NCBI RefSeq assembly: GCF_037201915.1
Contig: NZ_CP147505.1
Span: 2,728,001-2,792,000 of the forward strand
DNA from: Haloplanus sp. CK5-1
GTDB lineage: Archaea; Halobacteriota; Halobacteria; Halobacteriales; Haloferacaceae
Direction: 5' to 3'
Length of the DNA stretch: 64,000 bases
How positions within the stretch are numbered: position 1 is the first letter of the stretch; every line of letters begins with the position of its first letter. A model generated the notes under the pieces. That model was not told where the DNA came from, searched no databases, and saw only the letters and a list, made by a program, of their open reading frames with translations. The position numbers and the translations under genes were made by a program. Below, piece by piece: positions 1 through 64,000 of this stretch.

Positions 1-79
1 GCGTTCGCGTCTCGGTCGACTCGACTGACCCGTCGAGAACGGTGGAGGCTGCGACTCTCTTCGCCAACGGTCCCGGACG

Positions 80-770
80 GGTCGCGTTAACTTTGGCGTG
101 AGTTGTGCCGGACGGCGAGGGCTTTGAGCCACGATTCTGCTGTCTGCGGTTCGACATGGCTGAAACTAGTTGCGAACGATGAGGTTCGTCGTTCTATATC
201 CCAAAAGACACGTTCGATGGCATTCCGATTCCCGTGTGAAATCATCTGGAATCGGTACCCGTCTTCGTCGAGGACGTTCACTAGATAATCGGCGTCATCG
301 ACGAGAAATTCGACGCCATCTAGCCGATATCGTCGATGAAGTTCGGTCAGAAACCATCGCGTCGTCTGTTTCGTCGTCGCTGGAAACAGCCTGAACTGCA
401 GGATTTCGTTTGTTTGGGGATCGACGGCACCGTACAGCCAGTAGTCGTCACCGTTGATGCGGATCACTTTCTCGTCGACCGCGAGTTGATCCGCACTCAC
501 CGTCGAAACCGGCTGTAGCTCGGCCTTGTGCACCCAGTTGTGAACCGCGACGTGACTACGTTTGACTCCCAACTCATCGAGAAACTGACTTGCATCTCTT
601 GTTGACATACCTGCGAGATGACACCGGATACCCACTTGAATCGCCCACTCGGGAGTCCGCTTTCGCTCCACAAACGACAAGTCGATCCACTCGATACACT
701 TGCTGAGGCGTTCGGATTCTGCCATAGACACTCAGAAATCGAACGCCTCATCCTCTAACTTAACGCGACC
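80..770. mobile_element. Complete IS6-family insertion sequence
   Basis: The element is 691 bp with perfect 11-bp terminal inverted repeats, GGTCGCGTTAA at 80-90 and its complement at 760-770. It is flanked by an 8-bp direct repeat CCCGGACG at 72-79 and 771-778, which is the target duplication expected of IS6. One transposase gene fills it on the minus strand and its stop codon lies inside the left repeat. Intact ends, duplication and ORF indicate a recent insertion. It sits about 200 bp upstream of the second leucyl-tRNA synthetase gene. Confidence 0.93.
87..731 (-). CDS. IS6-family DDE transposase
   Basis: The 214-residue product has the layout of short haloarchaeal IS6 transposases: an N-terminal helical DNA-binding part (about residues 1-80, including VAVHNWVHKAEL) and a DDE catalytic core. 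The first acidic residue is in LAVDEKVIRINGDDYWLYGAVD, the second in the EFLVDDADYL strand, and the glutamate in HGNRNAIERVFWDIERRT. Length and motifs match the family, so it is probably active. It is the only gene of the element. It differs in sequence from the two decayed IS6 copies near 30 and 46 kb, so it belongs to another subgroup. Confidence 0.92.
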   Translation of the reverse strand: MSMAESERLSKCIEWIDLSFVERKRTPEWAIQVGIRCHLAGMSTRDASQFLDELGVKRSHVAVHNWVHKAELQPVSTVSADQLAVDEKVIRINGDDYWLYGAVDPQTNEILQFRLFPATTKQTTRWFLTELHRRYRLDGVEFLVDDADYLVNVLDEDGYRFQMISHGNRNAIERVFWDIERRTSSFATSFSHVEPQTAESWLKALAVRHNSRQS

Positions 771-972
771 CCCGGACGTCGGCGAGACGGCGGGTGGCTC
801 CTCACCGTGTCTCGGTGGAGTCGGGAGTGGCTTCGGCGTCAGTTGCGAACCGACAGGAGAGGGGTGTGAGCGGGCTCAGCCGAACTTTTTTATCATTTGC
901 AAGTAAGAGCCACGGTGCGAACATCGCGGGACACTCGGGACTCACCGACATCACAGGATCCGACGGACAACA

Positions 973-3549
<2,577 letters not shown>

Positions 3550-3591
3550 TTCAAAACCGTGTCGTGTCGGAGCCGAACCAGTTTCAACAAG

Positions 3592-3598
3592 TTTTTAG
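3592..3598 (+). promoter_or_regulatory. TATA-like box of tRNA-Leu(GAG)
   Basis: The T-rich motif TTTTTAG is centred 30 nt upstream of the first tRNA base, the normal spacing for an archaeal TATA box. It suggests the tRNA is transcribed on its own and not only by read-through from leuS2. Confidence 0.55.
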
Positions 3599-3624
3599 TG
3601 AATTCCATTGCCCACAGGAGGTGG

Positions 3625-3709
3625 GCGAGGGTCGCCAAGCTAGGCCAACGGCGCAGCGTTGAGGGCGCTGTCCTGTAGAGGTTCCGGGGTTCGAATCCCT
3701 GCCCTCGCA
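3625..3709 (+). tRNA. tRNA-Leu, anticodon GAG
   Basis: This is an 85-nt class II tRNA. The acceptor stem pairs GCGAGGG (3625-3631) with CCCTCGC (3702-3708), and the discriminator A is at 3709. The anticodon stem is CAGCG/CGCTG with loop TTGAGGG, giving anticodon GAG at 3661-3663. It has the long variable arm of leucine tRNAs and a T-arm CGGGG-TTCGAAT-CCCTG. No CCA is encoded. It reads CUC and CUU codons. It lies between leuS2 and the 41-codon ORF. Confidence 0.97.
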
Positions 3710-3828
3710 TCACCACTTCTTCCGGTACGGTCACGCGACGGCGACGCCGTCCGAACGGTCGGCCTCGGGGAGTTGCGACCCTGTTCGAGCGAGAAATCCG
3801 TGATCGAAACCTACCACTGTGGGAAACA

Positions 3829-3834
3829 TTTAAC
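3829..3834 (+). promoter_or_regulatory. TATA-like box before the 41-codon ORF
   Basis: The motif TTTAAC in an A/T-rich stretch (3825-3840) lies about 27 nt before the ATG at 3859. This fits leaderless transcription starting at that ATG and supports the small ORF as the first gene of a two-gene unit with the PP-loop protein. Confidence 0.55.
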
Positions 3835-3858
3835 TAAAAACAGGGTACTGTTCAAGAT

Positions 3859-3984
3859 ATGAGCCAACAGACTCGAAAGGGCACGTCCCGGCTGAAAGAG
3901 CACCTCGAGGAAGCGAAAGAGCGGATCGAGTTCGAGGGAGAAGGATACCGTACGAACCCGGTCGACGGGAACTGCCGTCTCTAG
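3859..3984 (+). CDS. Small 41-residue protein, unknown function
   Basis: I do not recognise this protein. An ATG at 3859, 27 nt after a TATA-like box, opens 41 codons ending in TAG. The product has a basic N-terminus, a charged amphipathic helix (GTSRLKEHLEEAKERIEF, residues 8-25) and a short tail with one cysteine, ending Asp-Gly-Asn-Cys-Arg-Leu. The next gene starts 12 bp downstream, so the two are probably co-transcribed. The layout resembles a leader-plus-core peptide or a small partner subunit, but no known precursor motif is visible. It could also be a non-functional upstream ORF. Support comes from the promoter spacing, the spacing to the next gene and the protein-like composition. Confidence 0.5.
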   Translation: MSQQTRKGTSRLKEHLEEAKERIEFEGEGYRTNPVDGNCRL

Positions 3985-3996
3985 ATCGGTTCTCAA

Positions 3997-5214
3997 ATGG
4001 ATATTCGCATCCGAGACCCGATAGGCAACGCCTTCTCGATCGAGGTTCCGGCGACGGACGGGACGGTGAGTATTCGAGAGGCACTGACTCGCCACAACAT
4101 TCCGCCGTCGTTCGTGATCGCGCGGCAGGAGGGAGCGATCGTCACGGAGGACCGGCCGCTCACCCCCGAGACGGAACTGCAGGTCGTTCGACCGCTCGAC
4201 ATCCGGCATTTCATCGAGTACGAGACGGAGACGGAACGGACCGACGACCCGGTCTACGTCGACCGGCGGTTGACCTTCGACTACGACGTCGACACGATCC
4301 GGATGCAGCGCAGGGAACTGAACGCCGAACAGTTCGTCACACACTTCGAGACGACCGTAGCCGACACCATCGACTACTACGACATGCTCCCCGACGATGG
4401 GTACGTGTTCGCGCTCAGTGGCGGCAAAGACAGCATCAGTCTGTTCGCCGCGATGCAAGAGCAGGCAGAGCGGATCGACGCGGGGGAGTGTCTGGCCGTC
4501 ACGCTCGAAGGCTGGGGGTTAGAACAGGAGAACACCTATCGATACACCAAGGAGATCACCGACGAGTACGGTGTCGATCACGTCACGATACCGAAATCGG
4601 AGATCGAGTCGGTGTTCAACCTGACGGCGAGGTTCGACGAGGTCAAAGACGCCGTCGTCGCTGACACCGACATCAACGGGAAGACCGAGACGATGATCTT
4701 CGCACAGATCCAGCGACGACTCCTCGAGGTGGAGGCCGCCGACCACGGCTACGAGACGCTATGTTTCGGCCTCAATAAAGAGGACCTCCTCTCGGAGATC
4801 GTTCTCACGTTCACGTCCGGCCATCTCGCCTCGTCACTGCCCGTCAGGCCTGCAGGTGCCTTCGAGTACGTCTACCCGTTGGCGTTCCTCTCGAAGAAGG
4901 AGACACTCCTCTACGTCCTGAACGCACTCTCGCGGTACGCGGACCAAGAGGAGACGACACCGATCGAAGTCGGGGCCGACACGTCCCACTTCTACATGAA
5001 GATCGTCGGCGATCTGTGTGAGAAGTGGCCCGGTATCGAGTATCAGCTGTACCCCGCATACGAGGAGATCACCCGGTATATGCTGTCCGAAATCACCTGG
5101 GGCAACTGCGAGAACTGTGGCTCCTCCATCGTCGAGGACGGAACGACGCCCCACGACCCGCTGTGTGGTGCCTGTCAGATATTCCTGGAGAAAGACGTCA
5201 TCGAGGCGGGCTAA
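3997..5214 (+). CDS. Beta-grasp/PP-loop ATPase fusion (TtuA/Ncs6-like)
   Basis: The 405-residue protein has two parts. Residues 1 to about 68 look like a ThiS/MoaD-type beta-grasp fold, but the usual C-terminal Gly-Gly is replaced by a direct run-on into the next domain. Residues 130-300 form an adenine-nucleotide alpha-hydrolase with PP-loop SGGKDS at 141-146. A C-terminal zinc-ribbon-like pair follows, CENC at 371-374 and CGAC at 390-393. Other cysteines are C165, C256 and C341. TtuA/Ncs6 enzymes adenylate tRNA uridines for 2-thiolation and have an N-terminal zinc finger, which is absent here. A role in tRNA thiolation or in another ATP-dependent sulfur or amide chemistry is inferred. Tight linkage to tRNA-Leu genes and to a 41-codon ORF is the notable context. 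Confidence 0.75.
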   Translation: MDIRIRDPIGNAFSIEVPATDGTVSIREALTRHNIPPSFVIARQEGAIVTEDRPLTPETELQVVRPLDIRHFIEYETETERTDDPVYVDRRLTFDYDVDTIRMQRRELNAEQFVTHFETTVADTIDYYDMLPDDGYVFALSGGKDSISLFAAMQEQAERIDAGECLAVTLEGWGLEQENTYRYTKEITDEYGVDHVTIPKSEIESVFNLTARFDEVKDAVVADTDINGKTETMIFAQIQRRLLEVEAADHGYETLCFGLNKEDLLSEIVLTFTSGHLASSLPVRPAGAFEYVYPLAFLSKKETLLYVLNALSRYADQEETTPIEVGADTSHFYMKIVGDLCEKWPGIEYQLYPAYEEITRYMLSEITWGNCENCGSSIVEDGTTPHDPLCGACQIFLEKDVIEAG

Positions 5215-5224
5215 ATCGCCATCT

Positions 5225-5232
5225 ATTTTTAT
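5225..5232 (+). promoter_or_regulatory. TATA-like box of tRNA-Leu(CAG), possibly also a terminator
   Basis: TTTTTATA lies about 30 nt before the tRNA and only 11 nt after the stop of the PP-loop gene. It can serve as the tRNA promoter. The T-run could also terminate the upstream transcript. Confidence 0.5.
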
Positions 5233-5257
5233 ACTGCTCCGTTGATCGCAACCCAGC

Positions 5258-5342
5258 GCGTGGGTAGCCAAGCTAGGTCAACGGCGCAGCGTTCAGGGCG
5301 CTGTCTTGTAGAAGTTCACCGGTTCGAATCCGGTCCCACGCA
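5258..5342 (+). tRNA. tRNA-Leu, anticodon CAG
   Basis: This is an 85-nt class II tRNA. The acceptor stem is GCGTGGG/CCCACGC (5258-5264 with 5335-5341), and the discriminator A is at 5342. The anticodon stem CAGCG/CGCTG encloses TTCAGGG, giving anticodon CAG at 5294-5296, which reads CUG. The T-arm is ACCGG-TTCGAAT-CCGGT. It closely resembles the GAG isoacceptor 1.6 kb upstream, consistent with local duplication or co-retention. Confidence 0.97.
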
Positions 5343-5454
5343 TCACTCGTTTCTCCGCCGGTCTCGGGGACACCGGCGGCCGCCGTGAGTAGATCCGGAG
5401 CACCACAAAGAACGGACGATGCGCGCCGGCGGATCGACGACGGCGCGTGTCCAG

Positions 5455-8124
5455 TCAGTCGACGATGTCGATGGCGGGGCGACCCGGTTTCGCCTTGGAG
5501 GCGGCGTCGTCCGGGGCGTCCTCGCCGGCCCGGACCGTCACCGTCGTGTCGAACTCGTCTTCGATGAGCCAGGCCGCACGCTCGAGTGCGTCGCGTTCCT
5601 GATCGGGGTCGAGTTGCGGTCTGAGCCGGCCCGGTCCGGTCAGTTCCTTCGCGTAGTCGGCGGCAGCGTCACCGTGTTTGCGAACCTGTTCGTCCTGCAT
5701 GACCGTGCCGATGAGGTCGTCGTCGGTCTCCTGTGCGAAGTCGTAGACGGTCTTCTTCCAGGCCGGTGTGACCGTCAGCACTATCTCCTCGGGGTCGTCG
5801 ATGTCGGCCATCTCGACGATGTCGCGGATGTCCTCTCGGGTCGACTTGAGGAGGCGCTGTTCGACGTCGTAGTTGGCTGGCCGTTCGGCCTCGGGCCAGT
5901 CGGCCTCTAAGATGAGGTCGTCGTTGCCGAGTTCGTCCCAGATTTCCTCTGCCACGTGGGGGGCAACCGGTGACAGCAGTTTGGTCGCGGTGACGATACC
6001 GTCCTCGAACGTCTCGGGGTCCGGGTCGGTGATGCTCTGGTACCGGTTGAGCAGCGAAACCAGACTCCGAATCGCTTGGAGCGAGTGGTTGAAGCGGAGC
6101 TCTTCGTACTCCGTGGTGGCCTCGGTCACGGTCGCTGCGATCTCTCGCTGGATGTAGTCCGCGTTCTCCGTGGCTGAACCGGTACTCGTCCGGCCGGACG
6201 CGTACTCCTCGGCCAGCGTGTAGAGGTTCTGCAGGAAGTGGTACGCCGACCTGACACCTTCGGGACTCCAAGCGAAGTCCTTCTCCGGCTGGGCAGCCTC
6301 CATGATGAACAGCCGCGCCGTGTCGGCGCCGTACTCCTCGATGATCTCCTGTGGGGAGATGCCGTTGTCCTTGCTCTTCGACATCTTCTGGCCGTTCTCG
6401 CCCAGCACCATCCCCTGATTCGTGAGGTTCTCGAACGGTTCTCGGACGCCGTCCACCAGGCCGATGTCGTTGAGTACACGCGTGAAGAACCGCGCGTAGA
6501 GCAGGTGCATGATTGCGTGTTCGACCCCGCCGACGTACTGGTCGACCGGCAACCAGTCGCTGACCTTCTCGGTATCGAACGGCGCATCCTCCATGTCGGG
6601 GCAGACGAACCGCATGAAGTACCACGACGAGTCGACGAACGTGTCCATCGTGTCCGTCTCGCGGCGTGCCGGCCCGCCACACTCCGGACAGTCGACCTGC
6701 TTCCACTCCGGAGACTCGTCGAGTGGGTTTCCTTTGGTGTGGACGTACTCGGGGAGTTCGACCGGGAGGTCCTCGTCCGGAACCGTGACGTATCCACAGT
6801 CCGGGCAGTCGACGATCGGAATCGGCGTCCCCCAGTACCGCTGGCGCGAGATGCCCCAATCACGTAGTTTGTACTCCGTGACGTGGTCGCCGTCGAACTC
6901 CTCGACGAACCTGTCGCGTGCTTCCTCGGACCCGAGCCCGTCGAACGACCCGCTGTTGACGAGGATCCCGTCGTCGGTGAAGGCGGACTCCTGGACGTCT
7001 ATCCCCTCGGGGTCGACGTCCGCGTCGGGGGCCGGTTCGATCACCTGCTCGATCGGGATGTCGTGTGCCTCCGCGAACTCGTGGTCCCGGTGGTCGTGGG
7101 CAGGGACCGCGTAGAGCGCCCCGGTCCCGACCTCTTCGAGGACGTAGTCGGCCACGTAGATCGGAATCTCCTCGCCTGTGGCGGGGTTTATCGCGTGTTT
7201 ACCGGTGAACTGGCCCGAGGTCACCTCGAGTTCGTCCTCGTCGGCGCGCTGGGCCTTCTCGATGTAGGCAGCGACCGCCTCGTTGTCCTCTGCGATCTCC
7301 CGCGCCACCGGATGACCCGGGGCCAGCGTGAAGAACGTCGCTCCGTAGATGGTGTCCAGTCGTGTCGTGAAGATATCCACCTCGCCGTGGCCCGGAATCT
7401 CGAAACTCACGGAACTGCCGGTCTGTTTGCCGATCCAGTTCCGCTGCATCTCACGGACGTTGTTCGGCCAGCCGTCGAGTTCGTCGAGACCCTCGAGCAG
7501 TTCGTCCGCGTAGTCCGTGATCGTGAAGAACCACTGGTCCATCTGGCGGGTGTCTATCTGTGTGTCACAGCGCCAGCAGAGTTTCTCCTCGCCCTCCACC
7601 TGCTCGTCTGCGAGGACGGTTTCACACGACGGGCACCAGTTGAGGTCGGCCGCCTGCCGCTCCACCAAGCCGGCGTCGTAGAACCGTTTGAACAGCCACT
7701 GGTTCCACTGGTAGTACTCCGGTTTGCACGTCGTCACTTCCCGTTCCCAGTCGTAGCCGAACCCCATCTCGACGAGCTGATTCCGCATCGACTCGGTGGA
7801 CTTCTCGGTCCACTCGTTGGGGTCGATGTTTCTGTCTTCGGCCGCGTTCTCGGCCGGCAGCCCGAACGCGTCCCACCCCATCGGGTGCAGGACGTCCTCG
7901 CCCCGGAGCCGGCTGAAACGCATGAACGCGTCCGTGATAGTGTAGTTCCGGACGTGACCCATGTGGAGGTTCCCCGACGTGTACGGGAACATCGCGAGAA
8001 CGTATGTTGGGTCTTCGACATCATCGGTCGTGCGGAAGGCGTCCTCCCCGCTCCACGTTTCTTGCCACTTCGGCTCTATCTGGGTGTGGTCGAACCCTCG
8101 CTCGGACTCGCTTTGGTCAGTCAT
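5455..8124 (-). CDS. leuS: Leucyl-tRNA synthetase (canonical copy)
   Basis: This 889-residue enzyme charges tRNA-Leu with leucine in the cytoplasm. It has the class Ia HMGH signature in [12 protein letters not shown] and KMSKS in [10 protein letters not shown]. The zinc module has intact CPSC and CWRC pairs. The CP1 editing domain has a normal threonine-rich segment ([10 protein letters not shown]) and the conserved aspartate in PAHDHRD. The gene converges on the leuS2/tRNA/PP-loop block. A TATA-like TTAAATTA on the minus strand (about 8152-8160) lies some 30 nt before the ATG. I take it as the housekeeping copy because all active-site and editing motifs are intact. Confidence 0.96.
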
Positions 8125-8494
8125 ACAACTTTACTGTATTATTTCGCCCCCGTAATTTAACGCTTTCTTGAGACACCACAGGGCGTCGTCGCGAGCCGGT
8201 GGAATTTTTCGGATTCCTGACTCGTCCGCCCGGCCGTCGGAACAAGCTCGCGGAACTGCTTCCACGGAGGTACCCCCTCCAGACCGCCACCTCCAGGCAG
8301 TCAGACGCCTCACGGAGCACCGGGAGCGTCACGGATGCGGGGCGTCCCGATACGTTCGGCAGCGAGGTCACGGGAGGTAATCGTCCCCTCGACGCCCGGA
8401 CGGAGGAGAGCACCAGTCACGACGTCGCTTCGGCGGCCGAGAGAACACGCGGGATCACGGCGGATGGTATCCGCTCGACCAGTAAAAACAGATG
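8125..8494. other. Intergenic region between leuS and the LOV kinase
   Basis: It contains the leuS promoter at its left end (minus strand). I see no credible gene, RNA or repeat in the rest. The open frames present have no codon-like composition. Confidence 0.6.
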
Positions 8495-8500
8495 TATAAA
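8495..8500 (+). promoter_or_regulatory. TATA box of the LOV histidine-kinase gene
   Basis: A perfect TATAAA lies 26 nt before ATG 8521. It supports that ATG, and not the internal GTG at 8663, as the ancestral start of the kinase gene. Confidence 0.65.
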
Positions 8501-8520
8501 CTCGGATTACAACACCCAGC

Positions 8521-10375
8521 ATGAGCGGTCGGATGGTGCCCCACGAGACGCCCCCGATGATCGTCCACGAACACGGGCGGATCCTCTATGCCAACGAGCC
8601 CGGTCTATAGTAGCCTTTGTAAGTCATCACACACCTGATCGCATGACAGCGTTCGATCAGGTGTGCGGACAGTTACAAACGCTACTATAGCCCTGTTCGA
8701 GTCTCCCTCTCCGGACGACCTCCTCGGGGAGTCGCTCTTCGAGTTCGTCACGGACCACGACCAGCACTCCCTCGCCGAGCAGTTCGATCGACTCTACGCC
8801 GGGGAGACGTCGTCCGTGGGGAGCACGATCGAACTCTCCACCCCGATCACCGAACCCACGGTCGTCGTCGCGTTGAGTTCCGCCATCGCGTGGGAGGGTG
8901 CCGATCGCATCCAAACTCACTTCTTCGAGATCGACGGCCCGTTGTCGCCGAGCCTCTCGGCCCACACGATGGATGCGACCCCGATCGGTATCTCCGTTGC
9001 GGACGCCACCCGGGACGACGAACCGCTCGTATACGTCAACGAGGGGTTCGTCGAGTTGACCGGCTACTCACGTGACGAGACGCTGGGGCGGAACTGCCGA
9101 TTCCTACAGGGAGAGGGGACGAGCGAGGAGACCGTGGCCGAAATCCGTGCCGCGATCGACGCCAACGAGCCACTCACCACCGACGTACGGAACTACCGGA
9201 AGGACGGGTCGATGTTCTGGAACCGTCTCTCTATTGAGCCGATCCGAGCCGACGATGGAACGGTCACTCACTTTCTCGGCTTTCAGGAGGACGTCTCGGA
9301 CGAGAAACTCTACGAACGGGAGCGAACGCTGTTCGAACTGCAAGCCGATGCGGTCGAACAGACCGTCTTCATCACGGATGCCGACGGCACGATCGTATAC
9401 GTCAATCCGGCGTTCGAACGGACGACGGGCTATACGGCGGACGAAGCGATCGGGAGCAACCCGCGGCTCCTGAAATCCGACCAACAGGACGAGACGTTCT
9501 ACAGCGAGTTGTGGGACACGATCACCGCCGGCGACGTGTGGGACGCGGAGATTGTCAACCGGCGAAAGTCCGGGGAACGGTATCAGGTCGAACAGAAGAT
9601 CGTGCCGATAACTGACGAGCGTGACGAGATCACACATTTCGTCGCCATCGAAGAGGACGTAACGGACGCGCAGTTCATCGAAGAGGTGTTGTCGGTGATG
9701 GACCGGGTGTTGCGACACAACGTCCGCAACTCGGTAACGGCGATCAGTGGGTATGCGGACCTCCTCGAGGGAGAGTTGGACGAATCGGAACATCGTGCGG
9801 CAGTGCAGACGATCCGCGAGCGTGCCGAGGAGTTGGAAAAACTCAGTACCGAAACGCGAACGATCCGCGAACTCTTTCACCGACGCTACGCCCAGCACTC
9901 GCTCTCGGTCGGTGCGATCGAGGGGTTCGTCGAAACACGACGCACGCAACACCCACGTGCCGATATCGAGTTCAGGATGGACGTCGATCCCGGGATCGAG
10001 ATTCAGAACGGGAGTTTGCTCCAGTTGGCGATCGACGAGGCACTCGAGAACGCGATCGTTCACAACGACCGAGACTCCCCCCACGTGACGGTGCTCGTCG
10101 ACCGGACCGAACACGATTCGGAGATCCGCATCGAGATCACCGACGACGGTCCGGGACTCCCCGAGGACCAGTGGGCCGTCATCATGGCCGGTGTCGAAAC
10201 GACGCTCGCACACAGCACCGGCATCGGCCTGTGGTTGATCTACTGGACGGTCACCGCGCTCGGTGGTACGGTACGTCGAACGGACAACGAGCCACGGGGC
10301 ACCACACTCACCTACCGGATACCGGTCGGCGCAGGCGACCACGCCGACCGGTGGAACGACGGGGAGTGGCTCTGA
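8521..10375 (+). pseudogene. LOV/PAS sensor histidine kinase, interrupted by a MITE
   Basis: The ancestral gene starts at ATG 8521 with a PAS domain (MIVHEHGRILYANEPG), then hits an 80-bp insertion that brings an in-frame TAG at 8608-8610. Removing 82 bp (8608-8689) rejoins EPGL-ALFESPS in frame. Downstream are a LOV-type PAS with the photoadduct motif GRNCRFLQG and flavin-contact residues in NYRKDG, FWNR and GFQED. A third PAS (FITDADGTIVYVNPAF), a phosphoacceptor segment LRHNVRNSV and an HATPase with DDGPGLPED follow. Translation could restart at a GTG (8663) supplied by the insertion, giving a 570-residue protein lacking part of the first PAS. It may therefore still make a functional blue-light kinase. 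Confidence 0.85.
8608..8687. mobile_element. 80-bp palindromic MITE with TA target duplication
   Basis: Two 34-bp arms (8608-8641 and 8654-8687) are inverted copies with about 28 of 34 positions matching. They begin TAGTAGC and surround a 12-bp loop. TA dinucleotides flank it at 8606-8607 and 8688-8689. There is no coding capacity. TA duplication points to mobilisation by an IS630/Tc1-type transposase, but its ends differ from the IS630 element at 23471, so the partner is elsewhere. Confidence 0.85.
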
Positions 10376-10556
10376 TCCGTACGGTGTCGAGTTCTTCGAG
10401 CGCCACCCCGATTCGAACCGCCGACCCGGACCGGGACGAGCGATCGCTCAGCCCACATGCGTGTCGAGCCGTCGCGTCGAGGGGTACGATCACGGCCCGT
10501 CTGCCCGACGCAGCCTTCCCCGCAATCGTCTCACACCCCCGAAGGGGAGAACACCC

Positions 10557-10988
10557 TCAGAGAAATCGATCGTCGATATCCTCGTCCGGAATCATACACC
10601 GGTCTCGTCGCCCGAACCAGTCGTATCGGTTGGCAGCGACGACGTCGTACAGCCGATCGCGGAGACGGGCCGGCAGGAACCCGCCGACACGTGCCACCCG
10701 ATAGGGCCAGCCGAGCAGTTCCGCCAATCGTATCGCGGCATCCGACTTCGTATACGCTCGGTCGTCCTCGACGAGGACGAAAGAGTCGAACTCGTCCGTC
10801 GGAAGCCCGTGTCGAGCCAAGAGTTCTTGGCCCGCTTCCGACTGGAGCGGGGCGAACTGGAGTCGACCCTCGGGATCTCGGGGAACGAGAAACGCCACGA
10901 GCCCGTTGCAGAGATTGCAGACGCCGTCGAACAGCACGACCGGTCCGTTCGCTGCGGAACCCGTCTCTCCGTCCGTGTCAGCGGTCAT
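10557..10988 (-). CDS. DCC-family thiol-disulfide oxidoreductase
   Basis: The protein begins after a short acidic leader with the family signature FDGVCNLCNG, whose CxxC-like pair is the presumed redox centre of the DCC (DUF393) family. It continues with the conserved middle QFAPLQSEAGQELL and the terminal arginine-rich YRVARVGGFLPARLRDRLYD. I chose ATG 10988, giving 143 residues, because extra upstream codons look unrelated. It overlaps the end of the upstream gene by 11 bp, suggesting co-transcription. The substrate is unknown. Confidence 0.85.
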   Translation of the reverse strand: MTADTDGETGSAANGPVVLFDGVCNLCNGLVAFLVPRDPEGRLQFAPLQSEAGQELLARHGLPTDEFDSFVLVEDDRAYTKSDAAIRLAELLGWPYRVARVGGFLPARLRDRLYDVVAANRYDWFGRRDRCMIPDEDIDDRFL

Positions 10989-11286
10989 GCTGGACCACGT
11001 CGGAGAGTCGTTCGCTCCGGGACGCGACGACGTCCACCCCGGGACCGAAGTGGTGACACAGGCGGGCACCGACGACGCTGGCGTCCCTGTGTGTCCAGAG
11101 GAAGTAGACGCTCGGGACGCCGTCGCGGATGACGTACGTCCGGCCGTCGGTCTCCGGGAGCCACGCGCTCCCGTCGTGACGGTCCGCGCCGAGCGATTCG
11201 GGGAGACCGGCGTCCATCACCTCCGGATCGATCGGCCGACTCTCGAACAACGGGTGTCACCAGTCCACCTCCAGGAGGACGACCAT
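10978..11286 (-). pseudogene. Small haloarchaeal protein with a premature stop near its start
   Basis: The frame opens at ATG 11286 (MVVLLEVDW) but meets TGA at 11257-11259 (codon 10). It then runs uninterrupted for about 90 residues (HPLFESRPIDPEVMDAG ... VYFLWTHRDASVVGARLCHHFG). The peptide on either side of the stop reads as one continuous protein. Either a G-to-A change turned a tryptophan codon into TGA, or translation starts later at TTG 11250 or ATG 11217. I do not recognise the family. It precedes and overlaps the DCC gene. Confidence 0.55.
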
Positions 11287-11543
11287 ACGGGAGCTATGCG
11301 TACACCGGCAAAAAAGCCACCCACGTCCCACCTCGCGGGTGTAGTGGGGGCCAGGCGTCGAACCAGAACCGTCTCACCAGCCCGTACATCGCTCCGGAGA
11401 ACCGTATCGGGGCCGATCTCTGTCGCCGAGGCATCCGTTTCTCGCCGGCGTGAACGCTGCCGACTGCACGACGGGGCACCGAGTGTCACACCGAGGACCG
11501 TCGCGTAGAACGCATATAGCGACCGAGAGCCTACGGCGAGGTA

Positions 11544-12308
11544 ATGGACGATCCGCCCTCGGCACGGACGCACTCCCGTATCCACACAGCACCCCGAACG
11601 GACGTCTCGCAAGACCAAGGTTCGTTCCGGATCCACTTCAACTTCCCTGGCCGCGCCGTCCCCGACCACGACGACCACGGCTACGGGCCACTCGCGACCG
11701 TCGTCGAGTCGTTTATGCATCCGGGGACGCTCATCCGGATGCACCAGCACCGCAACGAGGAGATCGTCTCGTGGGTTCCCGAGGCTGTGATGCGTCACGA
11801 CGACCGGCAGGGCAACGAACTCGTCACCGATCCCGAGCACCTGATGGTGATGAACGCCGGCAGTGGCTTCTGGCACGCCGAGGAGACGCTCGCGGACGAC
11901 CCACCCCTACGGATGCTCCAGATATTCGTCCGCCCACACAGTCTCGACCTCGAACCGGGCATTCAGCACGAAGCGGTGCCCGATCCCGTCGCGAACGACT
12001 GGCGCCACCTGTTCGGTCCCAAGGGAACCGACGCCCCGTTGTCCGTCCGCAACGACGTCGACTTCCACGACTGCTGTCTCGATGCCGGGGATACGGTCAC
12101 GCTCCCATCCCGACCGGGCTGGCACACCTACCTGTACGTCTTCGAAGGAGCGGTGGAGGTCGACGACGCGTCCGTCGGATACACCGAGAGCGCACTCGTG
12201 ACCGACGATCGTACCGTCTCCGTCACCGCAACCGACGACTCCACCGTCGTCGCGTTCACGATCGATCCCGACGCCCCGATCACGCGACAGGGCACGATCG
12301 GCCGCTGA
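11544..12308 (+). CDS. Pirin-family cupin protein
   Basis: The 254-residue protein has the pirin bicupin layout. The N-terminal cupin carries metal-binding candidates in HPGTLIRMHQHRNEEIVSWV and the glutamate segment GSGFWHAEE. A degenerate second cupin covers about residues 150-245. Bacterial pirins act as quercetin dioxygenases or redox sensors. The substrate here is unknown. It stands alone between the minus-strand DCC pair and the secretion operon. A TATA-like CATATAG lies about 30 nt upstream. Confidence 0.88.
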   Translation: MDDPPSARTHSRIHTAPRTDVSQDQGSFRIHFNFPGRAVPDHDDHGYGPLATVVESFMHPGTLIRMHQHRNEEIVSWVPEAVMRHDDRQGNELVTDPEHLMVMNAGSGFWHAEETLADDPPLRMLQIFVRPHSLDLEPGIQHEAVPDPVANDWRHLFGPKGTDAPLSVRNDVDFHDCCLDAGDTVTLPSRPGWHTYLYVFEGAVEVDDASVGYTESALVTDDRTVSVTATDDSTVVAFTIDPDAPITRQGTIGR

Positions 12309-12409
12309 GACGCCGGCACTCCGGCTCTCGAGGCCGGTGTGAGTGGAGTAGGCATCCTCATCTAGCGGGCGCACGTTTAAGTTGGCGGGCACCCGTTCGC
12401 CACGTACAG

Positions 12410-14068
12410 ATGTCTGGGGACGCGGCGTCGCGGGGTGGTGGGACGCTGGGCGAACTCCGTCGACGACTCGTCCGGACCTACGAGATGCTCCGCGGGTCGT
12501 CCATCGACGTCCGCCCGTTTCGCCCGGGTGAGGACGGACCACTCGCCAGTTTCGACCTCCCATCCACCCACGAGGAGCGCGACCGCTACTGGGTGAACGC
12601 CCCCTTCGCCTTCGTCGTCATCACGTACGACACGGAGGAGAGCGAGCACCGGTACAACGTTGTCGAACCCGACTTGGACGAGTTCGAATCCGCGCTGCTC
12701 GCCCGGGTTCGGGAAGATATCCGCGACCCCTTGCTCTACCGGGACGTGGACCCCGAGACGGAGGGGACGGTGCTGACGACGGAACTCGAGTCGCTCTTGG
12801 AGGAGTACGGCGTCGACGTGGGGATGGCGACGTTCCACAAACTCCACTACTACCTCGTCCGGGATTTCCGTGGCTTCGGCCGTCTCGACCCGCTGATGCA
12901 CGACCAACACATCGAGGACGTGTCGTGTGACGGCTACGGCCTGCCCATCTTCGTCTACCACGACCAGTACACCGACGTGGGGACGAACGTCGTCTTCGAA
13001 GACCCCGACGAACTCGACAACTACGTCGTCCGCCTGGCCCAGCAGTCCGGCCGGCACATCAGCGTCGGCGACCCCGTAGTCGGGACGACGCTGCCCGACG
13101 GCTCGCGGGTCGAACTCGCCCTCGGCGAGGAAGTGACGCCTCGGGGCTCTGCCTTCACCATCCGGCAGTACGCCGACGACCCGTTCACACCCATCGACCT
13201 CGTCGAGTACGGCACCTTCAGCATCGAGCAGATGGCGTACCTCTGGCTCGCCATCGAGAACAACAAGTCACTCATCTTCGCCGGCGGCACCGCGTCCGGG
13301 AAGACCACGTCGATGAACGCGGTGTCGATGTTCGTCCCGCCGCGGTCGAAGGTGCTCTCCATCGAGGACACCCGCGAACTGTCGCTGTACCACGACAACT
13401 GGCTCTCCAGCGTCACGCGCGAACGCCTCCACGAGGGGGCCGACATCGACATGTACGACCTGTTGCGGTCGGCGCTCCGCCACCGCCCGGAGTACATCAT
13501 CGTCGGCGAGGTGCGGGGCGACGAGGCGGTGACGCTGTTCCAGGCGATGAACACCGGCCACACGACGTTCTCGACGATGCACGCCGACAGTATCGAGACG
13601 GTGATCAACCGCCTGGAGAACGAACCGATCAACGTCCCGCGAGCGATGATCCAGTCGCTCGATCTGCTCTGTGTCCAGCGGCTCACCCGTCTCGAGGGCG
13701 AACGGGTCCGCCGGTCGGCGGCTATCAGCGAGATCGGTGGCGTCGACCAGCGGACCGGCGAACTCGACTACTCCAACTCCTTCACCTGGGACGCCGACAC
13801 CGACACCTTCGAGCGGTACGACAGCTCCCTCCTCGACGAGATTCAGGACGACCGGGGATGGACCCGGACCCGCTTGCTGGAGGAGCTCCGCGACCGACGG
13901 CGGTTCCTCACGGCGCTCCGGGACCGCGGCATCACCGACTACCGACAGTTCACCGCGCTGATCAACGAGTACTACGCCGACGCCGAACGGGTGCTCGACC
14001 GTATCGGCGACATAGACGCCGACGACGGGACGGAGGACGGCGGGACCGACTCCGGTGACCGCGTGTGA
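12410..14068 (+). CDS. Type IV pilus/secretion ATPase (PilB/GspE-like)
   Basis: The 552-residue cytoplasmic motor ATPase has Walker A GGTASGKTT at 292-300, the aspartate box IEDTREL, the histidine box GHTTFSTMHAD (383-393) and Walker B IIVGEVRGDEA. An N-terminal domain of about 270 residues matches archaeal GspE2-type proteins. A TTTAAG box at 12376-12381 lies about 30 nt before ATG 12410. The longer in-frame upstream extension crosses the pirin gene and is not protein-like. Its stop overlaps the GTG start of the PilC-like gene by 4 nt, so the two form a motor/platform operon. No pilin or prepilin peptidase gene is nearby. Confidence 0.93.
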   Translation: MSGDAASRGGGTLGELRRRLVRTYEMLRGSSIDVRPFRPGEDGPLASFDLPSTHEERDRYWVNAPFAFVVITYDTEESEHRYNVVEPDLDEFESALLARVREDIRDPLLYRDVDPETEGTVLTTELESLLEEYGVDVGMATFHKLHYYLVRDFRGFGRLDPLMHDQHIEDVSCDGYGLPIFVYHDQYTDVGTNVVFEDPDELDNYVVRLAQQSGRHISVGDPVVGTTLPDGSRVELALGEEVTPRGSAFTIRQYADDPFTPIDLVEYGTFSIEQMAYLWLAIENNKSLIFAGGTASGKTTSMNAVSMFVPPRSKVLSIEDTRELSLYHDNWLSSVTRERLHEGADIDMYDLLRSALRHRPEYIIVGEVRGDEAVTLFQAMNTGHTTFSTMHADSIETVINRLENEPINVPRAMIQSLDLLCVQRLTRLEGERVRRSAAISEIGGVDQRTGELDYSNSFTWDADTDTFERYDSSLLDEIQDDRGWTRTRLLEELRDRRRFLTALRDRGITDYRQFTALINEYYADAERVLDRIGDIDADDGTEDGGTDSGDRV

Positions 14069-16176
14069 TCGCGCACCTGCTTCCACTCGGACTCGTCGTC
14101 GTCCTCCTCCTCCCCGTCGTGCTCTCCCCGTTCAGTCGACGGGCTGACCTGTTCGTCTCGCGACTGGCCGTCCCGATATTCGGCGACTACGTCGGCGGGA
14201 GTTCACGCAAGGCCCGGCAGCGTTCGCGGATGCGGGCGACACACGCCGGGACGACCCACCGAGTGTTCGCCTCGCGAACGCTGTTTTTCGCCGGATTGGC
14301 CGGCGTCGTCGGGGGCATCCTCGGTGTCTACGTCGCGGTGTGGCTCGTGGACCTCTTCTCGATCAGCCGGGGTGCGATCCTCGCCGTCGTCCCCGGGCCG
14401 CTCTCCGTGCTCGCCGGACTCACTCGCTTGCAGGATCTGACTCCCCTGGGCCTGTTCGTCCTGTTTCTCTTCTTCGGGGCGACCGTCGGTACGGTGCTGG
14501 CAGTCGGGACCTACTGGGCGCGGTGGGCGTACCTCGACCAGTTGGCGACCGCACGGGCGAGCGAAATCGAGGCGACGCTGCCCCGGACCATCGCGTTCGT
14601 CTACGCGCTCTCCCGGAGCGGGATGCCGTTCCCGTCGGTGCTCGCGACGCTCGCCGACAACGACGACATCTACGGCGAGGCCGCCCGCGAAATCGGTGTC
14701 GCAGTCCGAGAGATGGATACCTTCTCGACGGATATCCTGACTGCGCTCAGACACACCGCCGAGCGAACGCCGAGCGAGGGCCTAGAGGAGTTCTCGGACA
14801 ACCTCGCTAGCGTCCTCGGGAGCGGGCGGAACCTGTCGTCGTTCCTTCGCGAGCAGTACGAGCGCTACCAGGAGGAAGCCGAGTCCCAACAACAGCAGTA
14901 TCTCGAACTCGTCGCGACCTTCGCCGAGGTGTACGTGACGGCCTTCGTCGCCGGTCCCCTCTTCCTGATCACCATTCTCGTCGTCATCGGCCTGGTCATC
15001 GAGGACACGCTCACGCTCGTCCGGATCATCGGCTACGTCGGCATCCCGCTGGCGAGCGCCGCTTTCGTCGTCTACATCGACAGCCTGACTCAACACGAGA
15101 CGGCGATGACGAACGTCAGCCGCGACGCCGACGTGGCCACCGCAGCCGCGGCAAGCGGTGAGAGGGACACGTCGACCGGACCGCCGACACCGCCCGTCTC
15201 GGACGGCGGCGAGACGGTCGACCACTGGCGGCGAAACGCCGCTCGACTCGCAGCCTACGACCGACTGCGCACGCTACGGGCGTGGACGAAACACCCGCTC
15301 CGGAGCGTCCTCGAACGACCGTGGATCAGCCTCGTCGTCACCGTTCCCGTGGGAGTGCTCTGGATCTTGGCTCGCTCCGTCCCCATCCCGCTCGGCCCGT
15401 CCGCGCTCCAGACACTCGACCAACCGGTCATCGAGGCGTCGCTGTTCGCGATGATCGTGTTCGCCGCCCTCCACGAGACGCACAAGCGGCGAGTCAGGCG
15501 GCTCGAACGCGCCGTCCCCGACTTCCTCGACCGCCTCGCGAGCGTCAACGAGGCGGGGATGACCGTCGTCGAGAGCATCCAACGGGTCGCCGGCACCGAC
15601 TTGGGTGGCCTCGAAGCCGAAGTGGACCGGACCTGGCGGGATATCCAGTGGGGGACCGACGCGTCGACGGCCCTCAGACGGTTGGCGGTCCGAACCCGCG
15701 TCCGGATGGTGTCACAGGCGGTGACGCTGATCACGAACGCGATGGACGCGAGCGGCGACATCGCACCTGTCCTCCGGATCGCCGCCGACGAGGCCCAAGA
15801 GACACGCCGTCTCAGGCGCGAGCGGCGACAGGAGATGCTCACCTACGTCCTCGTCATCTACATCTCGGTGCTCGTCTTCCTCGGCATCATCGCGGCGCTG
15901 ACCGTCGCCTTCATCCCCGCCGTCCAAGAGGCGGCCGGTGCAGGGACCGGCACGTCGGCGTCGGCTCCCGGCGTCGGCGGCTTGGCCGGCGCGTTCTCCG
16001 GGACGGACGTCGACACCGGGGCGTACGAACTCCTCTTTTTCCACCTGTCGGCGATCCAGGCGGTCTGTTCTGGCATCATCGCCGGCCAACTCGCCGAGGG
16101 TGGGACGTCGGACGGGATCAAACACGCGGCCGGGCTGCTCACACTCGCCTACGTCGTGTTCGTCCTCGCACTCTGA
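14065..16176 (+). CDS. Type IV pilus platform membrane protein (PilC/TadC-like)
   Basis: The 703-residue polytopic membrane protein has two T2SSF-type halves. In each, a cytoplasmic helical segment (LPRTIAFVYALSRSGMPFPS near residue 175; VPDFLDRLASVNEAGMTVVE near 485) is followed by hydrophobic stretches. Further membrane segments lie at the N-terminus, around 75-150, 290-340, 410-460 and 600-703. It anchors the pilus-assembly ATPase encoded just upstream. The GTG start sits inside the overlap GTGA with the preceding stop codon. The duplicated architecture is standard for haloarchaeal TadC homologues. Confidence 0.9.
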   Translation: MIAHLLPLGLVVVLLLPVVLSPFSRRADLFVSRLAVPIFGDYVGGSSRKARQRSRMRATHAGTTHRVFASRTLFFAGLAGVVGGILGVYVAVWLVDLFSISRGAILAVVPGPLSVLAGLTRLQDLTPLGLFVLFLFFGATVGTVLAVGTYWARWAYLDQLATARASEIEATLPRTIAFVYALSRSGMPFPSVLATLADNDDIYGEAAREIGVAVREMDTFSTDILTALRHTAERTPSEGLEEFSDNLASVLGSGRNLSSFLREQYERYQEEAESQQQQYLELVATFAEVYVTAFVAGPLFLITILVVIGLVIEDTLTLVRIIGYVGIPLASAAFVVYIDSLTQHETAMTNVSRDADVATAAAASGERDTSTGPPTPPVSDGGETVDHWRRNAARLAAYDRLRTLRAWTKHPLRSVLERPWISLVVTVPVGVLWILARSVPIPLGPSALQTLDQPVIEASLFAMIVFAALHETHKRRVRRLERAVPDFLDRLASVNEAGMTVVESIQRVAGTDLGGLEAEVDRTWRDIQWGTDASTALRRLAVRTRVRMVSQAVTLITNAMDASGDIAPVLRIAADEAQETRRLRRERRQEMLTYVLVIYISVLVFLGIIAALTVAFIPAVQEAAGAGTGTSASAPGVGGLAGAFSGTDVDTGAYELLFFHLSAIQAVCSGIIAGQLAEGGTSDGIKHAAGLLTLAYVVFVLAL

Positions 16177-16219
16177 TCCGTCGCGGCACGTATATGTGCG
16201 CCGCGCCACGCGAGGGTAC

Positions 16220-16861
16220 ATGGACCGACCGGATCCACGGACCACCTACGACCGCATCGCGGACCACTTCGCCGCGACGCGCGAACATCCGTGGCCGGAG
16301 ATAGAGTCGTTCGTCGCCGACGCCGAGCCGACTTCGCTGGCGCTCGATGTGGGGTGTGGCAACGGTCGCCACGCCGAGACTCTCGCCGACCGCGCCGACC
16401 GCGTCGTCGGCCTCGACGCCAGCAGAGGGCTCTTGGAGACCGCGCGACGACGATACGTAGACCGGGGACACGACTTCGGCTTCCCGCTCGTTCAGGGCGA
16501 TGCCGCCCGGCTCCCCCTCTCGGCCGACCGGTTCGGCCTCGGCGTCTACGTCGCGACGCTCCACCACCTCCGACCACGGGCGACCCGGATCGACAGCCTC
16601 GACGAACTCGAGCGCGTTCTCGCGCCGGGCGGACGAGCGCTCGTCTCCGTCTGGAGTACTACCCACGACCAGTTCGACGCCGACCGAGGGTTCGACACGA
16701 CCGTCGACTGGACGCTCCCGGACGGCGAGACGGTCCCGCGGTACTACCACATCTACAACCCCGAGGAGTTCGACCGCGACCTGTCCGCGAGTTCGCTCGT
16801 CGTCCACGATGCCTTCCGGGCGAGCGGCAACTGTTACGCCGTCGTCGGGCCGGGCGACTGA
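16220..16861 (+). CDS. Class I SAM methyltransferase, Trm9/ABH8-like
   Basis: The 213-residue Rossmann methyltransferase has SAM-binding motif I LDVGCGNGRHAETL and acidic loop VVGLDASRGLL, with a catalytic-region segment VYVATLHHLRP. The N-terminal TYDRIADHFAATREHPWPEIESF is characteristic of the Trm9 group, which methylates wobble-uridine side chains on tRNA in eukaryotes. In Haloferax, Trm112 activates several related methyltransferases. tRNA modification is therefore plausible but not shown. I chose ATG 16220 because the family signature starts within ten residues of it. Confidence 0.82.
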   Translation: MDRPDPRTTYDRIADHFAATREHPWPEIESFVADAEPTSLALDVGCGNGRHAETLADRADRVVGLDASRGLLETARRRYVDRGHDFGFPLVQGDAARLPLSADRFGLGVYVATLHHLRPRATRIDSLDELERVLAPGGRALVSVWSTTHDQFDADRGFDTTVDWTLPDGETVPRYYHIYNPEEFDRDLSASSLVVHDAFRASGNCYAVVGPGD

Positions 16862-16954
16862 CGCGCCGCGAACCGCCGATCCGCCCCGGCGCTCTGGGGA
16901 CGCGACCGCACAGACGTGGAGGACTTAACCCCCCGGCGGGAGTACGTCCACTCG

Positions 16955-18091
16955 ATGAGCGATATCGACACCGACTACGACTATGACTACGACGTCGCCG
17001 TCGTCGGCGGCGGGCCGGCCGGTCTGACCGCCGCGCTGTACGCCACCCGACTCGGTCACGACACCGTCGTGTTGGACCGCGGTGGCGGGCGAGCGGCGAT
17101 GATGCAGGACACCCACAACGTCATCGGCGTCACCGAAGACGTCTCGGGCGTCGAATTCCTCGCGACGGCGCGCGAACAGGTCCAGTCGTACGGCGCGACC
17201 TACCGCCGGGCGTTCGTCTCCGGCCTCGACAGGGACGACGACGGCCGGTTCCGACTGGAGACCGACGACGCGACGCTCGCCGCCGACCGCGTCGTCCTCG
17301 CGACGGGGTTCAGCGACTCGCGTCCCGATCCGCCGCTCCCGCCGACGGGCCGGGGGCTCCACTACTGTCTCCACTGCGACGCCTACATGTTCGTCGACGA
17401 GCCGGTGTACGTGATGGGCCACGGTGACAGCGCCGCCTACGTCGCGATGATCATGCTCAACTTCACCGACGAGGTCGACCTGCTCACCCGCGGCGACGAT
17501 CCGACGTGGAGCGACGAGACCGGCGAGATGCTCGACGCCCACCCGATCGACGTGATTCACGAGGAGATCAGCGGCATGAACCGCGGCTCGGACGGGTGGC
17601 TGGAGAGTTTCGAGTTCGAGGACAGCGTGGGGCCACGTCCCACGGGCAGCGAGGGACGCGGTCACTCGGGCAGTCGGCCTCCGGCCGACGACAGCCGGAC
17701 GGAGTCCGGCGACGGTACCGTCCGCGAGTACCGCGGTGGCTTCCCGATGTATGGATCGGAGTACAACGCCGGCCTGGCCGACGACGTCGGCTGCGAGCGC
17801 AACGACGACGGCACGGTCGTCGCGGACGACCACGGCCGGACGAGCGTCGACGGCGTCTACGCCGTCGGTGACCTCGTGCAGGGCCACAACCAGATCCCGG
17901 TGGCGATGGGGCAGGGTGCGAAGGCCGGTATCGCCATCCACATGGACCTGCGGGCGTTCCCGCGCAGCCTCGACGAGATCGAGGAACGGGGTGCGGTCGA
18001 CCCCGACGAGGTGCCGGCGATATCCGAGGCGCTCCGGGAGCAGGCACGGGCGTTCCGCGAGGGCGAGGCCACCGCCGCGGCCGACGACTAA
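16955..18091 (+). CDS. Thioredoxin-reductase-like FAD/NAD(P) oxidoreductase
   Basis: The FAD-binding GxGxxG motif VAVVGGGPAGLTAALYA follows a short Asp/Tyr-rich leader. The redox pair is CLHC in HYCLHCDAYM, at the place of the thioredoxin-reductase CxxC. A second nucleotide-binding region (VYVMGHGDSAAYVAMIM) and the C-terminal FAD signature DGVYAVGDLVQGHNQIPVAMGQG follow. A Gly/Ser/Asp-rich loop of about 40 residues (near 220-260) interrupts the NAD(P) domain and is probably a halophile-specific insertion. The start at ATG 16955 fits a CTTAAC box 28 nt upstream. The protein partner is unknown. Confidence 0.88.
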   Translation: MSDIDTDYDYDYDVAVVGGGPAGLTAALYATRLGHDTVVLDRGGGRAAMMQDTHNVIGVTEDVSGVEFLATAREQVQSYGATYRRAFVSGLDRDDDGRFRLETDDATLAADRVVLATGFSDSRPDPPLPPTGRGLHYCLHCDAYMFVDEPVYVMGHGDSAAYVAMIMLNFTDEVDLLTRGDDPTWSDETGEMLDAHPIDVIHEEISGMNRGSDGWLESFEFEDSVGPRPTGSEGRGHSGSRPPADDSRTESGDGTVREYRGGFPMYGSEYNAGLADDVGCERNDDGTVVADDHGRTSVDGVYAVGDLVQGHNQIPVAMGQGAKAGIAIHMDLRAFPRSLDEIEERGAVDPDEVPAISEALREQARAFREGEATAAADD

Positions 18092-18131
18092 ACGTAACTG
18101 CCTTATCCACCGACCCTGAAGCACGTCGTGC

Positions 18132-18202
18132 GCGCCGGTGGTCTAGTGGTAGGACCTGAGCCTTCCAAGCTCATGGCCCGGGTTCAAATCCCGGCCGGCG
18201 CA
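18132..18202 (+). tRNA. tRNA-Gly, anticodon UCC
   Basis: A 71-nt cloverleaf with acceptor stem GCGCCGG/CCGGCGC and discriminator A at 18202. The anticodon stem TGAGC/GCTCA encloses CTTCCAA, giving TCC. The T-arm loop is TTCAAAT. It reads GGA and GGG. Downstream DNA is noticeably more A/T-rich and full of mobile elements, so this tRNA may be an integration site. Confidence 0.97.
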
Positions 18203-18530
18203 TACCTCCTACTCCCTGTTTTCTCCGAAACCGGTGAAAGAGGTAGAAGCCCGATGAAAGCCTCAGCCGAGGAACGAAAGGACGCACTGGACAAAATGGG
18301 CTGATTAGCCACGCTGAAATCGTTGATCGGTGATAGGTTTCAGAAGTAGTGCTGAATACAGAGCACGAATCGACCACTAGAGAACGAGCCGGACCCATCG
18401 GTACGGACGGATGGTGCACGTAGATACCTGGGGCTCAGCGCAGATACTGCAGGTGTCAGGTACGAATCGGCCGAACTGATTGTCATTTTAATTAAAAAGA
18501 GTACCACCGACAAAATGTTCGGTGGCTATA
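18203..18530. other. A/T-richer spacer after tRNA-Gly
   Basis: I see no gene here. Composition shifts clearly toward A/T relative to the preceding 10 kb. The only clear signal is a TATA-like CTATAAC at 18526-18532 belonging to the next small gene. Confidence 0.55.
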
Positions 18531-18554
18531 ACCGTATGGGTCGTACCCGAATAC

Positions 18555-18737
18555 ATGGAAATATCGTTCAGGTGTCCGTGCAGCTCGGAGGTGAGAGCTG
18601 ACGGGGAGTGGAAGTCGGAGCAGTCCGCCGATCTGACACAGCAGTGCCCGAACTGTGGTGAGGAGTTCATTGTTACCGTTACCTCGCTCGGTAAACCATC
18701 GCCCACAATCAGGGTAGACGGAGGAAATCAGGGGTAG
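18555..18737 (+). CDS. Small zinc-ribbon-like protein
   Basis: The 60-residue ORF starts at ATG 18555, 26 nt after CTATAAC. Its product has two cysteine pairs, CPC at residues 8-10 and CPNCGEEF near residue 34, suggesting a zinc ribbon, followed by a hydrophilic tail. Small CxxCG proteins are abundant in haloarchaea and several act as regulators. I do not recognise this one. The promoter spacing favours this start over the upstream ATG at 18522. Confidence 0.55.
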   Translation: MEISFRCPCSSEVRADGEWKSEQSADLTQQCPNCGEEFIVTVTSLGKPSPTIRVDGGNQG

Positions 18738-18862
18738 CCACGGCTGATAGCCGCAGTATTGACACTGAATCATGGAGTGCTCAGCCCCAAGCCGGGGAGA
18801 CAACGATAGATTTCACGCTTGGTAGTTATAAAAGATACCACGATGACTGTCCGCTGTTCTAT

Positions 18863-19441
18863 ATGACCGATTCTACCGACTCACGCCCGACGGTGTTGAT
18901 TGTAGACGACGAACAGGGCTTAGTCGATGTGTATGCGGCCTTCCTAGCTGATGACTATACCGTACGGACAGCCTACGGTGGGGAGGAGGCACTCGACCAG
19001 TCTAATGAAGACGTCGATGTCGTGCTCTTGGATCGCCGGATGCCCACCATTTCGGGAGACGAAGTCCTCTCAACAATTCGAAATTGCGAGAGCGACTGTC
19101 AGGTTGTTATGGTGACGGCAGTGTATCCAGACTTCGACGTGTTGGATATGGGATTTGGCGGATGTCTCACCAAACCCGTTGATAGCGGCGAGTTACATAG
19201 CGTTGTCGAGCAACTGCTCACGCGGCGTGGGTACGACGAACAGATCCAGAACTATTACCAACTGATCGCCAAACGCGCTGTGCTTGCAGCTGAAAAATCC
19301 GAAAACGAACTCAACGCAAACGACGAATTCACTGCTCTCAAACAGCGAATCGGCGAACTTGGGGCCAAGGTAGATACAGCCATCGGAGAGTTTGATGTCT
19401 CCGACTTTGGAGCATCATTCCGTAAATTAGACAGCTCCTAA
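18863..19441 (+). CDS. HalX-domain response regulator
   Basis: The 192-residue protein has a receiver domain with acidic pocket VDDE, phosphoacceptor D57 in VVLLDRRMP and switch lysine in GCLTKPVD. A C-terminal HalX domain (YDEQIQNYYQLIAKRAVLAAEKS onward) follows. HalX is a haloarchaeal output domain of unknown mechanism that is typically attached to receivers. The gene heads a run with a KaiC-like ATPase and a LOV-containing kinase, all on the plus strand. The kinase is the obvious candidate phosphodonor. Confidence 0.92.
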   Translation: MTDSTDSRPTVLIVDDEQGLVDVYAAFLADDYTVRTAYGGEEALDQSNEDVDVVLLDRRMPTISGDEVLSTIRNCESDCQVVMVTAVYPDFDVLDMGFGGCLTKPVDSGELHSVVEQLLTRRGYDEQIQNYYQLIAKRAVLAAEKSENELNANDEFTALKQRIGELGAKVDTAIGEFDVSDFGASFRKLDSS

Positions 19442-19570
19442 CGATTGGTGCCCTAATTCGTCGAGTGAGTCGTTGGTAGATTAGTCAGTGAGTGATGGGA
19501 ACTCACATAGAATGAAAGTGAAATTTGCGAAGGCATATCAGTGTTGGCACCGTTACTCCGGTAGCTATTT

Positions 19571-21055
19571 ATGCCCATTAATCACACACCAATTTCGCAG
19601 ATAAGTACCGGAGTCGAGGGTCTCGACGAATTATTACGCGGGGGGTTTATCCAGAATCGGATGTATCTGGTCACCGGAGAGCCAGGGACCGCAAAAACGA
19701 CGCTCGCCATGCACTTTCTCCACGAAGGACTTGCCAACGACGAAACAGTCCTCTATATTCACGGGGAAGAATCCGCCGAGGAACTCAAAACCAATGCCGC
19801 CCAATTCGGTATCGATATCAGTGCTGTGGAGTTTCTCGACCTCGGCCCCGATTCGGACTTTTTCACCGAAGATTCGTCTTTCGACCTCGTCGATTCCAGT
19901 GATATCGACCAAGAACGCTACACCGAGGTGATTCACGAGGCAATCGAAGAAATTGACCCCGGACGGGTGGTCGTCGATCCGATCACCCAACTCCGTTATC
20001 TCGAAACGTCCGACTATCACTACCGCAAACGGATCCTCTCGTTCATACGGTTGCTCAAAAAGCGCGGCGTCACGATCCTCGCTACGGCCACACTGGATAC
20101 GAATCAAACCGCGTCCGCAGATATCCGATCCCTGAGTGATGGTGTCGTCACACTCTCCCGTGTCGCCGATGGGCGGCGCATCGAAGTAATGAAAAATCGG
20201 GGTGTAGGCCAGATCGAAGGCGATCACGGAGCCGAAATCCGCTCCAGCGGACTCGAAGTGTATCCTCACATTCGTCCGGAACCGTCCGACCGTGAGTTCG
20301 ATCCGACCCCGGTCGGATCCGGTATCCCCGAACTCGATGAGATGGTTGGCGGGGGGTTCGAACGCGGAACCGTGACCTTCATCACCGGTCCAAGTGGGGT
20401 CGGGAAGACCACGCTTGCGACAGTGTATCTCGTCCAAGCGGCACGACAGCTAGGCAAGTCGGTGATCTACCTCTTCGAGGAACGGATCGAAACGTTCGAA
20501 CACCGATGCCGATCGCTCGGGATCCCGATCGACGAATTGCGGGAGGAGGGACTACTTCTGATCAACGTAATCGAACCGGGGACACTCTCCGCCGAAGAGT
20601 TCTCCCACAAGGTGCGACGAGAGGTCGAAGAGGAAAACGTAGAGACCGTTATGATCGATGGTGTGAGCGGCTACGCCTCGGTGATCAAAGGCAACGAAGA
20701 CGGTCTTGATCGGGACCTACAGTCCCTGACTCGCTACCTTATCAACAGAGAAGTGACCGTCTTCGTCACCGATGCAACGCACCAGGTGACGGGACTGTCA
20801 TCCGCCACGAGCCACAAGATCAGTCAAATCGCAGATAATCTCACGTTCATCAGTTACGTGGAAATTCAGAGTTCACTTCGAAAAGTTATCGGCGTACTCA
20901 AAAAACGAACTGGTGAGTTCGAATCCAGTTTTCGTGAGTTCGAAATCACCGCGGACGGTATCCAAATCGGTGAACCCCTAACGGAATACAGCGGGATCCT
21001 TCACGGCGCACCACAGGCCGGCGGACCACCACAACGGAATCTCGAGTCAGAGTGA
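19571..21055 (+). CDS. Two-domain KaiC-like ATPase
   Basis: The 494-residue RecA-superfamily protein has two KaiC domains. The first has Walker A GEPGTAKTT at 36-44 and the acidic motif HGEESAEEL. The second has GPSGVGKTT at 273-281 and FEERIETFEHR. Archaeal KaiC homologues are widespread signalling ATPases. Circadian function requires KaiA and KaiB partners that I do not see here. Its stop codon overlaps the start of the downstream LOV-kinase gene, so the two were made from one transcript. That suggests the KaiC protein and the kinase act in one signal chain. Confidence 0.92.
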   Translation: MPINHTPISQISTGVEGLDELLRGGFIQNRMYLVTGEPGTAKTTLAMHFLHEGLANDETVLYIHGEESAEELKTNAAQFGIDISAVEFLDLGPDSDFFTEDSSFDLVDSSDIDQERYTEVIHEAIEEIDPGRVVVDPITQLRYLETSDYHYRKRILSFIRLLKKRGVTILATATLDTNQTASADIRSLSDGVVTLSRVADGRRIEVMKNRGVGQIEGDHGAEIRSSGLEVYPHIRPEPSDREFDPTPVGSGIPELDEMVGGGFERGTVTFITGPSGVGKTTLATVYLVQAARQLGKSVIYLFEERIETFEHRCRSLGIPIDELREEGLLLINVIEPGTLSAEEFSHKVRREVEEENVETVMIDGVSGYASVIKGNEDGLDRDLQSLTRYLINREVTVFVTDATHQVTGLSSATSHKISQIADNLTFISYVEIQSSLRKVIGVLKKRTGEFESSFREFEITADGIQIGEPLTEYSGILHGAPQAGGPPQRNLESE

Positions 21056-23470
21056 TGACGCAAAAACGGACACTTCCCATCGGACCCAGCGAAACATCGG
21101 AGACAGTCCAATTACTCGTCGCCGATGCTGGAAACCGGTCGACAATCAGTAGAATGCTCGACGACCACTTCGGAGTGGAGACGAGTCAGACCGTAACCGA
21201 CGCCGATCTGTACCTCGTAGAGGATCACCTGTTTCCGGAGTATAGAGTTGCGTTACGCGACCGGATCGAGCGAGAACATCCGGCGTTCTGTCCGGTGGTT
21301 CTGATTCGACGTGAGAGTACGGATCTGAAGCAGGGAAACGGGAACCAGTCTACCCCCGAAGAGGTCACTCTCTACGACGAGGTGGTGGATGCACCGATCG
21401 ACCCATCCCAATTGATCCGGCGACTGAACTCGTTGCTCGTCCGCCGTCGGCAGTCTCAGGAGTTGATGCGGCAGGTCTCGACGTTGGAGGAGCGTGAGCA
21501 ACGCCTCCGCCGTTTCGAGCAATCCGTCGAATCGACCGGGAATGGAATCGTCATGACCGATTCCGCCGGGACGATCGAGTACGTGAATCCGGCTCTCGAA
21601 TCGATGGCCGGATACACTGAAGACGAAGTCCTCGGGGAGTCCCCACAGAGACTCTTGCCCGAAGGAGCTGAAGGAGTCTTCGACGAGGAGTTCTGGGAGA
21701 CGTTAGCGGACCAAGGGGGATGGGAGGGTGACTTCATCATCGAGGGCAAGGATTCTCAACGTCTAGTGGTCAATGCGACGGCTACCGCACTTCAGGATGT
21801 GAACAACCAAACCGAGGGGTTCGTCATCGTACTCAGTGACATCACCGAGCGGATCCAGCATGAACAAGACTTGGAGGACAGAGAAGAGGAACTCGATCTG
21901 CTCCGGAAAATTTTGACGCGATATCTCCGCCACAACATGCGAAACGATCTCAATGTCATCCAAGGCAGTGCAGAGTTGCTGCAAATAGACGGGTCGCTGT
22001 CACCGGAGCAGATCGAACTGACCGAGTCGATTATCGATAAAACGGAAGCCCTCTCCGAGATGAGCGATACGGCACGGACCTACAGTTCACTACTCGGAAG
22101 GGATACCGAGTTGTCCACGTTTGATCTCTCGAAACTCACGACTGAGGCGGTTCGACGAGTCCGACAGACCCACTCTGACGTGACGTTCGAACTCGATGTT
22201 CCCGAAACGTGTGAAATTCGTGCCCGAGAAGGGATTCAACGTGCGTTCGAGGAACTGATCGACAACGCTGCACGGCATAATGATGCGACGGAACCGTGGG
22301 TGCGTATTCGGGTCCGAGACCATGACGGAGCACGAGTGGTAATCGAGGATAACGGGCCGGGCATCGCGAATCAGGAAATGGAGTCTTTGGAAAAGAGGAC
22401 CGAAACACCGCTCACGCACAGTCAGGGTGTCGGCTTATGGCTCAGTAAGTGGCTGATCGAGGGAGTCGAGGGACAGCTATCGATCGAAACAACCGACACA
22501 GGGACACGTGTTACAGTCGAATTTCCTTCGCTTACCAAAATCGGTTCGACGAGGCGAGAAATAACCACGCTGAAAGAGCGCGAACAGCGGCTGCAGACGA
22601 TCAAAGACCGCATGACCGATGCGATACTCGAAGTCGATGCCGATTTCACCGTCACTCATCTCGACGAACGAGCCGAACGCATTTTCGACAAAGAGGCGGA
22701 GACTGTATTGGGTCAACAGTTGTGGGACGTGTTTCCCACTCTCACAGACACGCAGTTCGAACCGGTCATCCGGAACGCGATGGAATCGCGCTTATCAACC
22801 GGTGTCGAAGGGTATTTGGAAGAAGTAGAGGTCGGTCTGGAAGTTAGCATATATCCCGAGTTCGACGGGGGACTTACGTTTTACACCTGCGATATAACGG
22901 AGCGCAAGGAACAAGAGAAAGTACTCACACGCAACACCCGCTCGATGGATGAGGCACCCATCGGCATCACGATTACCGATCCGAGCCAAGAGGACAATCC
23001 CATCATCTACGTGAACGACCGGTTCCGGGAGCTGACTGGCTACTCGGACGCGGAGAGTCTCGGTCGGAACTGTCGGTTCCTCCAAGGCGAGGCCACCGAC
23101 CCCAAACCGGTTGCGAGGATGCGAGAGGCAGTCGACAACGAAGCTCCCGTCTCCGTCGAACTCCGGAACTACCGAAACGACGGCACGGAGTTCTGGAACC
23201 GGGTGTCGATCGCCCCCGTCCGTGACGACGATGGGTCGGTCGTCAATTACGTTGGCTTCCAGCAGGATATATCCGACCAACGACGGCGCGAGCGGGTTCT
23301 CCGGAATATGTATGACATTATTTCGGATCGACACCAGTCGTTCGAGGACAAAGTACAGTCACTACTGGAACTCGGTCGAAGTGAACTCGGCACGGAGTAC
23401 GGGACGCTGTCGGAGATCCGCGGTGAGGAGTACGTGTTCGAGTTCGTCGCGACGGACGACGACAGCATTC

Positions 23471-24594
23471 ATAGTGTCTAGGGAACTGTTTTACCGATAG
23501 AGACGCTGGCGTTGGTAATGGGTCGGCTTGACGATATCACGCTCGAAGAACTCTACGATCTCAAGGACCAGATCGACGAAGGGAAGCCGCGAGAACGTGT
23601 TCTCGCGGCGATCGGGCGCAAGAAGGGCGATCAACTGGATACACTGGCTGACCGCCACGGTGTTGTCGAGAAAACGATTCGCAACTGGCTCGATCGGTTC
23701 AAGGAAGAACCGATCGAGCAGGCACCTTACGACGCTCCTCGACCAGGAGGTCCAGCAAAAATCGAGGGCAAAGATCGTGAGCGACTGTTCGAGCAGTTGC
23801 AACAGCCGCCGACCGAACTCGGATACGACCAGCAAGCGTGGTCAGCGAAACTCTTGCTTCATCACGCCAAAGAGGAATACGGCGTCGAATACCACGAAAC
23901 CTACGCGTATGACTTGTTGAAAGAGGCCGGGCTGTCCTTGCGGACAGCACGGCCTCAACATCATGAAGCCGACCCTGAAGAGAAAACTGAGTTTCAGGAG
24001 ACAGTCGAAAAAAACGGCCCGAACTAACCGAGAAAACTGTCGTTGTTGTCGATCAGTTCACCAAGCACGTCGGAACTGTTCAGCGACGTGGCTTCTACCC
24101 AATTGGCTCAAACCCGACAATAGAGGTTGCAACAGCGTGGGATTCAGTGACGGTGCTGGGCGCTGTCACCGACGACGGTGACAGCTTCTTCTGCTGGACA
24201 GAAGAGAATCTCACACGGAACCACGGGATTCGGCTGTTAGAAGCGCTGAAAGACAAGTTCGGTGAGGAGTTAGTGGTGTTTCTGGATCGAGCGGGTTACT
24301 TCTACGCGAGGGATCTGTGGGAGCACGTGAGTGGTGAGCGCGAGACCGAAACTGTCGGAGACAGTTCGGTCTCGTGCGTGCGAGGGGATGATCTCGAAGT
24401 GTGGTACTTCCCGTCGAAACTTCCCGAATTGAACGCTGTCGAAGGGTGCTGGGACCAATTGCAAGAGTGGTTCAAGTATCGCCTTATGCCAGATCTCTCG
24501 ACGCTGAAAGAATGCATTCCACGAGGATTGAGCGCGATCACCGAACCGAACATCTGGCCGTATCTCACCGGTAAAGATTCGAACTAAACACTAT
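23471..24594. mobile_element. IS630-family insertion sequence
   Basis: The ends are inverted: ATAGTGTCTAG at 23471-23481 and CTAAACACTAT at 24584-24594, matching at 10 of 11 positions. An inner TTTACCG match lies on both sides. A C flanks each end; the short target duplication is ambiguous (C or CA). The element is about 1.12 kb and carries one transposase in two overlapping frames. It interrupts the double-kinase gene. Confidence 0.85.
23518..24587 (+). CDS. IS630-family transposase in two frames, candidate -1 frameshift
   Basis: The first frame (ATG 23518 to stop 24025-24027) encodes the helix-turn-helix region (LADRHGVVEKTIRNWLDRFK) and the linker. The second, in the -1 frame, gives the DDE core: aspartate in KTVVVVDQFTKH, aspartate in VVFLDRAGYF and glutamate in LPELNAVEGCWDQLQ. 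The switch point is a run of seven A at 24008-24014 followed by C, so codons GAA-AAA-AAC form the slippery heptamer A AAA AAC (24009-24015) in the register needed for a -1 slip. Programmed frameshifting is a good explanation. A simple one-base lesion is the alternative. Confidence 0.75.
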
Positions 24595-25599
24595 CAGTCG
24601 GGGGACGTAGTGCCGGTCTCAGCCACGAACTGCGAACTCGTCGCCAGTTCCGAGGAAACCATCGTGGCCGGTGATATCGAACGCGATGCCCCAGGACAGA
24701 CCGACCGGGCTGGCTTCACCGAGTGGGGGATCGTATGTTATCTCGGAGCTCCCGTGTTTATCAGTGACGAAGTCTACGGAACGTTCTGTTTCTACGGCAC
24801 GGAGGCCCGGTCCGGTCAGTTCTCCGAGTGGGAAGTCACGCTGGTTGATCTCATGAGTCGCTGGGTGAGCTACGAACTTCAGCACCGAGAAGCGAACAAA
24901 CAACTCCAACGGACGAACGAACGGTTGGAGCAATTTGCGTCGGTCGTGTCGCACGACCTGCGGAATCCCCTCAATGTCGCCGATGGTCGCTTGGAGCTGG
25001 TGGACGAAGAGTGCGACAGTGCCCACCTCGATGCCATCCGACGAGCGCTTGATCGAATGGATGCGCTGATCACCGATTTGCTAGCGCTCGCGCGGGAGGG
25101 CGACAGTAAGACTGAGATAACCTCGGTCGACCTCGCGATGCTTGCGGAGAACTGTTGGAACAACGTCGATACTGGAAATACGAACATCGCCACCGATATC
25201 GATCGGACGGTTCGAGCCGATGAAGGCCGACTGAGCCAGATATTCGAGAATCTCATTCGCAACGCTGTCGAACACGGCGGTGGCGATGTGACGGTCCGAG
25301 TCGGCGAACTGGACGACGGTTTTTACATCGAGGACGACGGAGTAGGTATTCCCGAAGACGAACGTGACGACGTGTTCGACACAGGCTACTCGACAAGCGA
25401 CAAGGGAACCGGATTTGGGCTGAGCATCGTCAAGCAGGTCGTCGATGCCCACGGCTGGAGGATCCATCTGACTGAAGCCTCCGGGGGTGGTACGCGGTTC
25501 GAGATCACCGGCGTCGAGTTCGCTGCCGAATAGATCCGCTGTATTCAGCACATCTCGACAGTTATCGAGTAGTTCGCTCGAGCCGGGCTGAACGTGGGA

Positions 25600-25688
25600 C
25601 GTGTATCTTGCGAACGAGTCATCGAACTCGTGGAGGAGACGTCCGGCGGTGCCGCTTCGAAATCACCGGGGTCGGTGCTCCGTAGTGG
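25600..25688 (+). pseudogene. Fragment of a histidine-kinase C-terminus
   Basis: A short stretch downstream of the split kinase encodes the typical end of haloarchaeal sensor kinases (RFEITGV then a stop), preceded in another frame by VEETSGGA. It is a shifted remnant of an ATPase-domain tail. It is not functional and records a lost kinase gene. Confidence 0.5.
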
Positions 25689-25869
25689 GGCCGTGGGCTC
25701 CCGACAGGCTGCTCGAAACGGGAGTTGGACTGCCGCTGGATAGATGGACACCGCGCAATCCAGATACGGGGCCGGGGTCAGCCCCTCTCGATGCCGGTCG
25801 GACCCCGTGGAGGACGAATGTGGTGAAACGCCGCCGATCGGGTTCGTGGCATCGAGACGAGGATCGGTT

Positions 25870-26883
25870 TCAGTCGCCGTGTGACTGCCAGTCGCCGTAG
25901 TAGTACACCGTCGACCCGTCGACGACGTACACCGCCTCACTCTCGTCGAACAACACCCGCTTTCTGGAATCGATTGCAATCCCGACGAGGTCCTCGAGCG
26001 AGTCCTCCGAAACGTGATCACGGCCCATGGAGGGTGGGACGGTTCCAGCCGAAATCCCCTCCGAGTATCGCGTGCGATGGACCTGATTCGCGAGTGTCTC
26101 CTGTCCTCTCACGCGACGCGAAATGACTCCGATAGCCACCGCCAGGAGTAACACGCCAACACCAAGCCCACCCGGCACTAGGTACGAGAACGCGGTTCGC
26201 GTGGGGAGGACGACCTCTCGGGTCACCGGTGTACTCTCCGTCTTCCCGACTGCGAGTGGCTCCACCGAGTACGTCTGCCCCGAGTGCCGGAGGGACGACG
26301 TTCCTTCCACGGTGCCCGAATAGAGACTCGTCTCGTACGACGTCGTCACCCGAACGAACACGTGGAGCGAACTCTCCCTCCCGATTTTACTCCGAATCCG
26401 TTCGGTCCGATCCGTCAATTCGGGCACGTCAACCGTCGTCGACGTGTCCAGCGAACCATCTGCAGTCGTCACCCGTTGCTCTTCGAGGGTTGGAGCGTTG
26501 CCAGAACACGGTGCCACCGCTCGTGGCCTGCATGACGAGTTCGGCCCGTTGAGTCAGGTGGACCTCCTCGTCCGGCGGGACCGTCGTGTGGACGGTGAGC
26601 GTCAGATTCGGTGTCGCAGGCAACAGGTACACGGGCTTGTCTCGCAACCGGGTGCCCCGCTGGTACAGGGAACTCCCACCCGTTACGACAGCACTGGTCT
26701 GGAGCGTCGATTCGATCGTTTGTCGATTCGTGTTATCGGTAACCGTGGTCGTCGGGGGATGAGTGTAGACCATCCCGCACTCCCCAACAAGAGCACTCCC
26801 ACGACAAGCAGGACGATGAGGAACGTGCCACCATACGTAGCGATGAGGTACTTCGCTCAAGCAATACCCGGAAGTCCGATCAT
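25870..26883 (-). pseudogene. DUF5305-type membrane protein, multiply broken
   Basis: Translated pieces reconstruct a haloarchaeal DUF5305 protein. An N-terminal membrane segment (YLIATYGGTFLIVLLVVGVL) leads to an extracytoplasmic region (VTDNTNRQTIESTLQTSAVV, then SLDTSTTVDVPELTDR). A second membrane helix (FSYLVPGGLGVGVLLLAVAI) and the C-terminal motif EDLVGIAIDSRKRVLFDE follow. Lesions are an in-frame TGA nine codons after ATG 26883, a frameshift near 26760 and another near 26490. Only the C-terminal 215 codons remain open. This family often neighbours signal peptidase and surface-protein genes, but none is here. Confidence 0.8.
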
Positions 26884-27144
26884 GCGTTGACCGGGGCATT
26901 TCGGTCCGGGGCACTAACTTCGGGACCCGGTGCTGTCGCGGACACGTGGAGATGCACCCGCTCGTCCGACACTTGCCGCTTTGGGGGACTCGTTGTCCGC
27001 TTCATCAAAAACACCCGAGTCGTCAAAATGCACGTGACCTATGTACACCCGGTGCGTGGGTCGGTACCGACCGGTTTCCATCTACGCCTTCGAACCGACA
27101 GTAACCGACGACGACCCCACGGCGGGCGAAGAAGTATAATTCCG

Positions 27145-28179
27145 ATGACGACACGAGATGATACGCCACGCTGGCCCTCGGACCGTGTTGGGTTATCGAT
27201 CCTAGCGGTAGTGAGCGGCGTTTGTGCCGCCCTCATCGTCCTCACGCAACTGCCGTACATCGTCCTCGCAATCATCCTCGCCTACGTACTCACACCTGCC
27301 CAGCGGCGACTCGAACGCTACACGAGTGCGGGGACCGCTGCCCTCTCCCTAACCGCGCTCTCGGTACTGCTCCTGTTCGTTCTCGTCGCCTACGTCACCG
27401 CGATTGCCCTCCAGCAGGGACTGGCGCTATTCAGGGCCGTACAAGCCGGAGAGTTCAGTCCCAGCGTCATCCAGAACCGCGTCGCCGCCATCGGGTACGT
27501 GGTCGATATCGATCTGTTGTACGCGACGTATCAGAAGCAGATCACCACTGGCTTGGAGGGGTTGGCCACCGGTGCGATGACCGCTCTCAGCGGCCTTCCC
27601 GGTGTGTTCCTCGGTCTAACCGTGACGACCTTCGTGCTGTTTACCCTCCTGCGGGATGGCGAACAGTTCATCACGTGGCTCCGAACGGTCATCCCCGTAT
27701 CGGAAAGTGTCGGGCAGGAATTGCTGGCGGAACTCGACGACCTCATGTGGGCGTCCGTCGTCGGTAACGTCGCAGTCGCGGGGATTCAGGCCGTGTTGCT
27801 TGGAGCCGGATTGGTGCTCGTTGGTATGCCCGGCCCCGTCTTCTTGACGGCCGCGACGTTCGTCCTCTGCTTGCTTCCTCTGGTGGGGGCGTTTGGAGTG
27901 TGGGTGCCCGTTTCGCTCTACCTGTTCGGACTAGGTCGCTCCATACCGGCCCTGCTCATCTTCATCGTCGGTTCCGTGGTCAGTGTGTCGGACACCTACC
28001 TTAGACCGGCTATCATCAACCGAAGTGGGGCACTCAACGTCGCAGTCATCACGGTCGGAATCTTCGGCGGCATCGTCGTGTTCGGGGTCGTGGGTCTGTT
28101 CATCGGCCCCGTCGTCCTCGGTGGCACGAAGGTCGTATTCGACCAGTTCGCTCGGGAGCGGGCCGAATCCGCCGGCTGA
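27145..28179 (+). CDS. AI-2E-family membrane transporter
   Basis: The 344-residue integral membrane protein belongs to the AI-2E/PerM superfamily. It has an N-terminal helix pair (LSILAVVSGVCAALIVLTQL, PYIVLAIILAYVLTPAQR), a membrane-proximal soluble region (about 90-180) and a C-terminal helix cluster. The family signature PLVGAFGVWVPVSLYLF and the terminal YLRPAIINRSGALNVAVI are present. Members include autoinducer exporters and Na+/H+ antiporters; the substrate here is unknown. ATG 27145 is chosen because the upstream in-frame extension is not protein-like. Confidence 0.9.
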   Translation: MTTRDDTPRWPSDRVGLSILAVVSGVCAALIVLTQLPYIVLAIILAYVLTPAQRRLERYTSAGTAALSLTALSVLLLFVLVAYVTAIALQQGLALFRAVQAGEFSPSVIQNRVAAIGYVVDIDLLYATYQKQITTGLEGLATGAMTALSGLPGVFLGLTVTTFVLFTLLRDGEQFITWLRTVIPVSESVGQELLAELDDLMWASVVGNVAVAGIQAVLLGAGLVLVGMPGPVFLTAATFVLCLLPLVGAFGVWVPVSLYLFGLGRSIPALLIFIVGSVVSVSDTYLRPAIINRSGALNVAVITVGIFGGIVVFGVVGLFIGPVVLGGTKVVFDQFARERAESAG

Positions 28180-28388
28180 GTACGGCTGCAACGAGAGCCT
28201 CTTCGAACTCGTAACGGGGGACGGCACACCTGTAGGAGCGCGAGGCTCTCTACGTCGAGGAAGCCCCTGTGATGGCCATCTTTTAACTGGGTATGCGCGG
28301 TAGATCCTACCGGTCCATGTCGCCGAATTCGCTGCGGGACGAAGCGGACACGAATCCCGGCGATAGAGGGGAGGATGGGGGCGAACCA

Positions 28389-28601
28389 CGGTGCAAAAAC
28401 AGAGCGGCACCGAACAGTAGGGACTGCTCGCGAATCGGATCCGAAACGCCGTCGAACAGTACCACACGCGGCAGGAACGAAGAAAGGCGGACCGCTACCG
28501 TCGGAAACTCTACCAAGTGACGTCCGATACGGTCGCGACCACCGAGGAAAAGATCGACCGACTACTCGAACTTGGGTGTGACCGACTCGGTGTCGAGTAA
28601 C
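28389..28601 (+). pseudogene. Receiver/GAF sensor-kinase remnant
   Basis: The translation starts at the end of a receiver domain (VQKQSGTEQ, stop, LLANRIRNAVEQYHTRQERRK) and runs into the linker before a GAF domain (YRRKLYQVTSD, EEKIDRLLELGCDRLGVE). It stops at TAA. The wording is the same as in intact haloarchaeal kinases, for example the 51954-54629 gene (GSGTEQYELLANRILNAVQQY). It lacks both ends and has an internal TAG at 28416-28418, so it is a dead fragment. Confidence 0.8.
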
Positions 28602-28635
28602 GCCCACTGGAACTCGTAGGGGCATGCGTCTTTAG

Positions 28636-29160
28636 CTAAGCCTCACCCCTCGGTTGTGTAGCGTTAGCGAGCGTTTCCTGTAGTATCGGTCGGTGGCTGT
28701 GGATTTTCTGTGCATCTTCGATCAGCCATTCCAACAGCGGAGGTGGCGAATAGCCGAGGAATTCACCAAGATCGTTGAGAATGAGTTGGGCGTGCGACCG
28801 GAAGGTCGCCGCCCAACGCCCTGGAGGGAAGACAGCGTCATCATCGGCGCACTCTGTCACCAGCGACAGCAACAAACGGCTCACTAACAGCGACAACAGC
28901 GCTGCATACACCAGGATCTTCACAACGTGCTCTTTCGTTGTGTCGAACTCATCCAATCCGTACTGCGTCTTGAGCTCCCGAAACAACCGCTCGACAGCCC
29001 ATCGACACCGATAGATCGTCGCTAAATCTTCCGGGAGAAACCCCTCACGCGGGAGATTCGTGATGTAGAGATGGTAGTCGTCGGCGTCCTCATCGCGGAC
29101 GCCGCCGACACGAAACCGCTTGGTGTCCAGCGACCGCGTCCGTTCGACGTGAAGAGAGGT
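28636..29160 (-). pseudogene. IS4-type transposase C-terminal fragment
   Basis: On the minus strand an open frame without its own start reads RTRSLDTKRFRVGG ... DDYHLYITNLP, then YRCRWAVERLFRELKTQYGL and a hydrophobic tail. The YRxRWxVExxFRELK block is the glutamate motif region of IS4-family (ISH8-like) transposases. The N-terminal two thirds are missing or out of frame, so the copy is inactive. Confidence 0.8.
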
Positions 29161-29314
29161 TCTCCAGCACGACGGTCCGCTGCCCGATTTTCGTTGGGGC
29201 GTCAGTTACGGAACGGTTACCATACCAATCGCACCCCGATTCACTCGTGTTGTCGAAACAACAGCAAACATGAAAATCAAGATACCTATGATTATTCGTC
29301 CCCCAACAGCCAGT

Positions 29315-29593
29315 ATGGGCTCCGTCTCCCCGCTGAACGAGGACGATCTGCGCCTCCTGGTCGCTTACTCGCCCAGTAGTGATGAGGAGATGTGTGAAGC
29401 AGTTGTCAACTCTTTCCTCGCCGCCGGTATCGACGTGTCCGAGAAACCAACACAGCTCGTCGATTGGATCAACGCCGACGTCTTCGATGACCTCCAGTGG
29501 TCCGCAAATCGGCCGCTCCGTCTCGGCGCTCGAATCTGGGGCCATCGAGTGGTTATCACCTCGGAAGAGATCCGAATCTACACTCTATCGTGA
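29315..29593 (+). CDS. HalOD1-type output-domain protein
   Basis: This small protein (92 residues from ATG 29315, or 107 from ATG 29270) matches the HalOD1 pattern. A helix follows SDEEMCEAVVNSFLAAGIDV, then the WINADVFDDLQ region and a terminal beta hairpin GARIWGHRVVITSEEIRIYTLS. HalOD1 is a haloarchaeal output domain found alone or after receivers, with unknown targets. It stands among decayed kinase and transposase pieces but is itself intact. Confidence 0.7.
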   Translation: MGSVSPLNEDDLRLLVAYSPSSDEEMCEAVVNSFLAAGIDVSEKPTQLVDWINADVFDDLQWSANRPLRLGARIWGHRVVITSEEIRIYTLS

Positions 29594-29985
29594 ACCGCCA
29601 CGGGGTCGAGCCACGACTCACCCGGTCTGTTCCGCGGTAGAAGACGGCTTAGAACAGGCACTGCACCGAAGAACAGGACGACTGTCGGAGGAATCGACCA
29701 GCCTGCAACACGGTGGGTGCGAACGAGAAAACGATCGACAAAGTACCGTGACTACGGGACGAGAACTCCTCGCCGATTCTTCAGCACCCATATCACAGCA
29801 AGTGGTTCACTATTCTGCGGTTCTTTCGTCGGCCGACTCATCCTCGGCCGAACGCCGTCGGTGTAGAACTGAAGGGATGATCGGGCGGAAACCCGTCGAT
29901 ACCTACGATTGGGGACTCGAAGCATACCCCTCGCTGTCGGCCATGCCCGAAACTGCCGGTAGTCTGAAGACGTATCGATTCCGCT
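29594..29985. other. Non-coding spacer with degenerate sequence
   Basis: I find no credible gene. Short open frames on both strands lack protein-like composition. The stretch separates the HalOD1 gene from a decayed IS6 copy and is probably eroded mobile DNA. Confidence 0.45.
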
Positions 29986-29989
29986 CTCC

Positions 29990-30780
29990 GAGAGCGTTGT
30001 GATACGGAACGAGGCGGTCGAACGATCGAGTGGTCCACGCTCAGTTTCGACCGTCCGGCGACGATAGCGGTTGTATCGAGGTAAAGTGTCCGGAGCGAGG
30101 ACACCCGAACCGGCGATGAAGCTCGGAATCCGACTCCGTTTGGAAAATTATCACTTTTAGATATTGTTAAGAGTATCTATATATTGGGCGCCAGTCGCCA
30201 TCGAATCACCGTACATTGGGGTACGGACGGCCGATTCGAATCACGGGCGATCGACGAAACCGTGATTCGACTCGACGGCGAGTGGAGTTGGTTGTACGCC
30301 GCTGTCGGTTCCTCTACCGACCGCCCGCCCACATCGCCTCGGTCCGACGAGAAACACCGCAACCACCTCGCTGTTTCTCTCGGAAGTACGTGAGACACGT
30401 CGAAGTCGACGACGCAGTCGTTCTCGTCGGCGCAATTCCGTGGTTGCAGGCGGCTTCCACTGGCACGGGCTCCGATTCCAGCATCTCACACACGGGAACC
30501 GGCGTGCCGTCGAACGTATCTTTCGAGGAGGACGACGACAAACTATCTAATTCTCAAACATATTCGGTCACGTCGAACCGAGTACCGCTGAAAATTGGGT
30601 CCAAGCATTCGCCGTCGCGTGGACGGAGCGTATCCGGACACTACCGACTTGGTTCGATTCGGAATCACGGCGTGTGGTCAACGGCGACGTCAGCCAACTC
30701 GGACTTTTCGTTTCGTCGAGCGAAATCGGATCGTCGTCCCCCACGTTCTGTGCTCGACCGTGGCTCGTCAGATGACTCTA
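29990..30780 (+). pseudogene. Decayed IS6-family transposase, copy A
   Basis: Pieces in several frames match IS6 transposase: MKLGIRLRLENYHF (stop) VSI; RSRDRRNRDSTRRR-like text over the first catalytic motif, which reads DETVIRLDGEWSWLYAAVGSS in another frame; LGPTRNTATTSLFLSEVRET; HGLRFQHLTHGNRRAVERIF; FGHVEPSTAENWVQAFAVAW. Multiple stops and shifts make it inactive. It aligns along its length with the second decayed copy at 45895-46520, in the same orientation, about 16 kb away. Confidence 0.8.
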
Positions 30781-31062
30781 CGCGCCACACGAAATATAAG
30801 AATTTAGGTGGTGTGTGAAATTATACTACTGAGTATCCGCTCGAATCGCACACCCGGCTGTCTGCTCTCGCCTCCACACTCTACCGCGATACGTCCGGGC
30901 GGTTCACCGGAACGATCGGATTCGGACCTCGCTCGATAGTCGTCCACCACGTCGCTGAACCCGACCGTCGCCACGGAACCGACGCTTACGGACGGTTCGT
31001 CGAGGAAGCCGTTCGATGGGCACTCCCGCGACGACGGCGGCCCACACGACGGGGCGCGTGGT

Positions 31063-32403
31063 CTAGTCGTCCATCGCCGCGTCGGAGATTTCGAGCGCGT
31101 CGTCCAGTGCATCGACGGCCTCGTCGACCTCGTCTCTGGTGATCGTCAGCGGCGGCGTGACCACGATCGTGTTGACCGACGTGTAGAAGTACACACCGTT
31201 GTCCAGCGCGCGTGCTCCGACCTCGTCGAGGACGGTCGTCGTGCTCGATACCTTATCCTCGCGTTGCTCGAAGGGTACGCGCTCGTCCGTGCTCTTGGTG
31301 AGTTCGAGACCCTGGTGCAGTCCGACGCCCCGTCGTTCCCCGACGCTCGGGTGTCGTTCGGCCAGCGATTCGAGTTCGGATTTCAGGTACTGGCCCATCT
31401 CTCGCGCGTTCTCGACGAGTCCCTCCTGCTCGTAGGTTTCGATGGCCGCGACGCCGGCCGCACACGCGGTCGGATGGCCGGCGAACGTGTGGCCCTGATT
31501 GAGGAGGTTGTCCTCGAAGAACTCGGCGATCTCCTCGGTGACCGTCGTCGCGGCCAGCGGTTGGTACGATCCCGTCAGACCCTTCGCCATCGTGATGATG
31601 TCCGGTTCGGCGTCGTACAGACCCGACGCGAACCACTCGCCGGTCCGGCCGAACCCGGTCATCACCTCGTCACAGATAAGCAACGCGCCGTGGTCGTGTG
31701 CGATCTCTTGAAGTCGGGGAAGGTAGTCGTCAGGGGGTGTCAACACGCCGTTCGAACCGACGAGCGGTTCGACGAGTACGGCCGCGACCGTATCGCCCTC
31801 CAGTTTCAGCATCTCGTCGATGTACTCCAGACTCTCGTCCGGATCGAGGCTCGAGCCGTACGCGTACGGATCGGGGCCCTTGACCATGCCGGGGACCTCC
31901 GGTTGGATCTCGGGGCCCTGTGCGACGCGTCGGGGATCCCCCGACGCCGACAGGGAGGCGGCCGTCGCGCCGTGGTACGACCGGTACCGCGAGAGGATCT
32001 TGTGCTTGCCCGTGTACGCCCGGGCAATCTTGAACGCGGCCTCGTTGGCCTCGGTGCCGCTGGTCGAGTAGAAGGTCTTCTTGAGCGATCCGGGCGTGAT
32101 CTCCGCCAGTTTCTCCGAGAGGCGGGCCCGCGGTTCGGTCGCCCAGCCAGGATTCACGTACGGGACCGTCCGGATCTGCTCGGCGACGGCGTCGGAGACG
32201 CGTTCGGCGTCGTACCCGAGGCTCGTGCAGACGTACTGGCTGCTGAAATCCAGAATCGAGTCACCATCGGCGGTCACGATCCGCGGGCCGTCGGTGTCGA
32301 CGATCTGTGTGGGATCGAAGTCGCGCTGCCGCGTCCACGTGCCGAGCGTGTACTCCCGGTCGAGTCGCTCTATCTCGTTTCGTCCTGACTGTCGATTGCC
32401 CAT
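31063..32403 (-). CDS. Class III pyridoxal-phosphate aminotransferase
   Basis: The 446-residue fold type I aminotransferase has the substrate-side segment STSGTEANEAAFKIARAYTG, the cofactor-binding aspartate in LLICDEVMTGFGRTG and the Schiff-base lysine in ITMAKGLTGSYQPLA. The class includes GABA, diaminobutyrate, taurine and putrescine transaminases; specificity cannot be read from the sequence. ATG 32403 gives a normal N-terminus. It is last in a minus-strand group after the SSS transporter, next to the ureohydrolase and M24 genes. It probably deaminates the amine released by that pathway. Confidence 0.9.
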   Translation of the reverse strand: MGNRQSGRNEIERLDREYTLGTWTRQRDFDPTQIVDTDGPRIVTADGDSILDFSSQYVCTSLGYDAERVSDAVAEQIRTVPYVNPGWATEPRARLSEKLAEITPGSLKKTFYSTSGTEANEAAFKIARAYTGKHKILSRYRSYHGATAASLSASGDPRRVAQGPEIQPEVPGMVKGPDPYAYGSSLDPDESLEYIDEMLKLEGDTVAAVLVEPLVGSNGVLTPPDDYLPRLQEIAHDHGALLICDEVMTGFGRTGEWFASGLYDAEPDIITMAKGLTGSYQPLAATTVTEEIAEFFEDNLLNQGHTFAGHPTACAAGVAAIETYEQEGLVENAREMGQYLKSELESLAERHPSVGERRGVGLHQGLELTKSTDERVPFEQREDKVSSTTTVLDEVGARALDNGVYFYTSVNTIVVTPPLTITRDEVDEAVDALDDALEISDAAMDD

Positions 32404-32605
32404 GCCGACATGCCGTGAGCGCGTGACATAAATATTCTGCATGATCGTTCCCGCGTGGAGGATTCGCGCCCGGACCCGGTGGTCGCGACGCGTTCGACGC
32501 TATCGTGAACGTCTGGAGCGTGTTCGGAGGTCCGGCGAATCGTTCGAAACGGACGGAGGGACCGCCAGCGACGCAAACGCGTATGATACGGGGACCCGAC
32601 TGGAC

Positions 32606-34129
32606 TCAGTCGTCGGCCGGCGCTTCACTCCGTTCTTGATAGGTTCCTTCGAGATCGGCGAGTTCCCGATCCTGCAGATCGTACACGAACTCCTGCACAC
32701 GATCCTGGTCGGGTTTCTCCGTCACGAGCGAGACGCCGATCATAACGACGGTGCAGACGAAGAGTCCCGGAACGCCGACCCACAGGCCGAACGGGACGGC
32801 CGCATCGGCGACGTTGTAGTAGATGAGTACGACCAGACCGGCTGCGAGGCCACCGACGGCGCCCTGCCAGTTGGCACGAGCCCAGAAGAACGCGGCCAAG
32901 GCCGGGGGGACGAGCAGTGCGTACCCCGGAACCGCGAGCGAGACCGCGATCTCGACGAGTAGCCCCAGATCGATGAGCGAGATCCCGAGGGCGACGACGC
33001 CGAAGATCCCCGAGAGCACCTTGGAGTACTGCGAGAGCGTCTTCTCGGAGTAGTTCGTGCCGACGAGTTCCGAGTAGACGTCCCGAGCACCGATCGACCC
33101 CATCATGAGGATCATCGAGTCGGCGGTCGACATCGCGGCTGCAACCGCAGCGGCCATCAGAAGCCCGAAGAGGGGGCCCGGCATCTCCAGGATGTACTGG
33201 AGAATGACGGTGTCGGGGTTCGAGAGGTCCGGGAACGCGATCAGTCCCGCGTACGCGATGATCATCGGGAAGAAGGTGAGCAGTCCGATGGCCGCGAGTG
33301 AGGAACCGAATCCCATCCCCCAGAGCCCGGAGACGCGTTTCGCCGAATAGTACCGCTGCCAAATGAACGGCCAGACTGACTGTGAGAGGCCAAACCCGAC
33401 GGCGGCCGTATAGAGGTACAGGGGGTCCATCGTCAACTGGTTCGCGTAGTCGACGGTCTGGGACACCCGCCCGTACACGCTCGTCGGTGTCGTCCACAGA
33501 ACGTACGCCGAGACGACGATGAGGCCGACCCAAATGAGGATCGCCTGCAGTGCGTCGCTGTAGGCGACACCGCGCATCCCGCCGATGGCGATGTAGACGG
33601 CCATCACGACACCGATGATCACAGCCGCGAGTTCACGGGAGATCAGTCCCTCGGTGAGGACGTTCAACACCAGCCCCATGCCGGTGAACTGAATCGTCAC
33701 GTAGAACACCGTGAATCCGATCGAGATGAGTGCGATCAGGACGCGCAGCGACGAACTGTCGGCGAATCGCTCACAAAGCAGGTCCGCGGGCGTCACGTAG
33801 TCGTTCCCGCGTTTACTCATCCGCCAGACGCGTTCGCCGATGATAACGAGGGCCGGGAGGTCGATGAACGCGACGCTGCCGACGAGTACGATTCCGGAAA
33901 TACCGGAACTGTACGCGATACCACCACCACCGAGGAACGTGAACGCCGAGAACGCCGACGCGATCATCGTCAAAAAGACGACGAAACTGCTCAGCGAACC
34001 ACTCGCGACGAAGTAGTCGCTGACGGACAGTTCCGTCAGTCTGCTGCCGTATTCGGCCAGCATCAAGAGAACGATGAGGTAGATGGCTGTCACCGCGAGG
34101 CCGGCGTACATCCACGTGGTCGTTACCAT
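32606..34129 (-). CDS. Sodium:solute symporter (SSS family)
   Basis: The 507-residue polytopic membrane protein has about 13 hydrophobic segments, including the SSS core AYGGT-like helix region FTFLGGGGIAYSSGISG and the sodium-site helix SMADS-like stretch AAAMSTADSMILMMGSIGARD. It uses the sodium gradient to import a small solute, often an amino acid, proline-like compound or organic acid. The small membrane gene directly upstream ends at the base before its ATG, as with other SSS carriers that have a DUF3311 partner. The substrate is probably the compound degraded by neighbouring enzymes. Confidence 0.92.
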   Translation of the reverse strand: MVTTTWMYAGLAVTAIYLIVLLMLAEYGSRLTELSVSDYFVASGSLSSFVVFLTMIASAFSAFTFLGGGGIAYSSGISGIVLVGSVAFIDLPALVIIGERVWRMSKRGNDYVTPADLLCERFADSSSLRVLIALISIGFTVFYVTIQFTGMGLVLNVLTEGLISRELAAVIIGVVMAVYIAIGGMRGVAYSDALQAILIWVGLIVVSAYVLWTTPTSVYGRVSQTVDYANQLTMDPLYLYTAAVGFGLSQSVWPFIWQRYYSAKRVSGLWGMGFGSSLAAIGLLTFFPMIIAYAGLIAFPDLSNPDTVILQYILEMPGPLFGLLMAAAVAAAMSTADSMILMMGSIGARDVYSELVGTNYSEKTLSQYSKVLSGIFGVVALGISLIDLGLLVEIAVSLAVPGYALLVPPALAAFFWARANWQGAVGGLAAGLVVLIYYNVADAAVPFGLWVGVPGLFVCTVVMIGVSLVTEKPDQDRVQEFVYDLQDRELADLEGTYQERSEAPADD

Positions 34130-34381
34130 CTACCGGTCACCCCCCTGCTCAGGGGCGCCGCCGAACACTTCCCGGAGGTTCGGCTTCTCCAGGTAGTACC
34201 ACGCGAAGGTACTGTTGATAGCGAACACGACGACCATGATCCCGAGCAGTACGACCCAAGTCACCGGGAGACCCATAACCAGGCCGCCCGGGGATTGGTA
34301 GTAGTACAGGTACCCCAGGAACGACGCATTGCTTATCAGTATGAACACGAGCCACCAGCGCCGGATCTGTGATTGCTTCAT
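34130..34381 (-). CDS. Small SSS-transporter partner membrane protein (DUF3311-like)
   Basis: The 83-residue protein starts at ATG 34381. It has two hydrophobic helices (WWLVFILISNASFLGYLYYY and WVVLLGIMVVVFAINSTFAW), a Pro/Gly turn and a charged tail. Such two-helix proteins are encoded directly before SSS-family symporter genes and are presumed accessory subunits. Here the stop codon abuts the symporter ATG with no gap, indicating translational coupling. Confidence 0.75.
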   Translation of the reverse strand: MKQSQIRRWWLVFILISNASFLGYLYYYQSPGGLVMGLPVTWVVLLGIMVVVFAINSTFAWYYLEKPNLREVFGGAPEQGGDR

Positions 34382-34563
34382 AACTTCAGTACACATGCTA
34401 CGTTCTACCATGTTATAGTTAACCCCGGTTCGGGGACCGATACGCGGGCCTCCTCGCGTGACTATCGATGCCCGCGTTCGAAGGCGGGGGAGCGTGGTGT
34501 CGCATCCCTCCGAGTGGCCCGTCCCGGTGGAACCTTTTTAGCCTCTCAGCACACATCCGAATT

Positions 34564-35748
34564 ATGACATTCGGCAGGTCGGAGTTCGAGGCTCGATACG
34601 AGCGCGTTCGGACGGCGCTTCGGGAAACCGAGATGGACGCGGTGCTGGTCACGAATCCGGAGACCGTCGAATATCTGGGTGCCGGCGCGGGCTTGGATCT
34701 CGCGTGGTACCGTCAGTTCTCCCGGTCGATCGACTTCCCGACGATCGCCGTCGTTCCGGAGGCTGGCGTTCCGACGCTGATCGTACACAACGTCTTCGAG
34801 GACGTCGTCCGACAGGCGACCGATGGTGCGTGTGAGCTTCGAACGTACTACGAGGGAGGGCCGGGGGTCCGGTCGTACGTCCCGCCGACAGTCGACACAC
34901 TGACCGAGGTCTGCCCGGCAGAGCCGAACGTCGGCATCGAGATCGGGTCGGGTACCACCACGGACCTGAAACTCGGTGTTCCGCTGGGGGCGTTGCAGGC
35001 GATCCGAGAGCGACTCCCACACGCCGAGTTTCTCGACGCAGGCGACCTCCTGCGATCGATCCGAATGGCAAAGACCGACGCCGAACTCGGCTGTATCCGT
35101 CGTGCCACCGCCGCGATCGACGCCGCCTTCGAGCGCGTGTTCGCGGAGATCGAACCGGGGATGAGCGAGACCGACGTCGTCGCTATCTGTAATCGACTCG
35201 TCAGTGAACACGGCGCGCGCCCGGTCTGGACGCTCGCGTGTACGAACCCGTTCGAGATCCTCCCCCGCCCGGACGTGACGCTCGATGCGGGTGACACGCT
35301 CTTTCTGGACATCGGGGCGACCGTCGGTGGGTACCACTCGGATTACAACCGAATGGCAGTCGTCGGCGACCCCTCGGCCGAACAGATGGAGCACAACCGG
35401 ATCGCCGCCGCTGTGACGAACGAACTCGCCGACGCCGTCGAGCCAGGAGCGACACCGGCCGACATCGTAGAGCGCTGTCGGGCGGAGTACCGCTCTCGCG
35501 GCCTCGGTCCCACGCTCGGGCTGACCTCCGAGACGAAGATCGGACACAGCATCGGTCTCACGCTCTCGGAGGCACCACAGTTGACGGGGTACGACGAAAC
35601 GGCGCTCGAACCCGGGATGGTGCTCTGTATCGAGCCGGCCGTGCTGACGGACGAGGCGTTTTTCATGTCCGAGCAGATCGTCGTCGTCACCGACGACGGG
35701 AGCGAAATCGTTTCCAGAGCCGACCAGGAGCTAGCGTCGATTACGTAG
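34564..35748 (+). CDS. M24-family metallohydrolase (Xaa-Pro peptidase/creatinase fold)
   Basis: The 394-residue protein has an N-terminal creatinase-type domain (about 1-160) and a pita-bread catalytic domain. Predicted metal ligands are all present: aspartates in FLDIGATVGGYHSDYNRM, histidine in IGHSIGLT, glutamate in LCIEPAV and glutamate in SEQIVVV. The fold covers prolidases, ectoine hydrolase and creatinase. The full metal set argues for a metal-dependent enzyme, not metal-free creatinase. A TTTTTA box lies 26 nt before ATG 34564. It is divergent from the transporter genes and faces the DUF1989/ureohydrolase pair. Confidence 0.87.
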   Translation: MTFGRSEFEARYERVRTALRETEMDAVLVTNPETVEYLGAGAGLDLAWYRQFSRSIDFPTIAVVPEAGVPTLIVHNVFEDVVRQATDGACELRTYYEGGPGVRSYVPPTVDTLTEVCPAEPNVGIEIGSGTTTDLKLGVPLGALQAIRERLPHAEFLDAGDLLRSIRMAKTDAELGCIRRATAAIDAAFERVFAEIEPGMSETDVVAICNRLVSEHGARPVWTLACTNPFEILPRPDVTLDAGDTLFLDIGATVGGYHSDYNRMAVVGDPSAEQMEHNRIAAAVTNELADAVEPGATPADIVERCRAEYRSRGLGPTLGLTSETKIGHSIGLTLSEAPQLTGYDETALEPGMVLCIEPAVLTDEAFFMSEQIVVVTDDGSEIVSRADQELASIT

Positions 35749-35755
35749 CGATCGA

Positions 35756-36367
35756 TCAGAAGTTGGTCCGGACCGACACGCCGTCCGGGACACGGATCTC
35801 GATTCCCGTCGGTCCGCCCTCGTTGAGTATCGAATCACCGGTACACGGTGCGACACCGACTATCGCGTCGCGCTCCGCACGAAGCTCTGCAGTGTCACCA
35901 GGCTCCGATGGGGGTTCGCGGAAATCCAGGTAGCGGTGGTCCGTGATCGTCACCGCGGTGAAGAGGTTCATCACGTCCTGGACGCGAGCGGGATCGATCC
36001 CGTACGGTTCCAAGACCTCCTGAAGATTGCCGCGACAGCCGATCTCGTCGTCCTGCCCGTAGTACTCGTCGACGATCCACTCGTTGCATGGAGCGAGCAG
36101 GAGGTCGTTTATCCCACAGTCGTCGTGGACGAGTGTCGCGATCGGTTCCCCGTCGGTCGTGTAGAGGCTGTCCCCCTCCTCGAAACGGATCTTCCCCGTT
36201 CGTCGGTAGGTGTACTTCGAGGAGAACGCCGCCGTATCGTCGTCTGCCTTCGGGAAGACGGTCACGTCAACCGCCTGTCCGCCGTGGGTATCGACGACTT
36301 CGAACGATTCGCCGGCCGCTAGTTCGAACGCCGCACCGGACTTGGCTTCGATATGTACTGATTTCAT
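35756..36367 (-). CDS. DUF1989 (urea-carboxylase-associated type) protein
   Basis: The 203-residue protein is of the DUF1989 family. It has the typical segments QAVDVTVFPKADD, KIRFEEGDSLYTTDG, HDDCGINDLLLAPCNEW and GCRGNLQEVL, whose cysteines and histidine may bind metal. Family members sit next to urea carboxylase or amine-degradation genes and are annotated only as associated proteins. Its ATG overlaps the ureohydrolase stop by 4 nt, so the two are coupled. A role in handling the urea or amidine product is inferred. Confidence 0.85.
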   Translation of the reverse strand: MKSVHIEAKSGAAFELAAGESFEVVDTHGGQAVDVTVFPKADDDTAAFSSKYTYRRTGKIRFEEGDSLYTTDGEPIATLVHDDCGINDLLLAPCNEWIVDEYYGQDDEIGCRGNLQEVLEPYGIDPARVQDVMNLFTAVTITDHRYLDFREPPSEPGDTAELRAERDAIVGVAPCTGDSILNEGGPTGIEIRVPDGVSVRTNF

Positions 36368-37314
36368 ACGTCGTGACTCGTGTTCGGCGTCGACGACTCG
36401 AGGGCTGCACACAGTGCCTCGAACATCACGTTCGCGGCGAGAATCGCGGTCGATCCCGACTGGTCGTCGTACGGGGGTGCCACTTCGACCAGATCGAACC
36501 CGATCAGGTCCACTCCGTGGAGTTGGCGGGTGAGCGTGAGGATTTCACGCGAGGTGAATCCCCCCGGCATCGGCGTTCCGGTACCGGGCGCGTACGCCGG
36601 ATCGACCGAATCGATATCGATGGTAGCGAACACGGGCCCATCGACGACCTCCTCGATCCGATCACCCACGGCGTCCAATCCGAGGGTCGTCGCCTCGGTA
36701 GTCGTGTACGATTCGATTCCGGCAGCCTCGAACCGTTCGACGTCGTCGGGACCGTAGAGTCCCCCTCGCTCGCCGATCCGTATCGACGTCTCGGGGTCGA
36801 TCAGCCCCTCCTCGATCGCGTAGTGAAAGGTCGTCCCGTGATTGTGGTCGCGTCCGAAATACTCCGTCCACAGGTCGGAGTGCGCATCGAACTGCACGAG
36901 CGAGACGGGGCCGTACTCCTCCGCGATCGCTCTGAGCACTGGTAGCGTCGTCGAGTGGTCGCCACCGGCGAGCACGGGGACGACCCCGTGATCGAGAACG
37001 GTCCCGATGCGTTCCTCGATCGCCTCGAACGTATCCTCGATATACCCCGGCACGACCGGCACGTCGTCGTGGTCGACGATCGTGAACTCGTTCAGATCGG
37101 TGTCCGTTTCGGGATTGTATGGTTTGAGCAGCGTCGAAGCCTCCCGGATGGATCGGGGGCCGAATCGCGCGCCCGGCCGATACGACGTCGCGTCGTCGAA
37201 CGGGATGCCGAGAAACGCCGCGTCGGCGTCCGTCTCCCCGAGGTCGTAGACGTGTGGCCGCCGCATAAACGTCGCCACGCCGGCAAATCGCGGAACCGCC
37301 TGCGGGTCAATCAT
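36364..37314 (-). CDS. Ureohydrolase (agmatinase/arginase family)
   Basis: The 316-residue binuclear manganese hydrolase has all family motifs: GGDHS at 117-121, DAHSD at 143-147 and the SxDxDxxDP-type segment ATIDIDSVDPAYAPGTG near 230. Such enzymes split guanidino compounds (agmatine, guanidinobutyrate, formiminoglutamate, arginine) into urea or formamide plus an amine. Sequence alone does not fix the substrate. The neighbouring aminotransferase would suit agmatine or guanidinobutyrate. It is the first gene of a two-gene minus-strand operon with DUF1989 and is divergent from the IclR regulator. Confidence 0.9.
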   Translation of the reverse strand: MIDPQAVPRFAGVATFMRRPHVYDLGETDADAAFLGIPFDDATSYRPGARFGPRSIREASTLLKPYNPETDTDLNEFTIVDHDDVPVVPGYIEDTFEAIEERIGTVLDHGVVPVLAGGDHSTTLPVLRAIAEEYGPVSLVQFDAHSDLWTEYFGRDHNHGTTFHYAIEEGLIDPETSIRIGERGGLYGPDDVERFEAAGIESYTTTEATTLGLDAVGDRIEEVVDGPVFATIDIDSVDPAYAPGTGTPMPGGFTSREILTLTRQLHGVDLIGFDLVEVAPPYDDQSGSTAILAANVMFEALCAALESSTPNTSHDV

Positions 37315-37627
37315 CGCCGATGATTCCGTCGTGGCCGTACTCCCGTTTGCCCGTCGCTTCGACCGCCGGACGAACGAACGTCGCCGGTGTGGTTGACGAT
37401 GCCATCCCCTACTGCTACCGAGTGACGGTTAAATAAGTTTGTTGCCGTGTCCGAACGGGACTACAGCCAGGCACGTCCCAGGAAAGCACGTCCGGCACTG
37501 GCACCGCTTCGAAGCGATTCCTGCTGAGACACACCGACAGTACCGGAAACTGCCCCGAGTCGCTCGCCGAAATAGTAGTTTCGACTATAACAAAGTACAA
37601 GTACACGTCGGTGTCTCTAATGGAGTT

Positions 37628-38419
37628 GTGACCGACGACACACGGAGAACCATCCAATCGGTGGAGCGAGCCTGCACGATTCTGGAGAAGATCCACCAAG
37701 AACGGGAACTGACGCTGACGGACTTGGCCGAAGATATCGACCTCTCGCTGGGCTCGCTTCAGGTGTACATGAACACGCTCTGTCGGTGTGGATTCGTCGT
37801 GAAGGAGAACCGAAAGTACAGCCTCGCTCCGCAGTTTCTCATCTACGGTGAACACGTACGGAACACGCTCCCGCTCTACCGTGTCGGCCAGAAAGTGGTC
37901 GACAACATGGCACACGAGACGGGGTACAACGCCCACCTCATCACCGACCACAACGGGCGAGAAGTGACGTTGTACCAGTCCTTCGGTGAGGATTCCGTCG
38001 GCACCGACCTGTACATTTGGCACCAAGCCAAACTGGAGTGGCAACTCCACTGGTCCGCATCCGGGAAGGCGATTCTCGCCCACCTCCCGGAGGAACAGAT
38101 ACGTAGCGTCATCCGTGAAAACGGCCTACAGCGACGGACACCACACACGATTACCGACGAGGAGACGCTCTTTGCGGAACTCGAACGAATCAGGGAACAA
38201 GGGTACGCGTTGAACGACGAAGAGGAGATATTAGGACTCAGAGCGGTTGCTGCGCCGATTCACGACCAACAGGGACAGTTACTTGGATCCGTGAGCCTGT
38301 CCGCTCCGAAATCCGAAGTCCCCGACGGCCGCTTCTACGACGAACTTCCGAACTACGTTATGAACAAAGCTAACATAATCCGAGTGGAACTGCAGGCAAA
38401 CGATGTCGACAGAGAGTAG
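37628..38419 (+). CDS. IclR-family transcriptional regulator
   Basis: The 263-residue regulator has an N-terminal winged helix (IQSVERACTILEKIHQERELTLTDLAEDI) and the IclR effector domain, including WSASGKAILAHLPEEQI and LRAVAAPIHDQQGQLLGSVSLSAP. GTG 37628 is chosen because it places the helix-turn-helix about ten residues in, as is normal. A TATA-like CTATAAC (37584-37590) lies about 40 nt upstream. It stands between the ureohydrolase operon and the M20 genes and is the likely controller of the catabolic block. Confidence 0.9.
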   Translation: MTDDTRRTIQSVERACTILEKIHQERELTLTDLAEDIDLSLGSLQVYMNTLCRCGFVVKENRKYSLAPQFLIYGEHVRNTLPLYRVGQKVVDNMAHETGYNAHLITDHNGREVTLYQSFGEDSVGTDLYIWHQAKLEWQLHWSASGKAILAHLPEEQIRSVIRENGLQRRTPHTITDEETLFAELERIREQGYALNDEEEILGLRAVAAPIHDQQGQLLGSVSLSAPKSEVPDGRFYDELPNYVMNKANIIRVELQANDVDRE

Positions 38420-38783
38420 CGACACCGCCTCAAAACCGCCGATAGAGCGGATACCACGATCAGAATCGTCGAGTTCGTTCGCAGTTGTATAACAGGCATA
38501 TGATTGTTATTTAAATTCGGCTCGTAGTGCTACGATAACAGTTCTCATACCCATTCAGTCGAGTCGACCGTGCTGTTTCGTGGGTATTCGTAACAATAAC
38601 AAACATACTTTGTCCATTTCAAATCGAAACTCCCGAGCCTACACAGTACGCCGACCACTCCGTTTCCGTACCGGGATGAACCCCCCGCCCCACTGGATCG
38701 CCCCCGATTCCGGAATTTTCGGACGCGTCGTGCCGTCATCCCGGAGAAAGGTTTAATGCCCGCCGTGGTATCCACTGGCGTGC
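38420..38783. other. Intergenic region before the M20 pair
   Basis: No gene is visible. It is A/T-rich near 38500-38620 and ends with a TTTAAT box at 38752-38757, about 29 nt before the ATG of the first M20 gene. Confidence 0.6.
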
Positions 38784-39959
38784 ATGTCCGAACACAGAGC
38801 CCCGAATAGCGAGTTGATCGAGCTGGTGTCCGATCTGGTCAGAATCGAATCCGAAAACCCACCGGGAAACGAGAAACCGGCCGCGGAGTTCGTCGCCAAC
38901 TGGTTCGAGACGGAAGGGATCGAAGTGGAGATGATCACCAAGCCGTTCGGAGACCGCCCACAGGTCGTCGCGCGAGTCGGTTCGGGCGAACCCACGCTGG
39001 TGCTCAACGGACACACCGACGTCTACCCAGCGGGTGATCGGTCCGGCTGGAACCACGATCCGTACGAAGCAGAGATCGAAGACGGGAAACTCTACGGTCG
39101 CGGGAGCGTCGACATGAAACTGGGTCTGTCCCTCGCGATGCTCACCGCGAAGAACCTGAAACCGGAGATAGAGTCGGGAGAACTCGACGGATCGATCATC
39201 GTCCACGCACCGATCGGACAGGAGACTGGTGACCCGGGGACGCTCGCGCTCATCGAGGAAGGGTACGCTGGGGACTATGCGGTGGTGTTAGAACCGACGC
39301 AGATGGAGACGGTCACCTCGAACAAAGGACTCGCCTGGTACGACATTACGGTCAACGGCGAGCCGGGGCACTCTGCACGCCCGGACTCCGGAGTCAACGC
39401 GATCGAAGAGGCACACGCGCTCATCGGACGACTGCTGGAGTACGACGCGGAACTGCGAGACCAGGACCACGAACTGGTCGGGCCAGGATACGCCAACCTC
39501 ACACAGATCGAGGGCGGGCTGACGGGTAACATGATCCCCGAGAAGATGACGCTGCGCATGGAGCGTCGGTTCTTCCCGAACGAGACGGTCGAAGAGATGG
39601 ACGAGGAGGTCGGCACCCTCCTCGAGGAGATCGCCGCCGATCACGACCTCGACATCGAGTGGGAGCGCGTGAGTTCCTACGAATCGACGGACGCACCGGT
39701 CGATTCGTACCCTGCCGAAGTGTTTCGAAAACACGCCAGCGACACCGCCGGTGTCTCGACGGAACCAGCGGGGCGTCCGTGGGCTGCCGATACGCGCTGG
39801 TTCATCAATCACACCGACGTGCCAGCCATCACGTGGGGGCCGGGAGACAGCGCCCAGTGTGGTCGGTACGACGAACATTTCGACATCGACGAGGCCGAAA
39901 CGGGACTGGAAATCCTCCAGCACGCAGCCCGAGAGATTATCACCACATCCGAGGACTGA
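38784..39959 (+). CDS. M20-family hydrolase paralogue with altered catalytic residues
   Basis: The 391-residue ArgE/DapE/CPG2-type protein keeps the first metal ligands (GHTD at 76-79, D110 in GRGSVDMK) and the dimerisation-domain GHSARP at 195-200. The general-base glutamate is a glutamine: the family EE motif reads Q146-E147 in IGQETGDPGT, where the neighbouring paralogue has IGEETAEPGT. The C-terminal ligand histidine is also missing: WGPGDSAQCGRYDE against WGPGDLAQAHTYDE. It is therefore probably inactive as a zinc hydrolase or has a changed role. The paralogue follows 87 bp downstream on the same strand. Confidence 0.85.
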   Translation: MSEHRAPNSELIELVSDLVRIESENPPGNEKPAAEFVANWFETEGIEVEMITKPFGDRPQVVARVGSGEPTLVLNGHTDVYPAGDRSGWNHDPYEAEIEDGKLYGRGSVDMKLGLSLAMLTAKNLKPEIESGELDGSIIVHAPIGQETGDPGTLALIEEGYAGDYAVVLEPTQMETVTSNKGLAWYDITVNGEPGHSARPDSGVNAIEEAHALIGRLLEYDAELRDQDHELVGPGYANLTQIEGGLTGNMIPEKMTLRMERRFFPNETVEEMDEEVGTLLEEIAADHDLDIEWERVSSYESTDAPVDSYPAEVFRKHASDTAGVSTEPAGRPWAADTRWFINHTDVPAITWGPGDSAQCGRYDEHFDIDEAETGLEILQHAAREIITTSED

Positions 39960-40046
39960 GAATGACCGACTGTACGAGGACACGTCAACCAGCGCTGCGA
40001 CCACGTGCCGTGGCGCCCGGTGCCTCGCAGCCAAACCATCGGTAGA

Positions 40047-41216
40047 ATGACAGAACAACACTCCCGCATCGACGACGAACTGGCGAAACTCATCAGCGAA
40101 CTGGTATCGCGCGAGACCGAGAACCCACCCGGCAACGAGCGACGGGCCGCCGAATACGTTACGAACTGGCTTGCGGAGCGAGGTATCGACGCGGAGCTGA
40201 TCCGGGAACCGTACGAGGACCGCCCGCAGGTTGCGGCCCGCGTCGGAGCGGGCGACCCGACCGTCGTCCTCAACGGACACATCGACGTGGTGCCCGCAGG
40301 TAACCGCGAGGAGTGGTCTCATCCACCATACGACGCCGAAATCGAGGACGGGCGGCTGTACGGGCGAGGGAGCGCCGATATGAAGACCGGCGTCGCCATC
40401 GCGATGAAGGCGCTCGTGGATCTCGAGCAGGCCATCGACACCGACGCGCTCTCGGGTGGGCTCGTGTTCCACGGCGCGATCGGCGAGGAGACCGCCGAGC
40501 CCGGGACGAAGACGCTGCTCGAACGCGGCTACGACGGCGACTACGGGGTAGTGCTGGAGCCGACCGGGATGCGGACCGCGACCAGCGAGAAAGGGCTGGC
40601 GTGGTACGAGATCACGGTCGCCGGTGAGCCCTCCCACGCGAGTCGCCCGAACCAAGGCGACAACGCCATCTCGAACGCCCGACCGGTGCTCGCAGCGCTC
40701 GAAGCCTACGACGATCGGATCGGCGAACGCGAGGACGATCTCGTCGGGCAGGCCCACGCAACGGTGACCCAGATCGAGGCCGGCACCAAGGAGAACATCG
40801 TGCCCGAGGACGCCGTCATCACGATCGACAGGCGGTTTCTACCCTCGGAGTCGGCCGAAGGGATCGACGCGGAGATCGACGAGTTGCTCGCCGGCGTCGA
40901 GGCCGCTCACGATATCGAGACGTCGTGGCGCCGGACCCGGACCTACGAGTCGGCCGCGATCGAGCCCGACAGCCATCTCGCGGACGTCTTCCGGGAGGCC
41001 TCGGCCGAGTACGCCGACGTGCCGACCGATCCGTGGGGCATGAAGGCCTCGACCGACGTGCGAAACTTCGTCAACGACGCGGACGTCGAAGCGATCACGT
41101 GGGGGCCGGGCGATCTCGCGCAGGCCCACACCTACGACGAACACGTCACGTTGGCCGACGCAACCGCCGGCCTGCACGCCCTCGAAGACGCGCTCGAGGT
41201 GCTACTGGACGAGTAA
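40047..41216 (+). CDS. M20-family zinc deacylase (ArgE/DapE-like)
   Basis: The 389-residue enzyme has a complete M20 active site: NGHIDVVPAG, GRGSADMKTG, catalytic base and ligand in IGEETAEPGT, the LEPTG glutamate, GEPSHASRP in the lid domain and the C-terminal histidine in LAQAHTYDEH. Such enzymes remove acyl or carbamoyl groups from amino acids. Substrate choice is unclear; N-acetylated or N-carbamoylated amino acids are candidates. It is a close paralogue of the preceding gene, so they arose by tandem duplication and may form a heterodimer. ATG 40047 matches the paralogue N-terminus. Confidence 0.9.
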   Translation: MTEQHSRIDDELAKLISELVSRETENPPGNERRAAEYVTNWLAERGIDAELIREPYEDRPQVAARVGAGDPTVVLNGHIDVVPAGNREEWSHPPYDAEIEDGRLYGRGSADMKTGVAIAMKALVDLEQAIDTDALSGGLVFHGAIGEETAEPGTKTLLERGYDGDYGVVLEPTGMRTATSEKGLAWYEITVAGEPSHASRPNQGDNAISNARPVLAALEAYDDRIGEREDDLVGQAHATVTQIEAGTKENIVPEDAVITIDRRFLPSESAEGIDAEIDELLAGVEAAHDIETSWRRTRTYESAAIEPDSHLADVFREASAEYADVPTDPWGMKASTDVRNFVNDADVEAITWGPGDLAQAHTYDEHVTLADATAGLHALEDALEVLLDE

Positions 41217-41962
41217 CGTCGGGACATCCCGCCGAGAGTGCCGGCGGGGATCGGACGACCGCTCGCTCGCGACCGTCACGCTCGGTGCCACGGGCGCCGG
41301 CTTCCAAGAGGCGAGCACCTAGCACGTGCGTGTAAACCGGCTCGGGAAGCGCGAGCGGACACCCGAACCGGAGATTCGATATTCGGGTTCGATTGGCAGA
41401 AGTTTCACTTTCGAATACTATCTTTACTTTCGATAGTTCGGGCCGAACGTCCTCGAAAAGCGTCTCACGACCGGGGCGGACAGTCGATCGACAGCGGATC
41501 CGCGAGAGGGCTCCGAATCGGCTCCCGGTTGACGAACGGTGGTCCGAACCAGCGATCGGTAGTTCCGGCCGTGCCGTGACACCGAAACCGAACGAGACTC
41601 CACCAGAGACCCTTCGGACCACTACGATCGGTGTCACCGAACCACCGGGGAAACCGATCCCGTACCCGCCGCGTTTCTCGTCGGTGTTGCCCACACAGCC
41701 GACCCGCAGTGCAACGAAGAGGACTTCGAGTTTGGACCGATCGACGTGAAACGCGGAACGCGCCAAACCTATACTCGGAAGGACAGAACGACGAATTGTT
41801 TGGTTTCATACTGTTTCGACCGCGTCGAACCGGAGACCGCTTTGAACTGGGTTCGGCGTTTCGGTCGCGGGTACGATGCCCAAACTAAACCGGGCCCGGG
41901 ATCGAAACGTCGCAATCTCCACTCGAAGAGTTGCCCCCTCACTACGGTAGCCTATCGAGAAC
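41217..41962. other. Spacer with a third IS6-type remnant
   Basis: No intact gene. Around 41744-41880 the plus strand encodes VKRGTRQTYTRK, then FDRVEPETALNWVRRFGRGY. This resembles the C-terminal end of IS6 transposases (HVEPQTAESWLKALAV in the intact copy at the window start). The rest is unrecognised. Confidence 0.55.
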
Positions 41963-44377
41963 TCACAACCGCTCTAAGACCGCGTCGATCACCGCCGTCG
42001 TCGCCGGCCGATGGAGTGGTTCGTTCTCGTTCCCGCACTGTGAGCTCATCAGACAGGCCGGACAGCCAGTATCCCGACCACAGTCACAGTCGGCCACGCG
42101 TTCCCGGGTCCGCGTCGCGACCCGTTCGAAGTGATCGTAGATGCTGTGGGCGAACCCGACCCCGCCCTCGACGGCGTCGTGGACGAACCACACGGGTGCG
42201 TCTATCTCGGGATGCAGGACGGTGCTCAACCCGCCCAGATCGGAGGTGTCGAGGCGGAGTTCGAGCGGCGCCAGTTTGATCGTTCCGTGTTCAGCGCCGT
42301 GCAGACCGCCGCCGAGGGTCCACTCCCGATCACCCACGGCCGTCCCTTCGGGAGCGTCCAAGACGGACGTCCGCGGAACTGCATCCATCACGGTTCCCAA
42401 GATCGACCGCGGGAGTTTGACCCACATGAGTTGTGTCCGCAGCGAAATCGGATCGACGCCCGTCGGCTCGGGGGCACCGACCATCCGCCCCGTCTCGAGA
42501 TCGATCCGTTTGTACGAGTGGTGATGTACCTCCACGGTACCCTCACCGGCGTGCAGCGAGAAGCCGCCACCGAGGTCGACGGACCGTTCGCTCACCACGT
42601 CGTGGACCTGTTTGTCGCTCATCGTCTGTGTGTACTCGCGTGTCCCGACCGACCGAACCTCGACGACCGGTTGCGGACGATCCTCCAGAACGGCGGTCAC
42701 TTCGTACTGCTGGCCGTCGTAAAGCGCCAGGGCACCGGGGTGGTAGTCGCGATACACCCGCTCTTTCCCCAACGGCTCCATGTCGATCTCACCGTTCGTA
42801 CACCGAACCTCGTACTGTTGGTCGGTCGTCGCGTACATCGAGATCGTCGACTGGGGACGAGGCGGACCGTCGTACTGTGCGCCCCGATCCAAATCCCCGA
42901 CGAGTTGCCCCGCATCCCGCCACATCGTGATGGCACGTTCGAGTCGCTCTCGGGGACCGAACCACTCGGCGTCCGAGGCCGTCAGTGGTTGCTCGGCGGC
43001 CGCACAGAGGAGGTGCCGGGCGTACACCGCATCGTTCGTCAGATCGACCACCGCATCCTCGACGTCGTCACTCAGGAGATACTCCGGGTGATCGAGGATG
43101 TACTGATCGATCGCATCACTACGTGGGACGAACACGGACAGAGCATCCGAAGTCCCCCGACCGGCCCGCCCGATCTGTTGCCAGAAGGACTGTCGCGTCC
43201 CTGGATACCCCGAGAGGATGGTCGCGTCGACCGAACCGATATCGATCCCCAGTTCGAGTGCGTTCGTCGAGATGACGGCGTCGAGCGCCCCACCTTTGAG
43301 TTCGTTCTCGGTCGCGCGGCGCTTTCGCTTGCTCAGACCCGCGTGATACGGAGCGACGTCGAGATAGCCATCGTCCGGGCGTGCGCGTGCCGCACTGACC
43401 GCCTGCTTGACGCCGACTTCGGTTTCTTGGCGAGCGCGAGCGAAAGTGAGCGTCTGAACACCATTGAGGCCGAGATGGGCGGCGACGCCTGCCGCCTCCT
43501 CCGTTGTGTCGCGACGCATTGCGGGAACGGCCTCTTCCTCTGTGAGGGCCCTTCCGTCCAGTTCGTCCCCGTCGATCGGTGGCTGCCAGAACGCGATATC
43601 ACGTCGACCGCGCGGACTCCCGTCCTCGTCCACGACGGTGAACGTCGAACCGGTCAGTGCCTCGGAGTGGGCCGCTGGATTCCCGATCGTCGCCGTCGAG
43701 CAGACGAGTTGGGGATCGGCGCCGTAGTAGTCGATGATACGTCGCAGTCGCCGGAGCGTCCAGGCGACGTGCATCCCGTGGATACCGGTGTAGGTGTGAC
43801 TCTCGTCGAGGACGAGTAATTCGCAGTTTCGGTAGACGTCGCGCCAGTTCACGTGGTCGTTCAGATAGACGTTGATGCCGGCGAAATTCGAGATGATGAC
43901 GTCGGCTTGGTCACGGACACGCGGTCGGCGGTCGCCCGGGGTGTCCCCGTCGTATTTCTCCGCTTTCGCGTCGACACCGAGTCGGTCGAAGAGGTCGTTT
44001 ATCGCTTGTTCCTGATCGGTGCTGAGTGCCTTCGTTGGATAGAGGAAGAGCGCCCGTGCGTCGGGATGCTGCCGTTTGAGCAACGCGAAATAGAGAGTGT
44101 AGATCCACGTTTTGCCGGATGCCGTCGACGTGGCAACCGTCACGTTCTCGCCGGCGCGTAAGTGCTCCAGCGCTGTCGCCTGATGGGCGTAGAGGTCCGT
44201 TTCGAGTGCCGTCGCAATATCGGGTGGGAGGACAGTCTCGGCGTCGACGTGGTCGGCCTCCCGGGGGGGTTGTGTCTGCGTGTGTACCAACTGGTCGTCG
44301 TACTCGGGATACGTGCCGCTCAGTGTCGCGGGTCGGAGGAGTGCCCCGGCAGACGGATCGATCGAGTGGTCGGTCAT
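41963..44377 (-). CDS. MrfA/Hrq1-type DEAD-like DNA repair helicase
   Basis: The 804-residue superfamily 2 helicase has motif I in ATSTASGKTW, motif II LVLDESHTY (DESH), motif III STATIGNP and motif VI QQIGRAGRG. The C-terminal DUF1998-type region ends in a four-cysteine cluster (CDC, CPACLMSSQCG). This is the layout of MrfA (YprA) of Bacillus, which with MrfB repairs mitomycin-type DNA damage, and of the related Hrq1 group. The start overlaps by 4 nt the stop of an exonuclease gene that matches MrfB, supporting a conserved two-protein repair machine. It unwinds DNA 3' to 5' in studied relatives. Confidence 0.88.
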   Translation of the reverse strand: MTDHSIDPSAGALLRPATLSGTYPEYDDQLVHTQTQPPREADHVDAETVLPPDIATALETDLYAHQATALEHLRAGENVTVATSTASGKTWIYTLYFALLKRQHPDARALFLYPTKALSTDQEQAINDLFDRLGVDAKAEKYDGDTPGDRRPRVRDQADVIISNFAGINVYLNDHVNWRDVYRNCELLVLDESHTYTGIHGMHVAWTLRRLRRIIDYYGADPQLVCSTATIGNPAAHSEALTGSTFTVVDEDGSPRGRRDIAFWQPPIDGDELDGRALTEEEAVPAMRRDTTEEAAGVAAHLGLNGVQTLTFARARQETEVGVKQAVSAARARPDDGYLDVAPYHAGLSKRKRRATENELKGGALDAVISTNALELGIDIGSVDATILSGYPGTRQSFWQQIGRAGRGTSDALSVFVPRSDAIDQYILDHPEYLLSDDVEDAVVDLTNDAVYARHLLCAAAEQPLTASDAEWFGPRERLERAITMWRDAGQLVGDLDRGAQYDGPPRPQSTISMYATTDQQYEVRCTNGEIDMEPLGKERVYRDYHPGALALYDGQQYEVTAVLEDRPQPVVEVRSVGTREYTQTMSDKQVHDVVSERSVDLGGGFSLHAGEGTVEVHHHSYKRIDLETGRMVGAPEPTGVDPISLRTQLMWVKLPRSILGTVMDAVPRTSVLDAPEGTAVGDREWTLGGGLHGAEHGTIKLAPLELRLDTSDLGGLSTVLHPEIDAPVWFVHDAVEGGVGFAHSIYDHFERVATRTRERVADCDCGRDTGCPACLMSSQCGNENEPLHRPATTAVIDAVLERL

Positions 44378-45834
44378 CGTCGGAAATCACCGAGTGTGCC
44401 CTGGGTACTGGTCGTCGACGAACTGTACCCCTCGCGAGTGTCAACTCCGGTATCGGTCCGCGACGCATCGGCTATCGCGTCGAAGACGTGAGCGAGTGCA
44501 CGAACGTCGTCCTCGCAGTAGCGTCGGTGTCGATTCCAGTCGAGTTCCGTCGCATCACAGGGATTGGACTGCCAGCGCTGGAACAGTCGGGCGACCGACG
44601 CACCGCTGAGGCCCGTCTCGTCGGAGTCCCAGCCCAGCGTCGAAGCCACGTCTTCGAGTTTGTTGGTCCGGCCGGGCAGTACCGCGTTACCCTCGTCGGT
44701 TGCCCAACGGTAGGGATCGAACAGCCACAGCTCCCGCCAGGCATCGAGATACTGCGGACAGTGGCGCTCGATGTGTTCCTCCAGAACCGGGAAATCGAAG
44801 CCGTATCCGTTGTAGGCGACGATGGGCCGGTTCGTGACGTTCTCGGTCAACCACGACATGAACCCAGTAACGGCTTCCCCGGGAGTGTCGGGGTCGCGAG
44901 CCACGAACGAGAGGTACGATTCGGATCCCGCCCGATCCAACACGCCGATCATCCAGACCACCGTCGGCGAGAGCCCGTCGGTCTCGATGTCGACGAACAC
45001 GGGGTCGGCGTGAGGGAATCCGTCGTCGCTAAACCGGCGGACCTCGCCCTCGACCGTCGCCGTTGCACCGTCGACGACCCTCTTCGCTGTGGATCGCCCG
45101 AACCCCGGAAGCTCCTGAAGCTCGGTAATGTCGGCCGACGCGACGTCCGTCCGAGAGTCATATCCCGCCTCCCGAAGGGTCTCGGCCCGGGACCGACCGA
45201 CCTGTGGAAGCGCGCGAATACCGAACGCGTCCGGCGCAAACGTGCGCGTCGACACCACGCCGTCCGCGTGGAGTTTGAGGTGAGCCATGGCGTCTCCCTG
45301 TTGGCCCTGGCGGACGTTTGCCCCCGGCATGACACCGTGCACCAGCAGGTCGCCCCACTCGGATCGATACGACGGATTGGCGTTCGTAGTCAAGTGGGTG
45401 TACGAGCCGCCGAGTGATGCTGGTTGGAGGGCGTCGATGTATGCTTCCCGACCCTCGAGGCGGGTTTCGAGGTGTGTCAGGTCGATTTCGATCGTCAGCA
45501 GATCCGAGAGCAGATAGAGCTCGCCGCCATCCGTGAGCGATCCGTCGCGGAGCGACTCCGGGAGCGAGGACAAGCCATCGATATCGTCGATCACCACCAC
45601 TCCGACCGACCCGTTCGTCTGCGTTTGGACGCGGTCGGTCGTGTAGCCACCAACGGTCGCTATCGGACAGTCCGTCGGTGCGATCCGTCGCAATCGGTGT
45701 TCGTGTTGCGGTTCGGTCGCAACGATCAGATCGGGGTCTACGAACCGAACCGAGTCGGTGAACTGCTCGTGTGTGAGCCGGGCGAGTGCCGACGCCGAGT
45801 ACACGAGTAGATCGAGTCGGTCCGTGGTCGTCAT
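44374..45834 (-). CDS. MrfB/YprB-type RNase H-fold exonuclease with helix-hairpin-helix
   Basis: The 486-residue protein has a central helix-hairpin-helix DNA-binding region (IRALPQVGRSRAETLREAGY and ITELQELPGFGRSTAKRVVDGA). A C-terminal RNase H-like 3'-5' exonuclease follows, with acidic residues in FVDIETDGLSP, NGYGFDFPVLEEH and the final YCEDDVRALAHVF. The order exonuclease then helicase, with 4-nt overlap, mirrors the functional partnership of MrfB with MrfA, though the gene order in Bacillus is reversed. ATG 45834 is chosen over longer frames: a TATA-like TATACC lies about 35-40 nt upstream and the extra N-terminal codons are not protein-like. Confidence 0.85.
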   Translation of the reverse strand: MTTTDRLDLLVYSASALARLTHEQFTDSVRFVDPDLIVATEPQHEHRLRRIAPTDCPIATVGGYTTDRVQTQTNGSVGVVVIDDIDGLSSLPESLRDGSLTDGGELYLLSDLLTIEIDLTHLETRLEGREAYIDALQPASLGGSYTHLTTNANPSYRSEWGDLLVHGVMPGANVRQGQQGDAMAHLKLHADGVVSTRTFAPDAFGIRALPQVGRSRAETLREAGYDSRTDVASADITELQELPGFGRSTAKRVVDGATATVEGEVRRFSDDGFPHADPVFVDIETDGLSPTVVWMIGVLDRAGSESYLSFVARDPDTPGEAVTGFMSWLTENVTNRPIVAYNGYGFDFPVLEEHIERHCPQYLDAWRELWLFDPYRWATDEGNAVLPGRTNKLEDVASTLGWDSDETGLSGASVARLFQRWQSNPCDATELDWNRHRRYCEDDVRALAHVFDAIADASRTDTGVDTREGYSSSTTSTQGTLGDFRR

Positions 45835-45894
45835 TCCGAATACATCCTCGATATCGGCTGTCGGTATATGAAGGCTCGGGGGACGGGGAGCGTT

Positions 45895-46520
45895 GCGAGA
45901 CGGAACGAGGCGGTCGAGGGAGCGGGTCCACGCTCGGTTCCGACCACCTCGGCGGCGATAGCGGTCGTCTCGAGTTGGAGTGTCCGGTGCGAGAGGCGAC
46001 ACTCGAGCCGGCGATGGTGCTCGGTATCCGCCTCCAGTTGGCTGTATTGTCACTTTCGGATACAGTCTCGATTCGCTAGCTGTTGGGTGTCGATCGTCCT
46101 CGAAGCACCGCGCACCGATGGGTACAGACGGTACTGATCCGACTCACGCCGTGATCGACGAAACCGTGATTCGACTCGACGACGACCGATACTGGTTGTA
46201 TGCTGCTGTCGATCCCAACCACCTGCGCCACGTTCGGCTCGATCCGGCGAAAGACACCGCGACGACCTCGCTGTTTCTCTCGGAATCGCGTGAGACACGT
46301 CGGGTCGACGACGCAGTCTCGCCCGTCGACGGTGCACCGTAGCTGCAGACGGCTTGCCGTCGTCACGGACGCCGATTCCTGCATGTGACACACGGAAATC
46401 GGAACGCCGCCGAACGTGTCGTCCGTGAAACGAAACGTCGACCGACGTTCAACTACGTTCAGTCGCGTCGAACCGACTGCCGCCGAACATCGACCACGAG
46501 CGTTTGCTTCCGTACGGGAC
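45895..46520 (+). pseudogene. Decayed IS6-family transposase, copy B
   Basis: It reads SGRLELECPVREATLEPAM, LGIRLQLAVLSLSDTVSI, stop, LLGVDRPRSTAHRWVQ. In a shifted frame it continues HAVIDETVIRLDDDRYWLYA, then TTSLFLSESRE and HGNRNAAERV-like text. Stops and frameshifts make it inactive. It matches copy A near 30 kb through most of its length. Together the two bracket the catabolic and MrfAB genes. Confidence 0.82.
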
Positions 46521-46625
46521 TAGCATCTTAGACACTACCAACGACCATATCCGATGTGGAAAAACAGTGTGCTATCATAAATCACGTGACGATTATTATC
46601 GAATGGGCAGAACTCGCTGTGTTAG

Positions 46626-47235
46626 ATGACGATAGGGAACGCATCTGAGACGATCATTCGGGCACTAGTGATCGAACCCGCAGGGGGTGACCTCACACCA
46701 CAGCTCACCCGCGAGAAACGGGACGATTTCGAACTGCTGACGGTTTCCTCTCTGGAAAACGCACGGTCGGTTCTCACTGCGGAACACGTCGACTGTATCG
46801 TCACCCGTCACAGTCCGCCGGTGATCGACAGCGTAGAAATTCTCTCCGCGTTACGGGACGATCACCCCGAATTATCCATTCTCATCGCGACGGGGATGGC
46901 ACACGCCGACCACGTTCTCGACAGTTCAGCAACCGGTATCGTCGAAATGACCGACGGTGAGGTCCACGAAGGGCTCGTCGTCAACCAGATCGCGTCCGTC
47001 GTCTCACGCGTCCGTGAACGTCGCAACTACGAATCTCGGTTGCAGGCGAGTCAGGAGAGTCTGCAGTGACTCCATCGAATCAGTTCGGATCCCGAGGCAT
47101 CGTTTATAGAACAAGTTCACCAGATGCTCTCGTTTGGGGCCGACGTGTTCGGCATGGACATCGCGTTCCTCGCCCGTATCGACGCGGAGGCTGGTGGTTT
47201 CGAGGTGGTGGCGCAGAGGGCGATCACGAACTGAT
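46626..47235 (+). pseudogene. Truncated receiver/GAF sensor-kinase gene
   Basis: The first 147 codons from ATG 46626 give a degenerate receiver domain (VDCIVTRHSPPVIDSVEILSA, where the phosphoacceptor aspartate is not obvious) ending in a linker (RERRNYESRLQASQESLQ). A stop at 47067-47069 is followed, in another frame, by a GAF start (FIEQVHQMLSFGADVFGMDI, then FEVVAQRAITN) that ends at 47235. The rest is missing and a DDE insertion sequence starts 32 bp later. Truncation and shift both argue for a dead gene. Confidence 0.78.
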
Positions 47236-47266
47236 TCAGGCTGGAGTCTCCAATAACCTCTCACAC

Positions 47267-48335
47267 GAGGGTGTCATAGAACAGTTCGCATACCAAAGAG
47301 CAGGGTGAACGCTGAGGTGGAATGAGTTCAGCGACCCTGCAAGATGATCCTTCGGTAGAATCGTTCTTCAATGCCGTGGAAACGGAGACGTTGGCGTTGT
47401 TCGAGCACCTCTCCTTCGAGTTTCTTGAAGGGTTCGACGTGTTCGCCCCGGCGGAGACGGGGCGAACACGAGATCTTGAGCCGCCCGAGATGATGCGTGG
47501 CTTTCTCCATTGCTATTACAAGAACATCTACGGTATCCGTCCGGTTGCACGAGAACTGAACAACACCGTTGTCTGGCTCAGCTGTAGCTTCGATCGACCG
47601 CCGTCGAGAGACGCGGTCGATCGATTCCTCACTGATCTTGAGCACGTTGTTGACCGGGTCTTCGACCATCTCGTCGAGCAGGCCGCCTTGCGGGGCCTGC
47701 TCGACTTGACGTATTCTATCGATTCAACCGACGTGAGAGCGATGCCCGCCGATCCAGACGCATCGAAGTGCTATGATCCAACCGATGACGAGTACTACTA
47801 CGGCTACGGCTGCACGATCGTCTCAACCGGGCAAAAGATCCCGATTGCAGCCGAGTTCACCGAGAGCAAACAAGCACCAGAAGAGACGGCGATGCGCGTC
47901 ACGCGTGACGCGCTCGCCGTCGGGAAACCGATGTGGATGCTTGGAGACAGTGCCTACGACACGCTCGACTGGCACGACCACCTGCTGGCCGCAGGGGTCG
48001 TGCCAGTCGCTCCGTACAATCCACGAAACACCGACGACCCGAAAGATATCGAGTACAGGGTAGAAGACCGCATTGAAAAACACAGCAACGACGTTCAGCT
48101 GAAGCAATCAACGCTAGACGAGACGTACAACCGCCGGAGTGGCGTCGAACGAACCAACGAATCAGTCAAGGGCTGCGGCCTCGGGCGAACGCACGCCCGA
48201 GGCCGCGTCCATGCACGAGCGCAGGTGTTCCTCGCGTTGTGTCTGCGCCTCGTCGTCGCAATCACCAACTACGAACGCGGAGACAATCCGGGAAGCACAA
48301 TCATCACGGTGTGAGAAGAGTTCTATGACACCCTC
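47267..48335. mobile_element. Insertion sequence with 16-bp perfect inverted repeats
   Basis: GAGGGTGTCATAGAAC at 47267-47282 is repeated inverted at 48320-48335. The 1,069-bp element holds one intact transposase gene. I see no direct repeat in the flanks (TCACAC on the left, AAATAA on the right), which suggests a deletion or recombination at the site after insertion, in keeping with the truncated kinase on its left. Confidence 0.85.
47322..48314 (+). CDS. DDE transposase (IS4/IS5 superfamily)
   Basis: The 330-residue transposase has a DDE-type core. The first aspartate lies in YSIDSTDVRAMPAD, the second in PMWMLGDSAYDTLDWH and the glutamate in the YNRRSGVERTNESVKGCGLG block. The N-terminal part (FLEGFDVFAP to FHCYY-like region GFLHCYYKNIYGIRPVAREL) is the usual helical domain. 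The frame is intact and spans the whole element, so it may be active. Confidence 0.88.
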   Translation: MSSATLQDDPSVESFFNAVETETLALFEHLSFEFLEGFDVFAPAETGRTRDLEPPEMMRGFLHCYYKNIYGIRPVARELNNTVVWLSCSFDRPPSRDAVDRFLTDLEHVVDRVFDHLVEQAALRGLLDLTYSIDSTDVRAMPADPDASKCYDPTDDEYYYGYGCTIVSTGQKIPIAAEFTESKQAPEETAMRVTRDALAVGKPMWMLGDSAYDTLDWHDHLLAAGVVPVAPYNPRNTDDPKDIEYRVEDRIEKHSNDVQLKQSTLDETYNRRSGVERTNESVKGCGLGRTHARGRVHARAQVFLALCLRLVVAITNYERGDNPGSTIITV

Positions 48336-48509
48336 AAATAAAAACAAAAAATTACTTAACTGAGCCACTGGCATCGTCCGCGTAAGAACAGCCTGTCCCC
48401 TAGGTGGCGTCCGTTTCCTCATAGTGAGACGGGTTGTAGGCACCGGTGGAACTCTCCCCGCGTGTCTGCGGTGATGTGCTTGCCTCGGACGGTTCTGGGA
48501 GCTACGGAG

Positions 48510-49904
48510 ATGGATGATACACTCACACGGGCCGATGCGCCGATGGACGACCGAATTCTCGTTCTTCACGTCGACGACGAACCCCAAGTGGCCGACCTGA
48601 CCGTCGAGTCGTTGGAGGCGACGACCGGCGGGTTCGACGTCCGCACCGAAACGGATCCACACGAAGCCCTCGGGCAGTTGTCCGTCGATCCGATCGACTG
48701 TGTCATCAGCGATTACCGGATGCCTGGGCTGGACGGCATCGAACTGCTCCGCGCCGTCCGTGAGGAGTATCCCAATCTGCCGTTCATCCTGTTCACGGGA
48801 GATGGCAGCGAGGAGGTCGCTTCCGAGGCGATAGATGCGGGCGTAACCTCCTACGTCCGGAAGGGCGGCACCGACGTGTACGACCGACTCGCAAACGCCG
48901 TTCGGAACGCGGTCGGCCGCCGCCGCTCCGAACGACGAGCCCGGATCGCTCGAGACCGACTGCTCGCGCTCTACGAGCAAACTGACGGGTTTTACATTCT
49001 CGATTCGGAGTGGAACGTCGTCTACTGGAATCAGACGATCGCAGACAGAACGGAGTTGCCGGCCGACGAGGTGCTCGATGAGAACTTCTGGGACGTGTTC
49101 CCCGAAGCGACTGAGACGCATGTGCACAACGTCTTCCAGCGTGCGATGTCGTCCGGTGAACCGACGGAGTTCGAAACGAACTACGAGCCCTTCGGATACT
49201 GGGTCGAACTCCGAGTGTATCCCGTCGAGAACGGTCTCTTCGTCCACTCGCGGGAGATCAGCGAGAAAAAAGAGCGCGAGCAGGAGATGGAGCGGCGCAA
49301 CCACATTCTGGAATCGTTTGCCAGTACGGTGTCACACGACCTGCGAAACCCCCTCAACGTGGCCGAAGGGAACCTCCAACTGGCACAGGAGACGGGTGAT
49401 TTCGAGCACCTCGAAGAGGTCGCACAGGCACACAATCGCATGCGGAACCTCATCGACGAACTGCTCCGACTGGCGCGCGGTGAGGAGTTAGAACTCACCC
49501 TCGTGTCGGTCCAGGGGGTCGCCGAGCGGGCGTGGGACACCGTCTCCTCGGGGGCGACTGAACTGATACTCGACGCGGACTCGGAGATCCGAGCGCACGA
49601 ATCGCAGTTGCAACGGCTCTTCGAGAACCTCTTCTGGAACGCTATCGACCACGGAGACGCTTCGACGATTCGGGTCGGGATGCTCGATGACGGCCTGTTC
49701 GTCGAGGACGACGGCCCGGGTATCTCTCCGACGGAACGCCAGACGGTGTTCGATTCGGGATACTCGACGGCCGAGGGGAGCCCGGGCTACGGGCTCTCGA
49801 TCGTGAGAGGGATCGTCGAAACCCACGCCTGGGATATCGAAATCGCGGAGAGTGCCGCGGGCGGCGCGCGGTTCGAAATCACGGGGCTCGATCGCGAAGC
49901 GTGA
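48510..49904 (+). CDS. Receiver-PAS sensor histidine kinase
   Basis: The 464-residue hybrid protein has a receiver (VLHVDDEP, phosphoacceptor aspartate in DCVISDYRMPGLDG), a PAS domain (GFYILDSEWNVVYWNQTIAD, FWDVFPEA), a phosphoacceptor helix VSHDLRNPLNVAEG and an HATPase with EDDGPGISPTE and GYGLSIVRGIVE. It has no membrane segment, so it senses a cytoplasmic cue. The start could be ATG 48510 or 48543; the receiver begins only after the latter. It lies just right of the DDE element and is the only intact kinase of the left half of this signalling zone. Confidence 0.88.
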   Translation: MDDTLTRADAPMDDRILVLHVDDEPQVADLTVESLEATTGGFDVRTETDPHEALGQLSVDPIDCVISDYRMPGLDGIELLRAVREEYPNLPFILFTGDGSEEVASEAIDAGVTSYVRKGGTDVYDRLANAVRNAVGRRRSERRARIARDRLLALYEQTDGFYILDSEWNVVYWNQTIADRTELPADEVLDENFWDVFPEATETHVHNVFQRAMSSGEPTEFETNYEPFGYWVELRVYPVENGLFVHSREISEKKEREQEMERRNHILESFASTVSHDLRNPLNVAEGNLQLAQETGDFEHLEEVAQAHNRMRNLIDELLRLARGEELELTLVSVQGVAERAWDTVSSGATELILDADSEIRAHESQLQRLFENLFWNAIDHGDASTIRVGMLDDGLFVEDDGPGISPTERQTVFDSGYSTAEGSPGYGLSIVRGIVETHAWDIEIAESAAGGARFEITGLDREA

Positions 49905-49990
49905 GGACGTGGTGATCGGTGTCTGGACGCGTCGGTACTCCGTCGCGGGCCCTCGGGTTCCGGGGGTTCCGACGGGACCGAGATCGTCGG

Positions 49991-50560
49991 TCACCCGGCC
50001 GGAATGACCCCGCTCGCGACGTCGTCGATCCGTTGCCGGTGGAACGGCGAACGGGTGGGTGGGATCGTCCCACGGACGGGGTCGAGCGGTTCGACACCGC
50101 CCGCCTCGCAACCGCGTCTAGGCGGTGAATTCGTGGGGTCGAGCCAGACGGTGAACCCATCGTCGTCTTTGATGAGTCCCCGCAGGAGGTCCGAATCACC
50201 GATGCTCTCGGTGTCGAGGCTCTCGTCGGCGACGTGGGTCACTTCCTGAACGCCCGAGCCCAGCCAGCCGATCGTCGACTCCGTCCCGAGGGCTTCCGAG
50301 TCGAGGACGACGATGCGGTGTTGTGCCTGGCCACCGTCGGTTCGTAGCGCGTCCATGTCGACGTCGAGGACGGCGGTCGGATCGACGACGGTCGTCGTCT
50401 GCCCACGGAGGGACGTGATCCCCTCGACGTGTGGGTCGGACCCGGGCAGTGACCGGATGTTCTCCCCGTCGACGATCTCCGCCACGTAGTCGATGGCGAC
50501 ACAGTAGTCCTCGTCACCGAGCGTGAACGTGAGAACCTCCGTCTCCGCTCCGTCACCCAT
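49991..50560 (-). CDS. CheW-domain protein with an aberrant C-terminal tail
   Basis: The CheW fold spans about residues 5-140 (TEVLTFTLGDEDYCVAIDYV, GITSLRGQTTTVVDPTAVL, GFTVWLDP). CheW couples chemotaxis transducers to CheA. The natural end is probably LDP plus HEFTA and a stop: that peptide is present in the next frame, and one extra C in the run at about 50136-50140 would restore it. As written, the protein gains roughly 50 arginine/proline-rich residues. This is either a recent frameshift or a base-call error. It follows the truncated transducer gene after 2 bp. Confidence 0.75.
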   Translation of the reverse strand: MGDGAETEVLTFTLGDEDYCVAIDYVAEIVDGENIRSLPGSDPHVEGITSLRGQTTTVVDPTAVLDVDMDALRTDGGQAQHRIVVLDSEALGTESTIGWLGSGVQEVTHVADESLDTESIGDSDLLRGLIKDDDGFTVWLDPTNSPPRRGCEAGGVEPLDPVRGTIPPTRSPFHRQRIDDVASGVIPAG

Positions 50561-50562
50561 CG

Positions 50563-51389
50563 TCAGTCACCAGCCTCGGCGTCGGTGTCCCAGTCCTCAC
50601 TGGACGTTTCGACCAGGTCCGCGATCTGGGTCACCTTCGCGGTCTGCTCCTGGTTGGCTGCGGCGAGTTCGTCGATCTCGTCGGCCATCATCCGGGCGTT
50701 TTCGTTCGCGTCGTCGGTCATCGCAGCGATCTCCTCGGTGCTCGACGCCTGCTCGTCGGTCGCGTCGGCGACTTCCTCGATGCCGTCGTTGACCTCGCCG
50801 ACGGCCTCGCTGATCTCGTCGAGACTGTCGTCGATGCGCCCGTTCGCGTGGGCGATGCTGTCGACGGTCTCGGAGGTGTTCGACTTGATCCGGTTCGCCA
50901 TCTCCTCGATATCGACCGTCTGTTCTTGGGTCTCCTCCGCGAGTGATTTGATTTCGTCGGCGACGACGGCGAACCCGTCGCCGCCGTCCTCCGCGCGTGC
51001 AGCCTCGATGTTGGCGTTCAACGCGAGGAGGTTCGTCTGATCGGCGATGTCCTGGATCACGGTCACGATGTCGTCGACGCGATCCCGAAGCGTGGAGATG
51101 TCCTCTGCCACCTCCCTGGCCGCCTCGTCGACCGCGTCCATCGCGTCGATCGCATCGGACGCGGCGTCCCGGCCGTCCTCGCAGAGGTCGCGGGCCTTTC
51201 GGCTCTCCGCACGGACCTGATCCGCACTGGAGGCGATCTCCTCGACCGTCGCGCTCAGGTTGGACGCCTCGTTTGCGACCGTCTCCATGTTGTCGGCCTG
51301 TTCGGCCGCGACGCCGTTGATTTCGTCGGTGCTGTCCGAGATCTGTTCGGCCGCCGACGCGAGTTCTTGGGTTGAACTCTGCAGTTCTA
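50563..51389 (-). pseudogene. Chemotaxis transducer, 3' half only
   Basis: The frame encodes a complete methyl-accepting signalling domain: heptad-rich adaptation helices ([20 protein letters not shown]) and the conserved hairpin tip [17 protein letters not shown] followed by [13 protein letters not shown]. Membrane helices, HAMP and sensor domain are absent. Upstream sequence switches directly into a Bat-like gene remnant, so the 5' half was lost by a deletion junction. There is no natural start codon. If expressed, it would be a soluble signalling domain next to CheW. Confidence 0.8.
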
Positions 51390-51903
51390 CGAGCCGGCCT
51401 GCTTCGCGACGCGTAAGGTCTCTCGCTGGGCCGGAGTGAGCCGTACCGGGGCGATTCCGTTCGGTCCTCCGGCCGGTACCGTCGAACGACCGATACCGGG
51501 ACGTCCCGGGCGGTGCACCGACGGACGAGTGCGGCGAGGGCCTCCCGGTCGGCAAACCGCAGTTGAACGAATCACCCGCCGTCCGCCCCGCCCCCCTGCA
51601 GAAGGGCTATCTCGGGCGAGTCGAGCGCGGCGAGGAACCAACTCGACGAGGTCGGTATCGTGACCGCCACGACCCTGTAGTCGGAGTCGGTGGCGACGGA
51701 CTCGACATCCGCGACGGCCTGTCCTTCCGGGAGATCCTGGAGCGTCTCGGGGTCCGTCGACTCGAGACACAGATACAGCGTCACCCCGTCGTGTGCCGGA
51801 ACCAGTCCGAGGATCCGCAGTGGGTCGGTCGCGTCCCCGCCGTCGGGCGGCGCGAGCGGCAGCGCCGCCGCTCCAAGGTCGAGGTCGGCGATGATCGTGG
51901 TCC
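51390..51903 (-). pseudogene. Bat-like HTH_10 regulator, broken and truncated
   Basis: The minus strand encodes the N-terminal domain of bacterio-opsin-activator-like regulators (TTIIADLDLGAAALPLAPPD, then STDPETLQDLPEGQAV). An in-frame TGA (51572-51574) is followed by [20 protein letters not shown] and, after a frameshift, the first part of the HTH_10 domain ([19 protein letters not shown]). There the gene ends at the junction with the transducer fragment, so the DNA-recognition helix is missing. No ATG precedes the conserved start. Confidence 0.75.
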
Positions 51904-51953
51904 TCCCGGTGTGTCTACTCCGACGGCGGTGCGTTCCATGGCGTTCGGGGTCA

Positions 51954-54629
51954 TCACTCCCCCTCACACGCGACCGACGTGATCTCGAAGCGCGCGCCCC
52001 CATCGTCGCCGTCCGTCAGATCGATCTCCCAGTCGTGGGCCTCGGCGACCCGTTCGACGATCGCGAGACCGAGTCCTGTCCCATCGTCGGTCGTCGAGTA
52101 CCCGCTCTCAAAGACGTGATCCCGGTCGTCGATCGGGATCCCGGGACCGTCGTCTTCGACGTAAAACCCGTCGGCGAGCGATCCGACGGTCACCTGCACG
52201 TCGTCACCGCCGTGTTCGACGGCGTTCCACAGGAGGTTCTCCAGGAGGTGCCGGAGCCGGTTCCGGTCGGCCCGAATCGTCCGGTCCGTCTCGACGGCCA
52301 GACTCGCATCGGCCGGTGCGACCGTCCGCCAACACTCCTCGACGGCGGCCGCCAGATCGACCGACTCGAACTCGGCCACCGCCTCTCCCTCCCGTACCAG
52401 TATCAGCAGTTCTTCGATCAGCGCCTCACAGCGGTCGAGTGCGCGTTCCGCCGCTATCCGGTGTTCGTTTTCGCCTTTGCACTCCCCCCCTAACAGTTCG
52501 AGACGCCCCTCGATGACGTTCAGCGGGGTCCGCAGGTCGTGGCCGATCACCTCGAGGATCCTCTCCAATCGCTCGTTTTGCCGTTCGAGTTCCCGTTCGT
52601 ACTCCTTGCGTTCGCTGATATCCCGGCCCAGTGCGACGAACCGCAGTTCGTCCCCGAGTTCGAGTTTCATCACCCACACCTCGACCGGGAACGTGGACCC
52701 GTCCCGTCGCCTGTGCCGAGTCTCGACCTCAAGTCGCTCCCCGACGTCCATCGACGCCCACACGTCCCGTAGTTCGTCCCGCGTGTGCTCGGTGTCGAAA
52801 TCCGCCACGTTCATCGAGCGGAGGTCCTCGCGGGAGTATCCCAAGTTCTCCACGTTCTGGTGATTCACCTCGACGATCTCGCCGGTTTCGTCGTGGACCG
52901 CGATCGTATCCGGTGACTGCTCGAACAGCGCGCGCCAGCGCTCCCGACTCCGTTCTAACGCCCGTTTTCGCTCTTTCCGTTCGGTGATGTCCACGTTGAC
53001 CGCGACGAACTGTTCGATGTCCCCGGAATCGTCGGCGACCGGTGCGATCGTCTGATCGACGACGTATCGCTCCCCGTCTTTGGACGCATTGACGACTTCG
53101 CTCCGCCAGACGTCGCCCGACAGGATCGTCTGCCACAACTCCCGATAGAACGATTCGTCGTGTTCCCCGGACTGGAGCAGTCGCGGGTTCTCGCCGATAA
53201 CCTCGTCGGCGGTGTACCCGGTCGTCGCTTCGAATGCCGGGTTGACGTACTCGATGGTGCCGTCCACGTCAGTGAAATAGATCGAGTGTCCGGACGCTTC
53301 GACGGCGTTTCTGAAGAGCCGGAGTCGCCGCTCGCGCTCCTTGCGCTCCGTGACCTCACGGACGATTCCGTCGAAGTAGACGTCGCCGTCCTCTTCCGTT
53401 CGCATCGCGGTGACTTCGACCCAGATGTCGTCCCCGGAGAGCGTCTCCTGTCGGAGCTCCACGTCACGGACGATACCCTCGGCTTCGAGCCGTCGGCTCA
53501 ACGCCGTTCGCTCCGCCGGATCCTTGTAGAACGCCGTGACGTCACGTCCGATCATATCGTCGACCGACTCGGCGTCGAACGTCTCGGCCAGGGCGGGGTT
53601 CGCGTCGACCACTCGCCCGCCCGCGTCGGGTGTTGCCCGGTAGACGCCCGCGGGGAGGTTCCTGATGATGCGTCCGTAGCGGCGCTGGCGCGCTTGCACC
53701 TCGGCGTGTGCGAGCGCGTGGGAGATGTCCTCGCCGAGTTCGACGAGCAACTCGCGCTCCCGCTCGTCGAACGCGTGGGTTCGGTCGGCGTAGACGTTCA
53801 AGACCCCGTACATGGTGTCGTCGTACACGAGCGGAACGGCGGCGCTCGACTGGTATCCCCGCTCCAGCGCATCCTCGCGCCACGGTTCGTACTCGTCGTT
53901 TTCGGGGATGGTCTGCATGACCGCCAACTCGCGGGTGCGGACGGCACGACCGGTGGGACCCGCTCCAGTCGAGCTCTCGTCGGTCGTCACCTCTATCGAA
54001 TCGAGATAGCCCGCTTCGACGCCGGCTGCAGCCCGTGGCGTGACCGTCCGTGAGTCCGGATCGTGCTCGCCGATCCACGCGAACCGGTAGGGCTCGGCCC
54101 CGCTGAGGACCTCACAGACCCGCGATTCGATCTCGTCGCGCGTCTCCGCCCGCACGAGCGCCTGATTCACGTCCCGGAGGACGCGGCGGATGCGTTCGAG
54201 AGCAGCCGCACGTGTTGTCGCGCGGTACTGCTGGACGGCGTTCAGAATGCGATTCGCGAGGAGTTCGTACTGTTCCGAACCGGTCCCTTTCTGGAGGTAG
54301 TCGGTGACCCCCCGCGCGATGGCTTCGCTGGCGACCTCTTCGCTTCCCTTGCCCGTGTACAGGATGAACGGGACGTCGTCGTGTTCCTCGCGGACCGTCT
54401 CGAGGAACTTGAATCCGTCCGCCCCCGGCATGTCGTAGTCGGAGACGACACAGTCGAAGTCCTCCTCACGGAGGACGTCCACTCCCTCGGATGCGCTCGT
54501 CACCGTTTCGACGCGAAGCCGGTCGTCCTGGCGTTCGAGGAACTCGACGAGCATCTCCCCGAGAGCCGGGTCGTCGTCGACGTGGAGGACCCGAATCGGT
54601 CCCCGGAGGTCGTTCGCTGTGAGTCTCAT
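51954..54629 (-). CDS. Receiver-GAF-PAS3 sensor histidine kinase
   Basis: The 891-residue hybrid kinase has, in order: a receiver (VLHVDDDP, aspartate in DCVVSDYDMPGADG), a GAF domain (RVCEVLSGAEPYRFAWIGEH to AHAEVQ), three PAS domains (near 345-460, 470-590 with YVNPAFEATTGYTADEVIG, and 600-715), a phosphoacceptor helix (VIGHDLRTPLNVIEG) and an HATPase (EDDGPGIPIDD, GTGLGLAIVERVA). No transmembrane helices are evident. It is intact and typical of haloarchaea. Its C-terminal end lies about 50 bp upstream of the broken Bat-like gene on the same strand, so they may once have been one unit. Confidence 0.92.
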   Translation of the reverse strand: MRLTANDLRGPIRVLHVDDDPALGEMLVEFLERQDDRLRVETVTSASEGVDVLREEDFDCVVSDYDMPGADGFKFLETVREEHDDVPFILYTGKGSEEVASEAIARGVTDYLQKGTGSEQYELLANRILNAVQQYRATTRAAALERIRRVLRDVNQALVRAETRDEIESRVCEVLSGAEPYRFAWIGEHDPDSRTVTPRAAAGVEAGYLDSIEVTTDESSTGAGPTGRAVRTRELAVMQTIPENDEYEPWREDALERGYQSSAAVPLVYDDTMYGVLNVYADRTHAFDERERELLVELGEDISHALAHAEVQARQRRYGRIIRNLPAGVYRATPDAGGRVVDANPALAETFDAESVDDMIGRDVTAFYKDPAERTALSRRLEAEGIVRDVELRQETLSGDDIWVEVTAMRTEEDGDVYFDGIVREVTERKERERRLRLFRNAVEASGHSIYFTDVDGTIEYVNPAFEATTGYTADEVIGENPRLLQSGEHDESFYRELWQTILSGDVWRSEVVNASKDGERYVVDQTIAPVADDSGDIEQFVAVNVDITERKERKRALERSRERWRALFEQSPDTIAVHDETGEIVEVNHQNVENLGYSREDLRSMNVADFDTEHTRDELRDVWASMDVGERLEVETRHRRRDGSTFPVEVWVMKLELGDELRFVALGRDISERKEYERELERQNERLERILEVIGHDLRTPLNVIEGRLELLGGECKGENEHRIAAERALDRCEALIEELLILVREGEAVAEFESVDLAAAVEECWRTVAPADASLAVETDRTIRADRNRLRHLLENLLWNAVEHGGDDVQVTVGSLADGFYVEDDGPGIPIDDRDHVFESGYSTTDDGTGLGLAIVERVAEAHDWEIDLTDGDDGGARFEITSVACEGE

Positions 54630-54823
54630 CCGAGATTCGGTGACCGTCCTCGAGTTCGACCGTCCCGGGACCGTCCCGTCCGGCGTCCGCGCCGCGTCCC
54701 GGGACGACCGTCACGGTCAGCGACCGCTTCGTCCCTGTGTGACGGGCACCCGACGGGCCTGCTCCGTCCCTTTTCGACGGCGAACAGTCGCTGTCTTGGT
54801 GTGTGTGTCGGTGCCATCCGTCG

Positions 54824-55168
54824 CTACGTTGGTGCCGTGACGGTGATGTGTGTCGTATCGGAGACGACGACCCGGCACCCGACATACGAGAAGGAGACGG
54901 AGAGCGCCTCGCGGTCGGCGTCCGACGCCGACGCGAACAGCCGGTCGAGGCACTCGGGGTCCACCGACTCTCCGAGTGGGTCGAGTTCGAGCGGATCCGT
55001 GTGGGTTATCGCGGCGACTCCTTCCACGATGGCAGTCGAGAGGCGGTGATCGGTGTCCGGATCGACTTCGATGCGGTACGTCTCGTCCGGATCGTCCGTG
55101 CGTACCGATTCGATCGACAGTCCCGAACAAGCCGAAGGGGAGGTACTGGGGGTGTCGTTTTCCCGCAT
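54824..55168 (-). CDS. HalOD1-domain protein
   Basis: The protein has an acidic low-complexity start followed by a HalOD1 domain: LSTAIVEGVAAITHTDPLEL, the LGESVDPECLDRLFAS region and the closing strand pair VSFSYVGCRVVVSDTTHITV. ATG 55168 gives 114 residues; earlier in-frame ATGs at 55219 and 55204 are possible. It is divergent from a Bat-like regulator and shares a short promoter region with it. HalOD1 proteins are found beside bacterio-opsin-activator-like genes in many haloarchaea. Confidence 0.8.
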   Translation of the reverse strand: MRENDTPSTSPSACSGLSIESVRTDDPDETYRIEVDPDTDHRLSTAIVEGVAAITHTDPLELDPLGESVDPECLDRLFASASDADREALSVSFSYVGCRVVVSDTTHITVTAPT

Positions 55169-55216
55169 GATGTTCGTGTCCCGACGTGTCTCGCGCCCTG
55201 CCATCAAACCCCACCA

Positions 55217-55228
55217 CATTATAATAAT
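55217..55228. promoter_or_regulatory. Shared A/T-rich divergent promoter
   Basis: The stretch ATTATAATAAT reads as a TATA-like box on both strands. On the plus strand its centre is about 28 nt before ATG 55251. On the minus strand it precedes the HalOD1 gene. Bidirectional control is plausible. Confidence 0.45.
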
Positions 55229-55250
55229 CCACCCTTCGATGTCGGGTTAT

Positions 55251-57761
55251 ATGAATGGGACCGACCTCGTGAACGCGCTCCGGGGCGACTGCCCCGAACG
55301 GAGCCACCTTCGGGAGGTGGAAGCGATCGCTGACCTCGGGAGTTGGTACGCCGACTTCGAACGGGACGAAACCGAGTGGTCGGAGAAAGCCAGCGAGATA
55401 TTGGGCGTCCCGGTCGACGAGGACTCGTTCGGACACGACGATATTCCGTCACTCGTCGCCGCCCCACGGCAGGACGCCGTCCGACGGGAGCGAAACGCGG
55501 TGTTCGACGGCGACGCGTTCGATATCGAGTACCGGATCGACGTCGACGGATCGACGAGGTGGATCCACGAGCGTGCGGAGTGTCGACGTGACGACAGCGG
55601 GGATCCGGTCGCGGCGATCGGTGTCCTGCGAGACATCACCGACCGCAAGGGACGGGAACGGCAACTCGACGCGGCCCGCAAGCGATATCGGACACTCATC
55701 GACGCTGCACCGGATCCGATCTTCGTCGCGGACGCCGAGACGGGCGAGATCGTCGAGGCGAACGCGGCCGCAGCGGACCTTCGAGGGCAACCCCGGGACG
55801 AACTCGTCGGTCTCCACCAGACTGCGCTCCACCCCGACGAGGCGGCCGACCGATATCGGGAACTATTCGAGGACCGAATCGACCAGCGGAGGACGATCAC
55901 GGAGTTCGACGACGGCACGCCCGTCTCTCTCACGACGATCGACGGGGATCGGATCCCGGTCGCGATCAATACGTCGACCGTGTCGCTCGACGGCCGCACG
56001 CTCGTCCACGGGATCTTCCGCGATGTCTCCGAACGACGCCGCCACGAAACCGCACTCGCCGGGATCAACACGGCGTCACAGGCCCTCCTGCAGGCAGAAA
56101 CCGACGCGGAAATCGCACGGATCATCGTCGACGCCGCGACCGACCTGCTGGACGCGTCGGGAAGTTGTGTGTACCGCTACGACAGCCACTCCGGGGAACT
56201 CGTTGCGGAGGCGTACTCCGAGCGTCTCGACGACGCTCTCGGGCACGCACCGCGTGTTTCGCCCGGCGAGGGCGTCGTTTGGCGTGTGTTCACGGACCGG
56301 GAACCGGCGCGGTTCGACGACGTTCGAACCGCCGACGGGGTGGACGACGACGGGACGCCGATACGGAGCGAACTGCTCGTTCCGCTCGGGGACCACGGGG
56401 TCTTCCTCGTCGGTGACACGTCGGTCGGGGCGTTCGACGACACGAGCGAGGGAATCGCGGAGACGCTCGCCTCGACTGCCGAGGCGGCGTTCGACCGCGT
56501 CGAACGGACACGGACACTCCGAGAACGGGAACGGGAGTCACAGGGTCAAGCCGAGCGCCTCGAACGGATCAACCAGCTCAACGACGAAATCCGGACGATC
56601 ATGCAGGGGTTGATACGGACCCACTCCCGCGACGCCATCGCCCAGCAGGTGTGTGACTCGCTCATCTCCCTCGATCGATTCGCGTACGCGTGGATCGGGA
56701 CACCCGACCACGCGACGAGCGAAATCCGCGTGTCCGCACAGGCCGGCTCACCACAACACTATCCGGAGGCGGTCTCGCTCGATTTCGAGCCGACGAACAT
56801 GCACCCCTCGGTACGAGCGGTCAGGGAGCGAACGACGATCACCGTCCCCCGAATCGCGACGGCTCCCCACCGCCTGGAGTGGCGGGATACCGCACTGCGC
56901 CACGAGTTCCAGTCGGTCATCAGTGTCCCACTGATCTACGACGAGTTCCTGTACGGGGTCGTGACCGTCTACAGCGACCGCCCCGACGCGTTCGACGACA
57001 GGACCGAGTCCGTGTTGACCGAACTCGGCGAACTCGTCGGCTATGCCCTCAATGCGAGCGAGCAACGGGATGCACTCCTCGGTGGGGGCGCGGTCGACGT
57101 GACGTTCGACCTGACGGGGGTCACCGATCTCTTCGTCGAGTTCGCGGATCGTCTCTCGGCCGACATCCGGATCGAAAACATCACTCCGCGGTCGGAGGGG
57201 ATGTACCTCGTCCACTTCCAGTGTGACGACGCCGAGCGTGCGCAACTCCACACCGTCGCCGACGCCCTCTCGTCCGTCACAGACCTCCGGGTGATCTCCG
57301 AGACCGACCGGACGGTGTACGAAGCCGTCGTCATCGGCGAGTGCCTCGTGACCACCCTCGCCACCATCGGTGCGAACGTCCGTTCGGTCATGGTCACGGG
57401 AACGCACTGCAGGATCAGGGCGTCGCTCCCCGACGAGCGGGAGAAACAAACGCTCGTCCGACATCTCAAAGACCGGCATCCGGATATCGATGTGGCGATA
57501 CACCAACAGACCACCACGTTTTCGTCCGATTCGTGGTTGCGATTGTTGGACTGCTCGCTGACGGCCCGGCAGCGGGACATCCTGGCGACTGCGTATTACA
57601 GCGGATTTTACGACCAGCGGCGCAAGCGAACCGGAACCGAAATCGCGGACTCGCTCGGCATCTCACAACCCGCATTTTCGACACGACTCCGGGCTGCACA
57701 GCGAAACCTCCTCTCCACGATATTCGGCGACGGAACGGGCACGCGGTCACTCGACGGGTGA
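55251..57761 (+). CDS. Bat-like PAS/GAF regulator with HTH_10
   Basis: The protein of about 836 residues is a bacterio-opsin-activator-type transcription regulator. Two PAS domains come first (EAIADLGSWYADFERDETEW and LIDAAPDPIFVADAETGEI), then two GAF domains (AATDLLDASGSCVYRYDS and CDSLISLDRFAYAWIG), the Bat-specific beta domain (VTFDLTGVTDLFVEFADRL) and a C-terminal HTH_10 (LTARQRDILATAYYSGFYD, IADSLGISQPAFSTRL). ATG 55251 agrees with the TATA-like box. Targets are unknown; no opsin or carotenoid genes are in the window. Confidence 0.92.
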   Translation: MNGTDLVNALRGDCPERSHLREVEAIADLGSWYADFERDETEWSEKASEILGVPVDEDSFGHDDIPSLVAAPRQDAVRRERNAVFDGDAFDIEYRIDVDGSTRWIHERAECRRDDSGDPVAAIGVLRDITDRKGRERQLDAARKRYRTLIDAAPDPIFVADAETGEIVEANAAAADLRGQPRDELVGLHQTALHPDEAADRYRELFEDRIDQRRTITEFDDGTPVSLTTIDGDRIPVAINTSTVSLDGRTLVHGIFRDVSERRRHETALAGINTASQALLQAETDAEIARIIVDAATDLLDASGSCVYRYDSHSGELVAEAYSERLDDALGHAPRVSPGEGVVWRVFTDREPARFDDVRTADGVDDDGTPIRSELLVPLGDHGVFLVGDTSVGAFDDTSEGIAETLASTAEAAFDRVERTRTLRERERESQGQAERLERINQLNDEIRTIMQGLIRTHSRDAIAQQVCDSLISLDRFAYAWIGTPDHATSEIRVSAQAGSPQHYPEAVSLDFEPTNMHPSVRAVRERTTITVPRIATAPHRLEWRDTALRHEFQSVISVPLIYDEFLYGVVTVYSDRPDAFDDRTESVLTELGELVGYALNASEQRDALLGGGAVDVTFDLTGVTDLFVEFADRLSADIRIENITPRSEGMYLVHFQCDDAERAQLHTVADALSSVTDLRVISETDRTVYEAVVIGECLVTTLATIGANVRSVMVTGTHCRIRASLPDEREKQTLVRHLKDRHPDIDVAIHQQTTTFSSDSWLRLLDCSLTARQRDILATAYYSGFYDQRRKRTGTEIADSLGISQPAFSTRLRAAQRNLLSTIFGDGTGTRSLDG

Positions 57762-57823
57762 GCGGCGTGGCGGTCGACCCCCGCACAACGTACAATAAAG
57801 TGTCCCGCCGCGGACGTACGCGT

Positions 57824-58303
57824 ATGAGCAACGGAGACGTCGACGACGTGGACAAGGCGATCCTGTACGCGTTACAGGCGGACGCCCGAAACACCTCGTC
57901 CGGTGACATCGCCGAGCGAACCGGCACCTCCGACAGCACCGTCCGCAAGCGCATCCAGCGCCTCGAGGACGACGACATCATCAAGGGGTACAGCGCCGAC
58001 GTCGACTACCAGGCCTCGGGCTACCCGCTCCGCATGCTCCTCTTTTGCACCGCCTCCATCGCCGACCGGGGCGAACTCATCCCCGAGATCCTCGGCATCG
58101 ACGGGGTCGTGTCGGTCCAGGAACTGGTCACCGGTGACCGGAACCTCCTCGTGACGGCCGTCGGCGAGTCGGACAACGACATCACACCCGTCGCCCAGGA
58201 CCTCATCGACATGGGGCTGACGGTGGCCGACGAGGTGCTCGTCCGGAGCCACCAGACGACACCCTTCGGCGAGTTCGACCCTCGGGCCGATTCGGACGAC
58301 TGA
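57824..58303 (+). CDS. Lrp/AsnC-family transcriptional regulator
   Basis: The 159-residue protein has an N-terminal helix-turn-helix (VDKAILYALQADARNTSSGD, TVRKRIQRLEDDDIIKGY) and a C-terminal RAM-type ligand-binding domain (GVVSVQELVTGDRNLLVTAVG). An ACAATAAAG box lies about 28 nt before ATG 57824, supporting leaderless translation. It is upstream of the DabB/DabA operon on the same strand with a 330-bp gap. It could regulate that operon, but Lrp proteins often act elsewhere. Confidence 0.9.
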   Translation: MSNGDVDDVDKAILYALQADARNTSSGDIAERTGTSDSTVRKRIQRLEDDDIIKGYSADVDYQASGYPLRMLLFCTASIADRGELIPEILGIDGVVSVQELVTGDRNLLVTAVGESDNDITPVAQDLIDMGLTVADEVLVRSHQTTPFGEFDPRADSDD

Positions 58304-58635
58304 GTAACGATCCGAGTGACGTCCAGCGCGGCCGTGCGTCCGACGACGGCCCGTATCGGGGCGGCCGAGCAGCCGAGGACCGCGCTCGCCGCTCACCGTC
58401 GGCCGCCGAACGACGCCGTGATCCCGCGTGTCGGACTGCGACCGGCTCGGAGACGACCGTGTCCGTCGCGCCCCGTCCGAAACCATAACGTTCTATAATC
58501 CGGATTATTAGAACGATTTGGGAATAAAGACAGATTTAATAACCAGTTCGTTCGTACTGGTGAGTAGCGACGACCGGCACGCGCGATCGTGAGCGACGAT
58601 CTGACGACGCGGTGCTCGGTCGTGAACGGACGACG
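58304..58635. other. Long leader/promoter region of the dab operon
   Basis: No gene is visible. It contains A/T-rich segments at 58490-58545, including a TTTAAT box at 58535-58540. If transcription starts from it, the dabB mRNA would have an untranslated leader of about 70 nt, unusual beside the leaderless neighbours. An alternative GTG start at 58612 would shorten it. Confidence 0.5.
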
Positions 58636-60123
58636 ATGACAGGACACGAACGGACGACGACGGTTGGAGAGCTTCCGACGCCGGAGCCCGACGGGTCGCG
58701 CCTCCCGGCGGCGCTGACGAGACTGGTGTGGCTCCTGTGGGTCGTGAGTTGTGTGGCGCTCGTCGCCCAGTCCCGGGTCGGCGGCGCGTGGGACCTCGCC
58801 AGGGTCGTGCGCGTGGACGGCCTGACGGTCGTGATGTGGGCGACGGTGACCTTCTTCAGCGGTATCGTCCACAGTTACTCCCGGCGCTACATGGCCGGCG
58901 GTCGAACGGTCGATCACTTCTTCGCCCGCGTGTTCGCGTTCACGCTGGTCGTGATGGTGCTCGTCGCGGCCGACAGCCTCGTCGTCTTCGGCGTCTCCTG
59001 GCTCGCGATGGGGCTCCTGATGGCCGACCTGATCGGACACGTCGATGGCTGGCCGCAGGCGGGGGCCGCGGCGTCGCTCGCACGCCGGTACTTCCTGGCG
59101 AGCAGTGGGTCGCTCGCGGTCGGACTCTCCACGCTCGGGTGGATCACCGGCGCCACGACCGTCTCCGGCGTCGCCGAGAGCATCGGCACCGCCGCTTCGA
59201 CTCCCGTCCTGTTCGCCGCCGGTGCACTCCTGCTTGCGGCGTCGATCCAGTCGGCGCTGCTCCCCTTTCACACCTGGCTGCTCTCGTCGATGACGGCCCC
59301 GACGCCCGCCTCGGCGCTGATGCACGCCGGTTTCGTCAACGCGGGCGGGGTCCTCTTGGTGCGCTTCGCCCCGGTCGTCACCGTCGATCCGGGGGTCATG
59401 CTCGCCGTCGCCGTCGTCGGCGCGGCGAGCGCGCTCGGGGGCAAGCTCCTGAAGACCGTCCGGACGGACGTCAAGGCCCAACTCGGCTGCTCCACGGTCG
59501 GACAGATGGGCTTCATGATCGTGCAGGCTGGCCTCGGCTTCTTCGCCGCCGCCATCGCACACCTGATCCTGCACGGGTTCTACAAGGCGTATCGATTCCT
59601 CTCCTCGGGGAGTCAGGTCGCCAACGAACACCCCGACGCCTCCACGTCGGACGGGTCGACCGGTCCACTCGGCACCGCCGTCGTCGTCGCCACCGCGCTC
59701 GCGGGCGGTGGCCTGTTCGCCGTCCTCACCGGGAAGGGAACGGCCCTGGACAGCGGCCTCCTGCTCACTCTGGTGGTCGTCCTGACCGTCCTCCACGCGA
59801 CCCGCGAGGTGGTCGCACACACCACGTTGCCGGCGGCGATCCGATACGGTGTCGTTCCGCTCGTCGCCCTCCCCGCTCTCGCGGCCTACGCCATCGTCTA
59901 CCGCGCCATCGACGGGCTACTGGCCGGCCTTCCAGCGACCGGCCAGCCGGCGGAACTGACGGTGATCCACGGCCTCGTCGCCGTCGCGTTCGTCGTCGCC
60001 TACCTCGCCATCGAGCGCGGCGTCTACACCCGAAGTCGGCGCCTATACGTGGCGCTGCTGAACGCGGGTCGCCCGCCGACCGACACCCTGCTGACGAACA
60101 CGGAGGAGTACGATGAGTACTGA
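58636..60123 (+). CDS. dabB: DabB-type proton-translocating subunit (NuoL/MrpA-like)
   Basis: The 495-residue polytopic protein of the NuoL/NuoM antiporter family has the conserved helix segments ALLPFHTWLLSSMTAPTPASALMHAGFVNAGG and GCSTVGQMGFM shortened as in DabB, plus about 13 further hydrophobic stretches. With DabA it forms the DAB complex, which is thought to couple ion flow to hydration of CO2 and accumulation of bicarbonate. The gene overlaps dabA by 11 bp. No other complex I or Mrp subunits are adjacent, which favours DabB over respiratory complex I. Confidence 0.88.
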   Translation: MTGHERTTTVGELPTPEPDGSRLPAALTRLVWLLWVVSCVALVAQSRVGGAWDLARVVRVDGLTVVMWATVTFFSGIVHSYSRRYMAGGRTVDHFFARVFAFTLVVMVLVAADSLVVFGVSWLAMGLLMADLIGHVDGWPQAGAAASLARRYFLASSGSLAVGLSTLGWITGATTVSGVAESIGTAASTPVLFAAGALLLAASIQSALLPFHTWLLSSMTAPTPASALMHAGFVNAGGVLLVRFAPVVTVDPGVMLAVAVVGAASALGGKLLKTVRTDVKAQLGCSTVGQMGFMIVQAGLGFFAAAIAHLILHGFYKAYRFLSSGSQVANEHPDASTSDGSTGPLGTAVVVATALAGGGLFAVLTGKGTALDSGLLLTLVVVLTVLHATREVVAHTTLPAAIRYGVVPLVALPALAAYAIVYRAIDGLLAGLPATGQPAELTVIHGLVAVAFVVAYLAIERGVYTRSRRLYVALLNAGRPPTDTLLTNTEEYDEY

Positions 60124-62530
60124 CCCCGGGATCCGGGAGTGTATCGACGCGGCGGCCGACGCGGTCGGCTCCGCCTGGCCGCTCCACTCGTTCGTGACGG
60201 CGAACCCACTCGCCGGATTCGAGGACCGGCCCTTCCACGAGGCCGTCGCGGACGCCGAACGCGTCCTCGGCGGCGACGGCTACCCGAGCGCCGACGTGTT
60301 TCGCCGGGCGTGGGAGTCGGGACGGATCGACTCCGAGGCGCTTCGCTCACGGTTGGACGACCACGGCTACGACGCCGACCCGGAGGCGTCGCTCGACCGC
60401 TTGGCCGAGCGGACGGCCGCCGGGCGCGAGACGGCGCCGGAGACCGATCGGGTCGACGCGGTTCTGACGAAGTGGCTCGCGGCCTTCCTCGATCGGGGGC
60501 GGGCGACGTGGTCGATGCCGAACCGCGAACGCGGGTTCTACGACGCGTTCCGCGCCGTCGCACCCCACGACGGCGAGATTCCGGACGGCGACGCCCTCGC
60601 CGACCTCTCCGACGATCCGATCGACGCGATCCGGGACCGCCTCGCCGACTACCCCGTGGGTCAGTGGCGGGATATCTTCCAGTTCCAGTTGGCGGCGCTC
60701 CCGGGCTGGACGGGCCTCATCAAGCGGCGGGCTGCCGACGGCGACGACTGGCAGTCGGCGTACCCGATCACGCTGGCGGGGTATCTGGCGATCCGGCTGG
60801 CGCTCGCGACCCAGTTCGACGCGCCCGTCGCGCCGGCCGAAGCGCCCGGCTGCGAGGCCGACGACGCCGACGGGGACCGCGTCCCGCTCCCGGAGCTCTG
60901 GCTCTCGGCGTGGGAGGCGACCTACCGCACGGAACTGGTCGAGTCGGTCGCCGACGCGAGCGACTCGGCCGACGACGATGGCGGCCGTCCGGACGCCCAA
61001 CTGGTCTTCTGTATCGACACCCGCTCCGAGATCATCCGCCGCCACGTCGAGGCCACGGGGGACTACGAGACACACGGCTACGCCGGCTTCTTCGGCGTCC
61101 CGATGCGCCACGACGACTACGGATCGGACGTGGCCGTCGACGCCTGTCCACCGATCGTCGACCCGCAACACCGGATCGCGGACCGGCCGGTGGAGTCGGC
61201 CGACGAACGCGACGACTACGACCGGTGGCACGCCGCGGTCGACGCGGCGACGTCGGCGGTCCACGGCCTCACGGAAAACGCCGCGACCGCGTTCAGTTTC
61301 GTCGAGAGCGCCGGCCTGGGGTACGGGGCGGCGCTGGCCGCTAGAACTCTCCTCCCGGGGCGCGTGGCCGACCTGCTCGGGTCCGCCGACGAGCGTGGCC
61401 CCGACGAACACGGGTTCTGCGAGCCGTCGATCGACCACGACCCGGGCGTCGAGGGCGACCTCCCAACGGGTCTCACCCTCGACGAGAAAGTCGAGTACGC
61501 CGCGACTGCCTTCGAACTGATGGGGTGGGAGACGTTCGCTCGCCTGGTCGTCTTCACCGGACACGCCAGCCGGACGGCGAACAACCCCTTCGATTCGAGC
61601 CTCGACTGCGGGGCCTGTGCGGGCAACCCCGGCGGCCCGAACGCCCGCGTCCTCGCGGCCATCTGCAACGACGACGCGGTCAGGGCGGCGCTCCGGGACC
61701 GCGGGATCGACGTCCCCGACGACACCGTCTTCCTCGCGGGCGAGCACAACACGACGACCGACGAGGTGGAACTGTACGCCACCGACGTCCCCGAGAGCCA
61801 CGAGGCCGACCTCGAACGGCTCCGCGCCGACCTCGGGACCGCCCGCGTCGGGGCGGCCACCGAACGCGCCGAAGACATGGGAGCCGACCCCGACTCCGGC
61901 CCCCGCGACGTGCGGCGGCGCGCCGTCGACTGGGCGGAGACACGCCCGGAGTGGGGACTGGCCGGGAACGCCGGGTTCGTCGTCGGGCCCCGTGGCCTGA
62001 CCGACGGTCTCGACCTCGACGGTCGGGCGTTCCTCCACTCCTACGACTGGACGACCGATCCGGACGGCGACGCTCTCGAAGCGATCCTGACCGGGCCGTT
62101 GATCGTCACCCAGTGGATCAACGCCCAGTACTACTTCGCGACGGTCGACAACGCGGCCTACGGGAGCGGCTCGAAGGTGACCCAGAACCCCGTCGGGAAC
62201 GTCGGCGTCTACCAGGGGAACGGCGGCGACCTGTTGACCGGACTCCCGCTCCAGTCGCTGATGAGCGCCGACGGCGAGCCGTACCACCAGCCGCTCCGCC
62301 TCTCGACGGTCGTCCACGCGCCGACCGACCGTGTGACCGAGGTGCTGGCCGACCACGAGGACGTGGCCGGGCTGCTGGACGACGGCTGGCTGTCGCTGAC
62401 CGTCGTCGACCCGCAACGGGACGACCGCGCGTTCCACTACGATGGCGGCCTCGAGTGGACGCCGGCGTCGGGTCGCCGCGAGGCCGCTGTGTCCGAACCG
62501 GAATCGGAGCCCGCGGTCGCGGACGACTGA
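60113..62530 (+). CDS. dabA: DabA, inorganic-carbon uptake subunit (DUF2309)
   Basis: The 805-residue DUF2309/UPF0753 protein has a beta-carbonic-anhydrase-like zinc site that is fully preserved: C300 and D302 in VFCIDTRSE, H484 in VVFTGHASR and C499 in DCGACAGN. The spacing of H484 and C499 (15 residues) equals that of H524 and C539 in the Halothiobacillus protein. Acidic inserts (around 245-290) are typical of halophiles. It works with membrane subunit DabB, whose gene overlaps its start. In a likely heterotroph it would supply bicarbonate for carboxylations. Confidence 0.92.
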   Translation: MSTDPGIRECIDAAADAVGSAWPLHSFVTANPLAGFEDRPFHEAVADAERVLGGDGYPSADVFRRAWESGRIDSEALRSRLDDHGYDADPEASLDRLAERTAAGRETAPETDRVDAVLTKWLAAFLDRGRATWSMPNRERGFYDAFRAVAPHDGEIPDGDALADLSDDPIDAIRDRLADYPVGQWRDIFQFQLAALPGWTGLIKRRAADGDDWQSAYPITLAGYLAIRLALATQFDAPVAPAEAPGCEADDADGDRVPLPELWLSAWEATYRTELVESVADASDSADDDGGRPDAQLVFCIDTRSEIIRRHVEATGDYETHGYAGFFGVPMRHDDYGSDVAVDACPPIVDPQHRIADRPVESADERDDYDRWHAAVDAATSAVHGLTENAATAFSFVESAGLGYGAALAARTLLPGRVADLLGSADERGPDEHGFCEPSIDHDPGVEGDLPTGLTLDEKVEYAATAFELMGWETFARLVVFTGHASRTANNPFDSSLDCGACAGNPGGPNARVLAAICNDDAVRAALRDRGIDVPDDTVFLAGEHNTTTDEVELYATDVPESHEADLERLRADLGTARVGAATERAEDMGADPDSGPRDVRRRAVDWAETRPEWGLAGNAGFVVGPRGLTDGLDLDGRAFLHSYDWTTDPDGDALEAILTGPLIVTQWINAQYYFATVDNAAYGSGSKVTQNPVGNVGVYQGNGGDLLTGLPLQSLMSADGEPYHQPLRLSTVVHAPTDRVTEVLADHEDVAGLLDDGWLSLTVVDPQRDDRAFHYDGGLEWTPASGRREAAVSEPESEPAVADD

Positions 62531-62547
62531 CCGGTAACGGTACTTTC

Positions 62548-63324
62548 ATGTCGGCCACGCGCCGATTCCTGTGCGTGCCCTCCACACTCGACCTCTCCCA
62601 GACGTTTCGGTACGCGTTCGGTCGTATCGCCACTCGAAACGGTCTCCTCTTGGTCGCCGCCTACGTGTTCGTCCAACTCCTCAGTCAGGCGACCACCCAG
62701 TCGCTGGCCGCACGGCTCACGGCCGACCGGCTTCCCGCCGACGCTGTCGGGAGCCTGTATCCGCTCGCCGTCGACCTTCCCGTGGCCGTCAGCGGCGGCC
62801 TCACCGTGGTCCTGTTCCTCTGTGGCACCGTCCTCGGCGTCCTGACCGTGCGCGCGTTCCACCGCGACCTCGAGGCCTTCCCGACGGCCGACCACACCCG
62901 TCGACTCGCCCGGACGACCGTCGTCGCGCTCGTCGTGTCGCTGATCGTGTTCCTCGCGATCGTGGTCGGGACGTTCCTGTTCGTCTTCCCGGGGATCTTC
63001 CTCGCGGTGAGCCTGGTGTTCGCCGTCCTCGTGGTCGCCGTCGAGGATGCGGGCGTGATCGAATCGCTCAAGCGGAGTTGGGCGCTCGCGTCGGGCAACC
63101 GCATCCGTCTGTTCGCCATCGGGTTCGTCCTCGTCGTCGCGAGCGGGATCGTCGGCTTCGTCTTCAGCGCCATCGGAGCCGTCGCTCCCCTCGTCGGCGA
63201 GGTCACCGGTGCGGTCGCGACGGGTGTGATCGGTATCTTCGGGATCGGACTCGTCGTCGGCGCGTACCGTCAGATCGCGCCGGCGACGGCCGACGCGGTC
63301 GATCCCACGTCGACGGCGCTCTGA
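62548..63324 (+). CDS. Multi-spanning membrane protein, DUF7847-like
   Basis: The 258-residue protein has about six hydrophobic helices (GLLLVAAYVFVQLLSQ, VAVSGGLTVVLFLCGTVLGV, VVALVVSLIVFLAIVVGTFLF, FVFPGIFLAVSLVFAVLVVA, LFAIGFVLVVASGIVGFVFS and a final glycine-rich one). The segment VEDAGVIESLKRSWALASGNR is typical of haloarchaeal DUF7847-like or GlpM-type membrane domains of unknown role. ATG 62548 lies 17 bp after dabA, so it may be co-transcribed. No catalytic motif is visible. Confidence 0.75.
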   Translation: MSATRRFLCVPSTLDLSQTFRYAFGRIATRNGLLLVAAYVFVQLLSQATTQSLAARLTADRLPADAVGSLYPLAVDLPVAVSGGLTVVLFLCGTVLGVLTVRAFHRDLEAFPTADHTRRLARTTVVALVVSLIVFLAIVVGTFLFVFPGIFLAVSLVFAVLVVAVEDAGVIESLKRSWALASGNRIRLFAIGFVLVVASGIVGFVFSAIGAVAPLVGEVTGAVATGVIGIFGIGLVVGAYRQIAPATADAVDPTSTAL

Positions 63325-63331
63325 TCCGACC

Positions 63332-64000
63332 GTGTCACGGCACACGCGCGGCTCGCTCCGCCCCGCGGCCACCGAGTTCGTCGTGGTCGCGGCCGTGTTG
63401 GTCGTGCTGTACCTGTGGCAGCGGCTCCTCCGTCTCGCCTCGTCGGTCGCGTTCGGATCGCTCCCGGTCGCCGGCGGCGTGTCCGGCGCGCTCTTTCTCG
63501 CCGGGGTAGTCGCCATCATCGGCGGGTACGCCAGGGTTCGGCACGTCGACTGCGGGTTGAGGCCCCCGACCGCCGGCGACCTCCCGTGGATCGGTGTCGC
63601 GGCGGGTTCGCCGCTCGGTCTCGTCACGCTCACGGCGCTCGTGTCCCGGGCGACCGGCGTCCGGTACGGCTCGCTGACGGGGACGGCCGTCGCCGCCGAC
63701 CCGCCGCTGGTTCCGGTGGTGACCGTCGCCGGCCTCGGCCTCCTCGTCGGTATCCCGTCGCTCGTGGTGGTGTGTCAGGTGCTCGTCCAGGGGAGCTTCG
63801 CTCGCGTCGTCGATGGCGACGCTGTCGTCGTCCCGACGACGGCCGTGACCGGGTTCGTGACCGTGAGCGACACCGGCGGATTGGCCGCCATCCCCGGCCT
63901 CGGGCGGCTCGGTGGCGTCGTCGTGTTCGCGGTCCTCCTCGGCGGTGCAGCGCTGGCGAACGAACGCATCGACCCCCACCGTCGCGGGCTCCGAGTGCTG
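63332..64000 (+). CDS. CPBP-like membrane protein, cut by the window edge
   Basis: A GTG at 63332 opens a frame that stays open to the last base (223 codons). It encodes repeated hydrophobic helices (FVVVAAVLVVLYLWQRL, ALFLAGVVAIIGGYARV, LGLVTLTALVSRA, VVTVAGLGLLVGIPSLVVVCQVLV and more). The arrangement recalls CPBP intramembrane proteases, with VCQVLVQGSFAR at the place of their EExxxR motif, but the catalytic glutamates are absent. It starts 7 bp after the preceding stop, so the two are probably one unit. Confidence 0.55.
   Translation, partial: MSRHTRGSLRPAATEFVVVAAVLVVLYLWQRLLRLASSVAFGSLPVAGGVSGALFLAGVVAIIGGYARVRHVDCGLRPPTAGDLPWIGVAAGSPLGLVTLTALVSRATGVRYGSLTGTAVAADPPLVPVVTVAGLGLLVGIPSLVVVCQVLVQGSFARVVDGDAVVVPTTAVTGFVTVSDTGGLAAIPGLGRLGGVVVFAVLLGGAALANERIDPHRRGLRVL

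Follow-up and report, generated by a model that had tools for sequence, protein, structure and literature searches.

The closest described counterparts of the element reported here are insertion sequences of the IS630 family and the short repeats of haloarchaea. Excerpts of PMC2170065 report a demonstration of TA-targeted cut-and-paste transposition for an IS630-family element, and the titles of papers cited there are our source for the preference of IS630 for CTAG. Prokaryotic MITEs are reviewed in PMC10969869 (used in part), and the available portion of PMC3119063 describes MITEs, SMRs and PATEs in Haloquadratum, together with an avoidance of CTAG on its chromosome. Among the titles listed in literature searches none concerns an 80-bp haloarchaeal MITE of the IS630 type, and the element may already be listed in ISfinder.

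Here we describe such an element within a gene of Haloplanus sp. CK5-1, located in the window, the whole stretch of 64,000 nt that was analyzed. From its copies, their flanks, insert-free sites, the reading frame and homology, we conclude with high confidence that a non-autonomous MITE of the IS630/Tc1 type broke a kinase gene at CTAG; we infer that the insertion, which looks recent, most likely inactivates the gene, and that the element was probably moved by an ISNpe3-like transposase. The 80-bp element would have entered a multi-PAS/LOV histidine kinase gene within the part encoding its N-terminal PAS domain, at the sequence CTAG (a Leu codon CTA, then G), duplicating the TA and setting an in-frame TAG directly after codon 29. 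An ISNpe3-like IS630 transposase most likely acted in trans, cutting at the ends of the element and pasting it at TA. The gene breakage is an ordinary one, by an already known kind of mobile DNA. Its relevance is that one genome shows a very short MITE disabling genes at CTAG sites, and that the 28 copies, together with the comparison sites available for 9, provide material for testing IS630 mobilization in Archaea. The features of the locus, in window coordinates, are these:

8495–8499, + strand: TATA-like stretch, some 24 nt before the ATG, read in the sequence; possible native promoter of a leaderless mRNA
8521–8610, + strand: 5' piece of the kinase gene, in which 29 codons precede the TAG, read in the sequence and aligning with the N-termini of homologues
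8606–8607, no strand: left copy of the duplicated target TA, from the flanks of 28 copies and insert-free sites; the original site was presumably CTAG
8608–8687, + strand: the 80-bp MITE, defined by 28 full-length genome copies and by 36 selected family rows, ungapped at 84 columns including both TAs
8623–8625, + strand: left half (GTC) of a mispaired block, conserved within the GTDB family and changed in 2 of 7 plasmid copies
8629–8666, + strand: inner palindrome with arms 8629–8645 and 8650–8666, from pair counts and predicted folds
8663–8665, + strand: in-frame GTG in the right arm, a doubtful start codon, with an open frame and paired in the predicted mRNA
8670–8672, + strand: the CAG that forms the right half of the mispaired block; like the GTC it is conserved within the GTDB family, and it is changed in 5 of 7 plasmid copies
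8688–8689, no strand: right copy of the duplicated target TA, from the same flanks and insert-free sites
8690–10375, + strand: rest of the kinase gene on the 3' side, with a frame that runs uninterrupted to its stop and Pfam domains
9008–9301, + strand: PAS_9 domain (Pfam) taken as LOV, with the motif GRNCRFLQ inside it
9341–9658, + strand: following PAS domain (Pfam)
9707–9847, + strand: HisKA-like region (Pfam), 26.5 bits, just below the cut-off of 26.9
10013–10327, + strand: HATPase_c domain (Pfam)

The spacing of the TATA-like stretch would fit a leaderless gene under haloarchaeal promoter rules. From the ATG at 8521 the native frame ends at the TAG at 8608–8610, after 29 codons; the stop that an earlier, sequence-only reading had placed at the entry point is indeed in frame. 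When the 82 bp are removed in a script, a single frame runs from 8521 to 10375 (591 codons including a single stop), exactly the rejoining EPGL-ALFESPS that had been claimed, and the number of PAS_9 stretches found by Pfam rises from two to three. The product combines PAS/LOV, HisKA and HATPase_c regions, with HisKA just under its cut-off; we take GRNCRFLQ in the PAS_9 domain to be the LOV signature. A scan of a genome collection gave 80 loci, from which 18 kinase homologues were read and 17 aligned, and all 17 are ungapped across the insertion point; none carries the same 82 bp or is missing the flanking residues, which supports the view that a LOV-type kinase was broken by the MITE. The rejoined N-terminal piece is 43% identical to the homologue L044 over 107 residues. 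The uninterrupted form is seen only in homologues of 46–62% identity, and in the genus genomes a search at E <= 1e-80 found no relative of the kinase with more than about 50% identity. A separate lesion occurs in L043, a kinase homologue from the halophilic archaeon SHRA6 that was excluded from the alignment of 17: a nonsense TAG at 3025–3027, where its near twin L044 has TAC, lies three residues beyond the point that corresponds to the MITE junction.

Positions 8606–8689 read as TA, an 80-bp near-palindrome and TA again, so that the claimed TA on both sides is present. Two 34-bp arms had also been proposed; inverted arms do exist (8602–8641 and 8654–8693, 40 nt with 83% complementarity in a repeat search), but they do not pair cleanly, since an outer part of 17 bp with one mismatch is followed by the mispaired block and then by the inner palindrome. 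Folded as single-stranded DNA, the element reaches -25.8 kcal/mol against a mean of -8.2 for shuffled sequences (z -8.4), and none of 200 shuffles equals it. It is short, non-coding and bounded by terminal inverted repeats, and 80 bp are too few for a transposase. A sequence search of its own genome (one contig of 3,243,851 bases) gave 61 matches: 28 full-length places, each of them matched a second time on the reverse strand (28 matches), and 5 short pieces. The 28 dispersed copies in this 3.24-Mb genome, which answer the question of whether the arms recur, share the same boundaries; 25 are 97–100% identical and three 87–89%. Because of these copies, the inverted-arm hairpin is confirmed as real rather than a product of chance. 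Copies, flanks and insert-free sites together support the description of an 80-bp MITE with TA duplication, which we assign to the IS630 type. No match occurs in 50,697 phage records, as a phage origin might have left; ten viral contigs contain the exact 17-base end, one exact match each, which we take as chance. The sole Rfam match up to E 1 is mir-3912, whose 29 bits fall far under the gathering score of 95 and are taken to reflect a chance hairpin.

TA flanks with a preference for CTAG, as sought in an IS630-derived element, are found, with CTAG at 22 of the 28 insertions (L036 scored as CTAG despite an altered right TA) and other sequences at L007, L030, L032, L033, L035 and L037. In the window only 31 of 1327 TA sites lie in CTAG, a motif under-represented there (31 observed, 85 expected), and the binomial chance of at least 22 in 28 is about 4e-31, a value based on the window-only background with copies treated as independent. 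As an observation in its own right, L004 and L020 hold two copies in opposite orientations at the same CTAG of apparently one repeated host sequence.

Insert-free sites were sought by comparing the 28 joined 200-base flanks with 12 genus genomes, and for 9 of the 28 sites homologous sequence spans the junction without the insert; the other 19, the kinase site included, fall outside this set. The insert is absent from all 20 stretches fetched for these nine sites, one of which (for L002) is a second place in the same genome and the rest from relatives. The target TA is kept in the stretches read at five sites (L004, L007, L026, L028 and L031), with the full CTAG at L026 and L031, and is absent at four: L002, L005 (CTGG in 4 of 4 relatives of 90–94% identity), L025 (CTGG and CCGG) and L029 (CTGG). 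Small gaps lie near the junction in the L002, L004 and L026 alignments. The four TA-less sites demonstrate that the insert is missing there, not that the target was duplicated, and a substitution to TA before insertion is assumed for them; together with the altered block in plasmid copies, they slightly lower our confidence in the main explanation.

The kinase is not the only gene that was hit. Of the 28 copies, at least 5 have flanks that yield a coding frame when joined: besides the kinase described above, these frames encode a second LOV-type kinase, a PAS-containing transducer, a nucleoside phosphorylase and a DUF5684 protein. In the second LOV-type kinase (L023 and L123; G000:C1:3219975-3221397), joining the flanks restores MDEAPL-GITIADPSQ, and the element sits in the same orientation and codon phase as in the first, so that the insert is present in two of the genome's three genes from this kinase group, a pattern noticed after the fact. 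The upstream part of this second gene reads as if interrupted by another, putative insertion sequence. A further copy lies upstream of a TFB gene.

Profile search of the genome gave 20 DDE_3 hits. Among these IS630-type elements, an ISNpe3-like group has five copies of about 1060 bp with two transposase frames, the DDE-bearing one (163 aa) being 98% identical to ISNpe3. Its ends, CTATAGTAACCGTTAGAA and CTATAGTAGGCATTAGAA, are TATAGTA ends flanked by TA; of the five copies, three lie in CTAG, one in ATAG and one in TTAG. The sequence-only reading had anticipated an IS630-type element with the same ends as the MITE; an IS630 element is present, with ends that are similar rather than identical, agreeing at only 13 of 17 positions. 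Over positions 7–24, the MITE of this genome agrees with 50 distinct IS ends of the ISNpe3 clade (23 left, 27 right) at a mean of 7.2–9.7 of 18, compared with 5.4 for 42 other TATAGT sites; the IS ends were chosen by motif, and among the control sites two are MITE ends and two or more are probably IS ends. At positions 16–24 the left end of the MITE is nearer to IS right ends (5.4 vs 4.1 of 9) and its right end to IS left ends (5.9 vs 3.6), a contrast that for the right end shrinks to 6.2 vs 5.5 with the family consensus. This subterminal likeness supports, without proof, an ISNpe3-like transposase as the candidate helper.

That a different, unseen transposase moves the MITE is, in our judgment, rather unlikely. 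It would account for the lack of a longer element with the same ends in the places searched: within 3 mismatches of 17, the genome offers no second end at an IS-like distance, a helper with identical ends is missing, and two weak end matches stand alone at 378115 and 2540165. It would also suit the eight of ten MITE-bearing genus genomes in which an ISNpe3-like transposase has no match at E <= 1e-25. Against it, no TA-flanked ends found in the genome come closer than the ISNpe3-like ones, the MITE matches the left/right asymmetry of these at positions 16–24, three of the five ISNpe3-like copies share the CTAG target, and the other IS630 groups of the genome, considered as helpers, were rejected for their different ends. 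Among 20 more distant IS630 stretches, TATAGTA ends stand beside the transposase only in members of the ISNpe3 clade, and 11–12 IS630 places at about 40% identity show no TATAGTA end pair beside the transposase.

Two side observations concern the remaining IS630-like elements. The DDE_3 groups B, C and D (window 23469–24596, or L146, and others) appear to make 3-bp TNA duplications (TCA, TGA, TAA); by eye, TNA rather than TA is duplicated in all 16 copies listed, 14 from this genome and two from another genus genome. At about 2507–2596 of L160, two TATAGTTGCTTTGAAAC ends lie close together on one strand, suggesting other short elements beside an IS630 copy.

The MITE has relatives in several families of haloarchaea, and their length hardly varies. 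Matches were found in 10 of 12 genus genomes and, with up to five candidates scored per genome, in at least 38 of 170 genomes of the GTDB family (9 of 28 genera). Among plasmid records 36 match, those opened coming from four haloarchaeal families, and in 27 a single place spans 80% or more of the query, with query and record spans equal in length. Thirty-six rows selected among copies from this genome, the genus and the family, three of them reversed in orientation, align without gaps at 84 columns, an outcome favored by the best-BLAST choice of rows; 90.0% of their cells are paired, positions 18 and 20 never pair and position 19 always does. Among the matches listed for four genomes, the ends are spaced at 67 in 51 of 58 pairs, at 66 in four, and at 63, 68 and 94 in one each, while no partner was seen for 24 of the 82 forward ends and 10 of the 68 reverse ones. 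Five end pairs 1.4–2.2 kb apart in G093 were considered as a longer element and rejected, since their ends belong to separate short elements: in four of the five both ends are paired within such elements, and the unpaired left end of the fifth is itself a MITE match. Seven plasmid copies from seven genera, chosen from the 36 records, all fit the 84-base frame, six of them in C..G. At least four of the seven have their inner pairing shifted out of register and, together with the alterations of the GTC/CAG block, this shows a fine structure that is conserved inside the GTDB family and less so beyond it.

Two further readings were weighed. The first, which we put forward as a tentative possibility, is a haloarchaea-wide family of mobile hairpins with a roughly fixed length of 80 bp, in which covarying arms and unequal ends would reflect a structural need of ISNpe3-like mobilization and which would aim at the avoided CTAG; the four TA-less insert-free sites and the altered block of the plasmid copies lower its standing slightly. 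The second, that selection on the fold itself maintains a structured element (an RNA or DNA hairpin), seems to us improbable: the ungapped rows, the recurring end spacing and 12 two-sided pair changes (7.3 in shuffles, 3–7 in slid controls) speak for it, but at least 9 of 28 insertions have homologous places that lack them and are therefore young, end recognition or correction within the palindrome can also keep arms matched, row choice favors ungapped copies, pairing and block deteriorate in plasmid copies of other genera, and the Rfam match is far too weak.

A further reading is that the MITE yields a truncated, working sensor, started at the GTG at 8663 or the next in-frame ATG at 8969 and consisting of LOV, PAS and kinase regions without the N-terminal PAS domain. 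The GTG is in frame with the rest of the kinase, as had been noted, opening 570 aa, and the Pfam LOV, PAS and ATPase domains are intact. In-frame starts inside the element, open to the remainder of the gene, are present in four of the five genic insertions (a GTG in both kinases and the DUF5684 gene, both a GTG and an ATG in the transducer, which carries the element in reverse, and none in the nucleoside phosphorylase), which slightly raises this reading, although codon phase and orientation alone can explain them and an open 3' frame is expected anyway after a recent insertion. The claim that the MITE supplies a working start is not supported: the predicted RNA fold of 8521–8760 places the GTG inside the inner stem, and by eye no TATA-like box or Shine-Dalgarno-like run is seen at a suitable distance. 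A scan for bacterial promoters and terminators, not suited to Archaea, returned nothing. A working truncated sensor is therefore judged unlikely, and we give it little credence beside inactivation by an IS630-type MITE. ORF callers may nevertheless begin the broken kinase at the GTG, as happened in the mechanical ORF list here.

Compared with known systems, the element resembles the MITEs and SMRs of Haloquadratum in being a short, transposase-free repeat with terminal inverted repeats, and the SMR HqIRS41 is likewise 80 bp (PMC3119063, available portion). According to the same portion, SMRs reportedly lack a target duplication and have ends unlike those of known transposons, and PATEs, which are related to IS605, have neither terminal inverted repeats nor a target duplication. 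We rejected both assignments, as the element has TA duplication and IS630-like ends against the former, and inverted repeats and duplication against the latter; the putative Haloquadratum C23 chromosome contains no match to the MITE ends with up to 2 mismatches. IS630 of Shigella sonnei shares the preference for TA within 5'-CTAG-3', as known from titles cited in PMC2170065, and differs in being autonomous and bacterial. The element is also like ISNpe3, an IS630-family element of Natrinema pellirubrum, and its relatives. Their copies in this genome differ from the MITE in length (about 1060 bp), in carrying two transposase frames and at 4 of 17 end positions, and they share with it the TATAGTA ends, the TA flanks, the frequent CTAG target and a similar subterminal asymmetry.
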